Assembly: GCA_028284955.1 (NCBI GenBank)
Contig: JANQQS010000034.1
Location: forward strand, 1 to 59,494
Length of the DNA: 59,494 nucleotides
Direction: 5' to 3'
From: Myxococcota bacterium
Lineage (GTDB): Bacteria > Myxococcota_A > Polyangia > Polyangiales > Houyiibacteriaceae
Below, piece after piece: positions 1-59,494 of this stretch. The notes under the pieces are model-generated. The model searched no databases and was not told the DNA's origin. It saw only the letters and a list, made by a program, of their open reading frames with translations. The position numbers were made by a program, and so were the translations under genes. Numbering within the stretch: position 1 is the first letter of the stretch; every line of letters starts with the position of its first letter.

Positions 1-225
1 CGAGCCGCATCTTCCGTGGCGTTGAACCTGGGTGAGGGACGTCGTCGTCGCGGGCAAGACCGTACGCATCTATTCCGGATTGCCGCGGGAAGCGCTGAGG
101 AAGTCCGCACGTGTCTGCGACTCGTACAAGCTTGGGGCTATCTGCCCGATAACGCGCTTCATCCGGCGTTTGGTCATGTCGACCGAGTACTCCAACTGAG
201 CTGGGGGCTCACGTCTCGATCCTAG
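1..225 (+). CDS. Four-helix-bundle protein (23S rRNA intervening-sequence type), 5'-truncated by window edge
   Basis: The reading frame is already open at base 1 (RAASSVALNLGEG...), so the start lies outside the window. It carries the family core: an Ala-Ser-Leu-Asn-Leu-Gly-Glu stretch, then RTHLFRIAAGSAEEVRT and a final LVQAWGYL. These are the motifs of the small four-helix-bundle proteins first found in 23S rRNA intervening sequences. Function in chromosomal copies is not established. It converges with a second family member at 280-606, and a perfect terminator hairpin lies between them. The same motif string recurs as a remnant at 44543. Confidence 0.7.
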   Translation, partial: RAASSVALNLGEGRRRRGQDRTHLFRIAAGSAEEVRTCLRLVQAWGYLPDNALHPAFGHVDRVLQLSWGLTSRS

Positions 226-232
226 AAACCGG

Positions 233-275
233 AAAACCTGCGGAAAGGCGCTTCGAAGCCTTTCCGCAGGTTTTT
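233..275. terminator. Bidirectional rho-independent terminator
   Basis: A 17-bp perfect inverted repeat (arms 233-249 and 258-274, core ACCTGCGGAAAGGC) encloses an 8-nt loop. It has A-rich and T-rich outer ends on the two sides. It lies exactly between two convergent four-helix-bundle genes, so it can serve both. Confidence 0.85.
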
Positions 276-279
276 GACG

Positions 280-606
280 CTACCGGCCAGCGAGGCGCAC
301 TCGTCTCGCCGCCAACGCATCGAGATGCTCCAGTACAAGCTTCGCATCGTCTTCTTGGAGGTAGCCCCAGGCCACCGCGAGCGACACCGCGGGTTGACTT
401 TCCTTGGCGCTTCCAAGAGCGATCCGAAACAGATGCGTTCGGTCTCGCCCGGTACGTCCATTGGCTTCGGAAAGATTGAGAGCAATCGAGGAAGCGGCAG
501 TTCTTAGTTGCTTGGCGAGGCTCGGATCATGTCGACTGACTGTCGCGACAACCGGCCGCAGATGTCGGATGGTGAGAAGAGAACGTTCGAGGGCATGAAA
601 CTTCAT
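280..606 (-). CDS. Four-helix-bundle protein (23S rRNA intervening-sequence type)
   Basis: This is a complete 108-residue member of the small four-helix-bundle family. It has LRTAASSIALNLSEA, then GRDRTHLFRIALGSAKES and VAWGYLQED, closely matching the partial gene at the window start. The start chosen is ATG at 606 because AGGAGC sits eight bases upstream; an in-frame GTG at 639 would extend it into a 23-bp inverted repeat and is less likely. No enzymatic residues are apparent. It is flanked by a terminator on one side and by an inverted repeat plus a Ser/Asp repeat tract on the other, so it looks like part of a repeated module. Confidence 0.75.
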   Translation of the reverse strand: MKFHALERSLLTIRHLRPVVATVSRHDPSLAKQLRTAASSIALNLSEANGRTGRDRTHLFRIALGSAKESQPAVSLAVAWGYLQEDDAKLVLEHLDALAARRVRLAGR

Positions 607-612
607 CGTAGA

Positions 613-674
613 GCTCCTGATGTTCGGGTTGAGGGTCACGCCCCGTCTTGGCCCTCAACCCGAACATCAGGAGC
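613..674. repeat. 23-bp perfect inverted repeat with 16-nt loop
   Basis: The arms at 613-635 and 652-674 are perfectly complementary (outer end GCTCCTGATGTTCGGG). The left arm covers the ribosome-binding site of the 280-606 gene, so the hairpin could mask translation initiation. The right arm abuts the Ser/Asp repeat tract. It has no T-run and is not an obvious terminator. Confidence 0.8.
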
Positions 675-868
675 GGATGCAGATGCTGAATCTGACACAG
701 ACGCCGACGCTGATTCAGAACCAGACGCCGAGAGAGATCCCGATTCAGATGAAGATACAGATACGGACACAGAATCAGCGTCGGATTCGGCATCTGGTTC
801 GGCGTCGGTGTCGGCGTCTGGTTCGGTGTCGGCGTCTGCATCGTCTGCATCCGGCTCGGCTTCAGCAC
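674..868. repeat. Degenerate Ser/Asp/Ala-coding simple repeat tract
   Basis: About 195 bp of GAT/GAC/TCG/GCG-type triplets read as Asp-Ala-Asp-Ser-Glu-rich peptide on both strands without stops. On the minus strand an open frame begins with TTG at 872, overlapping the permease stop codon. A related tract lies at 44658-44838, also directly after a minus-strand stop codon and also next to a four-helix-bundle sequence. I treat it as repeat DNA and not as a gene. Confidence 0.75.
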
Positions 869-1831
869 TCAATCGCTCGCACTGCGGAAGCGATCAAAGG
901 CTACAGCGACGACGATGATGGTGCCGATCAGAATTTCCTGCACGTAGTTCGGCACACCCACGAGGGTGCAACCGTTGGCGAGAATCGACATAAAAAACGC
1001 GCCCACGATCGATCCAGCGATGCTGCCTGAACCGCCAGACAAGCTGCCACCGCCGATGACTACCGCCGCAATCACGTCAAGCTCTTTGCCAAGTGCAGTC
1101 GTGGGGTCGCCCACGGTGAGGCGCGCAAACTGCATCACCCCAGCGAGCCCTGCGAGCAATCCACAAAGCACGTACACGCTGATTTTGACCCTCGCCACCC
1201 GCACCCCGCACAGGCGCGCGGTGGCTTCGTTCGACCCGATGGCGATGGTGTGCGTTCCGAATACGGTTCGGCGAAGCGTGGCCGCGAGGAGCAGCGCGAG
1301 CCCCATCATCAGCCAGATTCCGGGAGCCACCATGAGCCAGGTGGGTTCCGGCGATTTGGCCATCCATCCGGCAATGCCTTCGGCTGGCGCGTCGACTTTC
1401 TGTTCTCCGGCCAGATACTTCGCGAGCCCGCGGGCAATCCCCATGGTCCCGAGCGTGGCAATGAAGGGGACGATCGAGATCCGCGTGATAAGCACACCAT
1501 TCACCCAGCCCACAAGCGCACCCGCAAGAAGCGCAGCACCCACGGCCCACGGCGCAGCCATTCCTTGGTCGAGCAGCAGCGCGATGACGACGGAGCACAG
1601 CGCAATGACGGAGCCAACCGAGAGGTCAATCCCGCCGCTCACGATGACAAACGTCATCCCCATCGCGCCGAGACCGACAATAACGGTCTGCGTGGCAATG
1701 GTTTTAAAGTTGTAGATGGAGAGAAAGCGATTCGGCTCGAGCGCCGCAAACAGACCGAACACGAGCAGGAGCCCGAGAAAAGGCCCCATCAACGCGAGCG
1801 CCCGTCGCAGTCGAGGCGCGTGGTCGCTCAT
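869..1831 (-). CDS. Sugar ABC transporter permease (RbsC/XylH type)
   Basis: This 320-residue inner-membrane protein is the permease of a ribose-type (CUT2) ABC importer. It has about eight to ten hydrophobic segments, the family string VIVSGGIDLSVGSVIAL near residues 60-80 and the conserved ELDVIAAVVIGGGSLSGGSGS loop near 250. It is the last gene of a binding protein-ATPase-permease operon on the minus strand; its ATG overlaps the ATPase stop by four bases, which implies translational coupling. Substrate cannot be read from the sequence; a pentose or other monosaccharide is likely for the family. Confidence 0.92.
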   Translation of the reverse strand: MSDHAPRLRRALALMGPFLGLLLVFGLFAALEPNRFLSIYNFKTIATQTVIVGLGAMGMTFVIVSGGIDLSVGSVIALCSVVIALLLDQGMAAPWAVGAALLAGALVGWVNGVLITRISIVPFIATLGTMGIARGLAKYLAGEQKVDAPAEGIAGWMAKSPEPTWLMVAPGIWLMMGLALLLAATLRRTVFGTHTIAIGSNEATARLCGVRVARVKISVYVLCGLLAGLAGVMQFARLTVGDPTTALGKELDVIAAVVIGGGSLSGGSGSIAGSIVGAFFMSILANGCTLVGVPNYVQEILIGTIIVVAVAFDRFRSASD

Positions 1832-3432
1832 CGAATCGTTTCCTCGTGACGCTTCGCCTGAGCATCACTGCGCTGACCGCCATTTCGCTCCGCGCCGCTG
1901 GCCGCCGCGAGAATCTCCTCTTCGGTCCATGCGCTGGCCGGTCGCGCGGGGCCGAGGTCGCCACGGCACATCACCGCAATACGATCACACATGCCCAGCA
2001 GCTCGGGGCTATAGGAGCTGACCATCAAAATCGCTTTCCCATCGCGCGCCAGCCTATCGATCCACTCGTAGACTTCCATCTTGCTGCGCACATCGATGCC
2101 CCGAGTTGGCTCGTCGAGCAAGAGTACGTCCGCTTCTTGGTGCAGCAGCCGTGCGATCGCGACTTTTTGTTGATTGCCGCCCGACAATGTCGACACGGGC
2201 TGACGGATATCGCGTCGCCGAATCGAAAGCGCGTCGGCAAAACGACGGGTGGCCGCGTCTCGCGAAGCGACCGAAAGCCAACCTCGGCGAGCGTGCGGTT
2301 TCAAACGAGACAGCGTGAGGTTTTCGGCAATGGACATCGACGCTGCGAGGCCTTCGTTTTTTCTGTCTTCGGAAAGAAACCCCATACCGTTTCGAATGCG
2401 CGCGTAGGGCGACACGCCGACTTCACGGGCGCCAACCACGGTAACTTTGCCCGAGCGTACGGCGGCAAGACCGAATATCGACCGCAAGAGCTCGGTACGC
2501 CCCGAGCCAACGAGACCTGCAATGCCCAGCACCTCCCCCCGGCGGATGACCAGTTTGGGTGCGCGTGCCACCGATGGGTCGCGAGATGTAGTCGCGAGCG
2601 GCTCAAGTTCGAGCGCAACCGAACCACGAGCCCGCTCACGATGAGGAAACGCTTGTTCCACCGTGCGTCCGGCCATCGCTTCAATGAGATCGTCGAGCGT
2701 CGCAGACGCCATCTCGCCCGTGCGCACGGTCGTTCCATCGCGAAGCACGGTGTATCGATCGGCGACGTCCTTCACCTGCTCCAGAAAGTGACTGATGTAG
2801 ATGAGCGCCACGCCATCATCCCGCAACCGATGCAGCACTTCGGAAAGCCGCGCCACATCGGATAGAGAGAGAGAGCTGGTGGGTTCGTCGAGCACAATGA
2901 TGCGGGCATCGCTTGCGAGAGCTCGCGCGATTTCCACGAGCTGTTGCTCGGCTGAGCTCAACGTGGAAACGAGTCGATGTCGATGTATGTCGGAGTGGCC
3001 GATTCGCTCGAGCGCCTTGGTCACCATCTCTGCATCTTGTCGGTCAAGACGCACGCCGAATCGCGCGCTCTCCCGCCCGAGCATGATGTTCGCCTGCACA
3101 CTGAGATGCGGCGCGAGGGTGAGCTCTTGGTAGATCATCGCCACGCCAGCGCCTCGCGCATCGCGGGGCGAACGCGGACGATAAGGTCGAAGACGGCGCT
3201 GCGAATCGGCGAGCTCTAGCGCACCATCGTCGGCGCGATGCGCTCCGGATAGAACTTTCATCAAGGTGCTTTTTCCGGCGCCGTTTTCGCCAATCAGCGC
3301 GTGCACTTCGCCGGCCCGCACCTCGAGATCAACCCCGTCGAGCGCGCGAACTGCGCCAAAACGCTTGCGGACACCCCTCATCGAAAGCAGCGTCGGCGCT
3401 GCCCTCACTGTACCCGCGGCTACCGAAGCCAA
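1828..3432 (-). CDS. Sugar ABC transporter ATP-binding protein (RbsA type, two NBDs)
   Basis: This 534-residue protein fuses two nucleotide-binding domains, as usual for CUT2 sugar importers. The first has Walker A GENGAGKST, a Q-loop YQELTL, an atypical signature LSSAEQQ (commonly LSVGQQQ) and Walker B IIVLDEP. The second has the degenerate Walker A GLVGSGRTEL typical of the family, signature SGGNQQKVAIARLL and Walker B VLLLDEPTRGIDV. The longest frame begins with TTG at 3432 and overlaps the upstream gene by 13 bases. GTG at 3408 or ATG at 3381 are possible starts, and the conserved domain begins only after the latter. Confidence 0.92.
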   Translation of the reverse strand: MASVAAGTVRAAPTLLSMRGVRKRFGAVRALDGVDLEVRAGEVHALIGENGAGKSTLMKVLSGAHRADDGALELADSQRRLRPYRPRSPRDARGAGVAMIYQELTLAPHLSVQANIMLGRESARFGVRLDRQDAEMVTKALERIGHSDIHRHRLVSTLSSAEQQLVEIARALASDARIIVLDEPTSSLSLSDVARLSEVLHRLRDDGVALIYISHFLEQVKDVADRYTVLRDGTTVRTGEMASATLDDLIEAMAGRTVEQAFPHRERARGSVALELEPLATTSRDPSVARAPKLVIRRGEVLGIAGLVGSGRTELLRSIFGLAAVRSGKVTVVGAREVGVSPYARIRNGMGFLSEDRKNEGLAASMSIAENLTLSRLKPHARRGWLSVASRDAATRRFADALSIRRRDIRQPVSTLSGGNQQKVAIARLLHQEADVLLLDEPTRGIDVRSKMEVYEWIDRLARDGKAILMVSSYSPELLGMCDRIAVMCRGDLGPARPASAWTEEEILAAASGAERNGGQRSDAQAKRHEETIR

Positions 3433-4448
3433 CGCTTCAAGTCGGGCAAAAGAAGCGCCTGCATCTGGGCGTCGTTCATATTGTCTTTCGTCGCGATTTG
3501 AACGCCCGTATCGATGCGGCGGTCAACTGTCTTTTTGCTTCGGAAGCGAGCTACCGCGCGGACGCCCTGTTCGCCCATGGCGAAGGGATCTTGAATGACG
3601 AGCCCATCGATTTCGCCCTTCTCGAGACCACGCACCAGTTTCTTGCTGCTGTCGAATCCGACGAAGCGAATCGTTCCCGCTTTGCCCACGTCTTGAAGCG
3701 CGCGCAGCATGCCGAAGGTGGTCGACTCGTTAGGACAGAAGATACCGTCGACCTTGGTGTTTTTGATCAGCAAGTTTTCTGCGGTGGAGTACGCCGCCTC
3801 GGTCGTCGGGCCGCCGTATTGGTTGCTCGAAACGATGTCGATTTCCGGAAAGCGCTTTTTGATGGTGTCGAGAAAGCCCGCCTCTCGCTTCATCGTGCTC
3901 GCCGCGCCTTCTTGGTAGCGCATCACCACAACCTTGCCGCGCCCGTCGAGCAACTTCCCCAAATGGTCTGCCGCGAGCTCCCCGCCTTTGTAGTTGTCAG
4001 TCGCCACAAAGCTCAGATGGCCGTCCCATTGAATGCCCGAATCGATCACCACCACGGGAATGTTCTCGCCCTTGGCCTCTTTGAGCACGGGAACCAGCGC
4101 GGTGTCATCCAGCGGCGCCACCACAATGCCTGCCACCCCACGACTGATCATGTCCTCGATGATCTTGATCTGCTCTCCGCGATCGTCTTCGCGCGCAGGC
4201 CCCTTCCAAAACACATCGAATCCAAGCGCCCGACCCGCCTTGTTCGCCCCCGCGTGCACCGACTTCCAAAACTCATGGCTTGTGCCCTTAGGAATCACCG
4301 CAACCTGAACGCGCTGAGCGCCTTCCGAAGCGCGCGACGGATCGCCACCGCCCGAAGAACCCGACTTCCCACATGCACCACCTTGGCATGCAAACAGGAC
4401 CGGCAAGACCAACCACGCAAACGCAGACAAACAACTTCGGTGTCCCAT
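3420..4448 (-). CDS. Sugar ABC transporter periplasmic binding lipoprotein (Peripla_BP_4)
   Basis: This 342-residue substrate-binding protein begins at ATG 4448, chosen because AAGGA precedes it and because it opens directly into a lipoprotein signal peptide ending LPVLFAC. The mature protein has the type I periplasmic fold signature: VAVIPKGTSHEFWKSVHAG, GVAGIVVAPLDD, GDTD-like SFVATDNYKGG and IRFVGFDSS. It is first in the minus-strand transporter operon. Expected role: capture of a monosaccharide and delivery to the RbsC-like permease. Similar proteins bind ribose, xylose, galactose or inositol; the ligand is unknown. Confidence 0.9.
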   Translation of the reverse strand: MGHRSCLSAFAWLVLPVLFACQGGACGKSGSSGGGDPSRASEGAQRVQVAVIPKGTSHEFWKSVHAGANKAGRALGFDVFWKGPAREDDRGEQIKIIEDMISRGVAGIVVAPLDDTALVPVLKEAKGENIPVVVIDSGIQWDGHLSFVATDNYKGGELAADHLGKLLDGRGKVVVMRYQEGAASTMKREAGFLDTIKKRFPEIDIVSSNQYGGPTTEAAYSTAENLLIKNTKVDGIFCPNESTTFGMLRALQDVGKAGTIRFVGFDSSKKLVRGLEKGEIDGLVIQDPFAMGEQGVRAVARFRSKKTVDRRIDTGVQIATKDNMNDAQMQALLLPDLKRWLR

Positions 4449-4627
4449 CGAGAGCTTTTCCTTTGTCTTCAGCGGAACCGCGGATCCGTGAACGGGGACC
4501 CTGCGATAACCGTATCGCCAGCGTGCATACCACGGACGAAGCGACCCAAGAAATCGATCTGCAACTTGATGGTCACAATGACTCAACGCTCCCCGGGGAA
4601 CATGACTGCGGTGTACCCTGGGTCTCG

Positions 4628-4987
4628 ATGCGCTTCACCGAGCAAGGTTTCGACGTCCCCGACGCGCTTCGTCGCCAACTGGATTTAGGGGAAGTCATAT
4701 TTGTCTGCGGAGCTGGTGTTTCTGCTGCAGCATCTTTGTTTCAAGCCAAATCGTCAGGCGACAGCACACGGAACCGGAGTATTCTGGAACGCGTTCAAGC
4801 GCTGGTTGAGGAGGCGGAAGTCTCTACATTGTTGCTGGAGTTTGTCGTTCGATGGGCAGCTCCGACAATCGAACAGTATCCTTATCTTCGGAAGAACGAT
4901 TTGGATACGTTTCTCCGAGTCCTTCTAGAACAGCGGCCGAGTTTGAAAGGCCATGATGCGCTCGCAAAGCTCAAGTACACACCGTAG
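4628..4987 (+). pseudogene. SIR2-like protein, N-terminal fragment
   Basis: The fragment starts with ATG 4628 and reads MRFTEQGFDVPDALRRQ, then GEVIFVCGAGVS, the NAD-binding GAGxS motif at the start of SIR2-like proteins. After GAGVS the sequence loses the usual Leu-Pro stretch, and the frame stops at 119 residues, where family members normally continue to the catalytic TTNxD region. I read it as a decayed remnant of a SIR2-family (possibly defence-related) gene. It lies between the transporter operon and a toxin-antitoxin pair. A small independent protein cannot be excluded. Confidence 0.45.
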
Positions 4988-5017
4988 CCGGTTTCATACG
5001 GTCCACGCACGAATCGC

Positions 5018-5329
5018 TCACTTCAAACGCTCTCGCCAATATCCCGGACGGCGATGTTGGTGAGCCACCGCGTATACAACGGGTTCATCGGCCACCTGCG
5101 CGACGAGTAGCGAGTAGCGAAAGCTCGGAAGAGGAAACGCTCGCACGTCGAGCTCCGGTGGGTAGTCGTCCATGCGAGAACCGCTGCCCGGAAACTCTGA
5201 GATCCGAGACACGAGTTCTTCAACTTCGGACTCGAGCTTTGCACCGTAGCTGGGTCGCGCCCGCTCTAGATAAGCGATGGCCTCGACCAACTCGACCCGC
5301 GCGGCCGGATGAAAGCGAAGAACTGGCAT
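5018..5329 (-). CDS. RelE/ParE-family toxin
   Basis: This 103-residue basic protein matches the ParE-like toxin fold: LRFHPAARVELVEAIAYLE at the N-terminus, a central PGSGSRM segment and a C-terminal YAVAHQHRRPGYW. In this family HxxRxPxYW ends the catalytic or target-binding sheet. Family toxins inhibit gyrase or cleave mRNA; which applies here is not visible. It lies six bases downstream of its presumed antitoxin in a two-gene minus-strand operon. Confidence 0.88.
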   Translation of the reverse strand: MPVLRFHPAARVELVEAIAYLERARPSYGAKLESEVEELVSRISEFPGSGSRMDDYPPELDVRAFPLPSFRYSLLVAQVADEPVVYAVAHQHRRPGYWRERLK

Positions 5330-5335
5330 GCCGGA

Positions 5336-5578
5336 TCAAAGCTTCGGGTGATCGATAGCTTCGCGGATGTGCTTCTTTACTTCTGACCACGGCTCCAAGG
5401 CGGCTTTACCCCGACGAACTTCATCGATTCTTGAAACGACCTCGTCTCGCCAAGCCTTTCGGACTTCTTCCAGAGATTCCTCCGAGACGCTGTCCAGCAG
5501 AGCCTGACCCAGCTGACGGCGTTCGTCTTCTGAAAGGGACATGGCTTCGTCGAGGAGCTTCTTGGTCGAAGACGTCAT
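5336..5578 (-). CDS. Addiction-module antitoxin (short acidic component)
   Basis: This 80-residue acidic helical protein contains LLDEAMSLSEDERRQLGQALLDSV, the hallmark of the short addiction-module component that pairs with ParE-type toxins, followed by a charged region ending VKKHIREAI. It precedes the toxin gene with a six-base gap, the normal antitoxin-first order. It should neutralise the toxin at 5018-5329 and probably represses its own operon, although no operator is evident upstream. Confidence 0.85.
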   Translation of the reverse strand: MTSSTKKLLDEAMSLSEDERRQLGQALLDSVSEESLEEVRKAWRDEVVSRIDEVRRGKAALEPWSEVKKHIREAIDHPKL

Positions 5579-5697
5579 CCTTGCAGTCTACGGTGCCCAG
5601 TCCAAGCTCGCCAGACCCGTCTACGTACAGGACGGTCGCTGATCCATACGCGCCTTCGCGCGCGACGAGGAACAATTGTTGCAGCGCATCCAAGTCT

Positions 5698-6771
5698 ATG
5701 GACTCTAGACGCCAGTATCGACTCAGAAGCCATGTGTGCAGCTGCTGTTTCATTGTTGTTTTTAGTGCTTGCGGCGGCGACGGTAGCCCCGAGGCGATCT
5801 CGGAAGAAATGACGGCCGATGGCGGCACTGCCGAGGGCACCATGCCATCGAACGCAACCAATCCGGACGGCGGCGATCCTCTTCAGTGCGACGACGTCGT
5901 TTCGACGGATCTCGAGCCTGCTCCCGCCGAGCTCATGGTCGTCGCGGATCGGTCCGCTTCGATGTCGCTGTCGCTTTCCTGGGTTCCCAGCGATCGGCCG
6001 GGCCGAATTATCCCGCCGCCAGCCGATTCGCCCGATGTGCGTTGGAACGCTCTACAGCGCGCGTTCAATGCTCTGGTTCCGGAGTGGAACGCGCTTGGAT
6101 TCAAACTCGGTCTCGCTACATTTCCCGCACCCGAGTCGGGCAGATGCGACATTGAGTCAGCGCCCAGGGTCAGTCTCGGGACGTCGCCGAGCGAAATCAC
6201 GAGCGCCTTGGACGCCGCCGGGCCCACCAACGGAAATACTCCGACCTTCACCGCCTTGGGTGCTGTGTCAACGTACCTCGACTCGCTCCCCGCTGCCTCG
6301 AATCCGCGGATGATCCTGCTCGTGACCGACGGCCAACCCAACTGCGGTGGGGATACCGATGACGTTGTCTCGATGGTCACGTCGATTCGCGAGAGGGGCG
6401 TCGATACCGTGGTGCTGGGCATCACGCCTCCCCATAGACCTCTCGATGCGACGCTCGATCGCATCGCCAACGCGGGTGGACAACCGCGCCTCGGTGAACC
6501 GAAGTTCTACCGTGGAGACTCGCAGGATGCGCTTGAACGCTCACTTCGCGAGATCACCCAGTCTGCATCGGATTGTCGCTTCGTCTCGCCTCAAACCATC
6601 AACGGCGCAGACATCACCCGGGTATTCATCGGCGACCGCGAAGTCCCCGGCGACCAGTGGATGCACGACGGCGAGCGCACCGTTGCGCTCCTCGGCCAAG
6701 CCTGCGCAGACTCCAAGACGCAGACCGGCCGCGTGCGCATGCAGACTCAAGAATGTGTACCGCGCCGTTGA
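5698..6771 (+). CDS. VWA-domain lipoprotein, copy 1
   Basis: This 357-residue protein starts at ATG 5698 with a lipoprotein signal peptide (FIVVFSAC). After a Gly/Asp-rich linker it has CDDVVSTDLEPAPAELMVV and a VWA domain whose MIDAS motif DxSxS is ADRSASM, with a later VTDGQPNCGG strand. A C-terminal Cys-containing domain holds CRFVSPQTINGADITRVFI. It is the most divergent of four paralogues in 5698-11156. VWA domains bind proteins through a metal ion, so a surface adhesion or sensing role is likely, but nothing more specific is visible. No clear Shine-Dalgarno precedes the chosen start. Confidence 0.8.
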   Translation: MDSRRQYRLRSHVCSCCFIVVFSACGGDGSPEAISEEMTADGGTAEGTMPSNATNPDGGDPLQCDDVVSTDLEPAPAELMVVADRSASMSLSLSWVPSDRPGRIIPPPADSPDVRWNALQRAFNALVPEWNALGFKLGLATFPAPESGRCDIESAPRVSLGTSPSEITSALDAAGPTNGNTPTFTALGAVSTYLDSLPAASNPRMILLVTDGQPNCGGDTDDVVSMVTSIRERGVDTVVLGITPPHRPLDATLDRIANAGGQPRLGEPKFYRGDSQDALERSLREITQSASDCRFVSPQTINGADITRVFIGDREVPGDQWMHDGERTVALLGQACADSKTQTGRVRMQTQECVPRR

Positions 6772-6826
6772 ACGCGCATCGTCGCTGCGGCAACGAACGC
6801 CTGCGGGATGGAGAAAGCAATGACAC

Positions 6827-7642
6827 GTGATCCAGTTTCTTCTCCAACATCATTCGAAGATTCACAGCGCGCTGCCGGATTCGGTCTATGTGCCGATGCG
6901 CAATCTCATTTGGCGACAGGGGGTGCTTCGGAGCGCTACGATCGTTGATCGACTGGGAGAGCTCACAGGTATAGAAAAGGACGACGACCCGCCGCGCAAT
7001 GTTTGCTTGCGCTACGGCACCACGGACGCCTCCAAGCTTGCAGAAGATGGGGTGATTAAGGCCCGCCATATTCTCGGCGAGGTTCGAGACGCAGGATTCG
7101 ATTTGCCCGCTGAGGCGCGCGTTCTTGATTTCGGCTGCGGCCCGGGGTCGGTGCTTCGCGCGCTACAAGAGCTCGCGCCAAACTTTTCGCTCTTCGGCTG
7201 TGACCTACAGCGACAACCCATTCGCTGGCTCCGTCGGCATCATCCGATGCTTCACCCCAAGCGCACGTCGCCGACTCCGCCGCTGCCGGCGATTCATTCC
7301 GATCTCGACCTCATCTACGCCATCTCGGTGTTTACCCATATGTCGCTCGAACACGCGCAGCTTTGGCTCGAACATTTTGCCGAACGCTTGCGCCCCGGAG
7401 CCGCGCTCTACCTCACGTTCATCCCGCCGGATCACGCCGCGTTTATGAAGAAGTTCCGCATCGACCCGAGCGATCTACGCTCCGGTTTCTACTACTCACA
7501 AACGCGAAACATCACGATTATCGATCCGGATTTTCTGAACGAACGATTGGCGCGACCCGCGAGGTTCGAATGGGTTTGCTGCAAAACGGCTCCCTATTCG
7601 AACGGTCAGAGAGTGGCGATTCTTCGCGCCCCGGCCAGCTAG
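6827..7642 (+). CDS. Class I SAM-dependent methyltransferase
   Basis: This protein of 271 residues has motif I VLDFGCGPGSVLRAL near residue 100, motif II FGCDLQ and a post-motif segment LIYAISVFTHMSLEHAQLWL, typical of Methyltransf_11/23 enzymes. Translation probably begins at GTG 6827; an internal ATG at 6893 is possible. It is inserted between VWA copies 1 and 2 in the same direction, with 55- and 73-base gaps. It may modify a product of the cluster or be an unrelated passenger; the substrate is unknown. Confidence 0.8.
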   Translation: MIQFLLQHHSKIHSALPDSVYVPMRNLIWRQGVLRSATIVDRLGELTGIEKDDDPPRNVCLRYGTTDASKLAEDGVIKARHILGEVRDAGFDLPAEARVLDFGCGPGSVLRALQELAPNFSLFGCDLQRQPIRWLRRHHPMLHPKRTSPTPPLPAIHSDLDLIYAISVFTHMSLEHAQLWLEHFAERLRPGAALYLTFIPPDHAAFMKKFRIDPSDLRSGFYYSQTRNITIIDPDFLNERLARPARFEWVCCKTAPYSNGQRVAILRAPAS

Positions 7643-7715
7643 CGCCGAGCTCGTCGAGATCTATCTGGCGCCGGACGAAGTCGGGCTCGGAACAAGATTT
7701 GCTTCATTTGAATGT

Positions 7716-8819
7716 ATGAATCTCCAAAACTGGTGCGGTTTGGGGCCTCTGTATAGTTGCTCTGTAATTTTTACATTCTTAGGCGGATGCGCGAGTGAAG
7801 GTGGCGGCCTTAGCTCCCGAACCGGGACGTCTGATGTCGACGGTGGACCCCCTTTGGTGAACACAGCTGGCCCCACGGCTGGGGAAGATGGTTCCCAGTG
7901 CGAGGACGTCGTCTCGGCCGATCTTCCGCCGGCTCCAGCGGAGCTCATGATGGTGGCCGATCGCTCAGGTTCGATGAGATTGGGGATCAATGTCAGGTTT
8001 GGTAGAAATCCGATCGACCGCCTGGATCCTACAAGCCGTTGGGACGCCGTAAAAAACTCGCTGAACACACTCGCCCCAAACCTGAACAAGCTTGGATTCG
8101 AGCTCGGCCTTACGTCATTTCCTGCCCCTGGAAGGGGAAACTGTGATGTCGACGCCGAGCCGCAGATCGACTTCGGCGCTTCCCCCAAGGAAATCACGGA
8201 TGCGCTCGAGATGTATGGGCCCCCGTCGGGGCAAACACCAATGCTTCAGGCGATTAACGCCGCTTCGAACTACTTGAAGACGCTCCCGAAGAGCGACATT
8301 CCCCGGATGATCGTGCTCGCAACCGACGGCAGCCCGAACTGCGGTCACAGCGTGACGCAAGTAGAAACTGCGGTAGGGATACTACACGGTATGGGTGTGG
8401 ATACGGTGGTCATTGGAATGACGCTCTTCACGACGGAAGACGCGACCGAAGCAGCCGAGCTCGACAACTTAAGTCTGAATAAGATCGCGGACGCCGGCGG
8501 ACGACCACGACCTGGCGATTTGCGCTACTACGACGTGAAATCCGTAGACGAACTCGAAAACTCGCTCCGAGGCATCGCACTCACCGCAGCCGGCTGCCGT
8601 TTCGTACTGCCCGAGCTCCGAGAGAGCGCGGAGTTGGTGGGCGTGCTTCTCGACGATCAGGAAGTGCCGGATGACCAATGGGAGCGCGACGGAGACACGC
8701 ACGTCAAACTCACCGGTCAAGCGTGCGACGACCTCTCAACCGGCAAGTTCCTTGCGGTACGGGCAGAGTTTCAAGGGTGCAAGCCCGAGGAGCCCGCTGA
8801 GACGGTGGAGTTGCTTTAG
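7716..8819 (+). CDS. VWA-domain lipoprotein, copy 2
   Basis: This 367-residue protein has a lipobox LGGC near residue 25, a low-complexity linker, the shared CEDVVSADLPPAPAELMMV block and a VWA domain with intact MIDAS ADRSGSM and LATDGSPNCG. The C-terminal module (GCRFVLPELRES ... LLDDQEVPDDQWERDGDTH ... LTGQAC) is nearly identical in copies 2, 3 and 4. That suggests recent duplication and a conserved binding partner. Export to the outer surface as a lipoprotein is inferred from the signal peptide. Confidence 0.85.
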   Translation: MNLQNWCGLGPLYSCSVIFTFLGGCASEGGGLSSRTGTSDVDGGPPLVNTAGPTAGEDGSQCEDVVSADLPPAPAELMMVADRSGSMRLGINVRFGRNPIDRLDPTSRWDAVKNSLNTLAPNLNKLGFELGLTSFPAPGRGNCDVDAEPQIDFGASPKEITDALEMYGPPSGQTPMLQAINAASNYLKTLPKSDIPRMIVLATDGSPNCGHSVTQVETAVGILHGMGVDTVVIGMTLFTTEDATEAAELDNLSLNKIADAGGRPRPGDLRYYDVKSVDELENSLRGIALTAAGCRFVLPELRESAELVGVLLDDQEVPDDQWERDGDTHVKLTGQACDDLSTGKFLAVRAEFQGCKPEEPAETVELL

Positions 8820-8856
8820 CCGGCAACGGGAACATTCTTTGCAGCCGATCGCTCTG

Positions 8857-9963
8857 ATGCGATGTACAACCTGGCGACAATCGGGGTGGCTTTTCAGCTG
8901 CTCTACCCTTTTCTCTTTTTTCGCGGCATGCGCGAGCGAAAATAGCGGTCTAAATACGCGCACTGACCCGTCGGGGACGGACGGCGGACCACAGTTGATG
9001 AACACCGTTGGCCCCACCTCTGATGAGGGCGGTCCCCAGTGTGAAGACATCGTCTCGGCCGATCTTCCTCCATCTCCGGCCGAGCTCATGATGGTGGCCG
9101 ACCGCTCGGGCTCGATGGCCGGCCCCGTCAATATCAGATTGGGCGACCGTCCACAGGACTTCGACCCGAACGGAAAAACCCGTTGGGACGCTGTGAAGGA
9201 CTCGCTGAGCACACTCGCCCCAAACCTGAACAAGCTTGGATTCGAGCTTGGACTGACGTCTTTTCCTACCCCCGGAAGAGGAAACTGTGATGTCGACGCC
9301 GAGCCGCAGATCGACTTCGGCGCTTCCCCTGACGACATCGTTCGCACGCTTGAGATGTCCGGGGCGCCAACCGGACGCACGCCAATGTTTCAGGCGATTA
9401 CCGCCGCCTTGACCTACTTGAACACGCTTCCTGAGAGCGACATTCCTCGGATGCTCGTGCTCGCCACCGACGGCGCGCCGAACTGCGGTCATGGGGCAGA
9501 CGAAGTCGTAGCCACAGTCCGCCGACTACAAGTGTCAGGTGTGGATACGGTGGTCATTGGAATGCCGCTGTTCGCGACGAACCAGGCGTCCGGAGCATCC
9601 GCGCTTTTTGAGACAAGCCTGAACAAGATCGCGGTCGCAGGCGGGCGACCGCGACCTGGCGACTTGCGCTACTATGACGTGAAATCCGTCGAGGAACTTG
9701 AACACGCGCTTCGAGGCATCGCGCTCACCGCAGCCGGCTGCCGTTTCGCGCTACCCGAGCTGAGAGAAAGCGCCGAGTTGGTGGGCGTACTTCTCGACGA
9801 CCAAGAAGTGCCAGAAGGCCAGTGGGAGCGCGACGGGGACACGCACGTAAAACTCACCGGTCAAGCCTGCGAAGACCTTTCGACCGGCAAGTTCCTTGCG
9901 GTACGGGCAGAGTTTCGGGGGTGTGAGCCAGAGAAACCCACCGAGGCGGTGGAGCTGCTCTGA
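8857..9963 (+). CDS. VWA-domain lipoprotein, copy 3
   Basis: The start is taken as ATG 8857 (MRCTTWRQSGWLFS), giving 368 residues with lipobox FFAAC. An upstream in-frame extension reaches back into copy 2 and is not credible. It carries the same MIDAS ADRSGSM, LATDGAPNCG and C-terminal DDQEVPEGQWERDGDTH module as its neighbours. The region from about 20 bases upstream of the start through the signal peptide is almost identical to that of copy 4 (AACATTCTTTGCAG precedes both), evidence of recent tandem duplication. The stop codon is followed at once by a 14-bp triplicate. Confidence 0.85.
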   Translation: MRCTTWRQSGWLFSCSTLFSFFAACASENSGLNTRTDPSGTDGGPQLMNTVGPTSDEGGPQCEDIVSADLPPSPAELMMVADRSGSMAGPVNIRLGDRPQDFDPNGKTRWDAVKDSLSTLAPNLNKLGFELGLTSFPTPGRGNCDVDAEPQIDFGASPDDIVRTLEMSGAPTGRTPMFQAITAALTYLNTLPESDIPRMLVLATDGAPNCGHGADEVVATVRRLQVSGVDTVVIGMPLFATNQASGASALFETSLNKIAVAGGRPRPGDLRYYDVKSVEELEHALRGIALTAAGCRFALPELRESAELVGVLLDDQEVPEGQWERDGDTHVKLTGQACEDLSTGKFLAVRAEFRGCEPEKPTEAVELL

Positions 9964-10005
9964 CGCGTCACTCCTGGCGCGTCACTCCTGGCGCTCCGCC
10001 CCTGG
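9964..10005. repeat. 14-bp tandem repeat, three copies, directly after VWA copy 3
   Basis: The unit CGCGTCACTCCTGG occurs twice exactly at 9964-9977 and 9978-9991, with a third degenerate copy to 10005. It begins at the base after the stop codon of copy 3. It is one of several short tandem duplications at stop codons in this window. Confidence 0.85.
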
Positions 10006-10046
10006 CTCCCCGGCAGCAGGAACATTCTTTGCAGTCAATCGATCCG

Positions 10047-11156
10047 ATGCGACGTACAACCTGGCGACAGTTGGGGTGGCTTTTCGGCTGCTCTATCCTT
10101 TTCTCGTTTTTCACGGCATGCGCGAGCGAAAATAGCGGATTAAGTACGCGCACTGACCCGTCGGGGACGGACGGCGGACCACAGCGGATGAACACTGTTG
10201 GCCCCACGACTGAGGAGGGTGATGATCCTCAATGCGAGGATGTCGTCTCGGCAGACCTTCCTCCGGCTCCGGCCGAGCTCATGATGGTGGCTGATCGCTC
10301 GGGCTCGATGAACTCCCCGATCGATTTTGTGTTGGGTAGCGATCCGCGGAACCGCTACCAGAACAGCCCAAGCCGTTGGAACGCCGTGGAGGACTCGCTG
10401 AGCACACTCGCCCCAAACTTGGACAAGCTTGGATTCGAGCTTGGGCTCACGTCATTTCCCGCACCTGGAAAAGGGGGGTGCAATGTCGCCGCACAGCCTC
10501 AGATCGACTTCGGCGCGTCCGCGGACGACATCATTCATGCGCTCGAGATGTCGGCGCCCACGGACGGGAGCACGCCGATGTTTCAGGCGCTTACCGCCGC
10601 CTCGAACTACTTGAAGACACTCCCGAAGAGCGACATTCCTCGGATGATCGTGCTCGCCACCGATGGCTTGCCGAACTGCGGTCACCGAATACAAGAAGTC
10701 GTCGCGGCAGTCAGCCGACTGCGCGATTCGGGTGTGGACACGGCGGTGATCGGAATGGCGCTGCTCGCAACGAAAAACTTGTCCGACCTGGTCGCAAATC
10801 ACAACGCAGGTCTGAACATGATCGCAGACGCTGGCGGACGACCACGACCTGGCGACTTGCACTTCTACAACGCTAAATCCGTCGACGAACTTGAACACGC
10901 GCTTCGAGGCATCGCGCTCACGGCAGCAGGCTGCCGTTTCGTACTGCCCGAACTGAGAGAAAGCGCCGAGTTGGTGGGCGTGCGTCTCGACGACCAAGAA
11001 GTGCCAGACGACCAGTGGGAGCGCGACGGAGACACGCACGTAAAACTCACCGGCCAAGCCTGCGAAGACCTCGCATCTGGCAAGTTCCTCGCGGTGCGAG
11101 CAGAGTTTCAAGGGTGTGAGCCAGAGACACCGTCGGAGGCCGTGGAGTTGCTCTAG
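10047..11156 (+). CDS. VWA-domain lipoprotein, copy 4
   Basis: This 369-residue protein starts at ATG 10047, in the position equivalent to copy 3; a TTG at 10029 would add six residues. The signal peptide ends FFTACASE, a lipobox. The VWA domain has MIDAS ADRSGSM and LATDGLPNCG, followed by the same Cys-containing C-terminal module (GCRFVLPELRES, DDQEVPDDQWERDG). Between MIDAS and the first Cys its sequence differs in an approximately 15-residue loop from copies 2 and 3. This loop near the metal site is the most variable part among the copies and may set ligand specificity. Confidence 0.85.
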   Translation: MRRTTWRQLGWLFGCSILFSFFTACASENSGLSTRTDPSGTDGGPQRMNTVGPTTEEGDDPQCEDVVSADLPPAPAELMMVADRSGSMNSPIDFVLGSDPRNRYQNSPSRWNAVEDSLSTLAPNLDKLGFELGLTSFPAPGKGGCNVAAQPQIDFGASADDIIHALEMSAPTDGSTPMFQALTAASNYLKTLPKSDIPRMIVLATDGLPNCGHRIQEVVAAVSRLRDSGVDTAVIGMALLATKNLSDLVANHNAGLNMIADAGGRPRPGDLHFYNAKSVDELEHALRGIALTAAGCRFVLPELRESAELVGVRLDDQEVPDDQWERDGDTHVKLTGQACEDLASGKFLAVRAEFQGCEPETPSEAVELL

Positions 11157-11256
11157 CGACTGTGCGACGGTGGTTCGAATCCAGACGATCCCTCCAACTC
11201 GGGTAAAGTAGAGCTACTGTAGCGCTTCAGCACGGGTTGACGAGGAAGCCGGTTGA

Positions 11257-12660
11257 ATGCTTGGCTCCCGCCTGATCCTTATGCCTACAGAATCCACCGA
11301 CCACTCGCTTCTCTCTAGACGCCCAGCCCCCATCGAACGATGGGTTCGTCCCTTTGAGCTATTTGCGCACAACAAGGTTGCGGGCGCGTTTGTCTTGATG
11401 GGCGCCACCGTGCTCGCCTTGGTTTGGGCCAACTCGCCATGGGCCGACGTTTACGCCAGCATTCTTCAAAGCCACGCCCGAGTCGGCATTGGCTCGTTCG
11501 CCATCGACAAGCCAATTTTGCTTTGGATCAACGACGGCCTGATGGCGTTCTTCTTTTTCGTCGTCGGGCTCGAAATTAAGCGCGAAGTTTTGGCCGGCGA
11601 GCTCTCGTCGCTCCGCAAAGCGACGCTCCCCATCGCCGCCGCGATCGGCGGCATCGTAGCGCCGGCTGCGGTGTATCTGGCCGTCAACCAGGGCGGCGCT
11701 GGGGCTCGCGGCTGGGGCGTGGCGATGGCCACCGATATCGCATTCGCCCTCGGCGTGCTCTTGCTTCTGGGATCGAGAGTGCCCACCCCGCTGAAAGTGT
11801 TTCTCACCGCGCTCGCCATCGTCGACGACATTTGCGCGATTTTGGTGATCGCGGTGTTCTACACCGATTCGATCTCGCTCGGCAGCCTAGCCATCGGCAC
11901 GGTCTTGATTGGTGTCTCGAGCCTCGCCAACTTCGTTGGGGTTCGCAACTCGCTCGTCTACTTCATCCTCGGCACGCTGGTCTGGGTCGCGTTCCTCAAA
12001 TCGGGCATTCACGCCACGCTTGCTGCGGTGTTGATGGCGATGACAATTCCCGCCCGCACGCGGGTTGACGGAGAACTGCTCGTCACGCGTACCGAAGCTT
12101 TGATGAAGGAGCTCAAACAATCAGGCCTGCCGTCGGGCGGGCGACTGCTCACCACTCAGCAACAACACACGCTGCACAATGTCGAGCGTATCGTCGGCCA
12201 TGCCACCGCGCCGCTTCAGGAGCTGGAGCATACCCTCATGCCCGTGGTGACGTTTTTTGTCATGCCGGTGTTCGCGCTCGCCAACGCTGGACTCAGCCTC
12301 GGCGGCGACATGGCCAGCGCGCTCTTCGATCCCATTTGCTTGGGCATCATCGCCGGACTCTTTATCGGCAAGCAGGCAGGCATTTTCGGGTGCGCGTTCA
12401 TCGCGGTGCGCCTTGGAATTGCCGATTTGCCGAGCGGAGTAAGCTGGCGCCAAGTGCACGCCGTATCGGTGCTCGCGGGCATCGGCTTTACGATGGCGCT
12501 CTTCGTCGCGAGCCTCGCATTCGCCGATCCAGCGCAGCAAGAGATTGCCAAAATCGGCATCCTACTCGCCTCGCTACTGTCGGCGATGGTCGGCGGCACA
12601 TTGCTTTCAGCGTCCTCGAGGCGTTCACCGACTTCAGAGTCGTCCCCGACGCAACCTTAG
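11257..12660 (+). CDS. nhaA: Na+/H+ antiporter NhaA
   Basis: This inner-membrane protein of 467 residues matches NhaA throughout: WINDGLMAFFFFVVGLEIKREVLAGEL, GWGVAMATDIAFALG, and ALAIVDDICAILVIAVFYT with the paired aspartates that bind Na+ and protons in the family, then VTFFVMPVFALANAGL. It exchanges external protons for internal sodium, aiding pH and salt tolerance. ATG 11257 is preferred because GAGGAAG lies about eight bases upstream; ATG 11281 is an alternative. Its stop overlaps that of hipA on the other strand (12657-12660). Confidence 0.96.
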   Translation: MLGSRLILMPTESTDHSLLSRRPAPIERWVRPFELFAHNKVAGAFVLMGATVLALVWANSPWADVYASILQSHARVGIGSFAIDKPILLWINDGLMAFFFFVVGLEIKREVLAGELSSLRKATLPIAAAIGGIVAPAAVYLAVNQGGAGARGWGVAMATDIAFALGVLLLLGSRVPTPLKVFLTALAIVDDICAILVIAVFYTDSISLGSLAIGTVLIGVSSLANFVGVRNSLVYFILGTLVWVAFLKSGIHATLAAVLMAMTIPARTRVDGELLVTRTEALMKELKQSGLPSGGRLLTTQQQHTLHNVERIVGHATAPLQELEHTLMPVVTFFVMPVFALANAGLSLGGDMASALFDPICLGIIAGLFIGKQAGIFGCAFIAVRLGIADLPSGVSWRQVHAVSVLAGIGFTMALFVASLAFADPAQQEIAKIGILLASLLSAMVGGTLLSASSRRSPTSESSPTQP

Positions 12661-13877
12661 GTCTGGGGCAAAGCAGACGCGTACGCGTCGATGTCGCGTC
12701 GACTCATGCCCAGCTGTCGTGCCAGGTTTCGCCAGCCAACAAACGCGCCTGACACCTCGTCGACTATCGTTTTAGCTTCCGCGTGTCGCAGCGCGAAGTA
12801 CTTGGCGGCGCGAAACGCGAGATCGATATTCGCATCCGGTCCTTCCTCAGAAATCCAAGTGGAAAGCTCCTTGGCTTTTTCTTCAATCGGAACCGGGTTG
12901 AGATCGTAAGCCGGCGAGAGCCGCCATTTGCCGTCCCCGTCATACAAAAAACCATGATTGCGCAAATGGTCATCGAGATTCGACGCGAGCACGTTGAACA
13001 CAATTCGGCGCCAGAGTTCGTGCAGATCGCGGGTTGGCGCGCTCGAATGCATTCGGATAACCTCGGCGATGTCCGTATAGGCAGCTTCGTTTCCATCGTC
13101 GAGATCGAGCAGCGTCATCGCGGACAAGAAGGGAATACGGCGCTCTCCGTCGCGGTCGAATCGCTCAATCAGCGCCACCGGCCGACCGGCAACATCGAGC
13201 AGACGCGCGTTCGCGGTATGGACACCGGCTTTTCGAGCAAGGGTCATCGCCAACACCTCGCCATGCGGAATGCTGCGATGGTCATCGTTTTTTGAAAACT
13301 TTGCCACGGCGAGAGTGCCGTCTACCTCCTGAACCACCGATTTCGGACGCGCGCCACCGATTGGGGAGCCCTCGTTCAACAAAAGCCTGAGGTCTTCCGC
13401 GCTTTCTGTTTCCTCCCGAACGGCGTCGGCAGCATTGAGCAGTGCGGGCAGGCTTACGAGCGGTGGCACTCGGTAGCGACCGATATCGTGATCAAATGTC
13501 TCTTCGCCCACTCGTTTGTATCGAAGCGCTCCGATGCGGGTTCCGTCATTGATGCCCAAGAGATAGTCGACTTCCGTCAAAGTTCGCCGCTCGCCGGCCT
13601 TGCGGAACGCACGTCTGATCAATTGCTGCCCCCATCGATCAGGAGCGGTATCTCTCAACGCACCCGGCAACGCCGATTTGTTGGACGTTCGATGGAAAGA
13701 TGTCCGCTGAAGCGGCAAGTTTTCCGGATCAATGGCAAAGGCCTGTGGCGTTTCGAGCCAGTTGGCTGCGTATTCAAACACTGAACTTTGGCTACGGGAC
13801 TTCTCGATGCAATGACATCTTCCAACCCGGGAGGTGGCGTTGTCGAATTCGATGTAGACCTCAATCGTTTGAGTCAT
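12657..13877 (-). CDS. hipA: HipA-family serine/threonine kinase toxin
   Basis: This 406-residue protein has the HipA landmarks in order: an N-terminal small domain, GGARPKSVVQ (ATP-binding loop), the SAMTLLDL segment in the position of the autophosphorylated serine loop, NLDDHLRNHGF as catalytic loop and LSPAYDLNPVP as metal-binding motif. HipA kinases phosphorylate a tRNA synthetase and induce growth arrest. All catalytic motifs seem intact. It follows hipB with a four-base overlap (ATGA), so the pair is translationally coupled. Confidence 0.93.
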   Translation of the reverse strand: MTQTIEVYIEFDNATSRVGRCHCIEKSRSQSSVFEYAANWLETPQAFAIDPENLPLQRTSFHRTSNKSALPGALRDTAPDRWGQQLIRRAFRKAGERRTLTEVDYLLGINDGTRIGALRYKRVGEETFDHDIGRYRVPPLVSLPALLNAADAVREETESAEDLRLLLNEGSPIGGARPKSVVQEVDGTLAVAKFSKNDDHRSIPHGEVLAMTLARKAGVHTANARLLDVAGRPVALIERFDRDGERRIPFLSAMTLLDLDDGNEAAYTDIAEVIRMHSSAPTRDLHELWRRIVFNVLASNLDDHLRNHGFLYDGDGKWRLSPAYDLNPVPIEEKAKELSTWISEEGPDANIDLAFRAAKYFALRHAEAKTIVDEVSGAFVGWRNLARQLGMSRRDIDAYASALPQT

Positions 13878-14209
13878 CGGCGCGACCTCTTGCGACCGCG
13901 GTCCACAAAGCGTTTTGGCAACTGGCCTTCTTCGATATCGAGGCCGAGCGTATCGTCACGTCGGTCCGCGATGTCTCCAAGACCGTCTACCAGACCGAGG
14001 ATGCTGAGCACGGTGGCGTATATCCCCATCGAAACGGTGGGGTCACCGCGTTCCACTTTATGAAGCGTGCTTCGACTGATGAACGCCCGCTCCGCCATCG
14101 ACACGGTAGACATCCGTCGCTTTTTGCGCGCGATGGCAATGTCGCGGCCGAGCTTTTCGAGAGCCTTTCGCGCTCGGCGCGGCAATGTATCGGGAGCCGC
14201 CGATCTCAT
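13874..14209 (-). CDS. hipB: HipB-like XRE antitoxin
   Basis: This 111-residue protein contains a helix-turn-helix of the XRE type: IAIARKKRRMSTVSMAERAFISRSTLHKVERGDPTVSMG. The remainder ends with a basic tail RKRSRR. ATG 14209 is chosen over an upstream TTG because the latter lies within the promoter. It should bind HipA and repress the operon through the 22-bp palindrome just upstream (14239-14260). Confidence 0.88.
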   Translation of the reverse strand: MRSAAPDTLPRRARKALEKLGRDIAIARKKRRMSTVSMAERAFISRSTLHKVERGDPTVSMGIYATVLSILGLVDGLGDIADRRDDTLGLDIEEGQLPKRFVDRGRKRSRR

Positions 14210-14238
14210 TGACTTATATAATGTACACAAAAATATCT

Positions 14239-14260
14239 AATGTCCAATATATTGGACATT
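14239..14260. promoter_or_regulatory. 22-bp perfect palindrome, probable HipB operator
   Basis: A fully symmetric palindrome with half-site AATGTCCAATA lies about 30 bases upstream of the hipB start codon. On the minus strand it contains TTGGAC, a possible -35 element, followed by an AT-rich stretch with TACATT/TATATA. It is also adjacent to the 3' end of the downstream gene (stop at 14269). Binding by HipB is inferred. Confidence 0.7.
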
Positions 14261-14268
14261 CATTGGGA

Positions 14269-15411
14269 CTAGCGCAACGTCAACTCGCCGCGCTCATCGT
14301 TCCAAATCGAGAGTGGCATCTCGCTCCGGCGGAGTCCGAAGCCTTGATAGATTCGCGTGAGCAACGACCACATCGCGCGGTCGGGTGCTTCGATGAGTGT
14401 TGATGCCGGGAGAAGAAGCGGTCCGGCACGAAGGTTGGTTTCTACCGATTCTCTAGGATCCGCGAGGTCGTAATGGTTCGTGCCTGGACTTCCCCCGCGC
14501 AGCGTGCGGCCGCCGATGCCCACCAAACCAAAGTCCACCATGCACGAGATGGAGTCGCTAAGCTGATGATCCTTGTAGATGGCGGTCGCCAATCGAAACA
14601 TCGACGCAGGAAACTCTGCCAACGCGCTGGGGAACAGTTCTCCCTCAGGTTTTTCTAGCCGCGACAAACGAGCGCGAAATACTAGACGACCATCGTCGTG
14701 CAGCTCGAGTCGATAGAAAGGATGTTTCTTGCCTTCCACGATGGAATGTGGAGCGAGCGAGGGAAACTCGTACGTATGGAAATTGAATCCGAGCTCTCGA
14801 TTGCCAGTGGCGGGAGGTTCGTGAACGTAACGCTCCATGTCCTTCAGATACGAGCCCAGGTCGATATCGCGGGAGTGTTCCGGCATGGCGAGCACCCAGA
14901 GGTGGCTTTCCTTCGTTTTGAGCTCTTCGTCCCAATAGTTCGCAGCGCGTCGTTTGAGTTCATGTTCGGACGATTCGCTTTTGCCGAATCTCTCGCGGAG
15001 CTCCTCCCGTGTCATCAAACGAATACGGGAATCCACCCGCAATGGGTAGTAGCGATATAGGTTGTTGTGTAGCTGGGCGTAAGGGCCACGCGGGCCGCGG
15101 TTCGTTTGAATTCGAAGTACAGCGAGTTCGCCTTCGTGCACGACCTCGATGCTTAGTTCCGCGGATTCAGGCGACGGCTCGATGGTGGCCACCATATGAT
15201 CGAAGAGCCGACTTCTTGCTTTGTCTGCATCCGCAATAGGTTCAATTTCGTTCGCCACCTCCGCGTCCTCCGCGACGCCCACCCAAACCTCACCGCCTTC
15301 GGCGTTCAACATCGCCACGACTTCGCGGGTGATTTTTTCCGGACGCTCCAAAGCTTGTCGACCCTTGAACTCCAAGCGCTGATCTTCGCGTTTTCCAAGA
15401 GGCACGTTCAT
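14269..15411 (-). CDS. AlbA_2 (Schlafen-type) putative DNA-binding protein
   Basis: Starting at ATG 15411, this protein has 380 residues. Its N-terminus shows the AlbA_2 pattern: EDQRLEFKGRQAL, ITREVVAMLNAEGGEVWVGV and later LRIQTNRGPRGPYAQ, RYYPLRVDSRIRLMTREEL. The C-terminal two thirds has no motif I recognise. It follows an AAA ATPase gene with a four-base ATGA overlap, so the two are made together. AlbA_2 domains occur in transcription regulators and some defence proteins; the role here is unknown. Confidence 0.72.
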   Translation of the reverse strand: MNVPLGKREDQRLEFKGRQALERPEKITREVVAMLNAEGGEVWVGVAEDAEVANEIEPIADADKARSRLFDHMVATIEPSPESAELSIEVVHEGELAVLRIQTNRGPRGPYAQLHNNLYRYYPLRVDSRIRLMTREELRERFGKSESSEHELKRRAANYWDEELKTKESHLWVLAMPEHSRDIDLGSYLKDMERYVHEPPATGNRELGFNFHTYEFPSLAPHSIVEGKKHPFYRLELHDDGRLVFRARLSRLEKPEGELFPSALAEFPASMFRLATAIYKDHQLSDSISCMVDFGLVGIGGRTLRGGSPGTNHYDLADPRESVETNLRAGPLLLPASTLIEAPDRAMWSLLTRIYQGFGLRRSEMPLSIWNDERGELTLR

Positions 15412-16790
15412 GATGCCGACCGAGCATGCGAGTCGAGCGCTTGCTTCACATCCGATACGAAGGTTCGAAGAGGTAGGCATCGGACCCCATCTCGGACCTC
15501 TTCGGCCAAGCCACCGTATACGAGAAGCGCAGGCACCTCGAGGTCGGCAGCGAGCTGCTTTAGGCGCGTGAGCTTCTTGCGCTCAGGACGGCGACTGTGG
15601 GTGACCTCGACGGCGCAAGACAAATCAGAGCCTTGGACGAGAAAATCGACTTCCGCGCCCTCGTCCTGTTTGGGTTTCTTCGGACGATAAAGGTGAACCT
15701 TTGCGCCGCTGACTCGCGCGTGCTCACGAAGATGCCGGAATACGATTGCCTCAAACGTTCGAGCACGAACGTCGGGATCTGTTCGGGGATCTCGCGCAAG
15801 CGAAAAGGCCATTAGCAAACCATGATCCGAAGCGTAGAACTTTGGATGCAGCCGCGCCTTGACGTTTCCGAGTGGTTGTTTTTGCCAGCGTTCCAATCGC
15901 GTGACCAACATGGCGTCTTCGAGCATACGAACCCATTTCTCCATCGAACGCTGGTCTGGCGCTCGCCCGTCTTGTTGAAAAGACTCCCCGATCTTTTTCG
16001 CGTCAAAAAGCGACCCCGACGATTCGAGAAGGTACCTCAACAAGAGGGTGACACGTTCGCCATCGACGGGGTTGCGCCGCGCCAGGTCTCTACGAATGGC
16101 TTTGTTTGCGATATCGTCTCGCAGGCGTCTCCATACGAGTGGAAGCGGATCCGTTTGTACAAACTCAGGAAACCCACCGCGCGCGAGATACTGCTCGAGC
16201 GCGCTCGGCAGGCGTTCTTCAACGTCTTCTGCGTTTTCGTCGGACCGCCGTTGGAGCGACAAGAACTCATTGTATGTCAACCCTTCGACGTCGAGCTGGT
16301 CCCAACGACCAACGCCCGACTCCTCCGAGCCTTCTTGAAGCAACGCGGCCGATGAGTCCGTCGCGACAATGCGATGGGTTTGTCGATCGACGGCACGCTT
16401 GAGCCACCGCGACCACTCCCGCGCCGAGCCGATTTCGTCAAGGACGAGCAGTCGCGGTCGATCGCGATGGACGCCTGGCGGTTGAATCTTGACGAGTTCT
16501 TCGGGGGATACTTTCTTGAGCGGAACTCGTTCATCTGAGAAATCGAAATATGAAATGTTGGAAGCGGGCCAACCGGCTGCGAGCAGATCGGAAATCGATT
16601 GAAGCAACATCGTGGTTTTGCCGACCTGACGCGGTCCGCGAAGCAGCAGCGCCCGCCGCGGGTTGCGGTGAATGTGTTTGGCGATGTCCGCACACAAGAA
16701 GCGACGGTTCGGACGTGAAGGCGCCAGATCCTCGACGCGCCCCTCCCTCCACCATGGGTTCTGCTGCTCTGCGATTTCACCATATAACAT
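15408..16790 (-). CDS. AAA ATPase of the DUF4143 family
   Basis: This 460-residue protein has Walker A LLLRGPRQVGKTTM near residue 50, Walker B LLVLDEIG, a sensor-like IVATDSSAALL and a C-terminal region resembling the DUF4143 nuclease-like fold (ASDHGLLMAFSLA ... VHLYRPKKPKQDEGAEVDFLVQG). The EVDFLV and CAVEVT strings recall PD-(D/E)XK nuclease strands. It is first in a two-gene operon with the AlbA_2 gene. The ATG lies about nine bases after a plausible -10 box, so the mRNA may be nearly leaderless. The start codon sits inside a palindrome. Confidence 0.85.
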   Translation of the reverse strand: MLYGEIAEQQNPWWREGRVEDLAPSRPNRRFLCADIAKHIHRNPRRALLLRGPRQVGKTTMLLQSISDLLAAGWPASNISYFDFSDERVPLKKVSPEELVKIQPPGVHRDRPRLLVLDEIGSAREWSRWLKRAVDRQTHRIVATDSSAALLQEGSEESGVGRWDQLDVEGLTYNEFLSLQRRSDENAEDVEERLPSALEQYLARGGFPEFVQTDPLPLVWRRLRDDIANKAIRRDLARRNPVDGERVTLLLRYLLESSGSLFDAKKIGESFQQDGRAPDQRSMEKWVRMLEDAMLVTRLERWQKQPLGNVKARLHPKFYASDHGLLMAFSLARDPRTDPDVRARTFEAIVFRHLREHARVSGAKVHLYRPKKPKQDEGAEVDFLVQGSDLSCAVEVTHSRRPERKKLTRLKQLAADLEVPALLVYGGLAEEVRDGVRCLPLRTFVSDVKQALDSHARSAS

Positions 16791-16833
16791 TGCAATGTTA
16801 GAATATCGTCACCAATAACACATCGCAATGTTA
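16785..16833 (-). promoter_or_regulatory. Promoter bracketed by two operator-like sites for the 15408-16790 operon
   Basis: Site one is a perfect 16-bp palindrome (TAACATTG and its complement, 16785-16800) overlapping the ATG. Site two (16816-16833) has one perfect half-site CAATGTTA and a partial left half. Between and over them lie TTGCGA (16823-16828), 17 bases, and TATTCT (16800-16805) on the minus strand. A repressor bound here would block both RNA polymerase and translation start; its identity is unknown. Confidence 0.55.
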
Positions 16834-16970
16834 TCAACAATTGCTGAAAAAAAATAGTGGGTTAGCTGGTTCGCAGGGATAGAGAAGCCTAGTCATTTTG
16901 GTCAAACGATGGTTTGCTGCGGAGTCTGGCAATCGAATTTCGGAGCCCGGGTGACGCGTAGGAGACGGCA

Positions 16971-18503
16971 ATGAAGCAGAAAGTGGCGATTTTTTGGCCG
17001 GGGGATGCGCGGGCGCGTCCCAACGAGCTTGCGGTCGACCATGCGCAGCAGGCTACCGCGCAGCTCGAAAAGGCGTTTGCGCGGCTCGGAAAGAAGACGT
17101 TTCGCGTGGAAGGTTTTTTGTCGAAGCCGAGCGATGCGATCGAGAAGCTTGGCCCGATCGATGACCCCTTAGTGGGCGTGTTTGTGCACTGGTGCTACGG
17201 ACCGCATACCACCGACGGCGTGGCGGGAGGCGACAATCCGCTGCTTCTGGCGAGCAACTTTTCGGGGCGCTGGCCGGGCCTGGTGGGCCTGCTCAATACC
17301 GGCGCGTGTCTCGCGAGCCTAGGCCGTTCACATGCACGCATTTGGACCGACGCGGACGATTGGTCGAGCGACGAAGAGTTCATGGAGCGGCTCGACCAGT
17401 GGTGCAGCTCGGGTCGCATCGCGTACGGAAACGAAGAGATCTCGCATCACGCGGCGGTGTCTCCTGCAGCCTCAACATTGGCGAAGCAGGTCGCGCAGGA
17501 GCTCAAACGCCGCCGCGCGCTGGTTCTGATGCTTGGCGACACGTCGATGGGCATGATCAACGGCTACTTCGGACCGCGCCTCCTTCACCGCTACGGATTC
17601 GCGGAACACAAGGTGGACCAGGCGTGGATCATCGAGCGAGGGCGCCATATCAACGACGCGCGCATCGACGATGCGTTTTCATTCGTGAAGGCCAAAGGCG
17701 TGACGTTTCATTGGTCCGATCCCCATGGATCCGAGCCGGGCGCGGAAGACTTCGACCCGGAAAGCACCAAAGAACAGCTCCGAGACTATCTCGCGGTGGC
17801 CGACATGGTGCAGGAGTTCAAAGCGGATTGTTTGGGGTGGCAATATCAGCTGGGCCTCATCGAATCGCGGCCGCCCTCTGACTTCGCCGAAGGGCTCTTC
17901 AACTCCACCTGCCGGCCCGAATCGAACGGCGATACCATCGCCTGCGCAACCGAAGCGGACCAAGGCAACGTCGTTCCTATGGAGCTGATGAAGCGCTTGC
18001 TCAAAGCGAAAGGTCTTCACCAGGCGGTCATGTTCCACGACGTTCGCTGGGGCGGCGCGCACGAAGGTCGCTTTGTATGGGTGCTGCTCAACTCGGGGTC
18101 GTGCGGAGCTTATGCGTTCAATCACAACCCAGACTCGCTCGAAGGCGTGCACAGCTACCGCCAACCCTCGCTCTATTTCCCCACCCCGGGGGGCACGTTC
18201 GCGGGTGAAAGCTTGAGCGGCGACATCACGTGGGCTCGCGCGTACGACCTCGGCGGCGAACTCTGGATGGACATCGGCCAGGGCGAAGCGCTGACCTTGC
18301 CGCCCGCCCTTCGCGACGCATGGTGGGAAGGCACGACGCGTGAATGGCCGTTCATGGCGGCTGACCTGGGCATCGGACGAGACACCCTCATGGCCCATTA
18401 CCTATCCAACCACGTCGCCGTGGCCTACGGTAATATCTTCGAAGAAATGGTGGCGTTGTCCCTCGAGATGGGCTTTCGAATTCGGCTACTCGGGTCGCGC
18501 TAA
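16971..18503 (+). CDS. L-fucose/L-arabinose isomerase-family protein
   Basis: This cytoplasmic protein of 510 residues shows the sugar isomerase pattern: GDTSMGMINGYFGPRLL near 189 (compare RSMGM of FucI), ADCLGWQYQLGLIE near 285, ATEADQGNVVPMELM near 327 with Glu and Asp in the place of the metal-binding Glu, a MFHDVRWGG segment near 354 with a metal-site Asp, and SNHVAVAYGN near the C-terminus supplying a His. Members convert aldoses to ketoses using Mn2+. A clear AGGAG precedes the ATG. The substrate is not determined; with the transporter and pentulose kinase in this window a deoxy-hexose or pentose is plausible. It overlaps the next gene tail to tail by 18 bases. Confidence 0.8.
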   Translation: MKQKVAIFWPGDARARPNELAVDHAQQATAQLEKAFARLGKKTFRVEGFLSKPSDAIEKLGPIDDPLVGVFVHWCYGPHTTDGVAGGDNPLLLASNFSGRWPGLVGLLNTGACLASLGRSHARIWTDADDWSSDEEFMERLDQWCSSGRIAYGNEEISHHAAVSPAASTLAKQVAQELKRRRALVLMLGDTSMGMINGYFGPRLLHRYGFAEHKVDQAWIIERGRHINDARIDDAFSFVKAKGVTFHWSDPHGSEPGAEDFDPESTKEQLRDYLAVADMVQEFKADCLGWQYQLGLIESRPPSDFAEGLFNSTCRPESNGDTIACATEADQGNVVPMELMKRLLKAKGLHQAVMFHDVRWGGAHEGRFVWVLLNSGSCGAYAFNHNPDSLEGVHSYRQPSLYFPTPGGTFAGESLSGDITWARAYDLGGELWMDIGQGEALTLPPALRDAWWEGTTREWPFMAADLGIGRDTLMAHYLSNHVAVAYGNIFEEMVALSLEMGFRIRLLGSR

Positions 18504-19814
18504 ATCCGCCTGGGTTGGACACCACTCATACGCGCGCCACGTTCCAAACGGTTGCGCATGAGCGTCCACGATCACCTGGAGCGCCCATCGGCTATTCGGG
18601 TATGGATCGTAGCCTTTGTCGGAAAACCCGGCTCCGAGAGATACTCCGAAGGCCGGCGCGTCCGAATAGGGGCGCACGAGCACATCGATCTTCACATCGG
18701 ATCCGCCGACGCTGTGCCAGGAAAGCTCGACGTCGTTTAGGGCGAAGTCGTCAGGGACAAGACCACGACGATTCAGCGGCGCGAGATGAGCGAGTATGGA
18801 TTCTCGCACGCCCTGGTGCTCCGCGGCGTCGAGATCGACGATTCCCTCGCTTGTCCCGGCCATGCTCGTCTTGGCTTGGCGTGCAGCGATTCGTGCGGCA
18901 TCAATCGCGCGTTTATCCAGGACGGCTCTCTGGAAGACATTCACGATCTTCGCCTCGTTCGCACAAAAGTTTTGGCGGCTGGCTCGATACGTTTCCCACG
19001 TACGCACCCAGTGATCGAGGGTGGCGTCAAGACTCGTCCCCGATGATGCATCATCAAGCCCAGCGCCGACTAGCGCGGGAGTGCATATGCTTTGACTCAT
19101 CGTGTCGCTCACCCTCTGTTCCACAGTAAACCAACGCGCGGTCTCGCGGCCGTCGAAAACGACCCGTTCACTCGCGAGCTTCTTTGCGTCAGAAGAATAT
19201 CGGTCTTCTTGTCGGTCCACCACGCGGCCGAAACTCAACGACAACTTCAACGCTTGAGCCCAGCTTTGACTGGATACCTGAGTCAACTTGGGACGTAGTT
19301 CAATGGATACCGACTCGCTATAACCGTCTCTCCGCAGGTCGAATCGATCGCGGTACGAGGTTTTGTGCTGCGGATCGTACTCGACTTCGATATCCCAATC
19401 GTTGACTGGGTCTAGCTGCTGAGACGGCGCGAAAGCGATTTCGCTCAGTCGCTTCTTGAGCTCCGCGGTCACCAAACGCGCCGTCTGATCATCTGCTTCA
19501 TCTTCCGAAAAGTCGGGACTAGTCAACGGCTTCTCCCTCTCCTGACTCTCGCCGCGCCGAAAGGACAAGAAGGCCTTTTCCTCTACGTACTTGGTCATCA
19601 CGTCGCGTAGCGATCCGCAATAGAGGGAGTGAAGTTCAGCCACACCGACCAGCGCATTGCGAAAGTCGCTCGCGCTCAGTTCACCAAAACTCGGCCGGGC
19701 GGAAGATTTTTCCTGCCCTCCGGGTACTTCGTCCCCCGGCCTCGCGGCACATCCGGCGGCACAGAAAACGAATGAACACGCCACCGACGCGATTTGAAGA
19801 TACTGACGAGACAC
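18486..19814 (-). CDS. Hypothetical lipoprotein
   Basis: I do not recognise this 442-residue protein. GTG 19814 is chosen because GGAGGG sits seven bases upstream and because it opens straight into a lipoprotein signal peptide (VACSFVFCAAGC). The mature part is rich in charged residues. It has a segment with alternating hydrophobic residues (WDIEVEYDPQHKTSYRDRFDL, ESVSIELRPKL) and a C-terminal VSLGAGFSDKGYDPYPNSRW that reads like a beta-structure end. Cysteines are few (YCGS, SICT, NFCAN). It is probably anchored to the cell envelope. Longer upstream frames exist but lack a signal peptide at their start. Confidence 0.65.
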   Translation of the reverse strand: MSRQYLQIASVACSFVFCAAGCAARPGDEVPGGQEKSSARPSFGELSASDFRNALVGVAELHSLYCGSLRDVMTKYVEEKAFLSFRRGESQEREKPLTSPDFSEDEADDQTARLVTAELKKRLSEIAFAPSQQLDPVNDWDIEVEYDPQHKTSYRDRFDLRRDGYSESVSIELRPKLTQVSSQSWAQALKLSLSFGRVVDRQEDRYSSDAKKLASERVVFDGRETARWFTVEQRVSDTMSQSICTPALVGAGLDDASSGTSLDATLDHWVRTWETYRASRQNFCANEAKIVNVFQRAVLDKRAIDAARIAARQAKTSMAGTSEGIVDLDAAEHQGVRESILAHLAPLNRRGLVPDDFALNDVELSWHSVGGSDVKIDVLVRPYSDAPAFGVSLGAGFSDKGYDPYPNSRWALQVIVDAHAQPFGTWRAYEWCPTQADLARPE

Positions 19815-20005
19815 CACAAGCCCTCCGTGAAGACACTGGCTAGCTTTTTTGGCCAGCGTTTTCACCCATCGCAGCAACAACCGTACCGCTGTCGTACGCG
19901 CAAGAATTCCGCGATAGGTGCCGCCGCGCCTCCGTCGTAAGCCCCACCGTCGCAAACCTCACCGTCGCAAACCACAATCTTGTAAATTCAAAATCAGAAA
20001 TTAAA

Positions 20006-20033
20006 TCGACAACATCTGACCATCAAGTATACT
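20006..20033 (+). promoter_or_regulatory. Putative sigma-70-like promoter of the 20042 ATPase
   Basis: TCGACA (20006-20011) and TATACT (20028-20033) are separated by 16 bases in an AT-rich stretch that stands out from the GC-rich surroundings. Initiation about seven bases downstream would fall at the GTG 20042 itself, so the transcript may be leaderless. Assignment is by eye. Confidence 0.4.
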
Positions 20034-20041
20034 AAATCACT

Positions 20042-21217
20042 GTGTTTCCTCGGAAAATCGAAAAGAGACTGAGTTCCTATCGGGATAAATATCGGTGCAT
20101 TGCGCTGATCGGGCCGCGCCAGTCCGGCAAGACCACATTGGCCAAAGCGGTCTTTCCTGACCACCGATATGTGTCCCTCGAAAACCCCGACACGCGTCGA
20201 CGCGCCCTTGAAGACCCGCGCGGGTTTCTTCGCTCGATCACAACTCACTCGGTGCTCGACGAAGTGCAGTACGCCCCCGACTTGCTGTCCTACCTGCAAG
20301 AAATTCTCGACGACAAAAGCGATCTTCGACAGTTTATCCTCACCGGCTCGAATAGCTTTCAGCTGAACGAAAAGATCTCTCAGTCGCTCGCTGGACGAGT
20401 TCGTCTGCTCACCGTCCTTCCTTTGCTCCGCGATGAAATTCCTCCGGAGCGCCAGCCGCGCACCGTAAATGAAACGCTATGGATGGGTAGCTACCCGCGC
20501 ATTTATGATGAGGACCTCGATCCGACCGATTGGTACGCTGACTACTACAACACGTACGTGCAAAAAGATGTGCGCGCCTTGCTCGAGGTGCAAAACCTCG
20601 GGCTCTTCGACACCTTCTTGAGGCTTTGCGCGGGACGAAGCGGCCGGCTCGCAAACTTTTCGGGCATCGCCAGCGAAGCGGGCATCTCTCAGCCAACCGC
20701 GACGCGATGGGTCAGCATTCTTGAAGCGAGCTACCTTTTATTTCGACTGCAACCCCACCATCGCAACTTCAACAAACGCATCACTAAGTCGCCAAAGCTC
20801 TACTTCTACGACGCGGGGCTGATGTGCTACCTCCTCCGCATCACCAAGCCTGAACAACTCGCCGCTCACCCGTTGCGCGGCGAGATTTTCGAGACTTGGG
20901 TAGTGTCCGAAGCACTCAAGAGCTACCGCGCCCGCGGGCTCGAATCGCCGCTTTATTTCTGGCGTGACCAACATGGCCACGAAATCGATCTCATCATCGA
21001 TCGATCCACATACCTGGACCCTGTCGAAATCAAATCCGGCGCTACGTTTCACTCCAGTTGGCTCAAGCACATCGAATGGTTCAACGAACTTCAACGAGGA
21101 ACCGATAGCACGGTCACACATGGAGCAGTCGTGTACGGCGGAGACGAATCCTTCGAGCATCGCCGAGCGCAGATCCTCAGTTGGACCAACTTCGCCAACC
21201 AACTCCACCAAGACTAG
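20042..21217 (+). CDS. AAA ATPase of the DUF4143 family
   Basis: This 391-residue protein has Walker A LIGPRQSGKTTLAKAVFP near 22-40, THSVLDEVQYAPDLL as Walker B region, FILTGSNSFQL (sensor) and a winged-helix-like NFSGIASEAGISQPTATRWVSIL. A C-terminal nuclease-like fold follows: ETWVVSEALK ... FWRDQHGHEIDLIID ... VEIKSG, with the Glu-Ile-Asp and Glu-Ile-Lys pairs of a PD-(D/E)XK core. Function of the family is not settled; some are toxin or mobile-element associated. Start is GTG 20042. Its stop overlaps that of the convergent methyltransferase. Confidence 0.88.
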   Translation: MFPRKIEKRLSSYRDKYRCIALIGPRQSGKTTLAKAVFPDHRYVSLENPDTRRRALEDPRGFLRSITTHSVLDEVQYAPDLLSYLQEILDDKSDLRQFILTGSNSFQLNEKISQSLAGRVRLLTVLPLLRDEIPPERQPRTVNETLWMGSYPRIYDEDLDPTDWYADYYNTYVQKDVRALLEVQNLGLFDTFLRLCAGRSGRLANFSGIASEAGISQPTATRWVSILEASYLLFRLQPHHRNFNKRITKSPKLYFYDAGLMCYLLRITKPEQLAAHPLRGEIFETWVVSEALKSYRARGLESPLYFWRDQHGHEIDLIIDRSTYLDPVEIKSGATFHSSWLKHIEWFNELQRGTDSTVTHGAVVYGGDESFEHRRAQILSWTNFANQLHQD

Positions 21218-21993
21218 AGTACGGCGTACGAAATATACGTATCCCAGCTAAACCGTTTGATGCGCAGGTCGCGCACGCCGACTTCGTCGAGCAGGGCGAT
21301 GGTTTCTCCGGGCCAGAGCTTTGAGTTGAGTTCGTCGAATACGATGATTGCTCCTTTGGGCATGCGCGGAACAAAGTGGTGGAGCGCGGCGCGCGTGGGC
21401 TCGTAGATGTCGATATCCAGGTGCAAGAGGGAAACCAAGGTGTGCGGGTTTTCTTCGAGGTATTCGGGAATGGTCTTCGTCACATCGCCGCGCACCAGCT
21501 GGACTTTGGGAATATGGCCAAGCTGTCGGTTTTGGTCATAGAGCTCGATGCAGTTTTGAATGTCGGCCTGAGCGTCGACATCACCAAACGCAAATCCGCC
21601 TGCTTTGGATTCCGCCGCGATGCCGGTTTTGTCCTGGTCGGAGAGGGAAGGAAATCCTTCAAAGGTGTCAAAACCGATGACGCGTCGCTGCGAGTTGAGG
21701 GGCTCGAAGATGCTGCTGGCATGGGCCCAGGTCATCAAGCTTCCGCCGAAGAGAACTCCGCATTCGACCACGTCGCCTTGAACCTCAAGCGCCTGTCGAA
21801 AAATCTCCACCCGAGACAAGAAGCGAGTGATGGTGGCGCGAGGGACAAACTTGGTAAAGTTGTAGAGCTTTTCGTAACTCGTTCCCGGCGCTTCGTCGAA
21901 ATAGCGCTGCACCTTGCCTCGATAGTCTGCTTCTTCAGGCTTCTGAGTTTTTTCTTTGAATCGATATACGTCTTTGGGCCCGCTATCCGTCAT
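21214..21993 (-). CDS. TylF/macrocin-type O-methyltransferase
   Basis: This 259-residue SAM-dependent enzyme shows the TylF family pattern: FVPRATITRFLSRVEIFR, GDVVECGVLFGGSLMTWA (SAM-binding), VIGFDTFEGFP, LVSLLHLDIDIYEPTRAAL with the metal-binding acidic cluster, and GAIIVFDELNSKLWPGET. Family members methylate sugar hydroxyls in antibiotics and surface glycans. It forms a four-base overlapping pair with the PhyH gene upstream, divergent from the sialic-acid operon. A second TylF gene closes that operon (29773-30468), so both may act on the same glycan. Confidence 0.87.
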   Translation of the reverse strand: MTDSGPKDVYRFKEKTQKPEEADYRGKVQRYFDEAPGTSYEKLYNFTKFVPRATITRFLSRVEIFRQALEVQGDVVECGVLFGGSLMTWAHASSIFEPLNSQRRVIGFDTFEGFPSLSDQDKTGIAAESKAGGFAFGDVDAQADIQNCIELYDQNRQLGHIPKVQLVRGDVTKTIPEYLEENPHTLVSLLHLDIDIYEPTRAALHHFVPRMPKGAIIVFDELNSKLWPGETIALLDEVGVRDLRIKRFSWDTYISYAVL

Positions 21994-22895
21994 ACTTGCT
22001 CCCTTTTCTCAGCGTCTCGCTCGCTGGTGGATTCATTTCGCCGGTCGCTGGCTACCGCGCCGGGATGGATTTCGGTGAAGTGTCGACCTTGGCGATAAAA
22101 ACAAGGCCACCCTTCGCGCGCGCTCGCTTCATGCTCCATATCGCAATACCGGTAGGTGAGCGTCCATCGAGGCGCGGCGCTTCGATTTGGTGAGCTTCGA
22201 TGCACCGTCATGATATCGAAGAGCACCACGTCGCCGACTTCGACGGGCTGGCGTATCGGAAGGCATGATTCGAGAAGCTTGGGATCGGCGGCGCGAAAGT
22301 GACCATCGGCGCGCACTTCGGTGGGCAAGAGCCCTCTTCGATGCGAGCCAAGCAAAACCTCCACCGGTCCAGCGTCCATGGAAACAGAACGAAGCGGTGT
22401 CCAGACCACCACACCTCGCCGGCTTCCCATGGCGTAGGGATAGTCTTGGTGCCAATGATCGAAGAGAAAACGCTCTTCACCTGGCAAATCAATTCGGACG
22501 ATGATGTTGTTGCCGATGGCCACGAGGGGCGTATCCATCAGTTCCTGGACCATGCGTACGAGCCGTGAATCAGTGCCTATGCGACGAGTCGACACCAGTT
22601 TCATCGCCGCGTCGTACACCGCCGCCAAACGCCCTCGTTCACGCTGCGCGAGCGCAAGTGTGCCTTCCGCGAGGTAGTCAATATCGCCAGCCTTCCGCCG
22701 GATGTAGCTTTCGCGATGGCGCTGAGAATACGCCGGCGACGCGCATTGCCGAAGCTGAGTTCGAACAAGGCGTTCCATATCTTCAGAGACTCGTTGAATC
22801 TCGTACGGGTCGAAGAACCCCTGCAAGACGACACAGCCGCGCTCCGAAAAAAGCCTTCTGAGCTCTTCCGAGGGAATGCCTTGATCGTCCATCAT
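21990..22895 (-). CDS. Phytanoyl-CoA dioxygenase (PhyH) family protein
   Basis: The product is a 2-oxoglutarate/Fe(II) dioxygenase-like protein of 301 residues from ATG 22895, which directly precedes the family start SEELRRLFSERGCVVLQGFF. An in-frame ATG at 22976 would add 27 residues of non-conserved sequence. The Fe ligands are visible: HWHQDYP (His-x-Asp) and a distal TVHRSSPNRS with His and Arg. The protein may hydroxylate a sugar, lipid or amino acid. It is coupled by a four-base overlap to the TylF methyltransferase and runs divergently from the sialic-acid operon. Confidence 0.82.
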   Translation of the reverse strand: MMDDQGIPSEELRRLFSERGCVVLQGFFDPYEIQRVSEDMERLVRTQLRQCASPAYSQRHRESYIRRKAGDIDYLAEGTLALAQRERGRLAAVYDAAMKLVSTRRIGTDSRLVRMVQELMDTPLVAIGNNIIVRIDLPGEERFLFDHWHQDYPYAMGSRRGVVVWTPLRSVSMDAGPVEVLLGSHRRGLLPTEVRADGHFRAADPKLLESCLPIRQPVEVGDVVLFDIMTVHRSSPNRSAAPRWTLTYRYCDMEHEASAREGWPCFYRQGRHFTEIHPGAVASDRRNESTSERDAEKREQV

Positions 22896-23220
22896 GTCGG
22901 TTGAACGTCGCGCGACTTCTGTCCCTTGTCCATGAGGAGTCACCGACTGCGCGAGACGACTGGCGGTTAAAGTCATGAGCGGCCAGAGTCATGAGCAAAG
23001 ACCGATCCAAACCTTGACCGCGCGCTCTGCCGAGAATCCACGAACGAACTCCGAACCGGGGCAGGATTCGCGTCAGCTCTTTGACGCACGCATCGTCATC
23101 GAGCGTCATTCTCATGACGCCCCCATGAAGAACGAGCGAAGAAGGCGCGAGGGAAGATCGTGAAAGACGGCCTTCACCCTGCCATTCGTCCTGGCGCGCC
23201 AATTGCTTTAGCGAACTTCA
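22896..23220. other. Divergent intergenic region between PhyH and the sialic-acid operon
   Basis: No gene is supported here. It holds a 10-bp direct repeat (AGTCATGAGC, 16-bp spacing, around 22973-22998) and a small hairpin with 7-bp arms (GCGTCAT, 23103-23109 and 23114-23120). Promoters of the PhyH-TylF pair and of the operon starting at 23221 should lie here, but no convincing boxes are visible. Confidence 0.5.
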
Positions 23221-24888
23221 GTGCAAGCCGAGCTTCAAACCACCCCCACGGGTCAGCCAAGCCTCAGGCGCGGCCACGAATGGCTTGAAGACGAGACCGA
23301 CCCTGTCGCGGGCGCGGCAGCGTGCATTCGAGAAGACCAGGTCGCGGGCGCGGACCACGTCGTCCTCTTTGGCGCGGGCCTGGGCTACCGCATCCTCTGG
23401 CTTCGAGAGCTCGGCGTCGCGCGTCCCATCGTCTTTGAACCTGAACCATCGATCTTGGAGCTCTCGCGAAACGCCGTCCCGGGAGCTCTCGAAGGCGCGG
23501 CAACGTTTACGAACTACAGTTCGCTACTCGCTCACCTGCGCACGGAGCTCTCCTGCGGCGAACGCATGGTGCTGCTTGCTCCGCCCGGATATCAGCGGGC
23601 GTTTCCCGCGGAGCACCAAAAAGTCCAGGAGTGTCTTCGCGATGCGCAGGGCTTTGCGCAACTACGCCGCAACACTGTCGACGAACGCTTGGTTCATTTG
23701 GTCGAGTCCGCGCTTCATAACCTACCCAAACTCGCTCGAGTTCCCGCGATGGAATCCGTTTCCTCGCCTCTGGCGTCACGCCCCGCCTTTATCGTCTCCG
23801 CCGGCCCCTCGCTCGATGGCAATGCTCACTTGATTCCCGACGCCGCGCAACGAGGCGCGATCATCGCCGTGAACACCTCCGCCCCAGTGATTGCCGCGCA
23901 AAACCAAGATATCGACGTCCTGGTCAGTATTGAAGCGATTTCGGTCCGAGAATCTCTACAGCGAGTCGCGGACCGCACGCGCGTACTGGCGCTCGATCTA
24001 TGCGCCAACACGCAGAGCTTTGACGTAAAAGGCCCATCCAAAATCGCGTTCGTGTCGAAGCAAGCAGGCCTCGACGACCTCTGCCGGGATCTGAAGCTCT
24101 CCGGTCTCGCCTACGGCCCCAGCGTCGCCACCGCCGCGTTCCGCCTCGCCTGTCGATGGGGAGCTGACCCTATCGTGCTATTGGGTCAAGATCTCGCGTT
24201 TCCTGAAGGCCGCGTCTACGCCAAAGGCACCGGGCGCGAAGGGTGGCGCGTCGATGCGGAAGGCGACGTGTTGCGCTTTCGACGCGACGAACACATCAAC
24301 CGGCTCTTCGAATCGCATGGCCTCAGGCGCCCCTCCGACGAACAGCCACGACTATGTGTCGATGCATGGGGCTCTAACGGCAACGCGACCCGTGCCACCA
24401 AGAAAACCGTGGATACAACCTACGACCTCACGTGGTTTCGGCGCTGGTTCGAAAACGCCGCAAAAGAGGATCGCTCCGGTCGGCGATTGATCAATGCCAC
24501 CGAAGGCGGCGCTTCCATCGAAGGGTTTGAAGAACGAACGCTCGCATCGCTTCTGGACGAACTTCCAACACGAGAAGCATGCCTCGGCAATGCGATCGGC
24601 CGCGCCAAACCGCTATCCAAGAAGCGCATCGACCAGGCGCGTCGCTCTCTGCAGCGCTCGGCTCGACGCGTGGCCCACGAAGCGGAGCGTTTCGCCAAAA
24701 GCAAAAGCGCTCATCAGGCAAACATCGCGCTCCAAACCGCGAAAGCGTCCTCCGTAGTCTGGGCCCACGCGCTCGGCGAAGTGCAGCGCATTCAGGCCGA
24801 CGAATCGCTTCCTCCGATCGAGCGCACCATCGGAACGATTCGCGCGCTGCGCCGATCGGCGAAACAGGTGATGGCGTTGCTCTCATGA
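23221..24888 (+). CDS. Maf/DUF115-type glycosyltransferase, probably for nonulosonic acid
   Basis: This 555-residue protein starts at GTG 23221. It has an N-terminal Rossmann-like part (DHVVLFGAGLGYRILWLREL at 45-64, then VFEPEPSILELS) and the DUF115/MptE-like core (PAFIVSAGPSLDGN at 188-201, IIAVNTSAPVI, GPSVATAAFRLACRWGADPIVLLGQDLAF). A basic helical C-terminus follows. This is the layout of Maf proteins, which transfer sialic-acid-like sugars to flagellin Ser/Thr in several bacteria. It is the first gene of the operon and couples to neuB by an ATGA overlap. No flagellin gene is in the window, so the acceptor is unknown. Confidence 0.82.
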   Translation: MQAELQTTPTGQPSLRRGHEWLEDETDPVAGAAACIREDQVAGADHVVLFGAGLGYRILWLRELGVARPIVFEPEPSILELSRNAVPGALEGAATFTNYSSLLAHLRTELSCGERMVLLAPPGYQRAFPAEHQKVQECLRDAQGFAQLRRNTVDERLVHLVESALHNLPKLARVPAMESVSSPLASRPAFIVSAGPSLDGNAHLIPDAAQRGAIIAVNTSAPVIAAQNQDIDVLVSIEAISVRESLQRVADRTRVLALDLCANTQSFDVKGPSKIAFVSKQAGLDDLCRDLKLSGLAYGPSVATAAFRLACRWGADPIVLLGQDLAFPEGRVYAKGTGREGWRVDAEGDVLRFRRDEHINRLFESHGLRRPSDEQPRLCVDAWGSNGNATRATKKTVDTTYDLTWFRRWFENAAKEDRSGRRLINATEGGASIEGFEERTLASLLDELPTREACLGNAIGRAKPLSKKRIDQARRSLQRSARRVAHEAERFAKSKSAHQANIALQTAKASSVVWAHALGEVQRIQADESLPPIERTIGTIRALRRSAKQVMALLS

Positions 24889-26006
24889 CCGACCGGACCC
24901 ACGCCACGCAGGCTGAACCCGTGCAAACCATGGCCAAGCGAACCATGCAGATCGGATCGCGGACCCTCGGAGATGCTCATCCTCCCTTGGTGATCGCCGA
25001 AATCGGCATCAACCACGAAGGCGACATGGACAAGGCTCGCCGAATGATCGATGACGCTGCAAACGCGGGTTGCGAATGCGTGAAGTTTCAGTGCCACGTC
25101 ATCGAAGACGAAATGATTTCAGCCGCCCGCGACGTGATTCCCGGCAACGCCGACGAATCGATTTGGAACATCATGGAGCGATGCGCCTTCTCCGAGGCGC
25201 AAGAACGAGAGCTCAAAGCCTACGTCGAGGAGCGCGGGCTTCTCTATTTATCGACACCGTTTTCGCGCGCGGCCGCCGACCGACTCGAATCTATGAATGT
25301 GCTCGCGTACAAAATCGGATCGGGCGAATGCAACAACTACCCCCTCATCGATCACATCGCATCGTTTCAAAAGCCGATCATTTTGAGCACGGGCATGAAC
25401 GACCTCCAGTCGGTCGCACGCGCCGTCGACATCCTCGAGCGCAAGCACGTGCCCCACGCCGTGCTCCAGTGCACCTCGATGTACCCCACGCCCTACGACA
25501 AAGTGCACCTCGGCGCGCTGAAGGAGCTCCGGGAAGCGTTCGCGAACGCCGTCGTGGGTCTGAGCGACCACTCGCTGGGCATCTACACCGCGCTCGGAGC
25601 GATTCCGCTGGGCGCGAGGATTCTCGAGAAGCACTTTACATCAGACCCAACCTGGCCTGGCCCGGACGTACCCATCTCCATTTCGCCGCCCGAACTTGCT
25701 GAGCTCGTCACGGGATCGCGAGCGATCTTCTCGGCCCTCGGAGGAAGCAAATCGATTCTCGCCGACGAGCAGCCGACCATCGATTTTGCCTACGCTTGCG
25801 TGGTGACAACCCAAGCCGTACGCGCAGGCGAGCCGCTCACCAAGGACAACTGCTGGGTCAAGCGACCAGGCACCGGTGAAATACGAGCCGAGCACTACGG
25901 TTCGGTCCTCGGGCGAGCCGCGACGCAATCCATCGCCGCCGATACACAACTTCGCTGGGATCACCTTCTTTCGAATGACCAGGGTCCGCCGTCCCATGTC
26001 TCATGA
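24885..26006 (+). CDS. neuB: N-acetylneuraminate synthase (NeuB)
   Basis: This 373-residue enzyme condenses phosphoenolpyruvate with ManNAc (or a related hexose) to give the nonulosonic acid. Visible motifs are PLVIAEIGINHEGDMDKAR, CVKFQCH, YLSTPFSRAAADRLE, KIGSGECNNYPLID, STGMNDL, LQCTSMYPTPYDKVHL, VGLSDHSLGI and ILEKHFT. A C-terminal SAF domain follows: CWVKRPGTGEIRAEHY. The ATG at 24885 overlaps the Maf stop by four bases; ATG 24930 is possible because the conserved part begins after it. Paralogues making legionaminic or pseudaminic acid are similar, but the enzymes that make their precursors are absent here. Confidence 0.93.
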   Translation: MTDRTHATQAEPVQTMAKRTMQIGSRTLGDAHPPLVIAEIGINHEGDMDKARRMIDDAANAGCECVKFQCHVIEDEMISAARDVIPGNADESIWNIMERCAFSEAQERELKAYVEERGLLYLSTPFSRAAADRLESMNVLAYKIGSGECNNYPLIDHIASFQKPIILSTGMNDLQSVARAVDILERKHVPHAVLQCTSMYPTPYDKVHLGALKELREAFANAVVGLSDHSLGIYTALGAIPLGARILEKHFTSDPTWPGPDVPISISPPELAELVTGSRAIFSALGGSKSILADEQPTIDFAYACVVTTQAVRAGEPLTKDNCWVKRPGTGEIRAEHYGSVLGRAATQSIAADTQLRWDHLLSNDQGPPSHVS

Positions 26007-27234
26007 AACTTCACCGCCGGACGGCAAGAGCCTCCCTGTGAAAACCAACCACGAAGGCGCACCCCGACGAGTGGTGTTCGTGACGGGCACGCGCGCTGAT
26101 TTCGGAAAGATCAAGTCGCTCATTTCAGCGTTGAACGCAGATCCGATTCATTTCGAGGTGCACATCTTCGCCACCGGCATGCACATGGAACCCAAATATG
26201 GGTCCACCGTGCGTGAAATCGAAAAATGCGGGTTCCGCAACATCTATCGCTTCGCCAATCAATCCGGACAAGGAATCATGGATCGCGCGCTCGCCCACAC
26301 CATTCTGGGGTTTGGCGACTATGTGCGCCGTATTCAGCCTGATTTGATCGTGGTCCACGGTGACCGGGTCGAAGCCCTCGCGGGAGCGATGGTGGGCTGC
26401 CTGCAAAACATTCGGGTCGCCCATGTGGAAGGTGGAGAAGTCTCCGGCACCATCGATGGGGTTATCCGGCATGCGGTCAGCAAGATGAGCCACCTTCATT
26501 TCGTCTCGAACGATGACGCAAAGAAGCGACTGGTACAGCTCGGCGAAGTTGCAGACTCGATTCACGTCATAGGCTCGCCCGACCTCGACATCATGCGGTC
26601 AGCGCGTCTCCCTTCGCTCGCCGCAGCAAAGAAACATTACGAAATCCCCTTCGACAACTACGCCCTATTGGTGTTTCACCCCGTCACCACCCAGCCACAG
26701 CAGCTCGAGCAACAAACGCAAGAACTGGTCGCCGCCGCGCGTGAGAGCGGCCACAACTTCATCGCGATTTACCCGAACAGCGACACCGGCTCGCATACCA
26801 TCCTCAAAGCGTACGAAGCCAAGCTCGCCAGACAACCGTGGGCCCAGGTATACCCTTCGATTCGCTTTGAGTTCATGCTGGTGTTGCTCAAGCACGCGCA
26901 GTTCGTGCTGGGAAACTCGAGCATGGGGATTCACGAAGCACCGTTTTACGGCGTGCCCACCGTCAACGTCGGAAGTCGCCAGGACGGCCGGAGCCACAAC
27001 CCCCACATTCTCCACGTCGAACCGGCTCGCTCGGCCATTCTGCCCGCGATCGCGCGCGCGAAACGCCTCAAAGCCACCCTCAAGCCGATACGCGAGTTCG
27101 GAGACGGGGACAGCCACCAGCGCTTCTATCGGGTGCTCAAAACAGAATCGCTTTGGCAATCGAGCATGCAGAAACGCTTCTGCGATCTTCCATTGATTTC
27201 TGCAGGCGCTAGACGATCAGGAATCGCGGCATGA
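25996..27234 (+). CDS. neuC: UDP-N-acetylglucosamine 2-epimerase, hydrolysing (NeuC)
   Basis: This 412-residue protein converts UDP-GlcNAc to ManNAc and UDP, the first committed step. It shows RRVVFVTGTRADFGKIKSLI, FATGMHMEPKYG, PDLIVVHGDRVEALAGA, VAHVEGGEVSGTIDGVIRHAVSKMSHLHFVS and a late LGNSSMGIHEAPFYGVPTVNVGSRQDGR, all typical of NeuC/LegG epimerases. The start at ATG 25996 overlaps neuB by 11 bases. An earlier in-frame extension inside neuB is unlikely. The LegG variant acts on a diacetyl-bacillosamine nucleotide, so substrate should be confirmed. Confidence 0.93.
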   Translation: MSHETSPPDGKSLPVKTNHEGAPRRVVFVTGTRADFGKIKSLISALNADPIHFEVHIFATGMHMEPKYGSTVREIEKCGFRNIYRFANQSGQGIMDRALAHTILGFGDYVRRIQPDLIVVHGDRVEALAGAMVGCLQNIRVAHVEGGEVSGTIDGVIRHAVSKMSHLHFVSNDDAKKRLVQLGEVADSIHVIGSPDLDIMRSARLPSLAAAKKHYEIPFDNYALLVFHPVTTQPQQLEQQTQELVAAARESGHNFIAIYPNSDTGSHTILKAYEAKLARQPWAQVYPSIRFEFMLVLLKHAQFVLGNSSMGIHEAPFYGVPTVNVGSRQDGRSHNPHILHVEPARSAILPAIARAKRLKATLKPIREFGDGDSHQRFYRVLKTESLWQSSMQKRFCDLPLISAGARRSGIAA

Positions 27235-28052
27235 GCGTCTTGGCCATCATTCCTGCGCGCGGAGGGTCCAAAGGCCTACCCGGGAAACACCTCCGCATGC
27301 TGGCCGGCAAGCCGCTTATCGCCTGGACCCTCGAGGCGGCATTGTCGGCTCGATGCATAGATCACGTGGTCGTCACATCGGACGACTCCGCGATTCTCCA
27401 AGTCGCCCAACAAACCAATCGGCGCGCTTGCGTACGAACGCTGCTTCGCCCGAGCGAACTCGCTCAAGACGACACCCCGAGCGAACCCGTCGTCGCGCAC
27501 GCGCTCAAAGCATGTGCCGACATCGCGTCATCGATTGTCGTGCTCCTCCAACCAACCTCACCCCTGCGAACCGCCGAAGATATCCGCCAAGCCCTCGACA
27601 AGCTCAAAGACAACGCGGCCGACGCAGTGATCTCGGTCTTCGAACCACCCCACTCGCCGTACAAATGTTTCATTGAACGACACGATGGATGCCTGAGCGG
27701 CGCCATCAACGACAACGCGCCCTTTCAACCTCGGCAGAGTCTGCCTCGCGCGTGGATGCCCAACGGCGCCATCTATGCCGTACGCACCGCGCGATTCGAA
27801 CGCACTGGACGACTCTTCGGTGAACGGACGCTTCCCTACGTGATGAGCGCCGCGCGAAGCGTAGACATCGACATCGAAGCCGATCTTGCCCAGGCGGAAC
27901 AGTGGATTGGTCGGGAACAGCTTAGTCGGGAACAGCGGCTTGGTCGGGAACAGCGGCTCAATCGAAAACAGTGGATCGACGAGAATAGCGAGACGAATCA
28001 AATCTCCAACGAAGGCCACGAGGCTCATCATTCCGCGCAGGTCATTTCATGA
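27231..28052 (+). CDS. neuA: CMP-sialic acid synthetase (NeuA)
   Basis: This 273-residue cytidylyltransferase activates the nonulosonic acid with CTP. It has LAIIPARGGSKGLPGKHLRMLAGKPLIAWTL at the start, VVVTSDDSAIL, RPSELAQDDTPSEPVVAHAL, VVLLQPTSPLRTAEDI and VDIDIEADLAQAE, all family signatures. The catalytic core ends near residue 222. It is followed by an unusual hydrophilic tail built from an 18-bp tandem repeat (Arg-Glu-Gln-rich). The start overlaps neuC by four bases and the end overlaps the CMAH-like gene by four bases. Confidence 0.93.
   Translation: MSVLAIIPARGGSKGLPGKHLRMLAGKPLIAWTLEAALSARCIDHVVVTSDDSAILQVAQQTNRRACVRTLLRPSELAQDDTPSEPVVAHALKACADIASSIVVLLQPTSPLRTAEDIRQALDKLKDNAADAVISVFEPPHSPYKCFIERHDGCLSGAINDNAPFQPRQSLPRAWMPNGAIYAVRTARFERTGRLFGERTLPYVMSAARSVDIDIEADLAQAEQWIGREQLSREQRLGREQRLNRKQWIDENSETNQISNEGHEAHHSAQVIS
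27900..27977 (+). repeat. 18-bp tandem repeat inside the neuA C-terminus
   Basis: About four copies of a unit close to CAGCGGCTTGGTCGGGAA (one shortened to 15 bases) encode repeated G/S/N-R-E/K-Q motifs just after the catalytic domain. The array stays in frame and lengthens the linker or tail only. Confidence 0.8.
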
Positions 28053-29797
28053 GCTGTGAACCAATGGGCGGGGTCGTGACCAGAATACCGCTCGCAACGC
28101 TCAAGCCTGGCGTAAACCTCGTGGACGATGGGCGCTTCATCGTATGGCTGGCGGCCGACGGTCGCGCGCGTGCCGCCTACAACCGCTGCAAGCACCAAGG
28201 CGCCCGCCTCATCCCGCGCCAAGGCTGCCAACTGGTATGTCCACGCCATGACTGGACCCTCGATGCTGCGAGCATGGTCTACCTCAATCCTCGAGGAAAC
28301 TTGCGCCAACCTGAGCTTCGCGTGGTGCAAGAAGGTGACGCGCTGTGCATTATGGATGACCAGAGCTTGACGGATGACCAGAGCTTAACGGATGACCAGG
28401 GCATCAATGGCGACCGGTGCATCGCGATGCCTGGAGGGCTCGCGGATCGCGAAGCGTTGTCGGCAGGAGAGTTTCAGATGCGCTTTTACGCCCACGCGTG
28501 CATCGAGATTCTCGCTGGAGGAACACGCATCTTCACCGACCCCTGGCTTCAAGGCCCGGCGTTTCTCCGCGGATGGTGGCTTACCCAAGAGCCCCCCAAA
28601 GATTGGCTCGCCCGACTCAGCAGCAGCGACGGAATCTACATCAGCCACAGCCACTCAGACCACTTGAACCCGCCGACGCTTCGTGCATTGCGGGATGTTC
28701 GCCCGGACATTCCCATCTACGTTCCCGCATTCGAAAGCGGCTCATGCAGGCGCGAGCTCTCTGCGCTGGGTCTGCACAACGTTCGAGCGTGTCCCTTCGA
28801 GCAGTGGGTCTCGCTGCCGGGCGGGCTTCGCATGATGCCGCTGCAAGATCAAACCGAGCGCGACGACAGCGCGGTGCTCTTCGAATACCGAGGCAGGCGC
28901 ATCTTCAACACCGTCGATTGCCACAATCTAGGAACCGACCTGCCGAGCCCTGTCGATGTATTGCTCACGCAGTTCGCCGGGGGCGCCAGCGGGTTTCCCG
29001 TATGTTTTGGCGAACTGCTCGGCGACGAAGGAATCGAGCGCCTGGTTCATCGCAATCGCGTGTCGGCACGACGCCAGGTGCTCGAATGGGTTCGCGCGTG
29101 TGCGCCGTCGGTGTACGTGCCGTTCGCCGGCTACTTTTCTGAACAGCATCCCGCCGACGCAGAGATTCGCGCCATCAATCAGAAAAACACTCCCGAAGAG
29201 GTTTGCGCTGAAGTCGAACGCGAATTCGCGGCCGTACATACATGGCTTCCGCAGCCCGGCGCAACGCTCGACCTCGCCGAAATCGGAACAACGCCGCGCG
29301 CGCCGTCTCACCAAGCGGACATCGCCGACGCCGTGTCACCACAAGCTCGCGACGGTGATTCGGTTCGCGAAGCCCACGCTGACATGAATGGCTGGCTCGC
29401 CGAAATCGAAGCCGACGCGAGCTTCCCGCCGCTCCAAACCCTCGCCGGCGTGCAGTCCTATTTCGATTGGGCTGGCTACCGGGGCGACCTCGTGCTCCAT
29501 GTCGTAGAAACAAGCGACGACTTTGAGCACGCGCATCGATCGTTTTTCGTCGACTTTCGCACCGGCCAAGTGCGCGACACCTCGCCAACACATCGGGCTC
29601 CGTACTTGCGCATGAAAGTGCGTCGCGCGGTCTTCCGTCACGTGATGCGCCGCCGGCTTCCGTGGGAAGAAATCATCATTGGGTTTCAAGCCCGCTTCTA
29701 CCGCGACCCCGACATCTACCATTGGGACTTCTGGAACCACGTCCAAAACCACCTTCCAGACAAGGCATTGCCATGGGAAACGCGAAGCGCCGCATAG
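28049..29797 (+). CDS. CMP-N-acetylneuraminate hydroxylase-like protein (CMAH-like)
   Basis: This 582-residue protein has an N-terminal Rieske [2Fe-2S] domain with C47-K-H49 and C64-PR-H67 (YNRCKHQGA, VCPRHDWTLD). A metallo-beta-lactamase-like domain follows, with HSHSDH at 200-205. Many strings agree with vertebrate CMAH as I recall it: FTDPWLQGPAFLRGWWL, EPPKDWLARL, IYISHSHSDHL, NTVDCHN, FAGGASGFPV, PFAGYFSEQHP, PGATLDL, GFQARFYRDPDIYH and FWNHVQNHLP. Length also matches (about 590). CMAH converts CMP-Neu5Ac to CMP-Neu5Gc using O2 and cytochrome b5. Its place directly after neuA, with a four-base overlap, supports that role. No cytochrome b5 or reductase is visible nearby, so the electron donor is unknown. 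A Rieske-MBL relative with another substrate is the main alternative. Confidence 0.85.
   Translation: MSCEPMGGVVTRIPLATLKPGVNLVDDGRFIVWLAADGRARAAYNRCKHQGARLIPRQGCQLVCPRHDWTLDAASMVYLNPRGNLRQPELRVVQEGDALCIMDDQSLTDDQSLTDDQGINGDRCIAMPGGLADREALSAGEFQMRFYAHACIEILAGGTRIFTDPWLQGPAFLRGWWLTQEPPKDWLARLSSSDGIYISHSHSDHLNPPTLRALRDVRPDIPIYVPAFESGSCRRELSALGLHNVRACPFEQWVSLPGGLRMMPLQDQTERDDSAVLFEYRGRRIFNTVDCHNLGTDLPSPVDVLLTQFAGGASGFPVCFGELLGDEGIERLVHRNRVSARRQVLEWVRACAPSVYVPFAGYFSEQHPADAEIRAINQKNTPEEVCAEVEREFAAVHTWLPQPGATLDLAEIGTTPRAPSHQADIADAVSPQARDGDSVREAHADMNGWLAEIEADASFPPLQTLAGVQSYFDWAGYRGDLVLHVVETSDDFEHAHRSFFVDFRTGQVRDTSPTHRAPYLRMKVRRAVFRHVMRRRLPWEEIIIGFQARFYRDPDIYHWDFWNHVQNHLPDKALPWETRSAA
28355..28408 (+). 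repeat. 18-bp triplicate inside the CMAH-like gene
   Basis: Three units of GATGACCAGAGCTTGACG (third degenerate) encode DDQSLT twice and a related DDQGIN, at residues 103-120. They fall between the Rieske and lactamase-like domains, so they change only the linker. Confidence 0.85.
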
Positions 29798-30468
29798 AGC
29801 CAATCGACACCAACGAACAAACCACGTGGGACGCCTACAACCACTTGCTCGGCGGTCCCGACATCGAACGCCTTCGCAAAATGTTTACACGCTACGAGCT
29901 CTTCCGCCGCACCATCAGCCTGCCCGGAGATATCGTCGAAGCAGGCGTATTTAAGGGGACAGGCCTGCTCTTCTGGCTCAAACTCCTGCACATTCATTGC
30001 CCCGGCTCGCTGAAACGCGTCGTCGGCTTCGATCTCTTCGGAGGTTTTGAGCAAAGCGCGTCAGACCACGAGAAATCATCGGTCCGCGCGCTCATCGACG
30101 AATGCAACTTCGCTGGGACCACGCCCCAAGCCATCTGCTCGATGGTCGAACGAACCGGCATCGATCCGTCTCGCTGTGACCTCGTCGCCGGCGACATTGC
30201 CTCCACCGCGCCACGCTACCTCGAGAAGAGCCCTGGCTTCCGCATCAGCCTCCTCAACCTCGACCTCGACCTCGGGCGCCCCACCCGCGCCGCGCTCGAA
30301 GCCTTCTGGCCTCGCATGGTTCGCGGCGGCATCGTCGTCTTCGATGAATACGCCGTACCGAAATGGACCGCGAGCCAAGGCATCGACGACTGGCTCGAAA
30401 CGAACCAGCTCACCCTGCAAACACTCCCCTGGGGTCGCTCTCCCACCGCGTTTGTGGTGAAGCCCTAA
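29773..30468 (+). CDS. TylF-type methyltransferase
   Basis: Starting at ATG 29773 (25 bases inside the CMAH-like gene end), this 231-residue protein shows the TylF pattern: LFRRTISLPGDIVEAGVFKGTGLLFWLKLL, VVGFDLFGGFE, ISLLNLDLDLGRPTRAALEAF with an acidic metal-site cluster and GGIVVFDEYAVPKWTAS. It is the last gene of the sialic-acid operon. By family it should methylate a sugar hydroxyl; O-methylation of the nonulosonic acid is a reasonable guess. It shares the fold but little close identity with the 21214-21993 enzyme. Confidence 0.83.
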   Translation: MGNAKRRIEPIDTNEQTTWDAYNHLLGGPDIERLRKMFTRYELFRRTISLPGDIVEAGVFKGTGLLFWLKLLHIHCPGSLKRVVGFDLFGGFEQSASDHEKSSVRALIDECNFAGTTPQAICSMVERTGIDPSRCDLVAGDIASTAPRYLEKSPGFRISLLNLDLDLGRPTRAALEAFWPRMVRGGIVVFDEYAVPKWTASQGIDDWLETNQLTLQTLPWGRSPTAFVVKP

Positions 30469-30537
30469 CCGAGCGGCCGTACGCGGCAGGTCGACACTCG
30501 CTGACTTCGACGACCGCGTACTTCGACGCCCACTTCG

Positions 30538-30576
30538 TTCGACACCCACTAGTTCGACACCTACTAATTCGACAAG
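30538..30576. repeat. 15-bp tandem repeat across a stop codon
   Basis: Units TTCGACACCCACTAG, TTCGACACCTACTAA and a partial TTCGACAAG run through the stop codon of the minus-strand gene 30564-31502. Confidence 0.8.
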
Positions 30577-31502
30577 GTGGAGGCGTATTCGCATGGGTGA
30601 CGGGGCGCAAAGATCACGACTGCAGCACTCCGGATTTCTGTGACCGGGGTCGTATGATGAATCTTGCCGCCACGGAACACCATGACCTTGCCGGGCATAG
30701 CTTCTCGCCAGGTTTTCTTGATGTCGGCCGGATCGGCACCTATCTGGGCCGCCAAACGCTCCGGCTCGATCTTCTTGAGCGCTGGATAGCCTTTCGTGCC
30801 GTCAAAGTAGTTATGTTTGTCGATGAACCAGGTCGCTTGTACTGGACCTCCAGAGCCGTCACCGAGATCTTCGTACAACGCAAACACTCCAGAAATTACT
30901 TGTTCTGCGTCGAAGCCTTTGTTGTCGACATGTGCCGTGGTGCCCCCGCTGGCGATATTGAGGAGCAAGTAACCTCGTTGCGACACCAAAGTTTCCTGCT
31001 TCGGACCGACTCGATGGGGCAGGCGATTCAACTGGTCCGACAAGCGATCGACCACGCAAGAGAGCCAATCCTCAAACGCGATGCCTGCACGCGATATGTG
31101 AATCGTGTGGCGGTTTGGCTTGTATGATTCGAGATCTGAGGTCGGCAGCAGTCCAACCAAAGGGTCGCCTCCGAACGACCAAAACCCGCGAATGGCAGCG
31201 GCGTATAGAGGATCACCCAAGAGCCCGAATATCGCGCGATGGTTCCGGAACCACCACTGGTCTGACCACAGTGCTGTAACTCCACCGCTCGGAGGATTTC
31301 GAAAAATCACTCCGGTTTGGTCAAACTGCTTCGCCTCCGCCACCGAGACCTTGCACTCGTGGGCCGGATTCCATTGTGGCTTCGTCTGTGATGCCTCAGT
31401 CTGCTTGGAAACAGGCTCAGCGGGTCTCGCGGAACCGACCGACTCGCAACTCACCAAAAGCAGAACGAGCCATCCGACGAAGGCGAATCTACGAAACATC
31501 AT
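30564..31502 (-). CDS. Lipoprotein with 2-oxoglutarate/Fe(II) oxygenase-like C-terminal domain
   Basis: The 312-residue protein has a lipoprotein signal peptide (WLVLLLVSC, Cys 19). The C-terminal half has HVD at 191-193, then PGKVMVFRGGKIHH with His 282/283 and Arg 291 (TEIRSAAVVIFAP). This reproduces the His-x-Asp ... His ... Arg spacing of prolyl-hydroxylase-like oxygenases. If real, this is an oxygenase exported to the envelope, where 2-oxoglutarate supply would be uncertain. A non-catalytic double-stranded beta-helix protein is the alternative. It faces the sialic-acid operon tail to tail. Confidence 0.6.
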   Translation of the reverse strand: MMFRRFAFVGWLVLLLVSCESVGSARPAEPVSKQTEASQTKPQWNPAHECKVSVAEAKQFDQTGVIFRNPPSGGVTALWSDQWWFRNHRAIFGLLGDPLYAAAIRGFWSFGGDPLVGLLPTSDLESYKPNRHTIHISRAGIAFEDWLSCVVDRLSDQLNRLPHRVGPKQETLVSQRGYLLLNIASGGTTAHVDNKGFDAEQVISGVFALYEDLGDGSGGPVQATWFIDKHNYFDGTKGYPALKKIEPERLAAQIGADPADIKKTWREAMPGKVMVFRGGKIHHTTPVTEIRSAAVVIFAPRHPCEYASTLSN

Positions 31503-31620
31503 TCTCGCGCGAGCGCAGCTAGCATGCTCAGGTCAACGAGAGAAGGAAAGAACTAGTTCGCCGTTGGCGGGCAACCTCGAGGCGTATAGATGACGACAGT
31601 GCGTCGAAACCGGAGGTATT

Positions 31621-31809
31621 TCAACCAGCCGCCCCGCGGTACAACGCCCCGACCGGTAGGTAATCAAAGTCATCGAGCGTGGTGTATCGAAAGTGCGGGA
31701 ATTTCGCTCTGAGCAACGTCGTTTTGCCCGCGCGACGTGGACCCAACACCAACGAGCTACCCAACACCAACGAGCTACGTCGAGGAATATCGATCCATCG
31801 ACTAAACAC
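31621..31809 (-). pseudogene. AAA ATPase (DUF4143-type), N-terminal remnant
   Basis: The frame begins with GTG 31809 (MFSRWIDIPRR) and keeps a Walker A, LVLGPRRAGKTTLLRAKFP, then the FRYTTLDDFDYL strand. It stops after 62 residues, where full-length relatives in this window run to about 390-460. An exact 18-bp duplication (31742-31759 and 31760-31777) repeats Ser-Ser-Leu-Val-Leu-Gly just before the P-loop. I read it as a decayed copy of the ATPase type at 20042-21217. Confidence 0.7.
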
Positions 31810-31810
31810 G

Positions 31811-31839
31811 CTTACAAAACATCCTGGATATTTTGTAAG
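31811..31839. promoter_or_regulatory. 29-bp near-perfect palindrome upstream of the ATPase remnant
   Basis: Arms CTTACAAAA and TTTTGTAAG flank a symmetric ATCC-T-GGAT centre, with one mismatched pair. It ends one base before the GTG start, in the same position relative to the gene as the palindrome at 16785. It is probably an operator that outlived its gene. Confidence 0.6.
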
Positions 31840-31958
31840 TCAACATTAAACACACGCTCTATGCGCCTCTATGCGCGTGGCCTGTTGCGTTTGGCATGAT
31901 CTATGCTTGAACCACCGACATCCTCGGCCACACGATCGCCCCACCACATTGTCGTCTC

Positions 31959-33026
31959 ATGTGCAATCGCCTCTATGAAGAGCGCTTTCGCGCGCTTCTC
32001 ATCATCGTTTCGTTGTTCGTCGCCGCCTGTGCAGCGTCCCCCGCGGGCGACGACCAAGCGGCGGAACAGAAGCAAACGCAAAACGGACGCCGAGGCTGCT
32101 TTGACGTAACGCCACTGCTCATGCCGAGCGGCTATCCTTGCCGGCCAGCCCGCGGAATCGACGTCTTGCACACGATGCTTTCGTTAGGCGAGGAAAGCTC
32201 CGAGTTTGCGATTCGAACTGGCTACGCTCGTGGCGGCAGCGTCAATCAGCTGATCAATCGAAATTTTCTCGAACCGATTGCCGAAACGACTCTAAAGGAC
32301 AACATCGCGCTGCAGTCGTGTTTGAGTCGGGTATTCTTGCTTCCTATTCCGATGGAGGTTCGGTCGGCCCCCCGCATCGCGCACTCGAAGATCAACAAGA
32401 ACCTCAATCACTATATTTCTGTTGCTGATGTGGACAGCATAAGAGCCTTGTTCCCGTCCAGTGCCTTTTATGAGTTTACGAATATAGTGTCACCTCGTCA
32501 CGTGATGTCGAAGCACGCGCTCGCTCACTGGATCGGAGCGGAACCTTCGACCATCACGGCCTGGCACCCGCCTCAAAACTTTAAGATCAAGGCTGCCGAA
32601 TATGTGCAAAAACTCGCTTGGCTGCTTCTTCTTCGAAGATCGGTCGCCCGTTTCATCGCGTCGACGGTAGCGAGCAAGACTCAACCGTCGGCGGCGCCGC
32701 CCGTTGACAAAAGCACACGAGTGTCCGTCGCGTTTGTCGCGATCATCGATTTCTTCCTTCGCACACGAGACACCGGGCTCACAGAGCTCGATATTCGTCA
32801 GTTTGGTGAGCGATGGAGCAAGCGAGGCTTGGTCCTGACAGACTATGATTTTCGCTACGGGAGCAAAGAGGTTTCACAGTACCGCTCATGGGAAGGCTGG
32901 CCCGGAGACCTGGTGAAACGTTCGCAAGCGACTTGGAAACGATCGCTTCAGCAGCAGAAGGCCACGGTGAATATCCTTCACGAAGACACGCTTCGCGCTA
33001 TCGGGATGTCGCGACGCCAACGTTGA
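31959..33026 (+). CDS. Hypothetical lipoprotein
   Basis: I do not recognise this 355-residue protein. It begins with a lipoprotein signal peptide (LLIIVSLFVAAC, Cys 24) and a Gln-rich linker. A folded region with GCFDVTPLLMPSGYPC, several Trp/His positions and a basic C-terminus (WKRSLQQQKATVNIL ... MSRRQR) follows. It is followed 18 bases later by an SMI1/KNR4 gene and then by a DUF3396-like gene, both immunity-type families. A lipoprotein plus immunity arrangement recalls SitA-type toxins of Myxococcus, but no toxin motif can be identified. Confidence 0.6.
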   Translation: MCNRLYEERFRALLIIVSLFVAACAASPAGDDQAAEQKQTQNGRRGCFDVTPLLMPSGYPCRPARGIDVLHTMLSLGEESSEFAIRTGYARGGSVNQLINRNFLEPIAETTLKDNIALQSCLSRVFLLPIPMEVRSAPRIAHSKINKNLNHYISVADVDSIRALFPSSAFYEFTNIVSPRHVMSKHALAHWIGAEPSTITAWHPPQNFKIKAAEYVQKLAWLLLLRRSVARFIASTVASKTQPSAAPPVDKSTRVSVAFVAIIDFFLRTRDTGLTELDIRQFGERWSKRGLVLTDYDFRYGSKEVSQYRSWEGWPGDLVKRSQATWKRSLQQQKATVNILHEDTLRAIGMSRRQR

Positions 33027-33043
33027 CCTCAGATTTCTTGGGT

Positions 33044-33541
33044 ATGAAGGAAGTCGTCGGCAAAATTTTGCGCGTGGATCGCGAACTGAAATCATTCGCC
33101 GACTTCGAAGATTCACTTGCTATTCCAGCAGCGCCGGCAACCGACGAAGCCATCCAAGAGTTGAGGCGTCTACTGAACCGGCCGATTCCTCCGTCGTACG
33201 TCCAGTTGCTTCGCCTGCACGACGGCATCGAAAACTTCTATTGGGTGGAAGAAGATCTCGTCTCCACCACGTTTCGTCGCGAGTACCCGGACTACGCGGC
33301 GCACTGGGAGCCGCCGGATTTCGATTTCTTTGTTATTGGCGACGATTGGGAAGCTGTCGCGTTCGACATGAGTACCCAACGAGACGACGGGGAGATGGAG
33401 GTCGTCGAATTTCTCAGAAACGTCGAGCGTCATCGATGGTCTTCGCTGAGTGATTTTCTCCGCGGCTACCTGGAGCGAATGGAAGACCGGTTGATCAAAG
33501 AGAGGGCGGATCGTGCCCTGCTAGACGACGATGATGACTGA
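33044..33541 (+). CDS. SMI1/KNR4-family protein
   Basis: This 165-residue protein starts at ATG 33044. It shows the SUKH fold pattern: ATDEAIQELRRLLNRPIPPSYVQLLRLHDGIENFYW, DFFVIGDDWEAVAFDMS and WSSLSDFLRGYLERM, ending in a run of five aspartates. Members in bacteria commonly act as immunity proteins against secreted or contact-delivered toxins. The stop codon overlaps the ATG pair that opens the next frame. Probable partner: the lipoprotein just upstream or a toxin encoded elsewhere. Confidence 0.8.
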   Translation: MKEVVGKILRVDRELKSFADFEDSLAIPAAPATDEAIQELRRLLNRPIPPSYVQLLRLHDGIENFYWVEEDLVSTTFRREYPDYAAHWEPPDFDFFVIGDDWEAVAFDMSTQRDDGEMEVVEFLRNVERHRWSSLSDFLRGYLERMEDRLIKERADRALLDDDDD

Positions 33542-34157
33542 CCCTGAAGGAACAACTGAAAACCCTTTCGTCCTTGTGAGCGAACACGGCGAGCCCATTC
33601 TGCAGCTAAAACTCTAGCTCGTGCTGTACCTGGACTACGCTCCCGGCCCCAAACGCGCCCGTCGTATCCACGACCTGTATATGGCTCACTACGGAACCCA
33701 TATTCGATGGTTTCAATCGACAGGATCGCCGGGGCCCCAGCAGCCCTGGAACGCGAACGCGCGAGCTACCTTCGAAACGTCCCTGCTGCCACAGATTCAA
33801 CAAAAAGCCGATTGGGGATACGGCTTCGCAGACGGGAAGACAATCGACTACCACCTATTTATGTTTCATGGCTACCGCCCTGCCTCGCAGCCGAACAAAG
33901 CGAGCTTTTTCCGGTTTGAATGGCCCTGGAACACTCCGAAAAGCGAAATCTTCGACTTCGCGAGCTGTGCCGCAGACGAAGTGCCGTTTTTGAGCGGAAC
34001 CGCGGGATACATCCTCAGCGCGAAACCGTTCAACATCGACGCGTACAATCGCATGTTCGCGTTGTGCATGCGCTATTGGGGCATCGAGGCTTGGAACCTG
34101 GACGAAACGGTCAATCACGTACGCAACGGGTACAAAATTGGCATCAAATTTGCTTAA
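33534..34157 (+). pseudogene. DUF3396-like immunity protein interrupted by in-frame TAG
   Basis: From ATG 33534 (overlapping the SMI1 stop) the frame reads MTDPEGTTENPFVLVSEHGEPILQLKL, then TAG at 33615. The same frame then continues as LVLYLDYAPGPKRARR ... to 34157. GTG 33621, two codons after the stop, could restart a 178-residue protein. The long part has GYGFADGKTIDYHLFMFHGY, FLSGTAGYILSA and YWGIEAWNLDETVNHV, which resembles DUF3396 type VI immunity proteins, as I recall them. Either this is a recent nonsense mutation or the gene uses a restart; family assignment is moderate. Confidence 0.6.
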
Positions 34158-34167
34158 TTGCTGAGCG

Positions 34168-35187
34168 ATGATGCGTTGGTCCCCACTTCTGCCAGCATGC
34201 GTTCTCCACGTGATGTTTTTGCCGGGAGGATGCGCTGCCACGAGCGTCGCGGGAGAACGGCAGGCCGACAAGGCGTTGATCAATCGATCTTCGATGCGGT
34301 GGCCTTCAACCTCGATTCCGGTCTGCTTTGCGAACCCCTCTTGGACGCTCAAAGACCGTCCCCCGGAACAAGGCGAGCCACTTCCCGAAGATATCGTCGT
34401 CGCCGCGCTTCGACATGAGTTCAATGGCAAAACGAATATCGAGCTCACAGGATTCGAGCCTTGTAGCGACTATGGGCCAGGCATTGAAATCGCCTGGGTC
34501 AACGAACTGCGCCCCTCAGGCGGTTATGGACCTTCCATCGATGGACGACCAACGCTCGTGCATCTCGCATACGATTTCAGCAAGCAATCCCGAAAAGACT
34601 GGCTAACAGAATACTGCCCAAGAGATCGCCATACCACAAACGCATGCATCGAACTATCGGCGCTGCACGAGTTCATGCATGTTGTTGCGCTGTCGCTTCA
34701 CGAGAACGAGCATCCAGATTCCAACTGCTACATCACACCGACCATCGAAGAAAAGTACATCGTCGAAGCCGATGCCTACAAAGACGTCGTTCGTTCCCCA
34801 ACGACGAGTGACGGCTCGGAGAGTATCGCCTCGGACGATCTGGATCGCGATGTCATCCGCATTCGCGGTGAGGACTTTGACGAGCGCTCCGTCATGAACC
34901 CGTGCTTCTATCGAAACGTCGTGAAAAACAAAGCGCTCTATGGAGAACGCGACCACGTCTTCGCCCTTAGCGAAGGCGACGTTCGTCACGTCAACTGGAT
35001 GTATCCAAGCGCGGGATCGGCTCAAGACGGAGATCCATCATCGTGCGGCAACAAACGATGTGAGCCTGGCGAAACCTCCCAGACCTGTCCAGACGATTGC
35101 CAATGGCCCCAAAGACCGCCCACCACGCGCGGGAACTGGCCGATCCACGAACCGAACAACCGTGGTTCTATAGACGACGCTCTTTAG
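34168..35187 (+). CDS. Metzincin-like zinc metalloprotease lipoprotein
   Basis: This 339-residue lipoprotein (MFLPGGC, Cys 22) has HEFMH at 167-171 with a further His at 178, and a later SVMNPCFY that resembles the Met-turn of metzincins. Canonical metzincins have HExxHxxGxxH with the third His six residues after the second; here the next His comes seven residues later and Ala replaces Gly. Either the loop is altered or another residue is the third ligand. Near the C-terminus is a cysteine-rich motif, CGNKRCEPGETSQTCPDDC. A longer paralogue lies at 50041-51372. It is likely an envelope or secreted protease. Confidence 0.75.
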   Translation: MMRWSPLLPACVLHVMFLPGGCAATSVAGERQADKALINRSSMRWPSTSIPVCFANPSWTLKDRPPEQGEPLPEDIVVAALRHEFNGKTNIELTGFEPCSDYGPGIEIAWVNELRPSGGYGPSIDGRPTLVHLAYDFSKQSRKDWLTEYCPRDRHTTNACIELSALHEFMHVVALSLHENEHPDSNCYITPTIEEKYIVEADAYKDVVRSPTTSDGSESIASDDLDRDVIRIRGEDFDERSVMNPCFYRNVVKNKALYGERDHVFALSEGDVRHVNWMYPSAGSAQDGDPSSCGNKRCEPGETSQTCPDDCQWPQRPPTTRGNWPIHEPNNRGSIDDAL

Positions 35188-35230
35188 CGGATACGACGCT
35201 CTTTAGCGGATACGACGCTCTTCAGCGGAT
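35174..35230 (+). repeat. 19-bp tandem repeat, three copies, across a stop codon
   Basis: The unit ACGACGCTCTTTAGCGGAT repeats at 35174-35192, 35193-35211 and 35212-35230 (one base differs in the last). The first copy supplies the last residues and TAG stop of the metalloprotease gene. Confidence 0.9.
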
Positions 35231-35320
35231 AAAGAGTTGTGCTGTGAAATCACATTCGCCAGGTCGTCGTTTTGAACCGGGGTGTGCCCCTGCACGGGTG
35301 AGAACGTCAACCACGCAGAC

Positions 35321-35764
35321 TCAAGAGGTCAACGCGGCGGGCGCCGGCCGTTCTTTCGGCTCGGACGCATCTTGGTGCAAGACTTCGCCGACCACGCGAT
35401 CGGTGACATCCGACAAATACGCGTGCAGCGTGTCACTCAGTTGCTCGAACTCCGGCCACAGTACTTGGTCGACAAGCTGTTTTGAGACATGCGCCATCAC
35501 GGTGGTGCGGCGTTGTCCCCGGTACCGGTAAGGCTCGATTCCGTAGCGCCGGAGCAAAGCCAAGAACACTTTTCGCGACCACACGTCGCTCATCGTGAAT
35601 CGGTATTCCTGGGGCGGGTCGGTATTGGCGAACTCCTTCAGTCGAGCTTCAATGCGCTCCTTGGCGCGCTCCGCAGCCACTCGTTCGCCGTCGGTTGTCG
35701 CCCCGGCGTGGAGCGCTTCGATCCGGCGAAGTTTCTCTACGAGCTTTTCTTCTTCAAAACGCAT
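35321..35764 (-). CDS. DUF2786-like protein
   Basis: The 147-residue protein opens with EKLVEKLRRIEALHAGATTDGERVAAERAKERIEARL, which resembles the DUF2786 helix-rich domain. It continues with a conserved-looking domain (DVWSRKVFLALLRRYGIEPYRYRGQRRTTVMAHVSKQ). It has no signal peptide and should be cytoplasmic. Function of the family is unknown. It stands alone on the minus strand between two plus-strand lipoprotein genes. Confidence 0.7.
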   Translation of the reverse strand: MRFEEEKLVEKLRRIEALHAGATTDGERVAAERAKERIEARLKEFANTDPPQEYRFTMSDVWSRKVFLALLRRYGIEPYRYRGQRRTTVMAHVSKQLVDQVLWPEFEQLSDTLHAYLSDVTDRVVGEVLHQDASEPKERPAPAALTS

Positions 35765-35822
35765 TCGTACGCACTGTCCAGCGGGACGTAGCCTACAGCG
35801 CGTTGCGTGCTAGAGCAAAACC

Positions 35823-36386
35823 GTGATTCGATATATACCGCTCTCGGGACTCGTCATGACGGCGCAAGCGCTGAGCACGACGATATTGGTCGCGTCATTG
35901 ATCGGATGCGGCGGCTCTGAGCTGCCGCCACCTCGCGCCACGGCCGGCGAGACCTCGAGCCCTACCTCAGCAACACAGATCAACACGCCTACGCGCTCGG
36001 AACCATCCGGTCACGCAAGCGAGCAGGCATCGGCGACCGACCCCATCCGCCAGTCGATGTCCCGGCTCTACAAGAAATGCGAACTGGTTCGCGCAGAGCT
36101 CGAGCACACCGCGCGGCGCGCGCAACGTCGCGAACGAGGCGCGCGCGCGGCAGCGGCGTTGTCTCCGGCCTCCGAATCCCCAGACCCCGGCGCCGATAGC
36201 CCGCTACGCCAGCGCAACGCCAAAAAGCGTTATTCAGCAAAACAGCGCATCCAGCGCATCAACCAGGGAATCGACGACCTCGACGCATTCCTTTTCTCCA
36301 ACCCAAACTCCGAAGACTGGAGCGAAGACAAGCAGGACACGTGGAAACGGCTGTATGCGCGCCTCGATGCGCGATGCAGCGAGTAG
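35823..36386 (+). CDS. Small hypothetical lipoprotein
   Basis: This 187-residue protein begins at GTG 35823; ATG 35856 is an equally good start since it opens directly into ALSTTILVASLIGC (lipobox). After a Pro/Thr/Ser-rich linker it has a charged helical region (LYKKCELVRAELEHTARRAQRRERGARAAAAL) and a C-terminal helix bundle-like end, with Cys near both ends. I recognise no family. It precedes the kinase gene by 22 bases and might share its transcript. Confidence 0.6.
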   Translation: MIRYIPLSGLVMTAQALSTTILVASLIGCGGSELPPPRATAGETSSPTSATQINTPTRSEPSGHASEQASATDPIRQSMSRLYKKCELVRAELEHTARRAQRRERGARAAAALSPASESPDPGADSPLRQRNAKKRYSAKQRIQRINQGIDDLDAFLFSNPNSEDWSEDKQDTWKRLYARLDARCSE

Positions 36387-36408
36387 CTAGGAACCGAAGG
36401 CCATCGGA

Positions 36409-38091
36409 ATGAACCTACGTCAATCCAATTTCTTCATCGGTGTCGACGTTGGCACCGGAAGCGCTCGAGCTGGGGTATTCGATCGGGCGGGGCGCGGCCT
36501 CGGGTTTGGAAGTCACGCGATTGAGCTTTGGCGTCCTGCGGACGATTTTGTCGAGCAATCGTCGGAGAACATCTGGAGCGCGTGCGGCGCGGCCATCCGA
36601 GCGGCGATGAGCGAGGCGGGGGCTGCACCGAAGCGCGTTTCGGGGATTGCGTTTGATGCCGCGTGCTCGCTGGTCGCACTCGACGCGCAGGACCGACCCG
36701 TATCCATCAGTCCCACCGGCCGCGACGAGCAAAATGTCATCGTGTGGATGGACCATCGCGCCGCCGCGCAGGCCGATCGAATCAACGGCGGCGAGCACGC
36801 CGTGCTTCGCTATGTGGGCGGGAAGATATCGCCAGAAATGCAGGTCCCGAAGATTCTTTGGCTCAAGGAGCATCTGCGCAAAAGTTTTGACCGCACCGCG
36901 CACTTCTTCGACCTTGCGGATTTCCTGACCTACCGCGCCACCGGTATGGATGCCCGGTCGCGATGCACGGTGACATGCAAATGGACATATCGCCCCCGCG
37001 TGGAGTCGAGCGCCGAAACGAAACAGCCTGTCGCCGAAGGATGGGACGAAGACTTTTTTCAGCGCGTGGGTCTCGCAGACTTGGCTGAAGAACGCTTCGC
37101 GCGCATCGGCCAGCGCGTCTTGCCTCTCGGCAGCTGCGCGGGTCAACTCACGCCAGCCAGCGCAAACGAACTGAGGCTTGCTGAAGGAATCGCGGTCGGC
37201 ACGGGCATCATCGATGCGCATGCGGGCGGTCTTGGCATGCTCGGCATGCCGCTCGAAGGCGCACCCGACTTGCCTGGGGCGCTCAATCATCGCGTGGCGT
37301 TGATTGGTGGCACATCGAGCTGTCACATGGCGGTCTCGTCCGCGCCGCGGTTCATCGAAGGAGTATGGGGCCCCTACCGAGGCGCGATGGTGCCGGGCAC
37401 CTGGCTGAACGAAGGCGGCCAATCCGCCACCGGCGCCCTTATCGACCATACCATCGACTCCCATGTGCGCGGCGCCGAACTCGCGTGCGACGCCGAAGCC
37501 CGCGGTACCACCGTGTACGCGCTGCTCAACGAAAGGCTCGACCGCTTGGTCGACGCGCACCCGTCGATCGACGTTCCCGCCGAGCTCACGCGCGACCTCC
37601 ACGTATTGCCCGACCATCACGGCAACCGCAGCCCTCGCGCCGACGCAAGCCTACGCGGCGCGGTCACGGGCCTGAGCCTGACCGACAACATCGATTCGCT
37701 CGCTCTGCTCTACCTCGCCACCATTCAAGCCATCGCCCACGGCACGCGCCACATCATCGACACGCTGAACCACCATGGCTACGAGATCGACACGATCCTC
37801 GCCTGCGGAGGCGACACCAAAAACTCCGTGTTCATTCGCGAACACGCCGACATCACCGGCTGCCGCGTCATCATCCCGCGCGAACCCGAATCCGTACTGC
37901 TCGGCGCAGCCATGCTCGCCGCGGCGGCCACCGAAGAATCATCCCTTGCCGATGCGATGACCTCGATGAGCGCCCCCGACCGAATCCACGAGCCGACAGG
38001 CGGCAACCTGCGCGCCTACCATGAGAAAAAACACCGCGTGTTCCACCAAATGCACGAAGACTCAATGCGCTACCGACAACTGATGCGCTGA
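36409..38091 (+). CDS. FGGY-family pentulose kinase (D-ribulokinase type)
   Basis: This cytoplasmic enzyme of 560 residues phosphorylates a ketopentose. It has the actin-fold phosphate-1 motif FFIGVDVGTGSARAGVFD, then VEQSSENIW, GIAFDAACSLV, VIVWMDHRAAAQADRIN, YVGGKISPEMQVPKILWLKEHL, TGIIDAHAGGLGMLG, IGGTSSCHMAVS and a late TILACGGDTKNSVFI. These match the FGGY/YpCarbK kinases, which act on D-ribulose, more closely than classical AraB or XylB. Together with the isomerase at 16971 and the transporter at 869-4448 it suggests pentose use, though the genes are not in one operon. Confidence 0.88.
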   Translation: MNLRQSNFFIGVDVGTGSARAGVFDRAGRGLGFGSHAIELWRPADDFVEQSSENIWSACGAAIRAAMSEAGAAPKRVSGIAFDAACSLVALDAQDRPVSISPTGRDEQNVIVWMDHRAAAQADRINGGEHAVLRYVGGKISPEMQVPKILWLKEHLRKSFDRTAHFFDLADFLTYRATGMDARSRCTVTCKWTYRPRVESSAETKQPVAEGWDEDFFQRVGLADLAEERFARIGQRVLPLGSCAGQLTPASANELRLAEGIAVGTGIIDAHAGGLGMLGMPLEGAPDLPGALNHRVALIGGTSSCHMAVSSAPRFIEGVWGPYRGAMVPGTWLNEGGQSATGALIDHTIDSHVRGAELACDAEARGTTVYALLNERLDRLVDAHPSIDVPAELTRDLHVLPDHHGNRSPRADASLRGAVTGLSLTDNIDSLALLYLATIQAIAHGTRHIIDTLNHHGYEIDTILACGGDTKNSVFIREHADITGCRVIIPREPESVLLGAAMLAAAATEESSLADAMTSMSAPDRIHEPTGGNLRAYHEKKHRVFHQMHEDSMRYRQLMR

Positions 38092-38246
38092 CATACGCCG
38101 GACTACCGCAGATTGGATGCGTGCACCAGCCACCCTCAGTCTGACCGGCTCCTCGGCGGAGGTCACGAGCAACCTTTCAAAGCCGGTTGACCCGTGCTAC
38201 GTCGGGCCACCACGAGTCGTTTCTCATCACCCGCGGAGTTATTGGG

Positions 38247-38912
38247 TTGCGATTTCTTCATGCCGTTCCGTTGTTCGTTGTCGTAGGTTGCGCGGCCGAT
38301 GTCGTCGACGAAGGCGCCCAGTTCGAGAAGCAGGTGCCTGCCGATCGAAACTTCCCGCGATGCTCGTTCCATGACATCAATCATACGTATACGTATACGA
38401 TCGTCGTTCCGCCGGTCCGTCGGTCTACCGCCGAGTCGGCGGGATGGGTTCGGTTCTGGACGACTGACGCGGAGGTCGAAGTCCGTTGGGTGGGAACGAA
38501 GCCTGGACGCACGACGGTGAAGTTGAATCAGTTTAGCAGTCAACCGATGGAGAATCGTCGGGAGTGCTTGCAAAAGGACAATGTTGCGGCATGCGGCAGT
38601 CGACCGAAACGCGAGTTCGATGAGTTCCGAGGGGGCCAATCCACACACCATGTTCGAGACACCAGCGGCATCTTTTATTTCGATGACCCTAGTCTCAAAA
38701 TACCATGGACACGCGACTACAACTTTTACCGCGGCTCGTTTGACGGAGAGGCCGACGACGGCACACCTCAGCAAATGCTCTTGGGTCTGGAAGTGGAGGC
38801 TCTTCCGTACCACCATTACTTCATGCGGATTTCGCATTTCTCGAGCAGCACGGGTCCTAGAGGACCTCACGGGCTCCACCTTATTCGAGTCGAAGGCACC
38901 TGCATCTACTGA
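38247..38912 (+). CDS. Hypothetical lipoprotein
   Basis: This protein of about 221 residues is not recognised. TTG 38247 is preferred because GGAG lies eight bases upstream and it opens into a compact lipoprotein signal peptide (LHAVPLFVVVGC). A longer in-frame start at 38187 lacks such support. The mature part has aromatic/beta-rich character (GIFYFDDPSLKIPWTRDYNFYRGSFDGE), one CLQKDNVAAC pair and ends VEGTCIY. An envelope location is inferred from the signal alone. Confidence 0.55.
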   Translation: MRFLHAVPLFVVVGCAADVVDEGAQFEKQVPADRNFPRCSFHDINHTYTYTIVVPPVRRSTAESAGWVRFWTTDAEVEVRWVGTKPGRTTVKLNQFSSQPMENRRECLQKDNVAACGSRPKREFDEFRGGQSTHHVRDTSGIFYFDDPSLKIPWTRDYNFYRGSFDGEADDGTPQQMLLGLEVEALPYHHYFMRISHFSSSTGPRGPHGLHLIRVEGTCIY

Positions 38913-38958
38913 ATGAGCCCCAGCGGCGACCGGGTTTCGGCCGCCTCGCAACGCTCAT

Positions 38959-39085
38959 TCACAATATGTCGATGTACCGCCCGATGCGCTCGATCGCTTC
39001 GCCGTCGACGGGTCCCCACTTCGGCGGGAGCGAATGGGTCGAGTTCGATTGGGCTTGAGCCGCCGGCGGCCAAATCACGAAGACT
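38959..39085 (-). pseudogene. Remnant of the cytochrome-c-like lipoprotein gene
   Basis: Read on the minus strand it gives LAAGGSSPIELDPFAPAEV, then a frame change and VDGEAIERIGRYIDIL followed by a stop. These match the start and end of the gene at 40796-41185 (LAAGCSSPTELDPFTAAEV ... LDGETIERIGRFIDTL). The middle, including the heme motif, is deleted, and the lipobox Cys is Gly. It is a second, decayed copy about 2 kb away. Confidence 0.8.
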
Positions 39086-39110
39086 CCTTTACATGCTACT
39101 TTTGGGTTCA

Positions 39111-39377
39111 ATGAACAAACCGGCTCGCAACGTCACCACCGTCACGGAACGTGGTCAAACCGCGATTCCGGCCAAGCTGCGTCGTCGTCACCACGTTCGC
39201 CCGGGAACTCGCCTGGTCTGGGAATCCGTAGGGGAACGAGAATGGCGCGTTCTAATTCGACACGACATTCCTGACGATGCCGACCCGACTCGGATGCTCG
39301 GCTTTGCCAAACGCTTCCGTCAGACCTGTACTACCGCAGACTGGATGCGTGAACTTCGCGAAAGCGAAGAAACGTAG
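39111..39377 (+). CDS. AbrB/MazE-type antitoxin
   Basis: This 88-residue protein has the swapped-hairpin AbrB pattern NVTTVTERGQTAIPAKLRRRHHVRPGTRLVWE in its N-terminal half and a charged C-terminus ending WMRELRESEET, likely the toxin-binding part. It is followed 13 bases later by a PIN-domain toxin gene that is broken, so this is an orphaned VapB-like antitoxin. It should bind DNA and may still repress its own promoter. Confidence 0.82.
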   Translation: MNKPARNVTTVTERGQTAIPAKLRRRHHVRPGTRLVWESVGEREWRVLIRHDIPDDADPTRMLGFAKRFRQTCTTADWMRELRESEET

Positions 39378-39390
39378 GCTCGGGTGAAGC

Positions 39391-39789
39391 ATGTGGGTGA
39401 TCGACACGTGCGTACTGATCGATGTGCTTGAAGACGACCCGAAGTTCGGCGCGTCGTCGGCGCGATGCCTCGCCTCATGCTTGCAAGAAGGGCTTGCCGT
39501 TAGTCCGTGAGCTACGTCGAGATGGCCCCCGCGTTCGATGGCTCCGCCTCGCTACTTCACGAATTCCTGACCGGAATAGGAACCATCATCATCGACTGGA
39601 ACGACTCGATGACAGAACACGCCTTTTCCGCGTGGCACCGATACATCGCGGCAAAGCGCCACGGATCGACGGCCCAGCGTCCCATCGCCGACCGGATTGA
39701 TCACGCGCAACGCCAAAGACTTCAGACCGTGGTTTCCACGTCTCGACATTCAAACGCCGGCTACCGAAGACGATATCCCGAACGCGTAG
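39391..39789 (+). pseudogene. PIN-domain toxin (VapC-type), frameshifted and internally deleted
   Basis: The first frame gives MWVIDTCVLIDVLEDDPKF ... EGLAVSP with the catalytic Asp of the PIN fold, then stops at 39508-39510. The next frame from 39507 continues as VSYVEMAPAFDGSASLL ... RPIAD. A third frame from about 39697 supplies LITRNAKDFRPWFPRLDIQTP to the stop at 39787-39789. The usual link between RPIAD and LITRN, around ten to fifteen residues, is missing. At least two lesions, therefore, inactivate the toxin next to its intact antitoxin. Confidence 0.82.
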
Positions 39790-39963
39790 CGTTTCCTGCG
39801 GGCTCAACCTTATTCAACTCGAGAGATTCAACTCACGAGCGAATGCTCCGATGAATCGCCTCGCCCGCGGGGACCGAACGTCAACTGGTCGGCGCCATCA
39901 AGCCAGACAGCATGAAGGTGGCATTTATTTTGCTTTACCGATTCGGGAAGGAATGAGGAGTAC

Positions 39964-40758
39964 GTGACACGGTACCACGGAGCTGTTTGTTTGATTCTGG
40001 CGCTCATGATCGCGGTTCCAAGCTGCGTGGCAGCCCCCCCCGCTTCGGAACACGTCGCCGCGACTGAAAAATTCGTCGGCCCCTGGTGGTTGCTGCTGCT
40101 CAAACCAGCCATCGTCGCCATCGGCACGGGACTGCTGCTCACCGGCAGCACCCACAGCCCGAGCGACGCGACGGTCATCATCGACAAGCCGCATTCCAGC
40201 AGAATCCTCGACCATGAACGAGAACGCGAGCAAGAGTCCGGCGTCAAATACGACGACAACAGCCCATGCTACCCGGCACAGCGGACTCTATGGCTCGAGG
40301 TGAGCTCTGTAGATCCTCTGTTCAGCAGTCCGAACGCACCCGTTCTGGATCTCCCGCTCGTTACCATGATCGCAGCGTCGAGAGACCCAACGTTTGCGGA
40401 AACCACGGTCCGCGCTGCTTGTTCGGCAAGGCAACGCGCACTATTTGAGATGTTGAAGACTCCGAAGCTGCGTTTGGAAGCGCTAAATGGCGTCGTGAGA
40501 TATTACTTCGGCCATATTTCGGCCTCGAGCAACAGTGCCAACACCGACAGATGGGTCAATCGTCTCTCCGACCCCGGCGTCACCGCGGGCCTTCGTGCTC
40601 GTTGTCGAAGCGAAGGCCTCGCCGTGGGTAGCGATACGCTGGCCGCGCAGGCCTACTGCGTGGGAGCAGAGCGAGTGAAGGAGGTTTGGCAAACCCCGGT
40701 ATACCAATCGCATGACCTCCGCGCGTTGGTCCGCCGCATTTATCGCGGCGCGATGTAG
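39964..40758 (+). CDS. Hypothetical lipoprotein
   Basis: This 264-residue protein begins at GTG 39964 with GAGGAG just upstream. It has a signal peptide ending LMIAVPSC (Cys 21) and a second hydrophobic segment, PWWLLLLKPAIVAIGTGLLL, near residue 40. The rest is unremarkable globular sequence with four Cys. I recognise no family. The second hydrophobic segment could make it a membrane protein. Confidence 0.6.
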   Translation: MTRYHGAVCLILALMIAVPSCVAAPPASEHVAATEKFVGPWWLLLLKPAIVAIGTGLLLTGSTHSPSDATVIIDKPHSSRILDHEREREQESGVKYDDNSPCYPAQRTLWLEVSSVDPLFSSPNAPVLDLPLVTMIAASRDPTFAETTVRAACSARQRALFEMLKTPKLRLEALNGVVRYYFGHISASSNSANTDRWVNRLSDPGVTAGLRARCRSEGLAVGSDTLAAQAYCVGAERVKEVWQTPVYQSHDLRALVRRIYRGAM

Positions 40759-40795
40759 TCGGCGCCGAGGGAATCGGCCAGGGAGCTCCGCTAGG

Positions 40796-41185
40796 TCACA
40801 GCGTGTCGATGAACCGGCCGATGCGCTCGATCGTTTCGCCGTCGAGGTACGGCGGGCCATCGAGGGGCATGCGGCCGCCCGTGCCGCCGACGTCGCGATG
40901 GGTGCCTTCGATTTTGCGAAAGAGGTAGCTCGATTCTCGATCCCCAGGTTCGATGCGGGAGAGATCCGGCACCGCTTGGGAGGGCACGTTGACAGTCGCG
41001 GCTTCGAACATACGCAGGTCTAAGTCGCCGGCGACGCCGATTCGTCCGGGGGTATGGCATCTTGATTTGGCGCAGCTCGTGGTCATCACGGTCTGCACTT
41101 CGGCGGCGGTGAATGGGTCGAGTTCGGTGGGGCTCGAGCAACCGGCAGCCAGATACAGTCCCGCTCCGAGGCATATTCTTGCCAC
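40796..41185 (-). CDS. Cytochrome-c-like lipoprotein (CxxxxCH)
   Basis: From GTG 41185 the protein has 129 residues and opens MARICLGAGLYLAAGCSSP, a short lipoprotein signal. It then has TSCAKSRCHTPG, a Cys-x4-Cys-His heme-type motif common in planctomycete-type cytochrome-c-like domains, RIEPGDRESSYLFRKIEG, RMPLDGPPYL and IERIGRFIDTL. The order matches small mono-heme-like domains ending with a WIxxGA-like helix. A longer frame to ATG 41287 would overlap the divergent IlvD start. A decayed duplicate lies at 38959-39085. Confidence 0.68.
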   Translation of the reverse strand: MARICLGAGLYLAAGCSSPTELDPFTAAEVQTVMTTSCAKSRCHTPGRIGVAGDLDLRMFEAATVNVPSQAVPDLSRIEPGDRESSYLFRKIEGTHRDVGGTGGRMPLDGPPYLDGETIERIGRFIDTL

Positions 41186-41279
41186 CCGCCCAGTGCGGCA
41201 AATCAACGAGCCACGCTTCGCTCGCCACGGTTGAGCCGCAAGCTCTTGACAGGTGCACGTATGCGCGCAATTTCCGCTC

Positions 41280-43031
41280 ATGGACAAATCGCCTCCCCCG
41301 CCGCCTGGCCCCGCTGCCCCGGCAACCGAAGGCGGACCCCGAAGCCTAAACCGTTACAGCGCCCGCATCACACAAAACAAAGCCCAGGGCGCTTCGCAGG
41401 CGATGCTATACGCGACTGGCCTCACCGCCCAAGATATGGGTAAGGCGCAGGTCGGCATTTCGAGCGTTTGGTACGAAGGCAACTCGTGCAACATGCACTT
41501 GAACGAGCTCGCCGCCGAAGTGAAGGCCGGCGTCTCCGACGCAGGGCTGGTCGGCTTGCGGTTCAATACCGTCGGCGTGTCCGACGGGATGTCCATGGGC
41601 ACAGAGGGGATGTCGTTTTCGCTTCAGTCGCGCGATTTGATCGCCGATTCCATCGAAACGGTAATGAGCGCGCAGTGGTACGACGCCAACATTTCGCTGC
41701 CCGGATGCGACAAGAATATGCCCGGGTGTCTGATCGCGATGGGCCGCTTGAATCGTCCGGCGCTGATGGTCTACGGCGGCACCATCAAGCCTGGCAAGTG
41801 CGCGCGAACGCCCGGGGGGGACGCCGAAAACGTCGACGTAGTGTCGGCGTTTCAGTCCTACGGGGAATACCTCGCGGGCCGCATCGACGACGAGACGCGG
41901 CTGCGCATCATTCAGAGCGCCTGCCCGGGACCGGGCGCATGCGGCGGGATGTACACCGCGAACACCATGGCCTGTGCGATCGAAACGCTGGGCATGTCCC
42001 TGCCCTATTCGTCGTCGACACCGGCCGAAGACCCCGCCAAGCGCGAAGAATGCCGGCGCGCGGGTGCGGCGATGCGCAACCTGCTCGAGCGCGACCTCAA
42101 GCCGCGCGACATCATGACGCGAGAGGCATTCGAAAACGCCATCACCGTGACCATGGTGCTCGGGGGTTCGACCAACGCAGTGCTCCATTTGATTGCGATG
42201 GCCCGCTCTGTGAACGTCGACATTACGCTCGACGATTTTCAAACCATCGCCAACCGAACGCCTCTGCTCGCGGATATGAAACCGAGCGGTCGATTCGTGA
42301 TGAGCGATATCCATCAGGCTGGCGGCACCCCCGCGGTGCTCAAGATGTTGCTGGAACAGGGCATGCTGCACGGCGATTGCATGACCGTCACCGGCAAGAC
42401 GCTCGCCGAAAATCTACAGGACGCGCCCGCGCTCCGCAGCGGACAAGAAGTCGTGCGAAGCACGGACGCGCCCATCAAATCGACCGGGCATCTCACGATC
42501 CTACGCGGCAGCTTGGCCCCCGACGGCGCAGTGGCCAAGATCACGGGTAAAGAGGGCTTGCGATTCGCGGGCCCGGCGAAAGTCTTCGATCAAGAAGAGA
42601 GCATGCTCGCGGCGATGGAGCGCGGCGAAATCGAGAAGGGGCAAGTCATCGTCATCCGCTACGAAGGGCCCAAAGGCGGCCCTGGAATGCCGGAGATGCT
42701 TTCGCCCACGTCGGTCATCATGGGCGCGGGGCTTGGCCAAGACGTCGCGCTCATTACCGACGGTCGATTCAGCGGCGGATCGCACGGATTCATCATTGGT
42801 CACATCACTCCCGAGGCCCAAGAAGGGGGCCCCTTGGCACTGGTGAAAGATGGCGACCTCATTGAAATAGACGCCACGGAACGCTGCATCGATCTGAAGG
42901 TAGACGAAGCGGAACTTCGCCAGCGACGAGAATCTTGGTCCCCTCCGCCACTCAAAGCGGCGCGGGGCACCTTGGCGAAGTACATTCGCCTCGTCCGGCC
43001 TGCATCTGAAGGCTGTGTAACGGATGAATAG
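41280..43031 (+). CDS. ilvD: IlvD/Edd-family dehydratase (dihydroxy-acid dehydratase type)
   Basis: This protein of 583 residues starts at ATG 41280. It has the iron-sulfur cysteines of the family: [11 protein letters not shown] (C70), [11 protein letters not shown] (C143) and a third in [18 protein letters not shown]. Other family strings are [63 protein letters not shown] and [18 protein letters not shown]. IlvD makes 2-keto acids for valine, isoleucine and leucine; relatives dehydrate sugar acids such as arabinonate. Sequence looks like bona fide IlvD, but the sugar context leaves room for a sugar-acid role. Confidence 0.9.
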
Positions 43032-43036
43032 CCCGT

Positions 43037-43096
43037 GCGACTTAGATTCACGCGACACAGACTCTTGCGACACAGACACTTGCGATACAGGGAAGA
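43037..43096. repeat. 15-bp tandem repeat, about four copies, just after ilvD
   Basis: Units GCGACACAGACTCTT (43052-43066) and GCGACACAGACACTT (43067-43081) are flanked by degenerate copies on both sides. The array begins six bases after the ilvD stop codon. Confidence 0.8.
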
Positions 43097-43163
43097 CCAC
43101 AACTGAAAGAGCACCGCGACCGACCGGCGGGAAGGTTCGAATACGCGATAGGGGGATGGGACA

Positions 43164-44384
43164 ATGACTTTGCATGCGGCTTTGCCGGCGCCAGCGCGCG
43201 CCTTCAATCTCATCACCCGACCCTCGCGCCGATGGATGGTGCCGCTCGATCGATCGTCGACCCTGCATTGGGCAGAGGAAAAAACCGGGCTGACCGAAGC
43301 GGGCGATGCGAAGTTTTTCCGGTTTCTGGATACGTCGATCGAAGCGGTGAACGAAAACCGAGACCTTTCCGTCATCGGTCGCCTCGCCGCGCGGCGCGTT
43401 TTTCGCCAACACATCACCACCCGACTCCGTGCTCAGGCGTTGCTTCGCGAGCACCCCGAAATTCGAGACGTTCGAATCGAGCGCCCGATCTTCATCGTGG
43501 GGCTCTACCGAACCGGCACGACGTTTCTTCATAACCTCATGGCGCTCGACGAAAACCACCGCTCGCCGCGCGCCTGGGAACTCATTCAACCGCTACCCGT
43601 ACACTCCGCGCCGGACAAAGACTACGCCGAGCGCCACCGCGCCGGGGAGCGCTTCTTCGGGCTTCACCAACGCGTCATGCCCGACATGAAAAACGTGCAC
43701 TACGTGGGCCCAGACGACCCCGAAGAATGCTTCTTCCTGCTCGAAAACGAATGCGCATCGACGCTGCTCGTCAACACGTTCTACTGCCTGAACTACGGTC
43801 GCTGGCTATTCCACCAAGACCTGAGCCATGCCTACGAATCGCTCCGCACCTACTACCAGGTCATGGCGTGGAATAAGGCGCCGGAACAGTGGGTGATGAA
43901 ATGCCCCTTCCACGCGTGGAACCTCGATGCCTTGCTGCACGCGTTTCCCGACGCGCGCTTTGTATTCACGCATCGCCCAATCAAGAAGGCGCTCCCGAGC
44001 GTATGCAGCCTGTCGGCGAAAATCATATCTAAGTTCACCCATTCGTTTGATGTGAACGCGATCGGACGGTTTTGGCTGTCATCGTTTGAAGACGGAATCA
44101 TTCGCAGCCAGCGCGCACGCAGCCGAATGCCGGAGTCGCGGATTTTCGATCTCCGCTTGGGCGACCTATCGCAAGCGCCAGAGCCAACGCTTCGCAAACT
44201 CTATGACCATTTTGATCTGCGGTGGTCGCCGGGGCTGTCGAACGCGATTTCAACGCTTCCCAAAAAGCGCGGGGGACAGACCAGCGGAACTCGCCACGAC
44301 TACACCCCAGAAGACTTTGGTTTGCGAACCCACGAAATCGACGAGCGGTTCGCGGCCTACGAAGAACGTTTCGGGATTCGCTAG
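43164..44384 (+). CDS. Sulfotransferase-family protein
   Basis: This 406-residue protein has the 5'-phosphosulfate binding loop RPIFIVGLYRTGTTFLHNLMALD near 110-132, then WVMKCPFHAWNLDALLHAFPDARFVFTHRP with the conserved 3'-phosphate binding segment and a C-terminal HEIDERFAAYEERFG helix. Family members transfer sulfate from PAPS to sugars, lipids or proteins. It starts with ATG 43164. No PAPS-making genes are nearby. Acceptor unknown. Confidence 0.85.
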   Translation: MTLHAALPAPARAFNLITRPSRRWMVPLDRSSTLHWAEEKTGLTEAGDAKFFRFLDTSIEAVNENRDLSVIGRLAARRVFRQHITTRLRAQALLREHPEIRDVRIERPIFIVGLYRTGTTFLHNLMALDENHRSPRAWELIQPLPVHSAPDKDYAERHRAGERFFGLHQRVMPDMKNVHYVGPDDPEECFFLLENECASTLLVNTFYCLNYGRWLFHQDLSHAYESLRTYYQVMAWNKAPEQWVMKCPFHAWNLDALLHAFPDARFVFTHRPIKKALPSVCSLSAKIISKFTHSFDVNAIGRFWLSSFEDGIIRSQRARSRMPESRIFDLRLGDLSQAPEPTLRKLYDHFDLRWSPGLSNAISTLPKKRGGQTSGTRHDYTPEDFGLRTHEIDERFAAYEERFGIR

Positions 44385-44388
44385 ACGC

Positions 44389-44515
44389 TAGAGCAATGGC
44401 CTTTTGCCCTGATCGCGGCTTTCCTCCCCTGCTCGGCCAGCCGAAGTACCCGACGTACGTCGGCTGGCCTGCGCTGCCGGGGCGCTCGCGCTCAGACCAA
44501 AATTCCACTGCTCTA
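44389..44515. repeat. Nested inverted repeats after the sulfotransferase gene
   Basis: An outer pair (TAGAGCAATGG at 44389-44399 and its near-perfect complement at 44505-44515) encloses a perfect 10-bp pair (GGCCAGCCGA at 44435-44444 and its complement at 44460-44469). The inner hairpin could terminate the 43164 transcript, but it lacks a T-run. Confidence 0.6.
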
Positions 44516-44542
44516 TGGGATGCACCCCGAGCTGTAATTGAC

Positions 44543-44650
44543 CCATCTGTTCCGGAACGCCGCAGGAAGCGCCGAGGGAGTCCGTACCTGTTTGCGGCTC
44601 GTGCAAGCTTGGGGCTGACGTCGCGAGCCTAGAAAGCAAACAAACCTGCG
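44543..44650 (+). pseudogene. Four-helix-bundle gene remnant
   Basis: The frame reads HLFRNAAGSAEGVRTCLRLVQAWG and then TGA, an unmistakable copy of residues of the gene at base 1. The DNA then matches the 3' flank of that gene (CCTAGAAA ... AACCTGCGG), as if about 110 bases between two GGGGCT repeats had been deleted. The first half of the gene is missing. A Ser/Asp tract follows at once, as in the first copy. Confidence 0.8.
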
Positions 44651-44657
44651 GGAAGAC

Positions 44658-44838
44658 GCATCTGACACCGACACAGACGCCGACGCCGAATCAGATGCTG
44701 AACCAGATTCTGCGTCCGCATCTGCATCGGAATCGGGATCTCCCTCGGCGTCTGATTCTGAATCAGCATCGGCGTCTGCGTCAGCCTCAGAATCATATCC
44801 CGCCTCTGGGTCGGGCTCGGCTTCGGCGCTCGCTTCGA
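44658..44838. repeat. Second Ser/Asp/Ala-coding simple repeat tract
   Basis: About 180 bp homologous in composition and partly in order to 674-868 (both start TCTGACAC and end GGCTCGGCTTC near the gene stop). It fills the space up to the stop codon of the minus-strand histidine kinase at 44841. Read on the minus strand it begins Ala-Ser-Ala-Glu-Ala-Glu-Pro-Asp, like the first tract. Confidence 0.75.
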
Positions 44839-44840
44839 CT

Positions 44841-46883
44841 TCAGTTTTCGTGAGAGTCGTCTGCGCCCGTGGCGTTTTGGATGGCGGCGAGGAGTCGGTC
44901 TGCGGCGACGGGTTTTTGGAGGGTTCCCGCGAGCTTTGCGCCCTTGAACCGCGTTAGGAGCTCTCCTTCACTGAAACCGCTCATCAGGACTACGGGAATG
45001 TGTTCGCTGATGCCGCGGAGCTCTTCAAGAACTTCTTCTCCGCTGCGTTTGGGCATGCTGACATCAAGGAGCACGCAGTCGAACGATTGCGTTTGCTCGC
45101 GGAAGACATCGACCGCCTGCTGACCATCGGCTGCTTCGACGACATCGAAGCCGTGGTGCTTGAGTCGGCGGGACAAGATGGCGCGAAGCGGCGCTTCGTC
45201 ATCGACAACGAGGACGCGTGCGCGAGCCGAGGCGGCCGCGATTGCCGCGATGGATTCGCGCTTCTTGGCCGTGGGGATGGTCGGGAGCGCAATGGTGAAG
45301 GTGGTCCCTTCGCCCTTTTTGCTGTCGAGCTGAATCACACCGCAATGTTTGGCGATGATGCCTTTGGCGGCGGACAGACCTAAGCCGCGACCGGTGAACT
45401 TGGTGGTAAAAAACGGATCAAAGATTCGCGCGATGGTTTCCGCATCCATGCCCGAACCCGTGTCGCGCACGGTGATCCGGACGTATTCTCCAGCGGGAAG
45501 GTCAGCTTGCGGATCGAGTCGCCGGAGCGCTTTTGTGTCGTAGTAGGCGAGTTCGGAACCGACGACGATTTGGCCTTCGCCGTCGTTGAGCGCGTCGGCG
45601 GCGTTGGTCACGAGGTTCATGACTACTTGAAGAAGCTGATTCTCGTCGCCCTCGACGTATATCGGGCTGTCATGCAGCGAATACTCGAGCGTAGCTTTTT
45701 TGGGCACCGCAGCGAACACCAGACAGCTTAGTTCACGAATGAGCGCGCCGACTTCGATGCGCGATGTTTTGAGCGAGCCACGACCCGCGTAGGCGAGCAT
45801 TTGCTGGCAGAACTCGCCCGCGCGCCGGCTTGCTTCGATGATGCTGCTCAGCATCTCGACGACTTCCGATTCTGGAGGGACAACCTCGGAAGCGAACTCT
45901 GCGTTGGCGAGGATCGTTGCGAGTACGTTGTTGAAGTCGTGCGCGACGCCTCCGGCCAGTACGCCCAATGCTTCCATTTTTGCCGCTTGTCGGAGCTGCT
46001 CTTCGAGCTCGAGTTCGCGCTTTCGTTTTTCGCGCAGCGCCTCCTCGGCGCGACCTCGTTCCACCGCGAGACCGGTCATGCGCGCAGCCGCGCGAAGTCG
46101 CCCCAGCTGTTCGTCGGTTGGGGTGCGGGGTTCGGGGGCATAGAGCGCGAGGGCTCCGAGCACGTTGCCGCTGGTGCTCACGAAGGGGTGGGACCAGCAT
46201 GCCGCGACGCCGGCTTTCTCGGCGAGTACGGCGAATGGTCTCCAGAGGGGGTCGGCTTGGATGTCCTCCACGATGACGGGAACGTTCCAGTAGATGGCGG
46301 TGCCACACGAACCCACCGTGGGCCCTACTGCGTAGCCGTCGATGGCCGCATTGTATTCGTCGGGCAAGCTCGGACCCGCACCACTCACGAAGCGTCCGTC
46401 CGAAACGAGCAAGATAGAACACTTGTACCCAGGATTCTGCTCCTCCACGATTCGCGCAATCATCTCGAGTGTGCCGCGAACCGTGGCTTCCTCTTTGCTG
46501 CCTGCCCCCGGAAACTCGGTGTGCTTGGTGCGTCGAGCGAATCGCCCGAGCACCATGGATTCGTTTTCTTGCTCGGTGATTTGAATGTCGATCGGAACCA
46601 GCGACCCGTCGCGCGTTCGATGGCGGACCCGGCAGCGTCCCTCGCCGTCGTTGATCGCTGCTTGGACGAGCGCATGGTCTTCCGGGTCAACCCAGTGGAG
46701 AAAATGTTCCGTGGCGAGCTCCGTCGCGTCGTAGCCGGTTCGGTCGCGAAATGCGGGGTTTGTGCGTACGAATCCGCCTGCATTCGCGGCCCGAACGATC
46801 ATCGGCGGATTGACCGATTCGCCCGCACCTTCGTACACGGTGGAGACAGAATTCGTCGCCGCGGGCGCCTGAATAGATGTCAT
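44841..46883 (-). CDS. Hybrid sensor histidine kinase (PAS-GAF-HisKA-HATPase-REC)
   Basis: This 680-residue protein has a PAS domain (about 25-115), a GAF-like domain (about 130-275: GSCGTAIYWNVPVIVEDIQADPLW), a coiled coil (275-305) and the H-box GVLAGGVAHDFNNVLATIL with His 315. The ATPase boxes follow (NLVTNAADAL, DTGSGMD, GRGLGLSAAKGI), then a receiver domain with DD 561-562 and phosphoacceptor Asp 607 (VLLDVSMPKRSGEE). No membrane segment is seen, so it is likely a cytoplasmic sensor using GAF or PAS ligands. It has no receiver-only partner nearby. Its stop abuts a Ser/Asp repeat tract. Confidence 0.93.
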   Translation of the reverse strand: MTSIQAPAATNSVSTVYEGAGESVNPPMIVRAANAGGFVRTNPAFRDRTGYDATELATEHFLHWVDPEDHALVQAAINDGEGRCRVRHRTRDGSLVPIDIQITEQENESMVLGRFARRTKHTEFPGAGSKEEATVRGTLEMIARIVEEQNPGYKCSILLVSDGRFVSGAGPSLPDEYNAAIDGYAVGPTVGSCGTAIYWNVPVIVEDIQADPLWRPFAVLAEKAGVAACWSHPFVSTSGNVLGALALYAPEPRTPTDEQLGRLRAAARMTGLAVERGRAEEALREKRKRELELEEQLRQAAKMEALGVLAGGVAHDFNNVLATILANAEFASEVVPPESEVVEMLSSIIEASRRAGEFCQQMLAYAGRGSLKTSRIEVGALIRELSCLVFAAVPKKATLEYSLHDSPIYVEGDENQLLQVVMNLVTNAADALNDGEGQIVVGSELAYYDTKALRRLDPQADLPAGEYVRITVRDTGSGMDAETIARIFDPFFTTKFTGRGLGLSAAKGIIAKHCGVIQLDSKKGEGTTFTIALPTIPTAKKRESIAAIAAASARARVLVVDDEAPLRAILSRRLKHHGFDVVEAADGQQAVDVFREQTQSFDCVLLDVSMPKRSGEEVLEELRGISEHIPVVLMSGFSEGELLTRFKGAKLAGTLQKPVAADRLLAAIQNATGADDSHEN

Positions 46884-46945
46884 GAAGCAATTATCGGCGG
46901 ATTGTCGTTTTCTTTTAGAGACTTGCTACTCTAGTTGGCTACGTT

Positions 46946-48202
46946 GTGAAAAGAGTCCAAACCGGCTGTTGGCGGAGATTGTTGGTTCGGTGGACGGCGC
47001 CGGCGGTTGTCGTGTTGGGTGCCGCATGCAGCGACGCTCAGCAATCGCCATCTTCAGCACCCCCTGCGCCTGAGAATCGCTCAGGGGACGGATCCACCGG
47101 GCAGCCATCGCCCGAGGATCGCTCGGCGGATGACCTGGGCGCGGCGGGCGAAGTTCTGCGATCGATAGACCGTTCGGTTCTGTTGCTGATCGGTGAGGAC
47201 GCTGCGCGGGCGAGCACCGCCAGCGGGATTCCAACGGACGACCGGGGTCTCATCGGACGGAATCAGCAGTGGGGCGAGATGTATTCAGCCCGCTTCCAAC
47301 TCGGCGCTGGCCTGGCGCTCCGAATGTCTCTCGCGCTGGACGATCTCCCGCGGGCTACCTCAGCGTGGTTGGCGATCGAAGCGGGTGTTTCTTCTATCGA
47401 AGAGAGCGGTCGTTTGCCGAGCAGCGCGCCCGATGAAGTGTTGATGGGGCGCGTGCCGAGCGAGGCTGACGTGGCGAGCGGGGCGGCGTTTTTTCTGGGC
47501 GACGCATGCGCGGCGGTGCTCGCCTTGAGCACATTTGGTGACGCGGAATCAGTGGCATCGACCGAGCGCCGCGACGCAGTAGTCGAAAAGCTCGGGCGCG
47601 CAGTCGCCTGGCTGATGACCCAGCGAGAGCAGCTTGAACGAGTGGATGCGCGCGCGCCGAATCGTCTTTTTCACGATGCGACCGCCTATCAGGCGTGCGG
47701 AGAGCTTGTGGACAACTCCGCCGCGAAAGAGCTCGCCACCGTGTTCGCCGACCTCGCTCGCGTCCAATATGATTCCGCGGGGTTCTTCGTCGAACGGAAC
47801 GGTTCCGATACGAACTACCAAGCAGTCAATGTCGTGCAGGCGATCGAGTTGATTCTGGCGGGACACCGCACGCACGAAACCGAATTGCGCGTTCAAATCG
47901 CTGAGGCGACCGAGTGGATGGCGACCAAAACAGATTCTACGGGAGCCGTGGATTCGAGTGACAACACGCGTAGCTGCGGCGGCTGCGAAGTCTTTTTACC
48001 CGGAGATCCACCCAAACAACTAGGGCCCACGGTGTGGCTGCGAGGGCTTAGCTACGGCGCCGTCTTCGAGGACCGCGAATCCGTTAGAAACGCGGTCCCT
48101 CGCTTTATTCGCTGGGTCGAATCTGACCCAAGCACGTCATGCTACGGACGCGACTCGACCGGCGCGCTGCAGCCGCAGGATCCGTCGACGCTTTGTTCTT
48201 AG
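46946..48202 (+). CDS. Hypothetical lipoprotein
   Basis: This protein of 418 residues starts at GTG 46946 with signal peptide PAVVVLGAAC. After a Pro/Ser-rich linker it has a mostly helical body: IEAGVSSIEESG, GAAFFLGDACAAVLALS, FHDATAYQACGELVDN, YQAVNVVQAIELILAGH, CGGCEVFLPGDPPKQLGPTVWLRGLSYGAVF. The repeated helix-turn pattern suggests an alpha/alpha toroid, as in some polysaccharide lyases and glycosidases, but no catalytic motif is clear. It is divergent from the histidine kinase with a 62-base gap and may be controlled by it. Confidence 0.6.
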   Translation: MKRVQTGCWRRLLVRWTAPAVVVLGAACSDAQQSPSSAPPAPENRSGDGSTGQPSPEDRSADDLGAAGEVLRSIDRSVLLLIGEDAARASTASGIPTDDRGLIGRNQQWGEMYSARFQLGAGLALRMSLALDDLPRATSAWLAIEAGVSSIEESGRLPSSAPDEVLMGRVPSEADVASGAAFFLGDACAAVLALSTFGDAESVASTERRDAVVEKLGRAVAWLMTQREQLERVDARAPNRLFHDATAYQACGELVDNSAAKELATVFADLARVQYDSAGFFVERNGSDTNYQAVNVVQAIELILAGHRTHETELRVQIAEATEWMATKTDSTGAVDSSDNTRSCGGCEVFLPGDPPKQLGPTVWLRGLSYGAVFEDRESVRNAVPRFIRWVESDPSTSCYGRDSTGALQPQDPSTLCS

Positions 48203-48259
48203 CGCTGGGGGACCCTAGCGTTTGGGTCCCTGCGTTCGGTCTCTGGCGCCGTAAATCGG

Positions 48260-48928
48260 CTACTGGGGTTTGGTCGCTACGACGAAGGCTGTTGTTTTGC
48301 TTGCGCCCACGTCCAAGGTGGAGGCGTTGGCGAATCCTGCGTGCTGCATTTCCTCGAGCAGTTCTGCGACGCGAATTCGCCAGACGGCGGGCGCTTTTCC
48401 GAACCAGCGCATGACTGCGATCATGATTCCGTAGGGTACGAGGGAGTCTCCGAGGCAGGGGGTTGAGGAAACGAAGACGCCTCCAGGTTTGAGGAGCGAG
48501 AAGATTTGGTCGAGGGTGGCGCTTCGACGTTTGATGAGATGGATCACGTTGTAGGCGCAGATCATATCGAATCCGCCGCCTTGGACCGACGCGAAGTCAG
48601 GCATCGCGCCAGAGCGTTGAAGTGTGGGCGCATCATCGAGCGTCGCGTTGTGGAAGGCGACGTTTTCGACGTGCTGAGTTTGCGCTTTTTGGTTCGCGAT
48701 ACGGATCATTTCGCTCGAGAGATCGAGGGCGTGTACCTGAGAGACGCGCGGCGCGAGTTCGAGGGCGAGGGAGCCGGTGCCGCAGCCGATATCGAGCACG
48801 ACGTCGGTAGGTCGAAGGCGCGCTTTGGTGAGTTCTAGCTTTCGTTCGTATGCCGCGACGTTGGATACGGGCTTTTTGGCGTATCGCTCGGCGATGCCGT
48901 TCCAGAACTGAATGTCGGTATTCGTCAT
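48260..48928 (-). CDS. Class I SAM-dependent methyltransferase
   Basis: This 222-residue enzyme shows WNGIAERYAKKPVSNVAAYERKLE, motif I VVLDIGCGTGSLALELA, HALDLSSEMIRIAN, MICAYNVIHLI and LLKPGGVFVSSTPCLGDS. This is the small Methyltransf_11/25 type. The substrate is not apparent. It lies downstream of the LysR gene on the same strand, with a 114-base gap that could hold its own promoter. Confidence 0.85.
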   Translation of the reverse strand: MTNTDIQFWNGIAERYAKKPVSNVAAYERKLELTKARLRPTDVVLDIGCGTGSLALELAPRVSQVHALDLSSEMIRIANQKAQTQHVENVAFHNATLDDAPTLQRSGAMPDFASVQGGGFDMICAYNVIHLIKRRSATLDQIFSLLKPGGVFVSSTPCLGDSLVPYGIMIAVMRWFGKAPAVWRIRVAELLEEMQHAGFANASTLDVGASKTTAFVVATKPQ

Positions 48929-49042
48929 GGGTTGTCCTTTTCTCGTGGGCGCGTGGTCGCCTGTTTTAGATGTGTACGGTGAAACCTGGCGGCGTGCGCG
49001 GTGTGAATTTGGGACGCTGGGGCGCGCGTTTGGTCCACAGCC

Positions 49043-49942
49043 TCAGACGCTCGCGGGAGAATCACCTCGAAACAGCGATTCGCGGCGTTGCAACGCGCGG
49101 CTGATGGATTGGCGGACGGATTGAAAACGCGCGGTGTCGCGGAGGTCGGGATGGCAAAGCAGCCAGAGGTCCGCGAGGTGACGAATATCCGGTTTTTCGA
49201 GTCTTCGGAGCGCGGGGTCTCTATCGCCCACGTAGCAGGGCAGAGTTGCGATGCCCATTCCCTCGCGAACCGCCTGGGTCATCAGCGCGAGCGAGGAGAA
49301 CGCGCCCCACGGCGGCACATCGGGATAGCTCGAGGCCGCGATTAAGAGCTCGACATGCTTGCGTTCGTCGAACGCGATCCAGCGCGGCGATGTGCCCTTT
49401 CGTTCAGGGTCGAGACGTTCGGCGTGAGCCATGGCTACGTAGTTCGCGCACACCACAGGTACAAGTCGACGACCAATCAAGTGTTCGGGCGGCATCGCGC
49501 CCGCAGCCAGCGTGCGCACGGCGATGTCGGCTTCGCGCTTCGAGAGATCGAACGACCGACTATCGTTCGTGATGCAGATTTCGATATCGGGGTAGGTGCG
49601 GCAGAAGCTGGCGAGCTCCTCAATCATGATCTCCGAGACGTATTCGTCGCAACAGGTGAGCGAAACCGCGCCGGAAAGTCGTTCGTCCTGTCCTACGACG
49701 CCGCGTTCAAGAGCGGACATTTCCCGCTCGATGCGCTCCGCGCCGGGCAGCATATCGCGCCCCGCGTCGGTTAGCGTGTAGCCATCGCGGGTTCGATCAA
49801 AGAGCCGGGTGGCAAGCTGCGCTTCGAGCGCTTCGACCCGCCGCGCTACGGTGGAATGGCTTACGCCGAGCGATGCTCCAGCCGCGCGCACCGAACCCAG
49901 GCGGGCTAGGGCGAGTACGTATCGAACGTCGTTCCAATCCAT
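49043..49942 (-). CDS. LysR-family transcriptional regulator
   Basis: From ATG 49942 the protein has 299 residues. It has an N-terminal winged HTH (MDWNDVRYVLALARLGSVRAAGASLGVSHSTVARRVEALEAQL) and a LysR substrate domain with SLTCCDEYVSEIMIEELASF and MTQAVREGMGIATLPCYVGD. The pattern fits the LysR subgroup whose domain starts WNDxRYFLA. A longer in-frame ATG at 50035 has no domain support. It is divergent from the metalloprotease gene 50041 with 98 bases between. Its target is unknown. Confidence 0.9.
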   Translation of the reverse strand: MDWNDVRYVLALARLGSVRAAGASLGVSHSTVARRVEALEAQLATRLFDRTRDGYTLTDAGRDMLPGAERIEREMSALERGVVGQDERLSGAVSLTCCDEYVSEIMIEELASFCRTYPDIEICITNDSRSFDLSKREADIAVRTLAAGAMPPEHLIGRRLVPVVCANYVAMAHAERLDPERKGTSPRWIAFDERKHVELLIAASSYPDVPPWGAFSSLALMTQAVREGMGIATLPCYVGDRDPALRRLEKPDIRHLADLWLLCHPDLRDTARFQSVRQSISRALQRRESLFRGDSPASV

Positions 49943-50040
49943 GGCCTTAGAATATCGCACTGGCGACGAAGGAGAGTCGAATCCGCGGCATTCGACGCCT
50001 TCATGGGTGAACAGGCACCAATATTGCTTGCTCACGCATC

Positions 50041-51372
50041 ATGGGTTGTGCTGTCCCCATGGCTCGTGTTTCGTTCCGCGTCGTCGTGTTGGCAGGAGTG
50101 GTTTCGGTCGGAGCGTGCGCCGCCACCTCGGAGGTGAATGAACCTCAAACCGGCAAATTAATCGGGCGCTTTGCAAAGCGGTGGCCAAAGCCGGCGATTC
50201 CGGTTTGCTTTCGGAATCCGTCGTGGACCCACGAGGGGCGACCGGTGGACCATGGCGAGCCCCTCCCCGAGGATGTCGTCGTAGCTGCGCTGAGGCATAA
50301 CTTCAACGACAGGACGAATGTCACGCTCACTGGGTTTGGGCCGTGCCGTGACAGTGAACCAGGCATTCAAATCATCTGGAACAACGAAGCGCGCCCCGGC
50401 ACGTGGCTCGGTCCAGCCTCGGATTCAGCGCCAACCTTCGTGTACCTCGCGTTTGATTTCAGCAAGCAACCAAGAAAGGATTGGTTGACTGACCATTGCC
50501 CTACGAGTCGGCATACCGAAAACTCGTGCATTGAGGTTTCCGCACTGCACGAGTTTATGCATGTTGTCGCGCTGTCGCTTCACAAGAATAAGCATCCAGA
50601 ATCAACCTGCGACGTAGAACCGCGAATCGGTGCGGAACATATTGTCGACGCAGCGAACTATCGCGAGGTTTCCAGCGGCTCTTCGAATATGATACGCGGC
50701 GGCGAAAGCGCGATTGATGACATAGCGGGGCCCGTACGCGACGCGGTCCAGATTCGCGGCGAGCCCTTTGACGAGCGCTCGCTGATGAACACGTGCTTCT
50801 ATCAAAACATCGTGAGAAAGAAAGCGCTGCACCACGAGCGCCAGCACATTTTCTCGCTCAGCGAGGGCGACGTTCGCCACGTCAACTGGGTCTACGCAGA
50901 CGCCGCACCCTCGTCGTGCGGCAACGAGCGATGCGAGGTGGGAGAGACCTCGGACACCTGTCCGCGAGACTGTGTCTGGGCGCCCAGACCTTCCATCGAA
51001 CGTGGATCCTGGCCCGTCGATGAGCCGTTCAGCCCACTTTCTTTGGTTCAGCACGAGTCGCGAGATCTCCCCAAGAATTGCGAGGAGGATGTCCGCGACT
51101 TGGGGCCGATCGCCCAGGCTATCGGCGACGTGGCAGGCGAGATGCCTCGCTGCATGCCGATCGGCGAACCGCAGAAAATACGCATTGATTCGACTCTCGG
51201 TGCTGACCACTATCTGCACGTAAACGTTGCGTGCCAGCTTTCCGAGAAGACTGTCAGCCCTGAGAACTTCTCAAATCAAATGAGTGCGAAAGGCTATAAC
51301 GGATTCGTACTGAATGATTCGATCGTATACGGGGCAAAGACGACTCAACCGTGCAGTGACGACCCCCGCTGA
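50041..51372 (+). CDS. Metzincin-like zinc metalloprotease lipoprotein, paralogue 2
   Basis: The 443-residue protein has lipobox VSVGAC (Cys 26). It aligns end to end with 34168-35187, including CFRNPSWT, IVW/IIWNNE, HEFMH at 170-174, a further His at 181, and SLMNTCFY in place of the Met-turn. The same CGNERCEVGETSDTCPRDC motif follows. It is about 100 residues longer, with a C-terminal Cys-containing extension (NCEEDVRDL, PRCMPIG, HVNVACQLS). The non-standard spacing after HExxH is shared, so it is a real family feature. Start ATG 50041 or 50059. Confidence 0.75.
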   Translation: MGCAVPMARVSFRVVVLAGVVSVGACAATSEVNEPQTGKLIGRFAKRWPKPAIPVCFRNPSWTHEGRPVDHGEPLPEDVVVAALRHNFNDRTNVTLTGFGPCRDSEPGIQIIWNNEARPGTWLGPASDSAPTFVYLAFDFSKQPRKDWLTDHCPTSRHTENSCIEVSALHEFMHVVALSLHKNKHPESTCDVEPRIGAEHIVDAANYREVSSGSSNMIRGGESAIDDIAGPVRDAVQIRGEPFDERSLMNTCFYQNIVRKKALHHERQHIFSLSEGDVRHVNWVYADAAPSSCGNERCEVGETSDTCPRDCVWAPRPSIERGSWPVDEPFSPLSLVQHESRDLPKNCEEDVRDLGPIAQAIGDVAGEMPRCMPIGEPQKIRIDSTLGADHYLHVNVACQLSEKTVSPENFSNQMSAKGYNGFVLNDSIVYGAKTTQPCSDDPR

Positions 51373-51476
51373 GATTCGCGGGGATCCCGCAGCCATTCCG
51401 GCGAGCGATCGAGATCATGAATGACTCCGGTTCCATTTTTTACGCAACTGGTCGAGAGTGATGCCGATAAAGGGGC

Positions 51477-53399
51477 ATGTCCAAGGTCAGACGTTGTTTC
51501 GGCGTACATGGTGCGGCTCCAGTGAGATATCTCGTAGTGATTGCGGTGCGTTTCTTTGCCAGCGGGTGTTCGGATATCGCGTGTCCGGATGGGCTTATCG
51601 AAACAGACGTCCAGTCATGCGTGGCGCCGATGGCCGATGAGTCAACCCGCTCTGCGCAGCGAGACGCTCAGACGACGGGGGTCGACGAGCGCGACGGGTT
51701 TTCGGCGATTTTTCCGTGGAACGGCTATTCGACAGGGAGCGTCCTTGCGGCAGGGAGCTCGGCGAGCGACCCCCTTCGGCCGACGTTTCGTTGGGCCGAA
51801 GAGAGCGGCGCAACGTCCTATGAAGTGCAGCTTGCAGACGACTGTTCGGTAGAGGGGTTTCGCGATTGCTCGTTCGAGCGTCCCGTCGTTCAAGAGCAAA
51901 CCAGCGAAACAGCTTGGGCTCCGTCCGAGCCGTTGCCGGTGCAGTCGACTCCGCCCGTAGGCGCTCGATACTACTGGCGCGTTCGCGCGTGTACCGGGCA
52001 ATCATGCGGCCCGTGGACCGAGACGCGCTATCTGGATGTGGGCCGGGTGCCAGGAGATTTTAACGGAGATGGCTACACGGACATCGTGGTCGGTGCGCCG
52101 CTGCAAGAGACTGATCTGACTGTTCCAGCGGATGAAGACGAGGGGCATGTTTACGTTTACGACGGCTGCGACGAGCACGAGATCCCGGCCACGCCGCAAA
52201 AACGGGAAGACCCGCTGCAGGCTCCGGCCAGTTTTTTCGGCGATTCGATCGCGACATGCGACGTCGACGCAGATGGTTTTGCGGATTTGGTGGTGGGGGC
52301 CTACGGCGCAGGCGGGCAAGGCAAAGCGCATGTGTTTATGGGCTCACCGGCCGGCGTCTCAGACGCCACGGACCTGACCATCGACAGTCCTGATGCTCAG
52401 TCGGCAGGGTGGTTTGGGCGTTCGGTGGGCTGCGTGGGAGACATCAATGGCGACGGTTTTGCCGATGTCGCGATTGGAGCGCCGCTTCTCGACAAAGCGC
52501 AGCTTGACGAGGGGCGCGTATTTGTATTTCTCGGCGACGAAACGGGGCTCAACCGGCAGCCGGCGCAAGCCATCGATAGCCCCACGGGCCAGGAAAGCGG
52601 CGAGTTTGGCACCGTGATTTCCGGCGGCGGAGACGCCAATGGCGACGGCCTTTCCGATTTTGCCGTCGGGGCGCCTCGCCATCGCGAGATGGCGGACGAT
52701 GAAGGGCTCGTGTTTGTTTACTTTGGGTCTCGCTCGGGCGCCGCTGCGGTGGAACACATCATCCTGAGCACGCCAGATCACCAGGTCAATGCGCAGTTTG
52801 GAGATGGATTAACGCTTTCCGCGGATCTAACGGACGACGGCTTCGCGGATTTGGCAGTGGGAGCGCCGTTCTACAACGGCGGCGCTGTCGCGGAGGGGAA
52901 TGCGTTCGTGTTCTTTGGTCGTCGAGATGGGTTTTCCGCTGACCCGTCGCGTACGATCGACAGCCCTCGCAACGAAGGGGCTGGAAACTTCGGCTCGGCG
53001 ATGGCGAGCGGCGACCTCAATGGCGATGGAGTGCCTGATTTGGTGGTGGGCGCGGCGATTCCTACGTTCAGTGCGCTGAACGAAAGGGTGTTCGTCTACT
53101 TTGGCGGGTCGACCGGCATCGCTAGTGCCAATGTGACGATGCCGAACGATTCGCTGGAGGTTCCGGGTGGCGATAGCGCGACTCGCTTTGGCGCTTCCGT
53201 GGCTACCACGGGAGACGTCAATGGCGACGGGGTGTGGGACCTGCTCGTTGGCGAGCCCGGGTACGACGGAACCAACGCCGACGAAGGGCGCGCGCTGCTG
53301 TTTTTCGGGGTCACGGACGGAGAGCTAGACAATGCGGCGGTGCGGTTCGACAATCCGCTCGAGCAGACAGGGGCAAAGTTCGGATTGGAAGTCCGCTAG
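51477..53399 (+). CDS. FG-GAP (integrin-alpha-like) repeat lipoprotein
   Basis: This 640-residue protein has a signal peptide ending FFASGC, a fibronectin-like part (PTFRWAEESGATSYEVQLADDC ... YYWRVRACTGQSCGPW) and then a seven-bladed propeller. Its FG-GAP repeats show DFNGDGYTDIVVGAP, DVDADGFADLVVGA, DINGDGFADVAIGAP, DANGDGLSDFAVGAP and similar Ca-binding loops. Such proteins act as surface or secreted adhesins. ATG 51477 has AGGGG too close to serve well, so GTG 51522 (MRYLVVIAVRFFASGC) is a credible start. Confidence 0.88.
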   Translation: MSKVRRCFGVHGAAPVRYLVVIAVRFFASGCSDIACPDGLIETDVQSCVAPMADESTRSAQRDAQTTGVDERDGFSAIFPWNGYSTGSVLAAGSSASDPLRPTFRWAEESGATSYEVQLADDCSVEGFRDCSFERPVVQEQTSETAWAPSEPLPVQSTPPVGARYYWRVRACTGQSCGPWTETRYLDVGRVPGDFNGDGYTDIVVGAPLQETDLTVPADEDEGHVYVYDGCDEHEIPATPQKREDPLQAPASFFGDSIATCDVDADGFADLVVGAYGAGGQGKAHVFMGSPAGVSDATDLTIDSPDAQSAGWFGRSVGCVGDINGDGFADVAIGAPLLDKAQLDEGRVFVFLGDETGLNRQPAQAIDSPTGQESGEFGTVISGGGDANGDGLSDFAVGAPRHREMADDEGLVFVYFGSRSGAAAVEHIILSTPDHQVNAQFGDGLTLSADLTDDGFADLAVGAPFYNGGAVAEGNAFVFFGRRDGFSADPSRTIDSPRNEGAGNFGSAMASGDLNGDGVPDLVVGAAIPTFSALNERVFVYFGGSTGIASANVTMPNDSLEVPGGDSATRFGASVATTGDVNGDGVWDLLVGEPGYDGTNADEGRALLFFGVTDGELDNAAVRFDNPLEQTGAKFGLEVR

Positions 53400-53439
53400 C
53401 CGAGTCGTTTCGCCTGCTGCTGCGCGGGCGACATGCGGT

Positions 53440-54276
53440 TCAGACGGAAGCGGTCACGATCCACCACGCCGCAGCGAGTTCGATACCGTTTCCGTCGTGC
53501 ATCGATGCAAGCGTGTCGTGTACGCGGGCTCTTGCTTCGGCGGCGGTTCGTTCGTCGAGGTCGGCGAGCGCGCGAGAAAGCGGGCCTACTTGCAGAAAGA
53601 GATCGTTGATTTCTTCGGCCGAGCCTGGGATGGAGAGCGGTTTTCGAATGCTGACCGCGTTGGCGTGAGCGAACCCGGCGTTGCGCATGGCGTCGGTGAG
53701 TCGCTTGGGGTCGGCGAAGCGAAATGGACCCGGAACGTCTGCGCCAGGAGGGAACGGAGGCTCGGTTTCGGGAAGCAGCTGTCGAATCGCGTCGACTGGC
53801 CACGTGAGCCATGGGTTTTCGCTCGGCGGCTGCCAGCACGCGAATGCGCATCGGCCGCCGGGCTTCAGCGCTCGGGCGATATTGGTGAGCGCGCGTTCCG
53901 TATCTTGGAAAAACATGGTGCCAAATCGAGAGAGGGCCACGTCAGACGCCGGCAGTTCGCCTTCTTCGGCATCGAGTTGAAGAAAGCGAGCCTCGTCCCC
54001 AGCTCGCTTGCTTGCGTGCTGAACGAGAGGCGCCGAAATGTCTACGCCCACGACTTCTCCGGCGGCGCCTACGCGATCTCGCGCTGCCAGCGAAAGCGCG
54101 CCAGCGCCGCAGCCGATGTCGAGCACCCGCTCGCCAGGTGACAAGCGCGCGGCGTCGACAATCGTGACGCTCACCGGAGCCAATGTCGCATCAAGCATTG
54201 CTTGGGCCGTGACCCATCGCGGCCCGGCTTCTTCGTTCCAGTACGCGGCCGGGTCTTCCTGCATCGAAATCGCCAT
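53440..54276 (-). CDS. UbiE/type-11 methyltransferase
   Basis: This 278-residue protein from ATG 54276 has AAYWNEEAGPRWVTAQAMLDATLAP, then motif I RVLDIGCGAGALSLAARDRV, VGVDISAPLVQHA, LSRFGTMFFQD and LKPGGRCAFACWQPPSENPW. The WNEEAGPRW start is typical of a distinct small-molecule methyltransferase group. A longer in-frame ATG at 54345 exists. It stands alone between the FG-GAP gene and the two large repeat lipoproteins. Confidence 0.85.
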   Translation of the reverse strand: MAISMQEDPAAYWNEEAGPRWVTAQAMLDATLAPVSVTIVDAARLSPGERVLDIGCGAGALSLAARDRVGAAGEVVGVDISAPLVQHASKRAGDEARFLQLDAEEGELPASDVALSRFGTMFFQDTERALTNIARALKPGGRCAFACWQPPSENPWLTWPVDAIRQLLPETEPPFPPGADVPGPFRFADPKRLTDAMRNAGFAHANAVSIRKPLSIPGSAEEINDLFLQVGPLSRALADLDERTAAEARARVHDTLASMHDGNGIELAAAWWIVTASV

Positions 54277-54363
54277 GGTCGGGAGGGTAGCAGAGGTCTC
54301 ACCGACAGCGGTTCGTTGGCGTCTTTGGTGAGGTGGCTCACTCAAGGTCAGTTTTGAGTAGTT

Positions 54364-54403
54364 CGTGCCGTTAAAGATAGAATATTATAAAATTAACGGC
54401 ACG
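54364..54403 (+). promoter_or_regulatory. 11-bp inverted repeat around an AT-rich promoter-like loop
   Basis: Arms CGTGCCGTTAA (54364-54374) and its complement (54393-54403) enclose 18 bases of AT-rich DNA with TATTAT/TATAAA. It lies 14 bases before the GTG at 54417. It could be an operator over the promoter of the 54417-59356 pair; no regulator is identified. Confidence 0.45.
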
Positions 54404-54416
54404 GGGGTCTGATTTG

Positions 54417-57275
54417 GTGACGCTTAGGGGGAGCGCGAGGTGGCTGCGTGCTGCCTTGCTCGCGCAACTGGTTGGTTTGGGAGCATGTGGGGGAGGCGCT
54501 TCGACCCCCGCTGCGGGAACGGTTCGCGAAGGCTGCGGGAATGGCGTGGTCGACGGAGACGAGCAGTGCGATGACGCCAACGTCGACAACAACGACGGCT
54601 GCTCATCCCAGTGCACGTTCGAGTTTTGCGGCAACCTGCGAAAGGACCGAGGCGAAGATTGTGACGGTGAAACATTTTGTAGCCGCGCTTGCCTCGACCT
54701 TAGGGCTCCAAAGAATGATGCCGACGGAGACGGAATCTCCGACGAGGAGGAAGGCGACCGCGATAGTGACGGCGATGGCACGCTCGATCGCGATGATCTC
54801 GATTCAGACAACGACGGGATTGAAGACTCCACCGAAGCAGGCGACCGCAGCACGCATACCTTGCCCCTGGACAGCGACGGCGACGGGTTTCCCGACTACC
54901 GAGACGACGATTCGGATAACGATGGTCTACCCGATGCCGACGAAGGAATGGCCGATCCCGACTCGGATGGCCTACCGAGCTTTCTCGATTCGGACAGCGA
55001 TGGGGATGGGATCGAAGATTCAAACGAAGGCGGCGCTGACCTCGACGGCGACGGGGTTCCCAATAGCCTCGACGATGACTCGGACGGCGACGGTCTGACC
55101 GATCGCGACGAGGGAGAGCGCGACAGCGACGGCGACGGCATACCCGATTTTCTGGACGCCGACAGCGACGGTGACGGCGTGTCGGATGCCGACGAATCGG
55201 ACGACGGAACGACGGTGGACAGCGACGGCGATGGCACGCCGGACCATCTTGATCGCGATTCGGACAACGACGGAGTTCCCGACGCCATCGAAGGTCCGGG
55301 CGACCTTGATGGCGACGGAATTCGCAACACCATTGACCCCGATTCAGACGGAAACGGTATCGCGGATTCCGAAGAAGGAGCGTTCGACACGGATGGTGAC
55401 GGAATTCCTGATTTGGTGGATACCGACGCCGATGGCGACGGCATGCTCGACGTCGACGAAATCGGCGGCGACCCCGCCAATCCAATCGACACCGATGGCG
55501 ACGGCACCCCTGACTACCTCGATACCGATAGCGATTCAGACTATCTGAGCGACGCGGACGAGGTGATTGCAGGAACCGACCCGCGCAACCCAGACAGCGA
55601 CGCCGACACCGTGCGCGACCTCGAGGATGGCATTGCCGATCGCGATGGGGACGGCGTGATCAACGCGCTGGATACCGATAGTGACGGGGATGGCTATTCG
55701 GATGAACTCGAAGCTGGCGATTCCGATCCGTCGACGTTTCCCATCGATACCGATGGCGATGGCCAGCCCGACTTTCTAGATGCCGACAGCGATGCAGATG
55801 GGTTGATCGACCGGAACGAAGTCGATTGCCTGATTCCGCTAGGGAGTCGACTCGTGAGCGACGTTGATGGCGACGGGTTTAGCGACCTAAGCGAATTCGT
55901 GATTGGTCCGGATGCCGATTCGAGCGGGGTGCCTGATCTATGTGAGCCCGGGGTTGGGGTCCGCGATTTCGTAGAGTTCTATTTTGAGCTGCCAGACGGT
56001 GCACCTGAGGCCGACGACGTGCTGCAGTTTGCGCCGCAAGTCCAAAAGGCCGATGTGTTCTTTAGCGTCGACACGACCGGATCGATGTCGGGCGAAATCG
56101 CGAACCTTCGTTCGTCGCTCAGCGCGCCGTCCACTGGCATCATCGATAGCACGCGCGCGCGCGTGGCTGATTCATCGTTTGGCGTGGGCCAGTGGCAGGA
56201 TTTTCCGGCGTGCGGTTTCGGTGGCCAATGCTGCGGGCGCCCGGTCGATGACCTGTGGGAGCTGCTTCAATCGCCCACCGCTGACGCTGTCGCCGCGCAA
56301 GCCGCGGCCGACGCGCTGTCGCTTCGTTACGGCGGCGACGGACCCGAAGCGGGTTACGAATCGTTGTACCAGCTCGCGGTGGGTTCCGGAGCGATGTGGT
56401 CGGGCTTTTTCGCCGGTTCGGTCGCTCCGTATGCAGGACCGGGCCGAGGTGGAGTTGGTTTTCGAGAGGGCTCGGTGCCCATCGTGATGCACATCACCGA
56501 TGCACCGACCCATACCAAAGCGGATTACGATATGTGCACCGACATTCCGGGCGCATCGACCCACACCAAAGAGGAAGCCTTCACCGCGCTTCGTGGGCTC
56601 GGGGCTCGGGTCATTTCGGTGCAGAGCGGAACAAGCTCGTTTACAGGTGGCCAGCTTCTCGAAATCTCCAGCGAGACGGATGCGGTGGTCCCGGCCTGCG
56701 CCTTCAAGACCGACGCGGTGAACTGGCGTTGCGGGGTCGACCGCTGTTGCACCGGAAACGGCGGCGCGGCGGAAGACCCCGACGCGGACAACCAATGCAC
56801 GCTGAAGTACACGATTTCGTCGAATGGCTCGGGCCTCGGCGATGCGGTGGTCGACGGTATCGATGCGATTCTCAAGTACGGTCGCTTCGATGTGATCACA
56901 CGCTGGCGCGACGATGGGGACGCGGGGACGATCGATACCTCCTGTTTTATCCAGCGCATCGAAACACGGACGTATATTCCGCCACCGGCTGAGCCGGAAG
57001 CGAGCTGCAACCCAGTGCCCACGCAAGAATCATTTGGCGGCGTGGCATGGAACAACATGTTTCAAGGCTTTGCGACCGGCACGTCGGACCCCGGCCGACC
57101 GGGGGCGTCGCTCGAATACACCGTAGTCGCGCAGAACGACGGATGCGTGGCACCCACCCAGGAGGCCCAGATCTTCACCGTGCTGATTGACGTCATGGAT
57201 GTGGCTACCAGCACGGTGCTCGATACCCAGACGATGACCGTGATCGTTCCGCCCGACATTCCGGAGGAGTTCTGA
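54417..57275 (+). CDS. Thrombospondin type-3 repeat plus VWA lipoprotein
   Basis: This protein of about 952 residues opens with a lipoprotein signal (LAQLVGLGAC), then the myxobacterial cysteine repeat CGNGVVDGDEQCDD ... CSSQC. About 400 residues of Asp-rich thrombospondin type-3 repeats follow (DSDGDGIPDFLDADSDGDG and variants), likely binding many Ca2+. The C-terminal half has a VWA-like domain with MIDAS DTTGSM and several Cys (ACGFGGQCCG, CGVDRCC). GTG 54417 is preferred to TTG 54414 for its spacing from GGGGG. It is probably an envelope adhesin or Ca-responsive protein. It overlaps the next gene by one base. Confidence 0.87.
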   Translation: MTLRGSARWLRAALLAQLVGLGACGGGASTPAAGTVREGCGNGVVDGDEQCDDANVDNNDGCSSQCTFEFCGNLRKDRGEDCDGETFCSRACLDLRAPKNDADGDGISDEEEGDRDSDGDGTLDRDDLDSDNDGIEDSTEAGDRSTHTLPLDSDGDGFPDYRDDDSDNDGLPDADEGMADPDSDGLPSFLDSDSDGDGIEDSNEGGADLDGDGVPNSLDDDSDGDGLTDRDEGERDSDGDGIPDFLDADSDGDGVSDADESDDGTTVDSDGDGTPDHLDRDSDNDGVPDAIEGPGDLDGDGIRNTIDPDSDGNGIADSEEGAFDTDGDGIPDLVDTDADGDGMLDVDEIGGDPANPIDTDGDGTPDYLDTDSDSDYLSDADEVIAGTDPRNPDSDADTVRDLEDGIADRDGDGVINALDTDSDGDGYSDELEAGDSDPSTFPIDTDGDGQPDFLDADSDADGLIDRNEVDCLIPLGSRLVSDVDGDGFSDLSEFVIGPDADSSGVPDLCEPGVGVRDFVEFYFELPDGAPEADDVLQFAPQVQKADVFFSVDTTGSMSGEIANLRSSLSAPSTGIIDSTRARVADSSFGVGQWQDFPACGFGGQCCGRPVDDLWELLQSPTADAVAAQAAADALSLRYGGDGPEAGYESLYQLAVGSGAMWSGFFAGSVAPYAGPGRGGVGFREGSVPIVMHITDAPTHTKADYDMCTDIPGASTHTKEEAFTALRGLGARVISVQSGTSSFTGGQLLEISSETDAVVPACAFKTDAVNWRCGVDRCCTGNGGAAEDPDADNQCTLKYTISSNGSGLGDAVVDGIDAILKYGRFDVITRWRDDGDAGTIDTSCFIQRIETRTYIPPPAEPEASCNPVPTQESFGGVAWNNMFQGFATGTSDPGRPGASLEYTVVAQNDGCVAPTQEAQIFTVLIDVMDVATSTVLDTQTMTVIVPPDIPEEF

Positions 57276-59356
57276 TGAAAGGAAGAAGGATGCGGAACCG
57301 CTGGATGATCATGGCCGCGTTGGTTGGTGTCGCTTTCACGTCGGCGTGCAGCTCCTCGACTATGGACGACGATGGGATTGTCGGTTCTCGTCGGGTCGAC
57401 CTAGACGCCGATTCGATTCCTGATTCGGTAGAAGGCAACGGGGACCCGGATGGAGACGGCGTACCCAATCATCGCGACCGCGACTCGGATGGAGACGGGA
57501 TTGAAGATATCCTCGAGGCTGGTGACCTGGATCTGGAAACAGATCCCATCGACACTGATTCGGATGGCATCCCGAACTTCCTCGATGACGATTCCGATGG
57601 AAACGGCATTCTCGATCGCGACGAAGCGTTTGATGATTTTGATGGCGATGGTCGGCTCGATTCTCAGGACTTGGACGATGACGACGATGGCATTTCGGAC
57701 CGTGACGAAATCTCCGATGGGCACATCGACTGCGATGCCGACGGGGAGGCTGACCCGCCGGGTTCTCCGTCTGCGCCGCCAGATTGCGATGGCGACGGCC
57801 GACCCAACTTCGTCGATCCCGACGGAGACGGAGACTTGATTCTCGACGTTTACGAGGGAACGAATGTCGACACGGACCAAGACAATGTGCCTGATCGTTT
57901 CGACCCCGATAGCGACAACGACGGGATTCCTGATCGCGACGAGCACCGCGCGGCGCCGGGGCAGCCTCCGGCGGACGCCGACGAAGACAACATTCCGGAT
58001 TTTCGCGACCCAGATAGTGACGGAGATGGAGTATCGGATGCCGATGAACGGATCGACGGCACGAGCCCATACCTTACCGATAGCGATGGAGACGGAAGTT
58101 CTGATCTGATCGAGAAAGCGGCGGGAACGAACCCTCTGTTTGACGGGGACAACCCGAAGAGCAACGGAGATTTCATTTTCGTGGTGCCGTTTGAGGAGGA
58201 GCCCGACCCTGATCGGGACACCCTCGGCTTCCGGACCAATATTCAAGAGGCTGACGTTTACTTCCTGTTTGACCGCACTGGCTCGATGTTGACCGAGGTC
58301 AATGCGATGCGCGCGGCAATCGGCTCGATCATTGAAAACCTTACCTGTCGAAGGACGGTCGTCGCTTGCACGACCACGCGGCAGTGCGCGACGGGCGAAG
58401 TATGTTCTCAAGATGGCCGGTGCATGGAGGATCCTGAAGTGCGCGGCTGCATTCCCAGTTTTCACACCGGGGCGGGAGTCTACGGCGGGGACCCAAGCGC
58501 CGGGTTTGCCTTCGACAACCTCCAGTCGATCGGGCCGGACGGGAGCGCAACCTCGAGCGCGCTGCCTCTCGCGGTCGGCGGCTACGGAACGGATGAGGCG
58601 ATGTTTGCTTCCGTTCAATGCCTCATGAATCCGGAAAGCTGCCCGATCGCCTACACTTCCCAGTGTTCCGAGACGGGGGTTGGGTGCATGGGTTATCGCG
58701 CGGATTCTCAGCGCATTCTCATGCTGATCACCGACGAGGACAACGAGTGGACGAACGCGGGATTCACGGCGGAATCGGCCGCCACGGAGCTGCGCGGTGC
58801 TGGCGCGCGATTCATCGGTATCGATGCGGCGAACGGCGGCGCAGGCAATGGAATCGATGACCTGAATGCGCTCGCGACGGAGTCTCTATCGTTCGGTTCA
58901 GATGGTCAGCCGCTGGTGCGAAGCGGGGATGGCGCAGATGTGGTGGCTGCCGCAACCGAGGCGATCATCGAACTCGTCACCGCGGTGCCCACCCGGGTCA
59001 CCATCGATGCGGACGAAGTAGATGCGGGAGCTCTCGATTTTCTCGATTTTCTCGAGGTCAATGTGAGCGGCACGGACATCGATGGTGATGGCATGGTGGA
59101 CTGCGAGGTATTCGACGCCGGCGAACTCGAGGACACCGATGCGGATTCGCGGAACGATACGTTTTCGTCCGTGGCACCGGGTCGGCGGGTGTGCTGGGAT
59201 GTGCATCCCAAGATGAACACGACGGTGGCGCCAGCGCGTGATCCACTTCTATTTCAAGCGGTGCTGACGGTTCGAGGCAACGGCGCAGTGCTCGATACGC
59301 GCGACGTGTTCTTTTTGATTCCGCCCAAGCCGCCGGAGATTCCCGTTCTGCTCTAG
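57275..59356 (+). CDS. Thrombospondin type-3 repeat plus VWA lipoprotein
   Basis: This 693-residue protein starts at ATG 57275 with GGAGGAG upstream and a lipoprotein signal (ALVGVAFTSAC). It has about 260 residues of Asp-rich type-3 repeats and then a VWA-like domain with MIDAS DRTGSM, CATGEVCSQDGRC and LMLITDEDNEW. It is smaller than its upstream neighbour but of the same architecture, lacking only the cysteine repeat at the start. The one-base TGATG overlap shows coupled translation, so the two products are probably made in a fixed ratio and act together. Confidence 0.87.
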   Translation: MKGRRMRNRWMIMAALVGVAFTSACSSSTMDDDGIVGSRRVDLDADSIPDSVEGNGDPDGDGVPNHRDRDSDGDGIEDILEAGDLDLETDPIDTDSDGIPNFLDDDSDGNGILDRDEAFDDFDGDGRLDSQDLDDDDDGISDRDEISDGHIDCDADGEADPPGSPSAPPDCDGDGRPNFVDPDGDGDLILDVYEGTNVDTDQDNVPDRFDPDSDNDGIPDRDEHRAAPGQPPADADEDNIPDFRDPDSDGDGVSDADERIDGTSPYLTDSDGDGSSDLIEKAAGTNPLFDGDNPKSNGDFIFVVPFEEEPDPDRDTLGFRTNIQEADVYFLFDRTGSMLTEVNAMRAAIGSIIENLTCRRTVVACTTTRQCATGEVCSQDGRCMEDPEVRGCIPSFHTGAGVYGGDPSAGFAFDNLQSIGPDGSATSSALPLAVGGYGTDEAMFASVQCLMNPESCPIAYTSQCSETGVGCMGYRADSQRILMLITDEDNEWTNAGFTAESAATELRGAGARFIGIDAANGGAGNGIDDLNALATESLSFGSDGQPLVRSGDGADVVAAATEAIIELVTAVPTRVTIDADEVDAGALDFLDFLEVNVSGTDIDGDGMVDCEVFDAGELEDTDADSRNDTFSSVAPGRRVCWDVHPKMNTTVAPARDPLLFQAVLTVRGNGAVLDTRDVFFLIPPKPPEIPVLL

Positions 59357-59363
59357 TTTGTTT

Positions 59364-59384
59364 AGGGTCTGGCACCCAGACCCT
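59364..59384 (+). terminator. Hairpin after the VWA/type-3 pair
   Basis: A 9-bp stem (AGGGTCTGG and its complement) with a 3-base loop begins eight bases past the stop at 59356. There is no clear T-run, so termination is likely but not certain. Confidence 0.6.
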
Positions 59385-59469
59385 CTCGTCGGGGTACAAC
59401 CCCGCCGATTCACCCAAGCTCCCCCGCCAGGATGCACGTGACCTGGTTACGTGGGTTTGACCTGCTGGG

Positions 59470-59492
59470 GCCCCGCCGCTTCGCGGTGGGGC
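59470..59492. repeat. GC-rich hairpin near the window end
   Basis: Arms GCCCCGCCGC and GCGGTGGGGC with a 3-base loop and one mismatch. It may be the start of a terminator or repeat extending beyond the window. Confidence 0.5.
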
Positions 59493-59494
59493 GG

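Follow-up and report, generated by a model that had tools for sequence, protein, structure and literature searches.

A small four-helix-bundle (4HB) gene stands beside a hexamer tract at the beginning of a myxobacterial contig, and the same order appears to recur farther along it. This raises the question whether a mobile element is involved, and of what kind. The window, that is the whole stretch of 59,494 nucleotides which was analysed, corresponds to contig C91 in the draft genome (6.07 Mb) of a Myxococcota bacterium.

Copies of the element in the window and in other genomes

The initial annotation regarded positions 1-870 as one copy of a repeated module, and rightly so: the segment has 98 matches within its own draft genome at E<=0.001, and near-full copies are found on contigs C185, C200, C153 and C175 with an identity of 84-94%. 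The window copy is real but incomplete, its left side being cut off by the contig edge; what remains of gene A is 96% identical to gene A of the copy on C200. A full copy comprises, in this order, a tract, a palindrome, gene A, a terminator, the convergent gene B, a palindrome and a tract, and that gene B and both palindromes belong to the unit was overlooked in the first reading. In the full copies L009 and L010 the left palindrome lies over the ribosome-binding site of gene A and a left tract is present as well, which makes the arrangement bilateral. The right palindrome of the window is found at the same position in many genome copies (Table 1). In the right tract an Asp-type half precedes a Ser-type half, the latter being approximately the reverse complement of the former, and the tract matches genome copies in either orientation. 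No Rfam match was obtained in the window.

The recurrence proposed at 44543-44838 is real, but the site is a remnant that retains the end of gene A, one half of the terminator, the tract and the stop of the minus-strand gene, without gene B and without a palindrome. Its first 76 nt (44541-44616) match window positions 64-139 with 84% identity. Both tract ends in the window stand flush (within two bases) against TGA stops. Complete 4HB elements of this genome have the ends TAGAGCAGTG...CACTGCTCTA, in common with a 127-bp MITE-like repeat of the layout TAGAGCAGTG(GCCTTTTGGCCTGA...TCAGACCAAAATTC)CACTGCTCTA, present at many genome sites. The end motif TAGAGCAGTG occurs 153 times in the genome (85 + 68) versus 3 + 5 for the reversed control. 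The MITE-like repeat frequently adjoins remnants of 4HB elements.

Table 1. Features of the two window sites and composite loci of family f14 (window coordinates, or genome:contig for the composites)
Feature	Position	Strand	Basis or remark
4HB gene A (S23/IVP family), 3' part	1-225	+	frame-1 translation; stop TAG 223-225; 5' end missing at contig start
Bidirectional intrinsic-terminator-like hairpin between convergent genes A and B	233-274		self reverse-complement match 91%
4HB gene B, 108 aa, convergent to A	280-606	-	PF05635 48.2 bits vs cut-off 33.8; AlphaFold2 model
Right palindrome, arms GCTCCTGATGTTCGGGTTGAGGG / CCCTCAACCCGAACATCAGGAGC	613-674		self reverse-complement match; overlaps gene B ribosome-binding site
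Right hexamer tract ('Ser/Asp tract'), pattern GNNNCN	670-868		27/29 hexamers in one phase over 670-843
TGA stop of permease gene (869-1831; PF02653)	869-871	-	flush with tract end; ORF table
MITE-like repeat, 127 bp, ends TAGAGCA(A/G)TG...CACTGCTCTA	44389-44515		same terminal motif as the ends of the 4HB element
Gene A 3'-end remnant	44541-44632	+	stop TAG 44630-44632
CCTAGAAA	44628-44635		within gene A remnant site
Terminator hairpin, one half (ACCTGCGG)	44644-44651		sequence
Second hexamer tract	44658-44837		27/30 hexamers
TGA stop of histidine kinase gene	44841-44843	-	just beyond second tract end
Composite L209	G135:C2		cargo: HNH endonuclease gene and second frame
Composite L210	G135:C4		cargo: unknown 430-aa frame
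Composite L211	G120:C208		cargo: HEC-01A/B candidate defence genes
Composite L212	G139:C14		cargo: HNH endonuclease gene and second frame
Composite L213	G139:C78		cargo: Schlafen/AlbA_2 and dCTP deaminase

It had been pointed out that copies of the bundle gene lacking tract and flank would reduce the two sites to chance; the other genome copies retain both. Since the ends of many contigs of this genome fall within a copy, assembly was probably broken by the element. An assembly artefact is ruled out as the source of the architecture, which is present in the single-contig genomes G024 and G044.

The 4HB layout was found across the order and the class, in many genera between which the palindrome sequences are unrelated. 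The unit of genus g2 measures about 1.1 kb and consists of a tract, a palindrome, gene alpha, the reversed gene beta, a palindrome and a tract, with the stop codons of alpha and beta overlapping at YTAR in all 21 pairs. A survey sampled by similarity, hence not random and with a few genes counted twice, covered 109 4HB genes at about 70 loci: 80 of them have a hexamer tract at a distance of up to 600 nt, 66 a convergent partner no more than 300 nt away, and 58 an inverted repeat of at least 14 bp at the gene start. Among nine classical S23-type genes of the same genomes none has a partner, none a palindrome, and one has a marginal tract. Elements of a single unit exist in G016, G035 and G044. 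In the tree, alpha and beta of g2 are sisters (94/89, just under full support), genes A and B of the window's genome form their own clade (99/98), and the two genes of the G009 pair belong to different clades. As the g2 and window pairs fall into separate clades, convergent pairs probably arose repeatedly from single units, as far as a phylogeny can tell; an ancient single origin of the alpha/beta pair is disfavoured by the same tree. Searches of phage and plasmid collections gave no match to the element, the only hits in a scan of a genome-contig collection were two distant loci of a Myxococcales MAG, and no description of such an element was found in a library of openly licensed papers.

Stop codons, hexamer tracts and palindromes

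The proposal of a dispersed element at gene 3' ends is borne out by orthologous empty and filled sites, in which the unit is placed exactly between or after stop codons. Whole units with both tracts are present in some species and absent from others at orthologous sites, exactly at TAG/YTAR stops. At L120 eleven congeners (L140-L150) have an empty site where two convergent genes share a ...YTAGC... stop, with neither tract nor core. The filled site of G001 reads ...GAGTAG / CTGGCACTGG [unit] CACTGACC / CTAGCGCC..., both tracts being located between TAG and CTAG, and only decayed tract ends are left in the near relative G012. The TAG and CTAG on either side of the unit, compared with YTAG in the empty site, may represent a target duplication, which is clean at this one locus only. 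At L121 two convergent genes of G001 end in TAG and CTA stops, and the unit occupies exactly the gap left between them; the site amounts to 14 nt in G012 and to a solo tract in G028, and insertion cannot be distinguished from deletion there. At L074 (G031) and L080 (G018) the unit directly follows TAG in both species, the site being empty in G012 and G020, occupied by a short tract in G021, and by a different repeat within tract remnants in G022, G027 and G029. Protein-coding genes border the mapped copies on both sides. At the g2 element ends a clear terminal inverted repeat is missing, in contrast to the window's genome with its TAGAGCAGTG. Another dispersed repeat of g2 (TTACACCGCCCGCCCACCCCCACCCGTARTCCTCCC...) was noticed within tract remnants at the same gene-end site (L160, L166, L167 and L042 at ~2335-2450). 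Tandem CTAGA repeats (CTAGACTAGACTAG) stand beside element ends at L025 (~250-275), L050 (~1205-1220) and L067 (~515-525), and are possibly footprints of repeated insertion or excision at CTAG.

The reading which is preferred here, with a probability of roughly 0.6, sees in the module a mobile element, non-autonomous and belonging to Polyangia-type myxobacteria; by inference, its 4HB proteins would act on the palindromes or tracts of the element itself. It has to be stressed that no movement was observed, that binding is not shown and that no mobilising enzyme was identified; moreover, the position of the insertions at stop codons may in part be due to survival and not to targeting.

The tracts of every lineage examined follow the pattern GNNNCN in a fixed phase, the other positions being lineage-specific, and this pattern is its own reverse-complement class. 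Twelve successive GNNNCN hexamers occur 841 times per strand in the window's genome versus 8 for the reversed-pattern control, a control which is uninformative in g2 because the local hexamer RCRCTG also satisfies it. The family is dispersed and multicopy, and its tracts have a fixed orientation relative to the genes, the same in 36 of 36 measured tracts from 20 g2 elements. The left and right tracts of one element do not resemble each other significantly more than tracts of different elements do (p = 0.06).

The principal rival explanation assumes that the tracts are host hexamer arrays growing after stops, perhaps as two-way terminators, on which the 4HB core and other repeats land. It is considered unlikely, but it stays the foremost alternative, given how often tracts stand alone, without 4HB genes (L119, L151, L152, L156-L158). 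It would also agree with G021 and G022, where no 4HB genes were detected in spite of many tract windows, and with the three species that carry another repeat inside the tract remnants of the L074 site. The fixed orientation is difficult to reconcile with such arrays and disfavours a pre-existing target tract as the sole explanation; distant congeners at L120, moreover, have neither tract nor core, and in G135 and G139 the tract is included in an inverted repeat. If the mobile-element reading is accepted, solo tracts would probably have arisen through recombination between two tracts of the same orientation, or through decay. Thousands of GNNNCN tract windows, far beyond what the 4HB genes would lead one to expect, were counted in some members of the order (G035, G036, G011 and G057); tracts may constitute a separate class of repeats. 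A further repeat of G001 and G012 (GAGGAGTAGGTGACTTGGGCCGCGGCGCGGGATGGGCAGC...) adjoins tracts at L119 (~1450-1540), L125 (~985-1080) and L139.

The arms of the palindromes co-vary. The g2 alpha palindrome has 22 pairs with 96% of cells paired, and changes on both sides were seen in 11 pairs and one-sided changes in none; for the beta palindrome the paired share is 92.6%, and seven of its pairs have changed on both sides. The signal was lost when the partner was slid by one base. The absence of G-U intermediates in the alpha palindrome suggests upkeep at the level of DNA, by selection or by template-switch correction; the latter could produce the same co-variation without any selection. A short palindrome AAAAGGGGACAGTCCCCTTTTT, or a near variant of it, was recorded near tracts or at the same gene-end site in genus g2 (L087, L088, L152, L163).

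The 4HB proteins and their possible role in movement

The 4HB proteins are members of the S23/23S_rRNA_IVP family (PF05635/TIGR02436) according to Pfam, TIGRFAM and the predicted fold. Against PF05635, with the cut-off of 33.8 bits, gene A of the copy on C200 reaches 57.4 and g2 alpha 67.8 bits, and the TIGR02436 scores are 47-67 bits versus a cut-off of 24. The AlphaFold2 monomer model of gene B from the window is a four-helix up-down bundle (pLDDT 92.3) with the S23-family structures 2gsc and 2rld as best PDB matches (TM 0.84-0.88), followed by Avd of diversity-generating retroelements (DGR; 4dwl, 8ub7). The match of g2 alpha to the Avd profile NF033474 is weak (23.7 bits, cut-off 80). No PADLOC family was matched by the 4HB protein. 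The first description of the genes as a family of unknown function was adequate, as PF05635/TIGR02436 has had no known function since its discovery inside 23S rRNA (PMC4990558).

Strong purifying selection acts on the 4HB genes among copies. Within g2 genomes the median dN/dS among copies is 0.065 for alpha and 0.108 for beta, and for gene A of the window's genome it is about 0.06 or lower, with synonymous divergence up to 0.41 and dN <0.02. Such low values suggest that the proteins are probably made and useful, either to the element or to the host. The second possibility is taken up by an explanation in which the units are REP/BIME-like chromosomal modules at gene ends, serving termination, mRNA stability or chromosome structure and not mobile at present, in which the host would retain the 4HB proteins as binding factors. 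The selection, the gene-end position and the sharing of sites with other intergenic repeats would suit it, yet the number of matches ranges from 0 to about 16 among species of one genus, presence differs at orthologous sites and many copies are decayed, so that little weight is given to it.

According to the preferred mobile-element reading, the basic unit would be a hexamer tract, a palindrome over a ribosome-binding site and an S23/IVP 4HB gene, and most copies here would represent two units joined tail to tail. It is inferred that copies insert at YTAR sites, which in practice would mean gene 3' ends because YTAR holds the stop codon, and that a trans-acting enzyme moves them. As Avd-like pentameric rings, the 4HB proteins might bind the palindromes or tracts of the element and promote its spread, although only a monomer model stands behind this idea; if they do so, only copies with intact genes would propagate.

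A trans-acting recombinase had been suggested as something to look for, and no candidate could be tied to the element. Mobilisation in trans by a reverse transcriptase of DGR or retron type, or by a RAYT/IS200-like Y1 transposase, could be supported by the Avd-like fold and by subterminal palindromes similar to IS200/IS605 ends. Nevertheless, in genomes that are mostly drafts, a profile search found no RVT_1 in G000, G017, G018, G029, G031 and G009, and Y1_Tnp is absent from the element-rich G001 and G031, gives one weak match in G000 and is sporadic elsewhere. A shared partner of either type is unsupported and this route appears very improbable; the moving enzyme remains unidentified, since neither is consistently present. 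Least credible of all is the idea that the tract encodes a Ser/Asp-rich protein whose expression begins at the second start site of the palindrome, for although the second arm bears a ribosome-binding site and an ATG on the tract side, the frame ends after three codons (ATG ACC AAG TAG/TAA) in L069, L070 and L081 and the ATG is out of the Ser/Asp frame in the window's genome, so that the tract is not a conserved coding sequence, a point missed in the first reading.

Known systems and composites with cargo

Intervening sequences (IVS) of 23S rRNA are inserted in a helix of this molecule and excised by RNase III. Those with an S23/IVP frame in Leptospira, Coxiella and Brucella were proposed to be mobile with the aid of the frame; it is not settled whether IVSs do move (PMC4990558). 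The myxobacterial element resembles them in its protein family and as a short element with a small 4HB gene and inverted repeats. It differs in its location outside rRNA and after the stop codons of protein genes, in having usually two convergent 4HB genes, and in the palindromes at gene starts, the hexamer tracts at its ends and the selected, intact genes. No rRNA is present in the window; as the element does not lie in rRNA, it is no IVS. The likeness to Avd is limited to the fold and the weak profile match of g2 alpha, and most element-bearing genomes tested have no reverse transcriptase. On the basis of the RVT_1 and Y1 searches, in mostly draft genomes, the element is neither a DGR nor a RAYT/REPIN system. 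MITEs and REP/REPIN sequences are likewise short dispersed intergenic repeats with palindromes, and the TAGAGCAGTG ends common to the element and the 127-bp repeat of the window's genome add to the likeness with MITEs; the 4HB element, however, encodes conserved proteins, has hexamer tracts at its ends and no linked transposase or RAYT was found at it. LTR-type elements can serve as an analogy only: they share flanking repeats of the same orientation and solo copies, whereas the tracts are degenerate and of low complexity, without true LTR identity, and a reverse transcriptase is lacking.

In this element one may see how the protein family of 'ribosomal RNA intervening sequences', puzzling for so long, is spread. 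Here the S23/IVP family occurs in elements that are dispersed, have defined ends and intact genes under selection, can be compared with empty sites in relatives and, in one genus, carry interchangeable cargo, which makes the question of mobility directly testable in culturable relatives. Such elements could also account for part of the repeats and of the assembly breaks in large myxobacterial genomes. There is a real chance that the element is a new class. The most far-reaching version, which is possible but doubtful as a whole, would be a new class of mobile elements in which bundle proteins direct insertion at YTAR stop codons via palindromes and tracts without a linked transposase or reverse transcriptase, and in which two units in inverted orientation can transport and swap cargo, for instance defence genes; if this were true, the IVSs of 23S rRNA would be a degenerate branch of that element.

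Composites were seen in one genus and at a handful of loci. In family f14 (G135, G139, G120) two outward-facing 4HB units flank variable cargo as inverted repeats of ~550 bp each, which are about 91% identical, tracts included. The cargo of one composite matches HEC-01A/B with E values of 2.6e-183 and 6e-89. L210 (G135) and L213 (G139) hold different cargo at one and the same chromosomal site, the flanks being 92% identical, and cargo exchange could be due to plain recombination between the repeats. The end sequence of the composites is GGGGTGCGGTGTGGGTGACAG.
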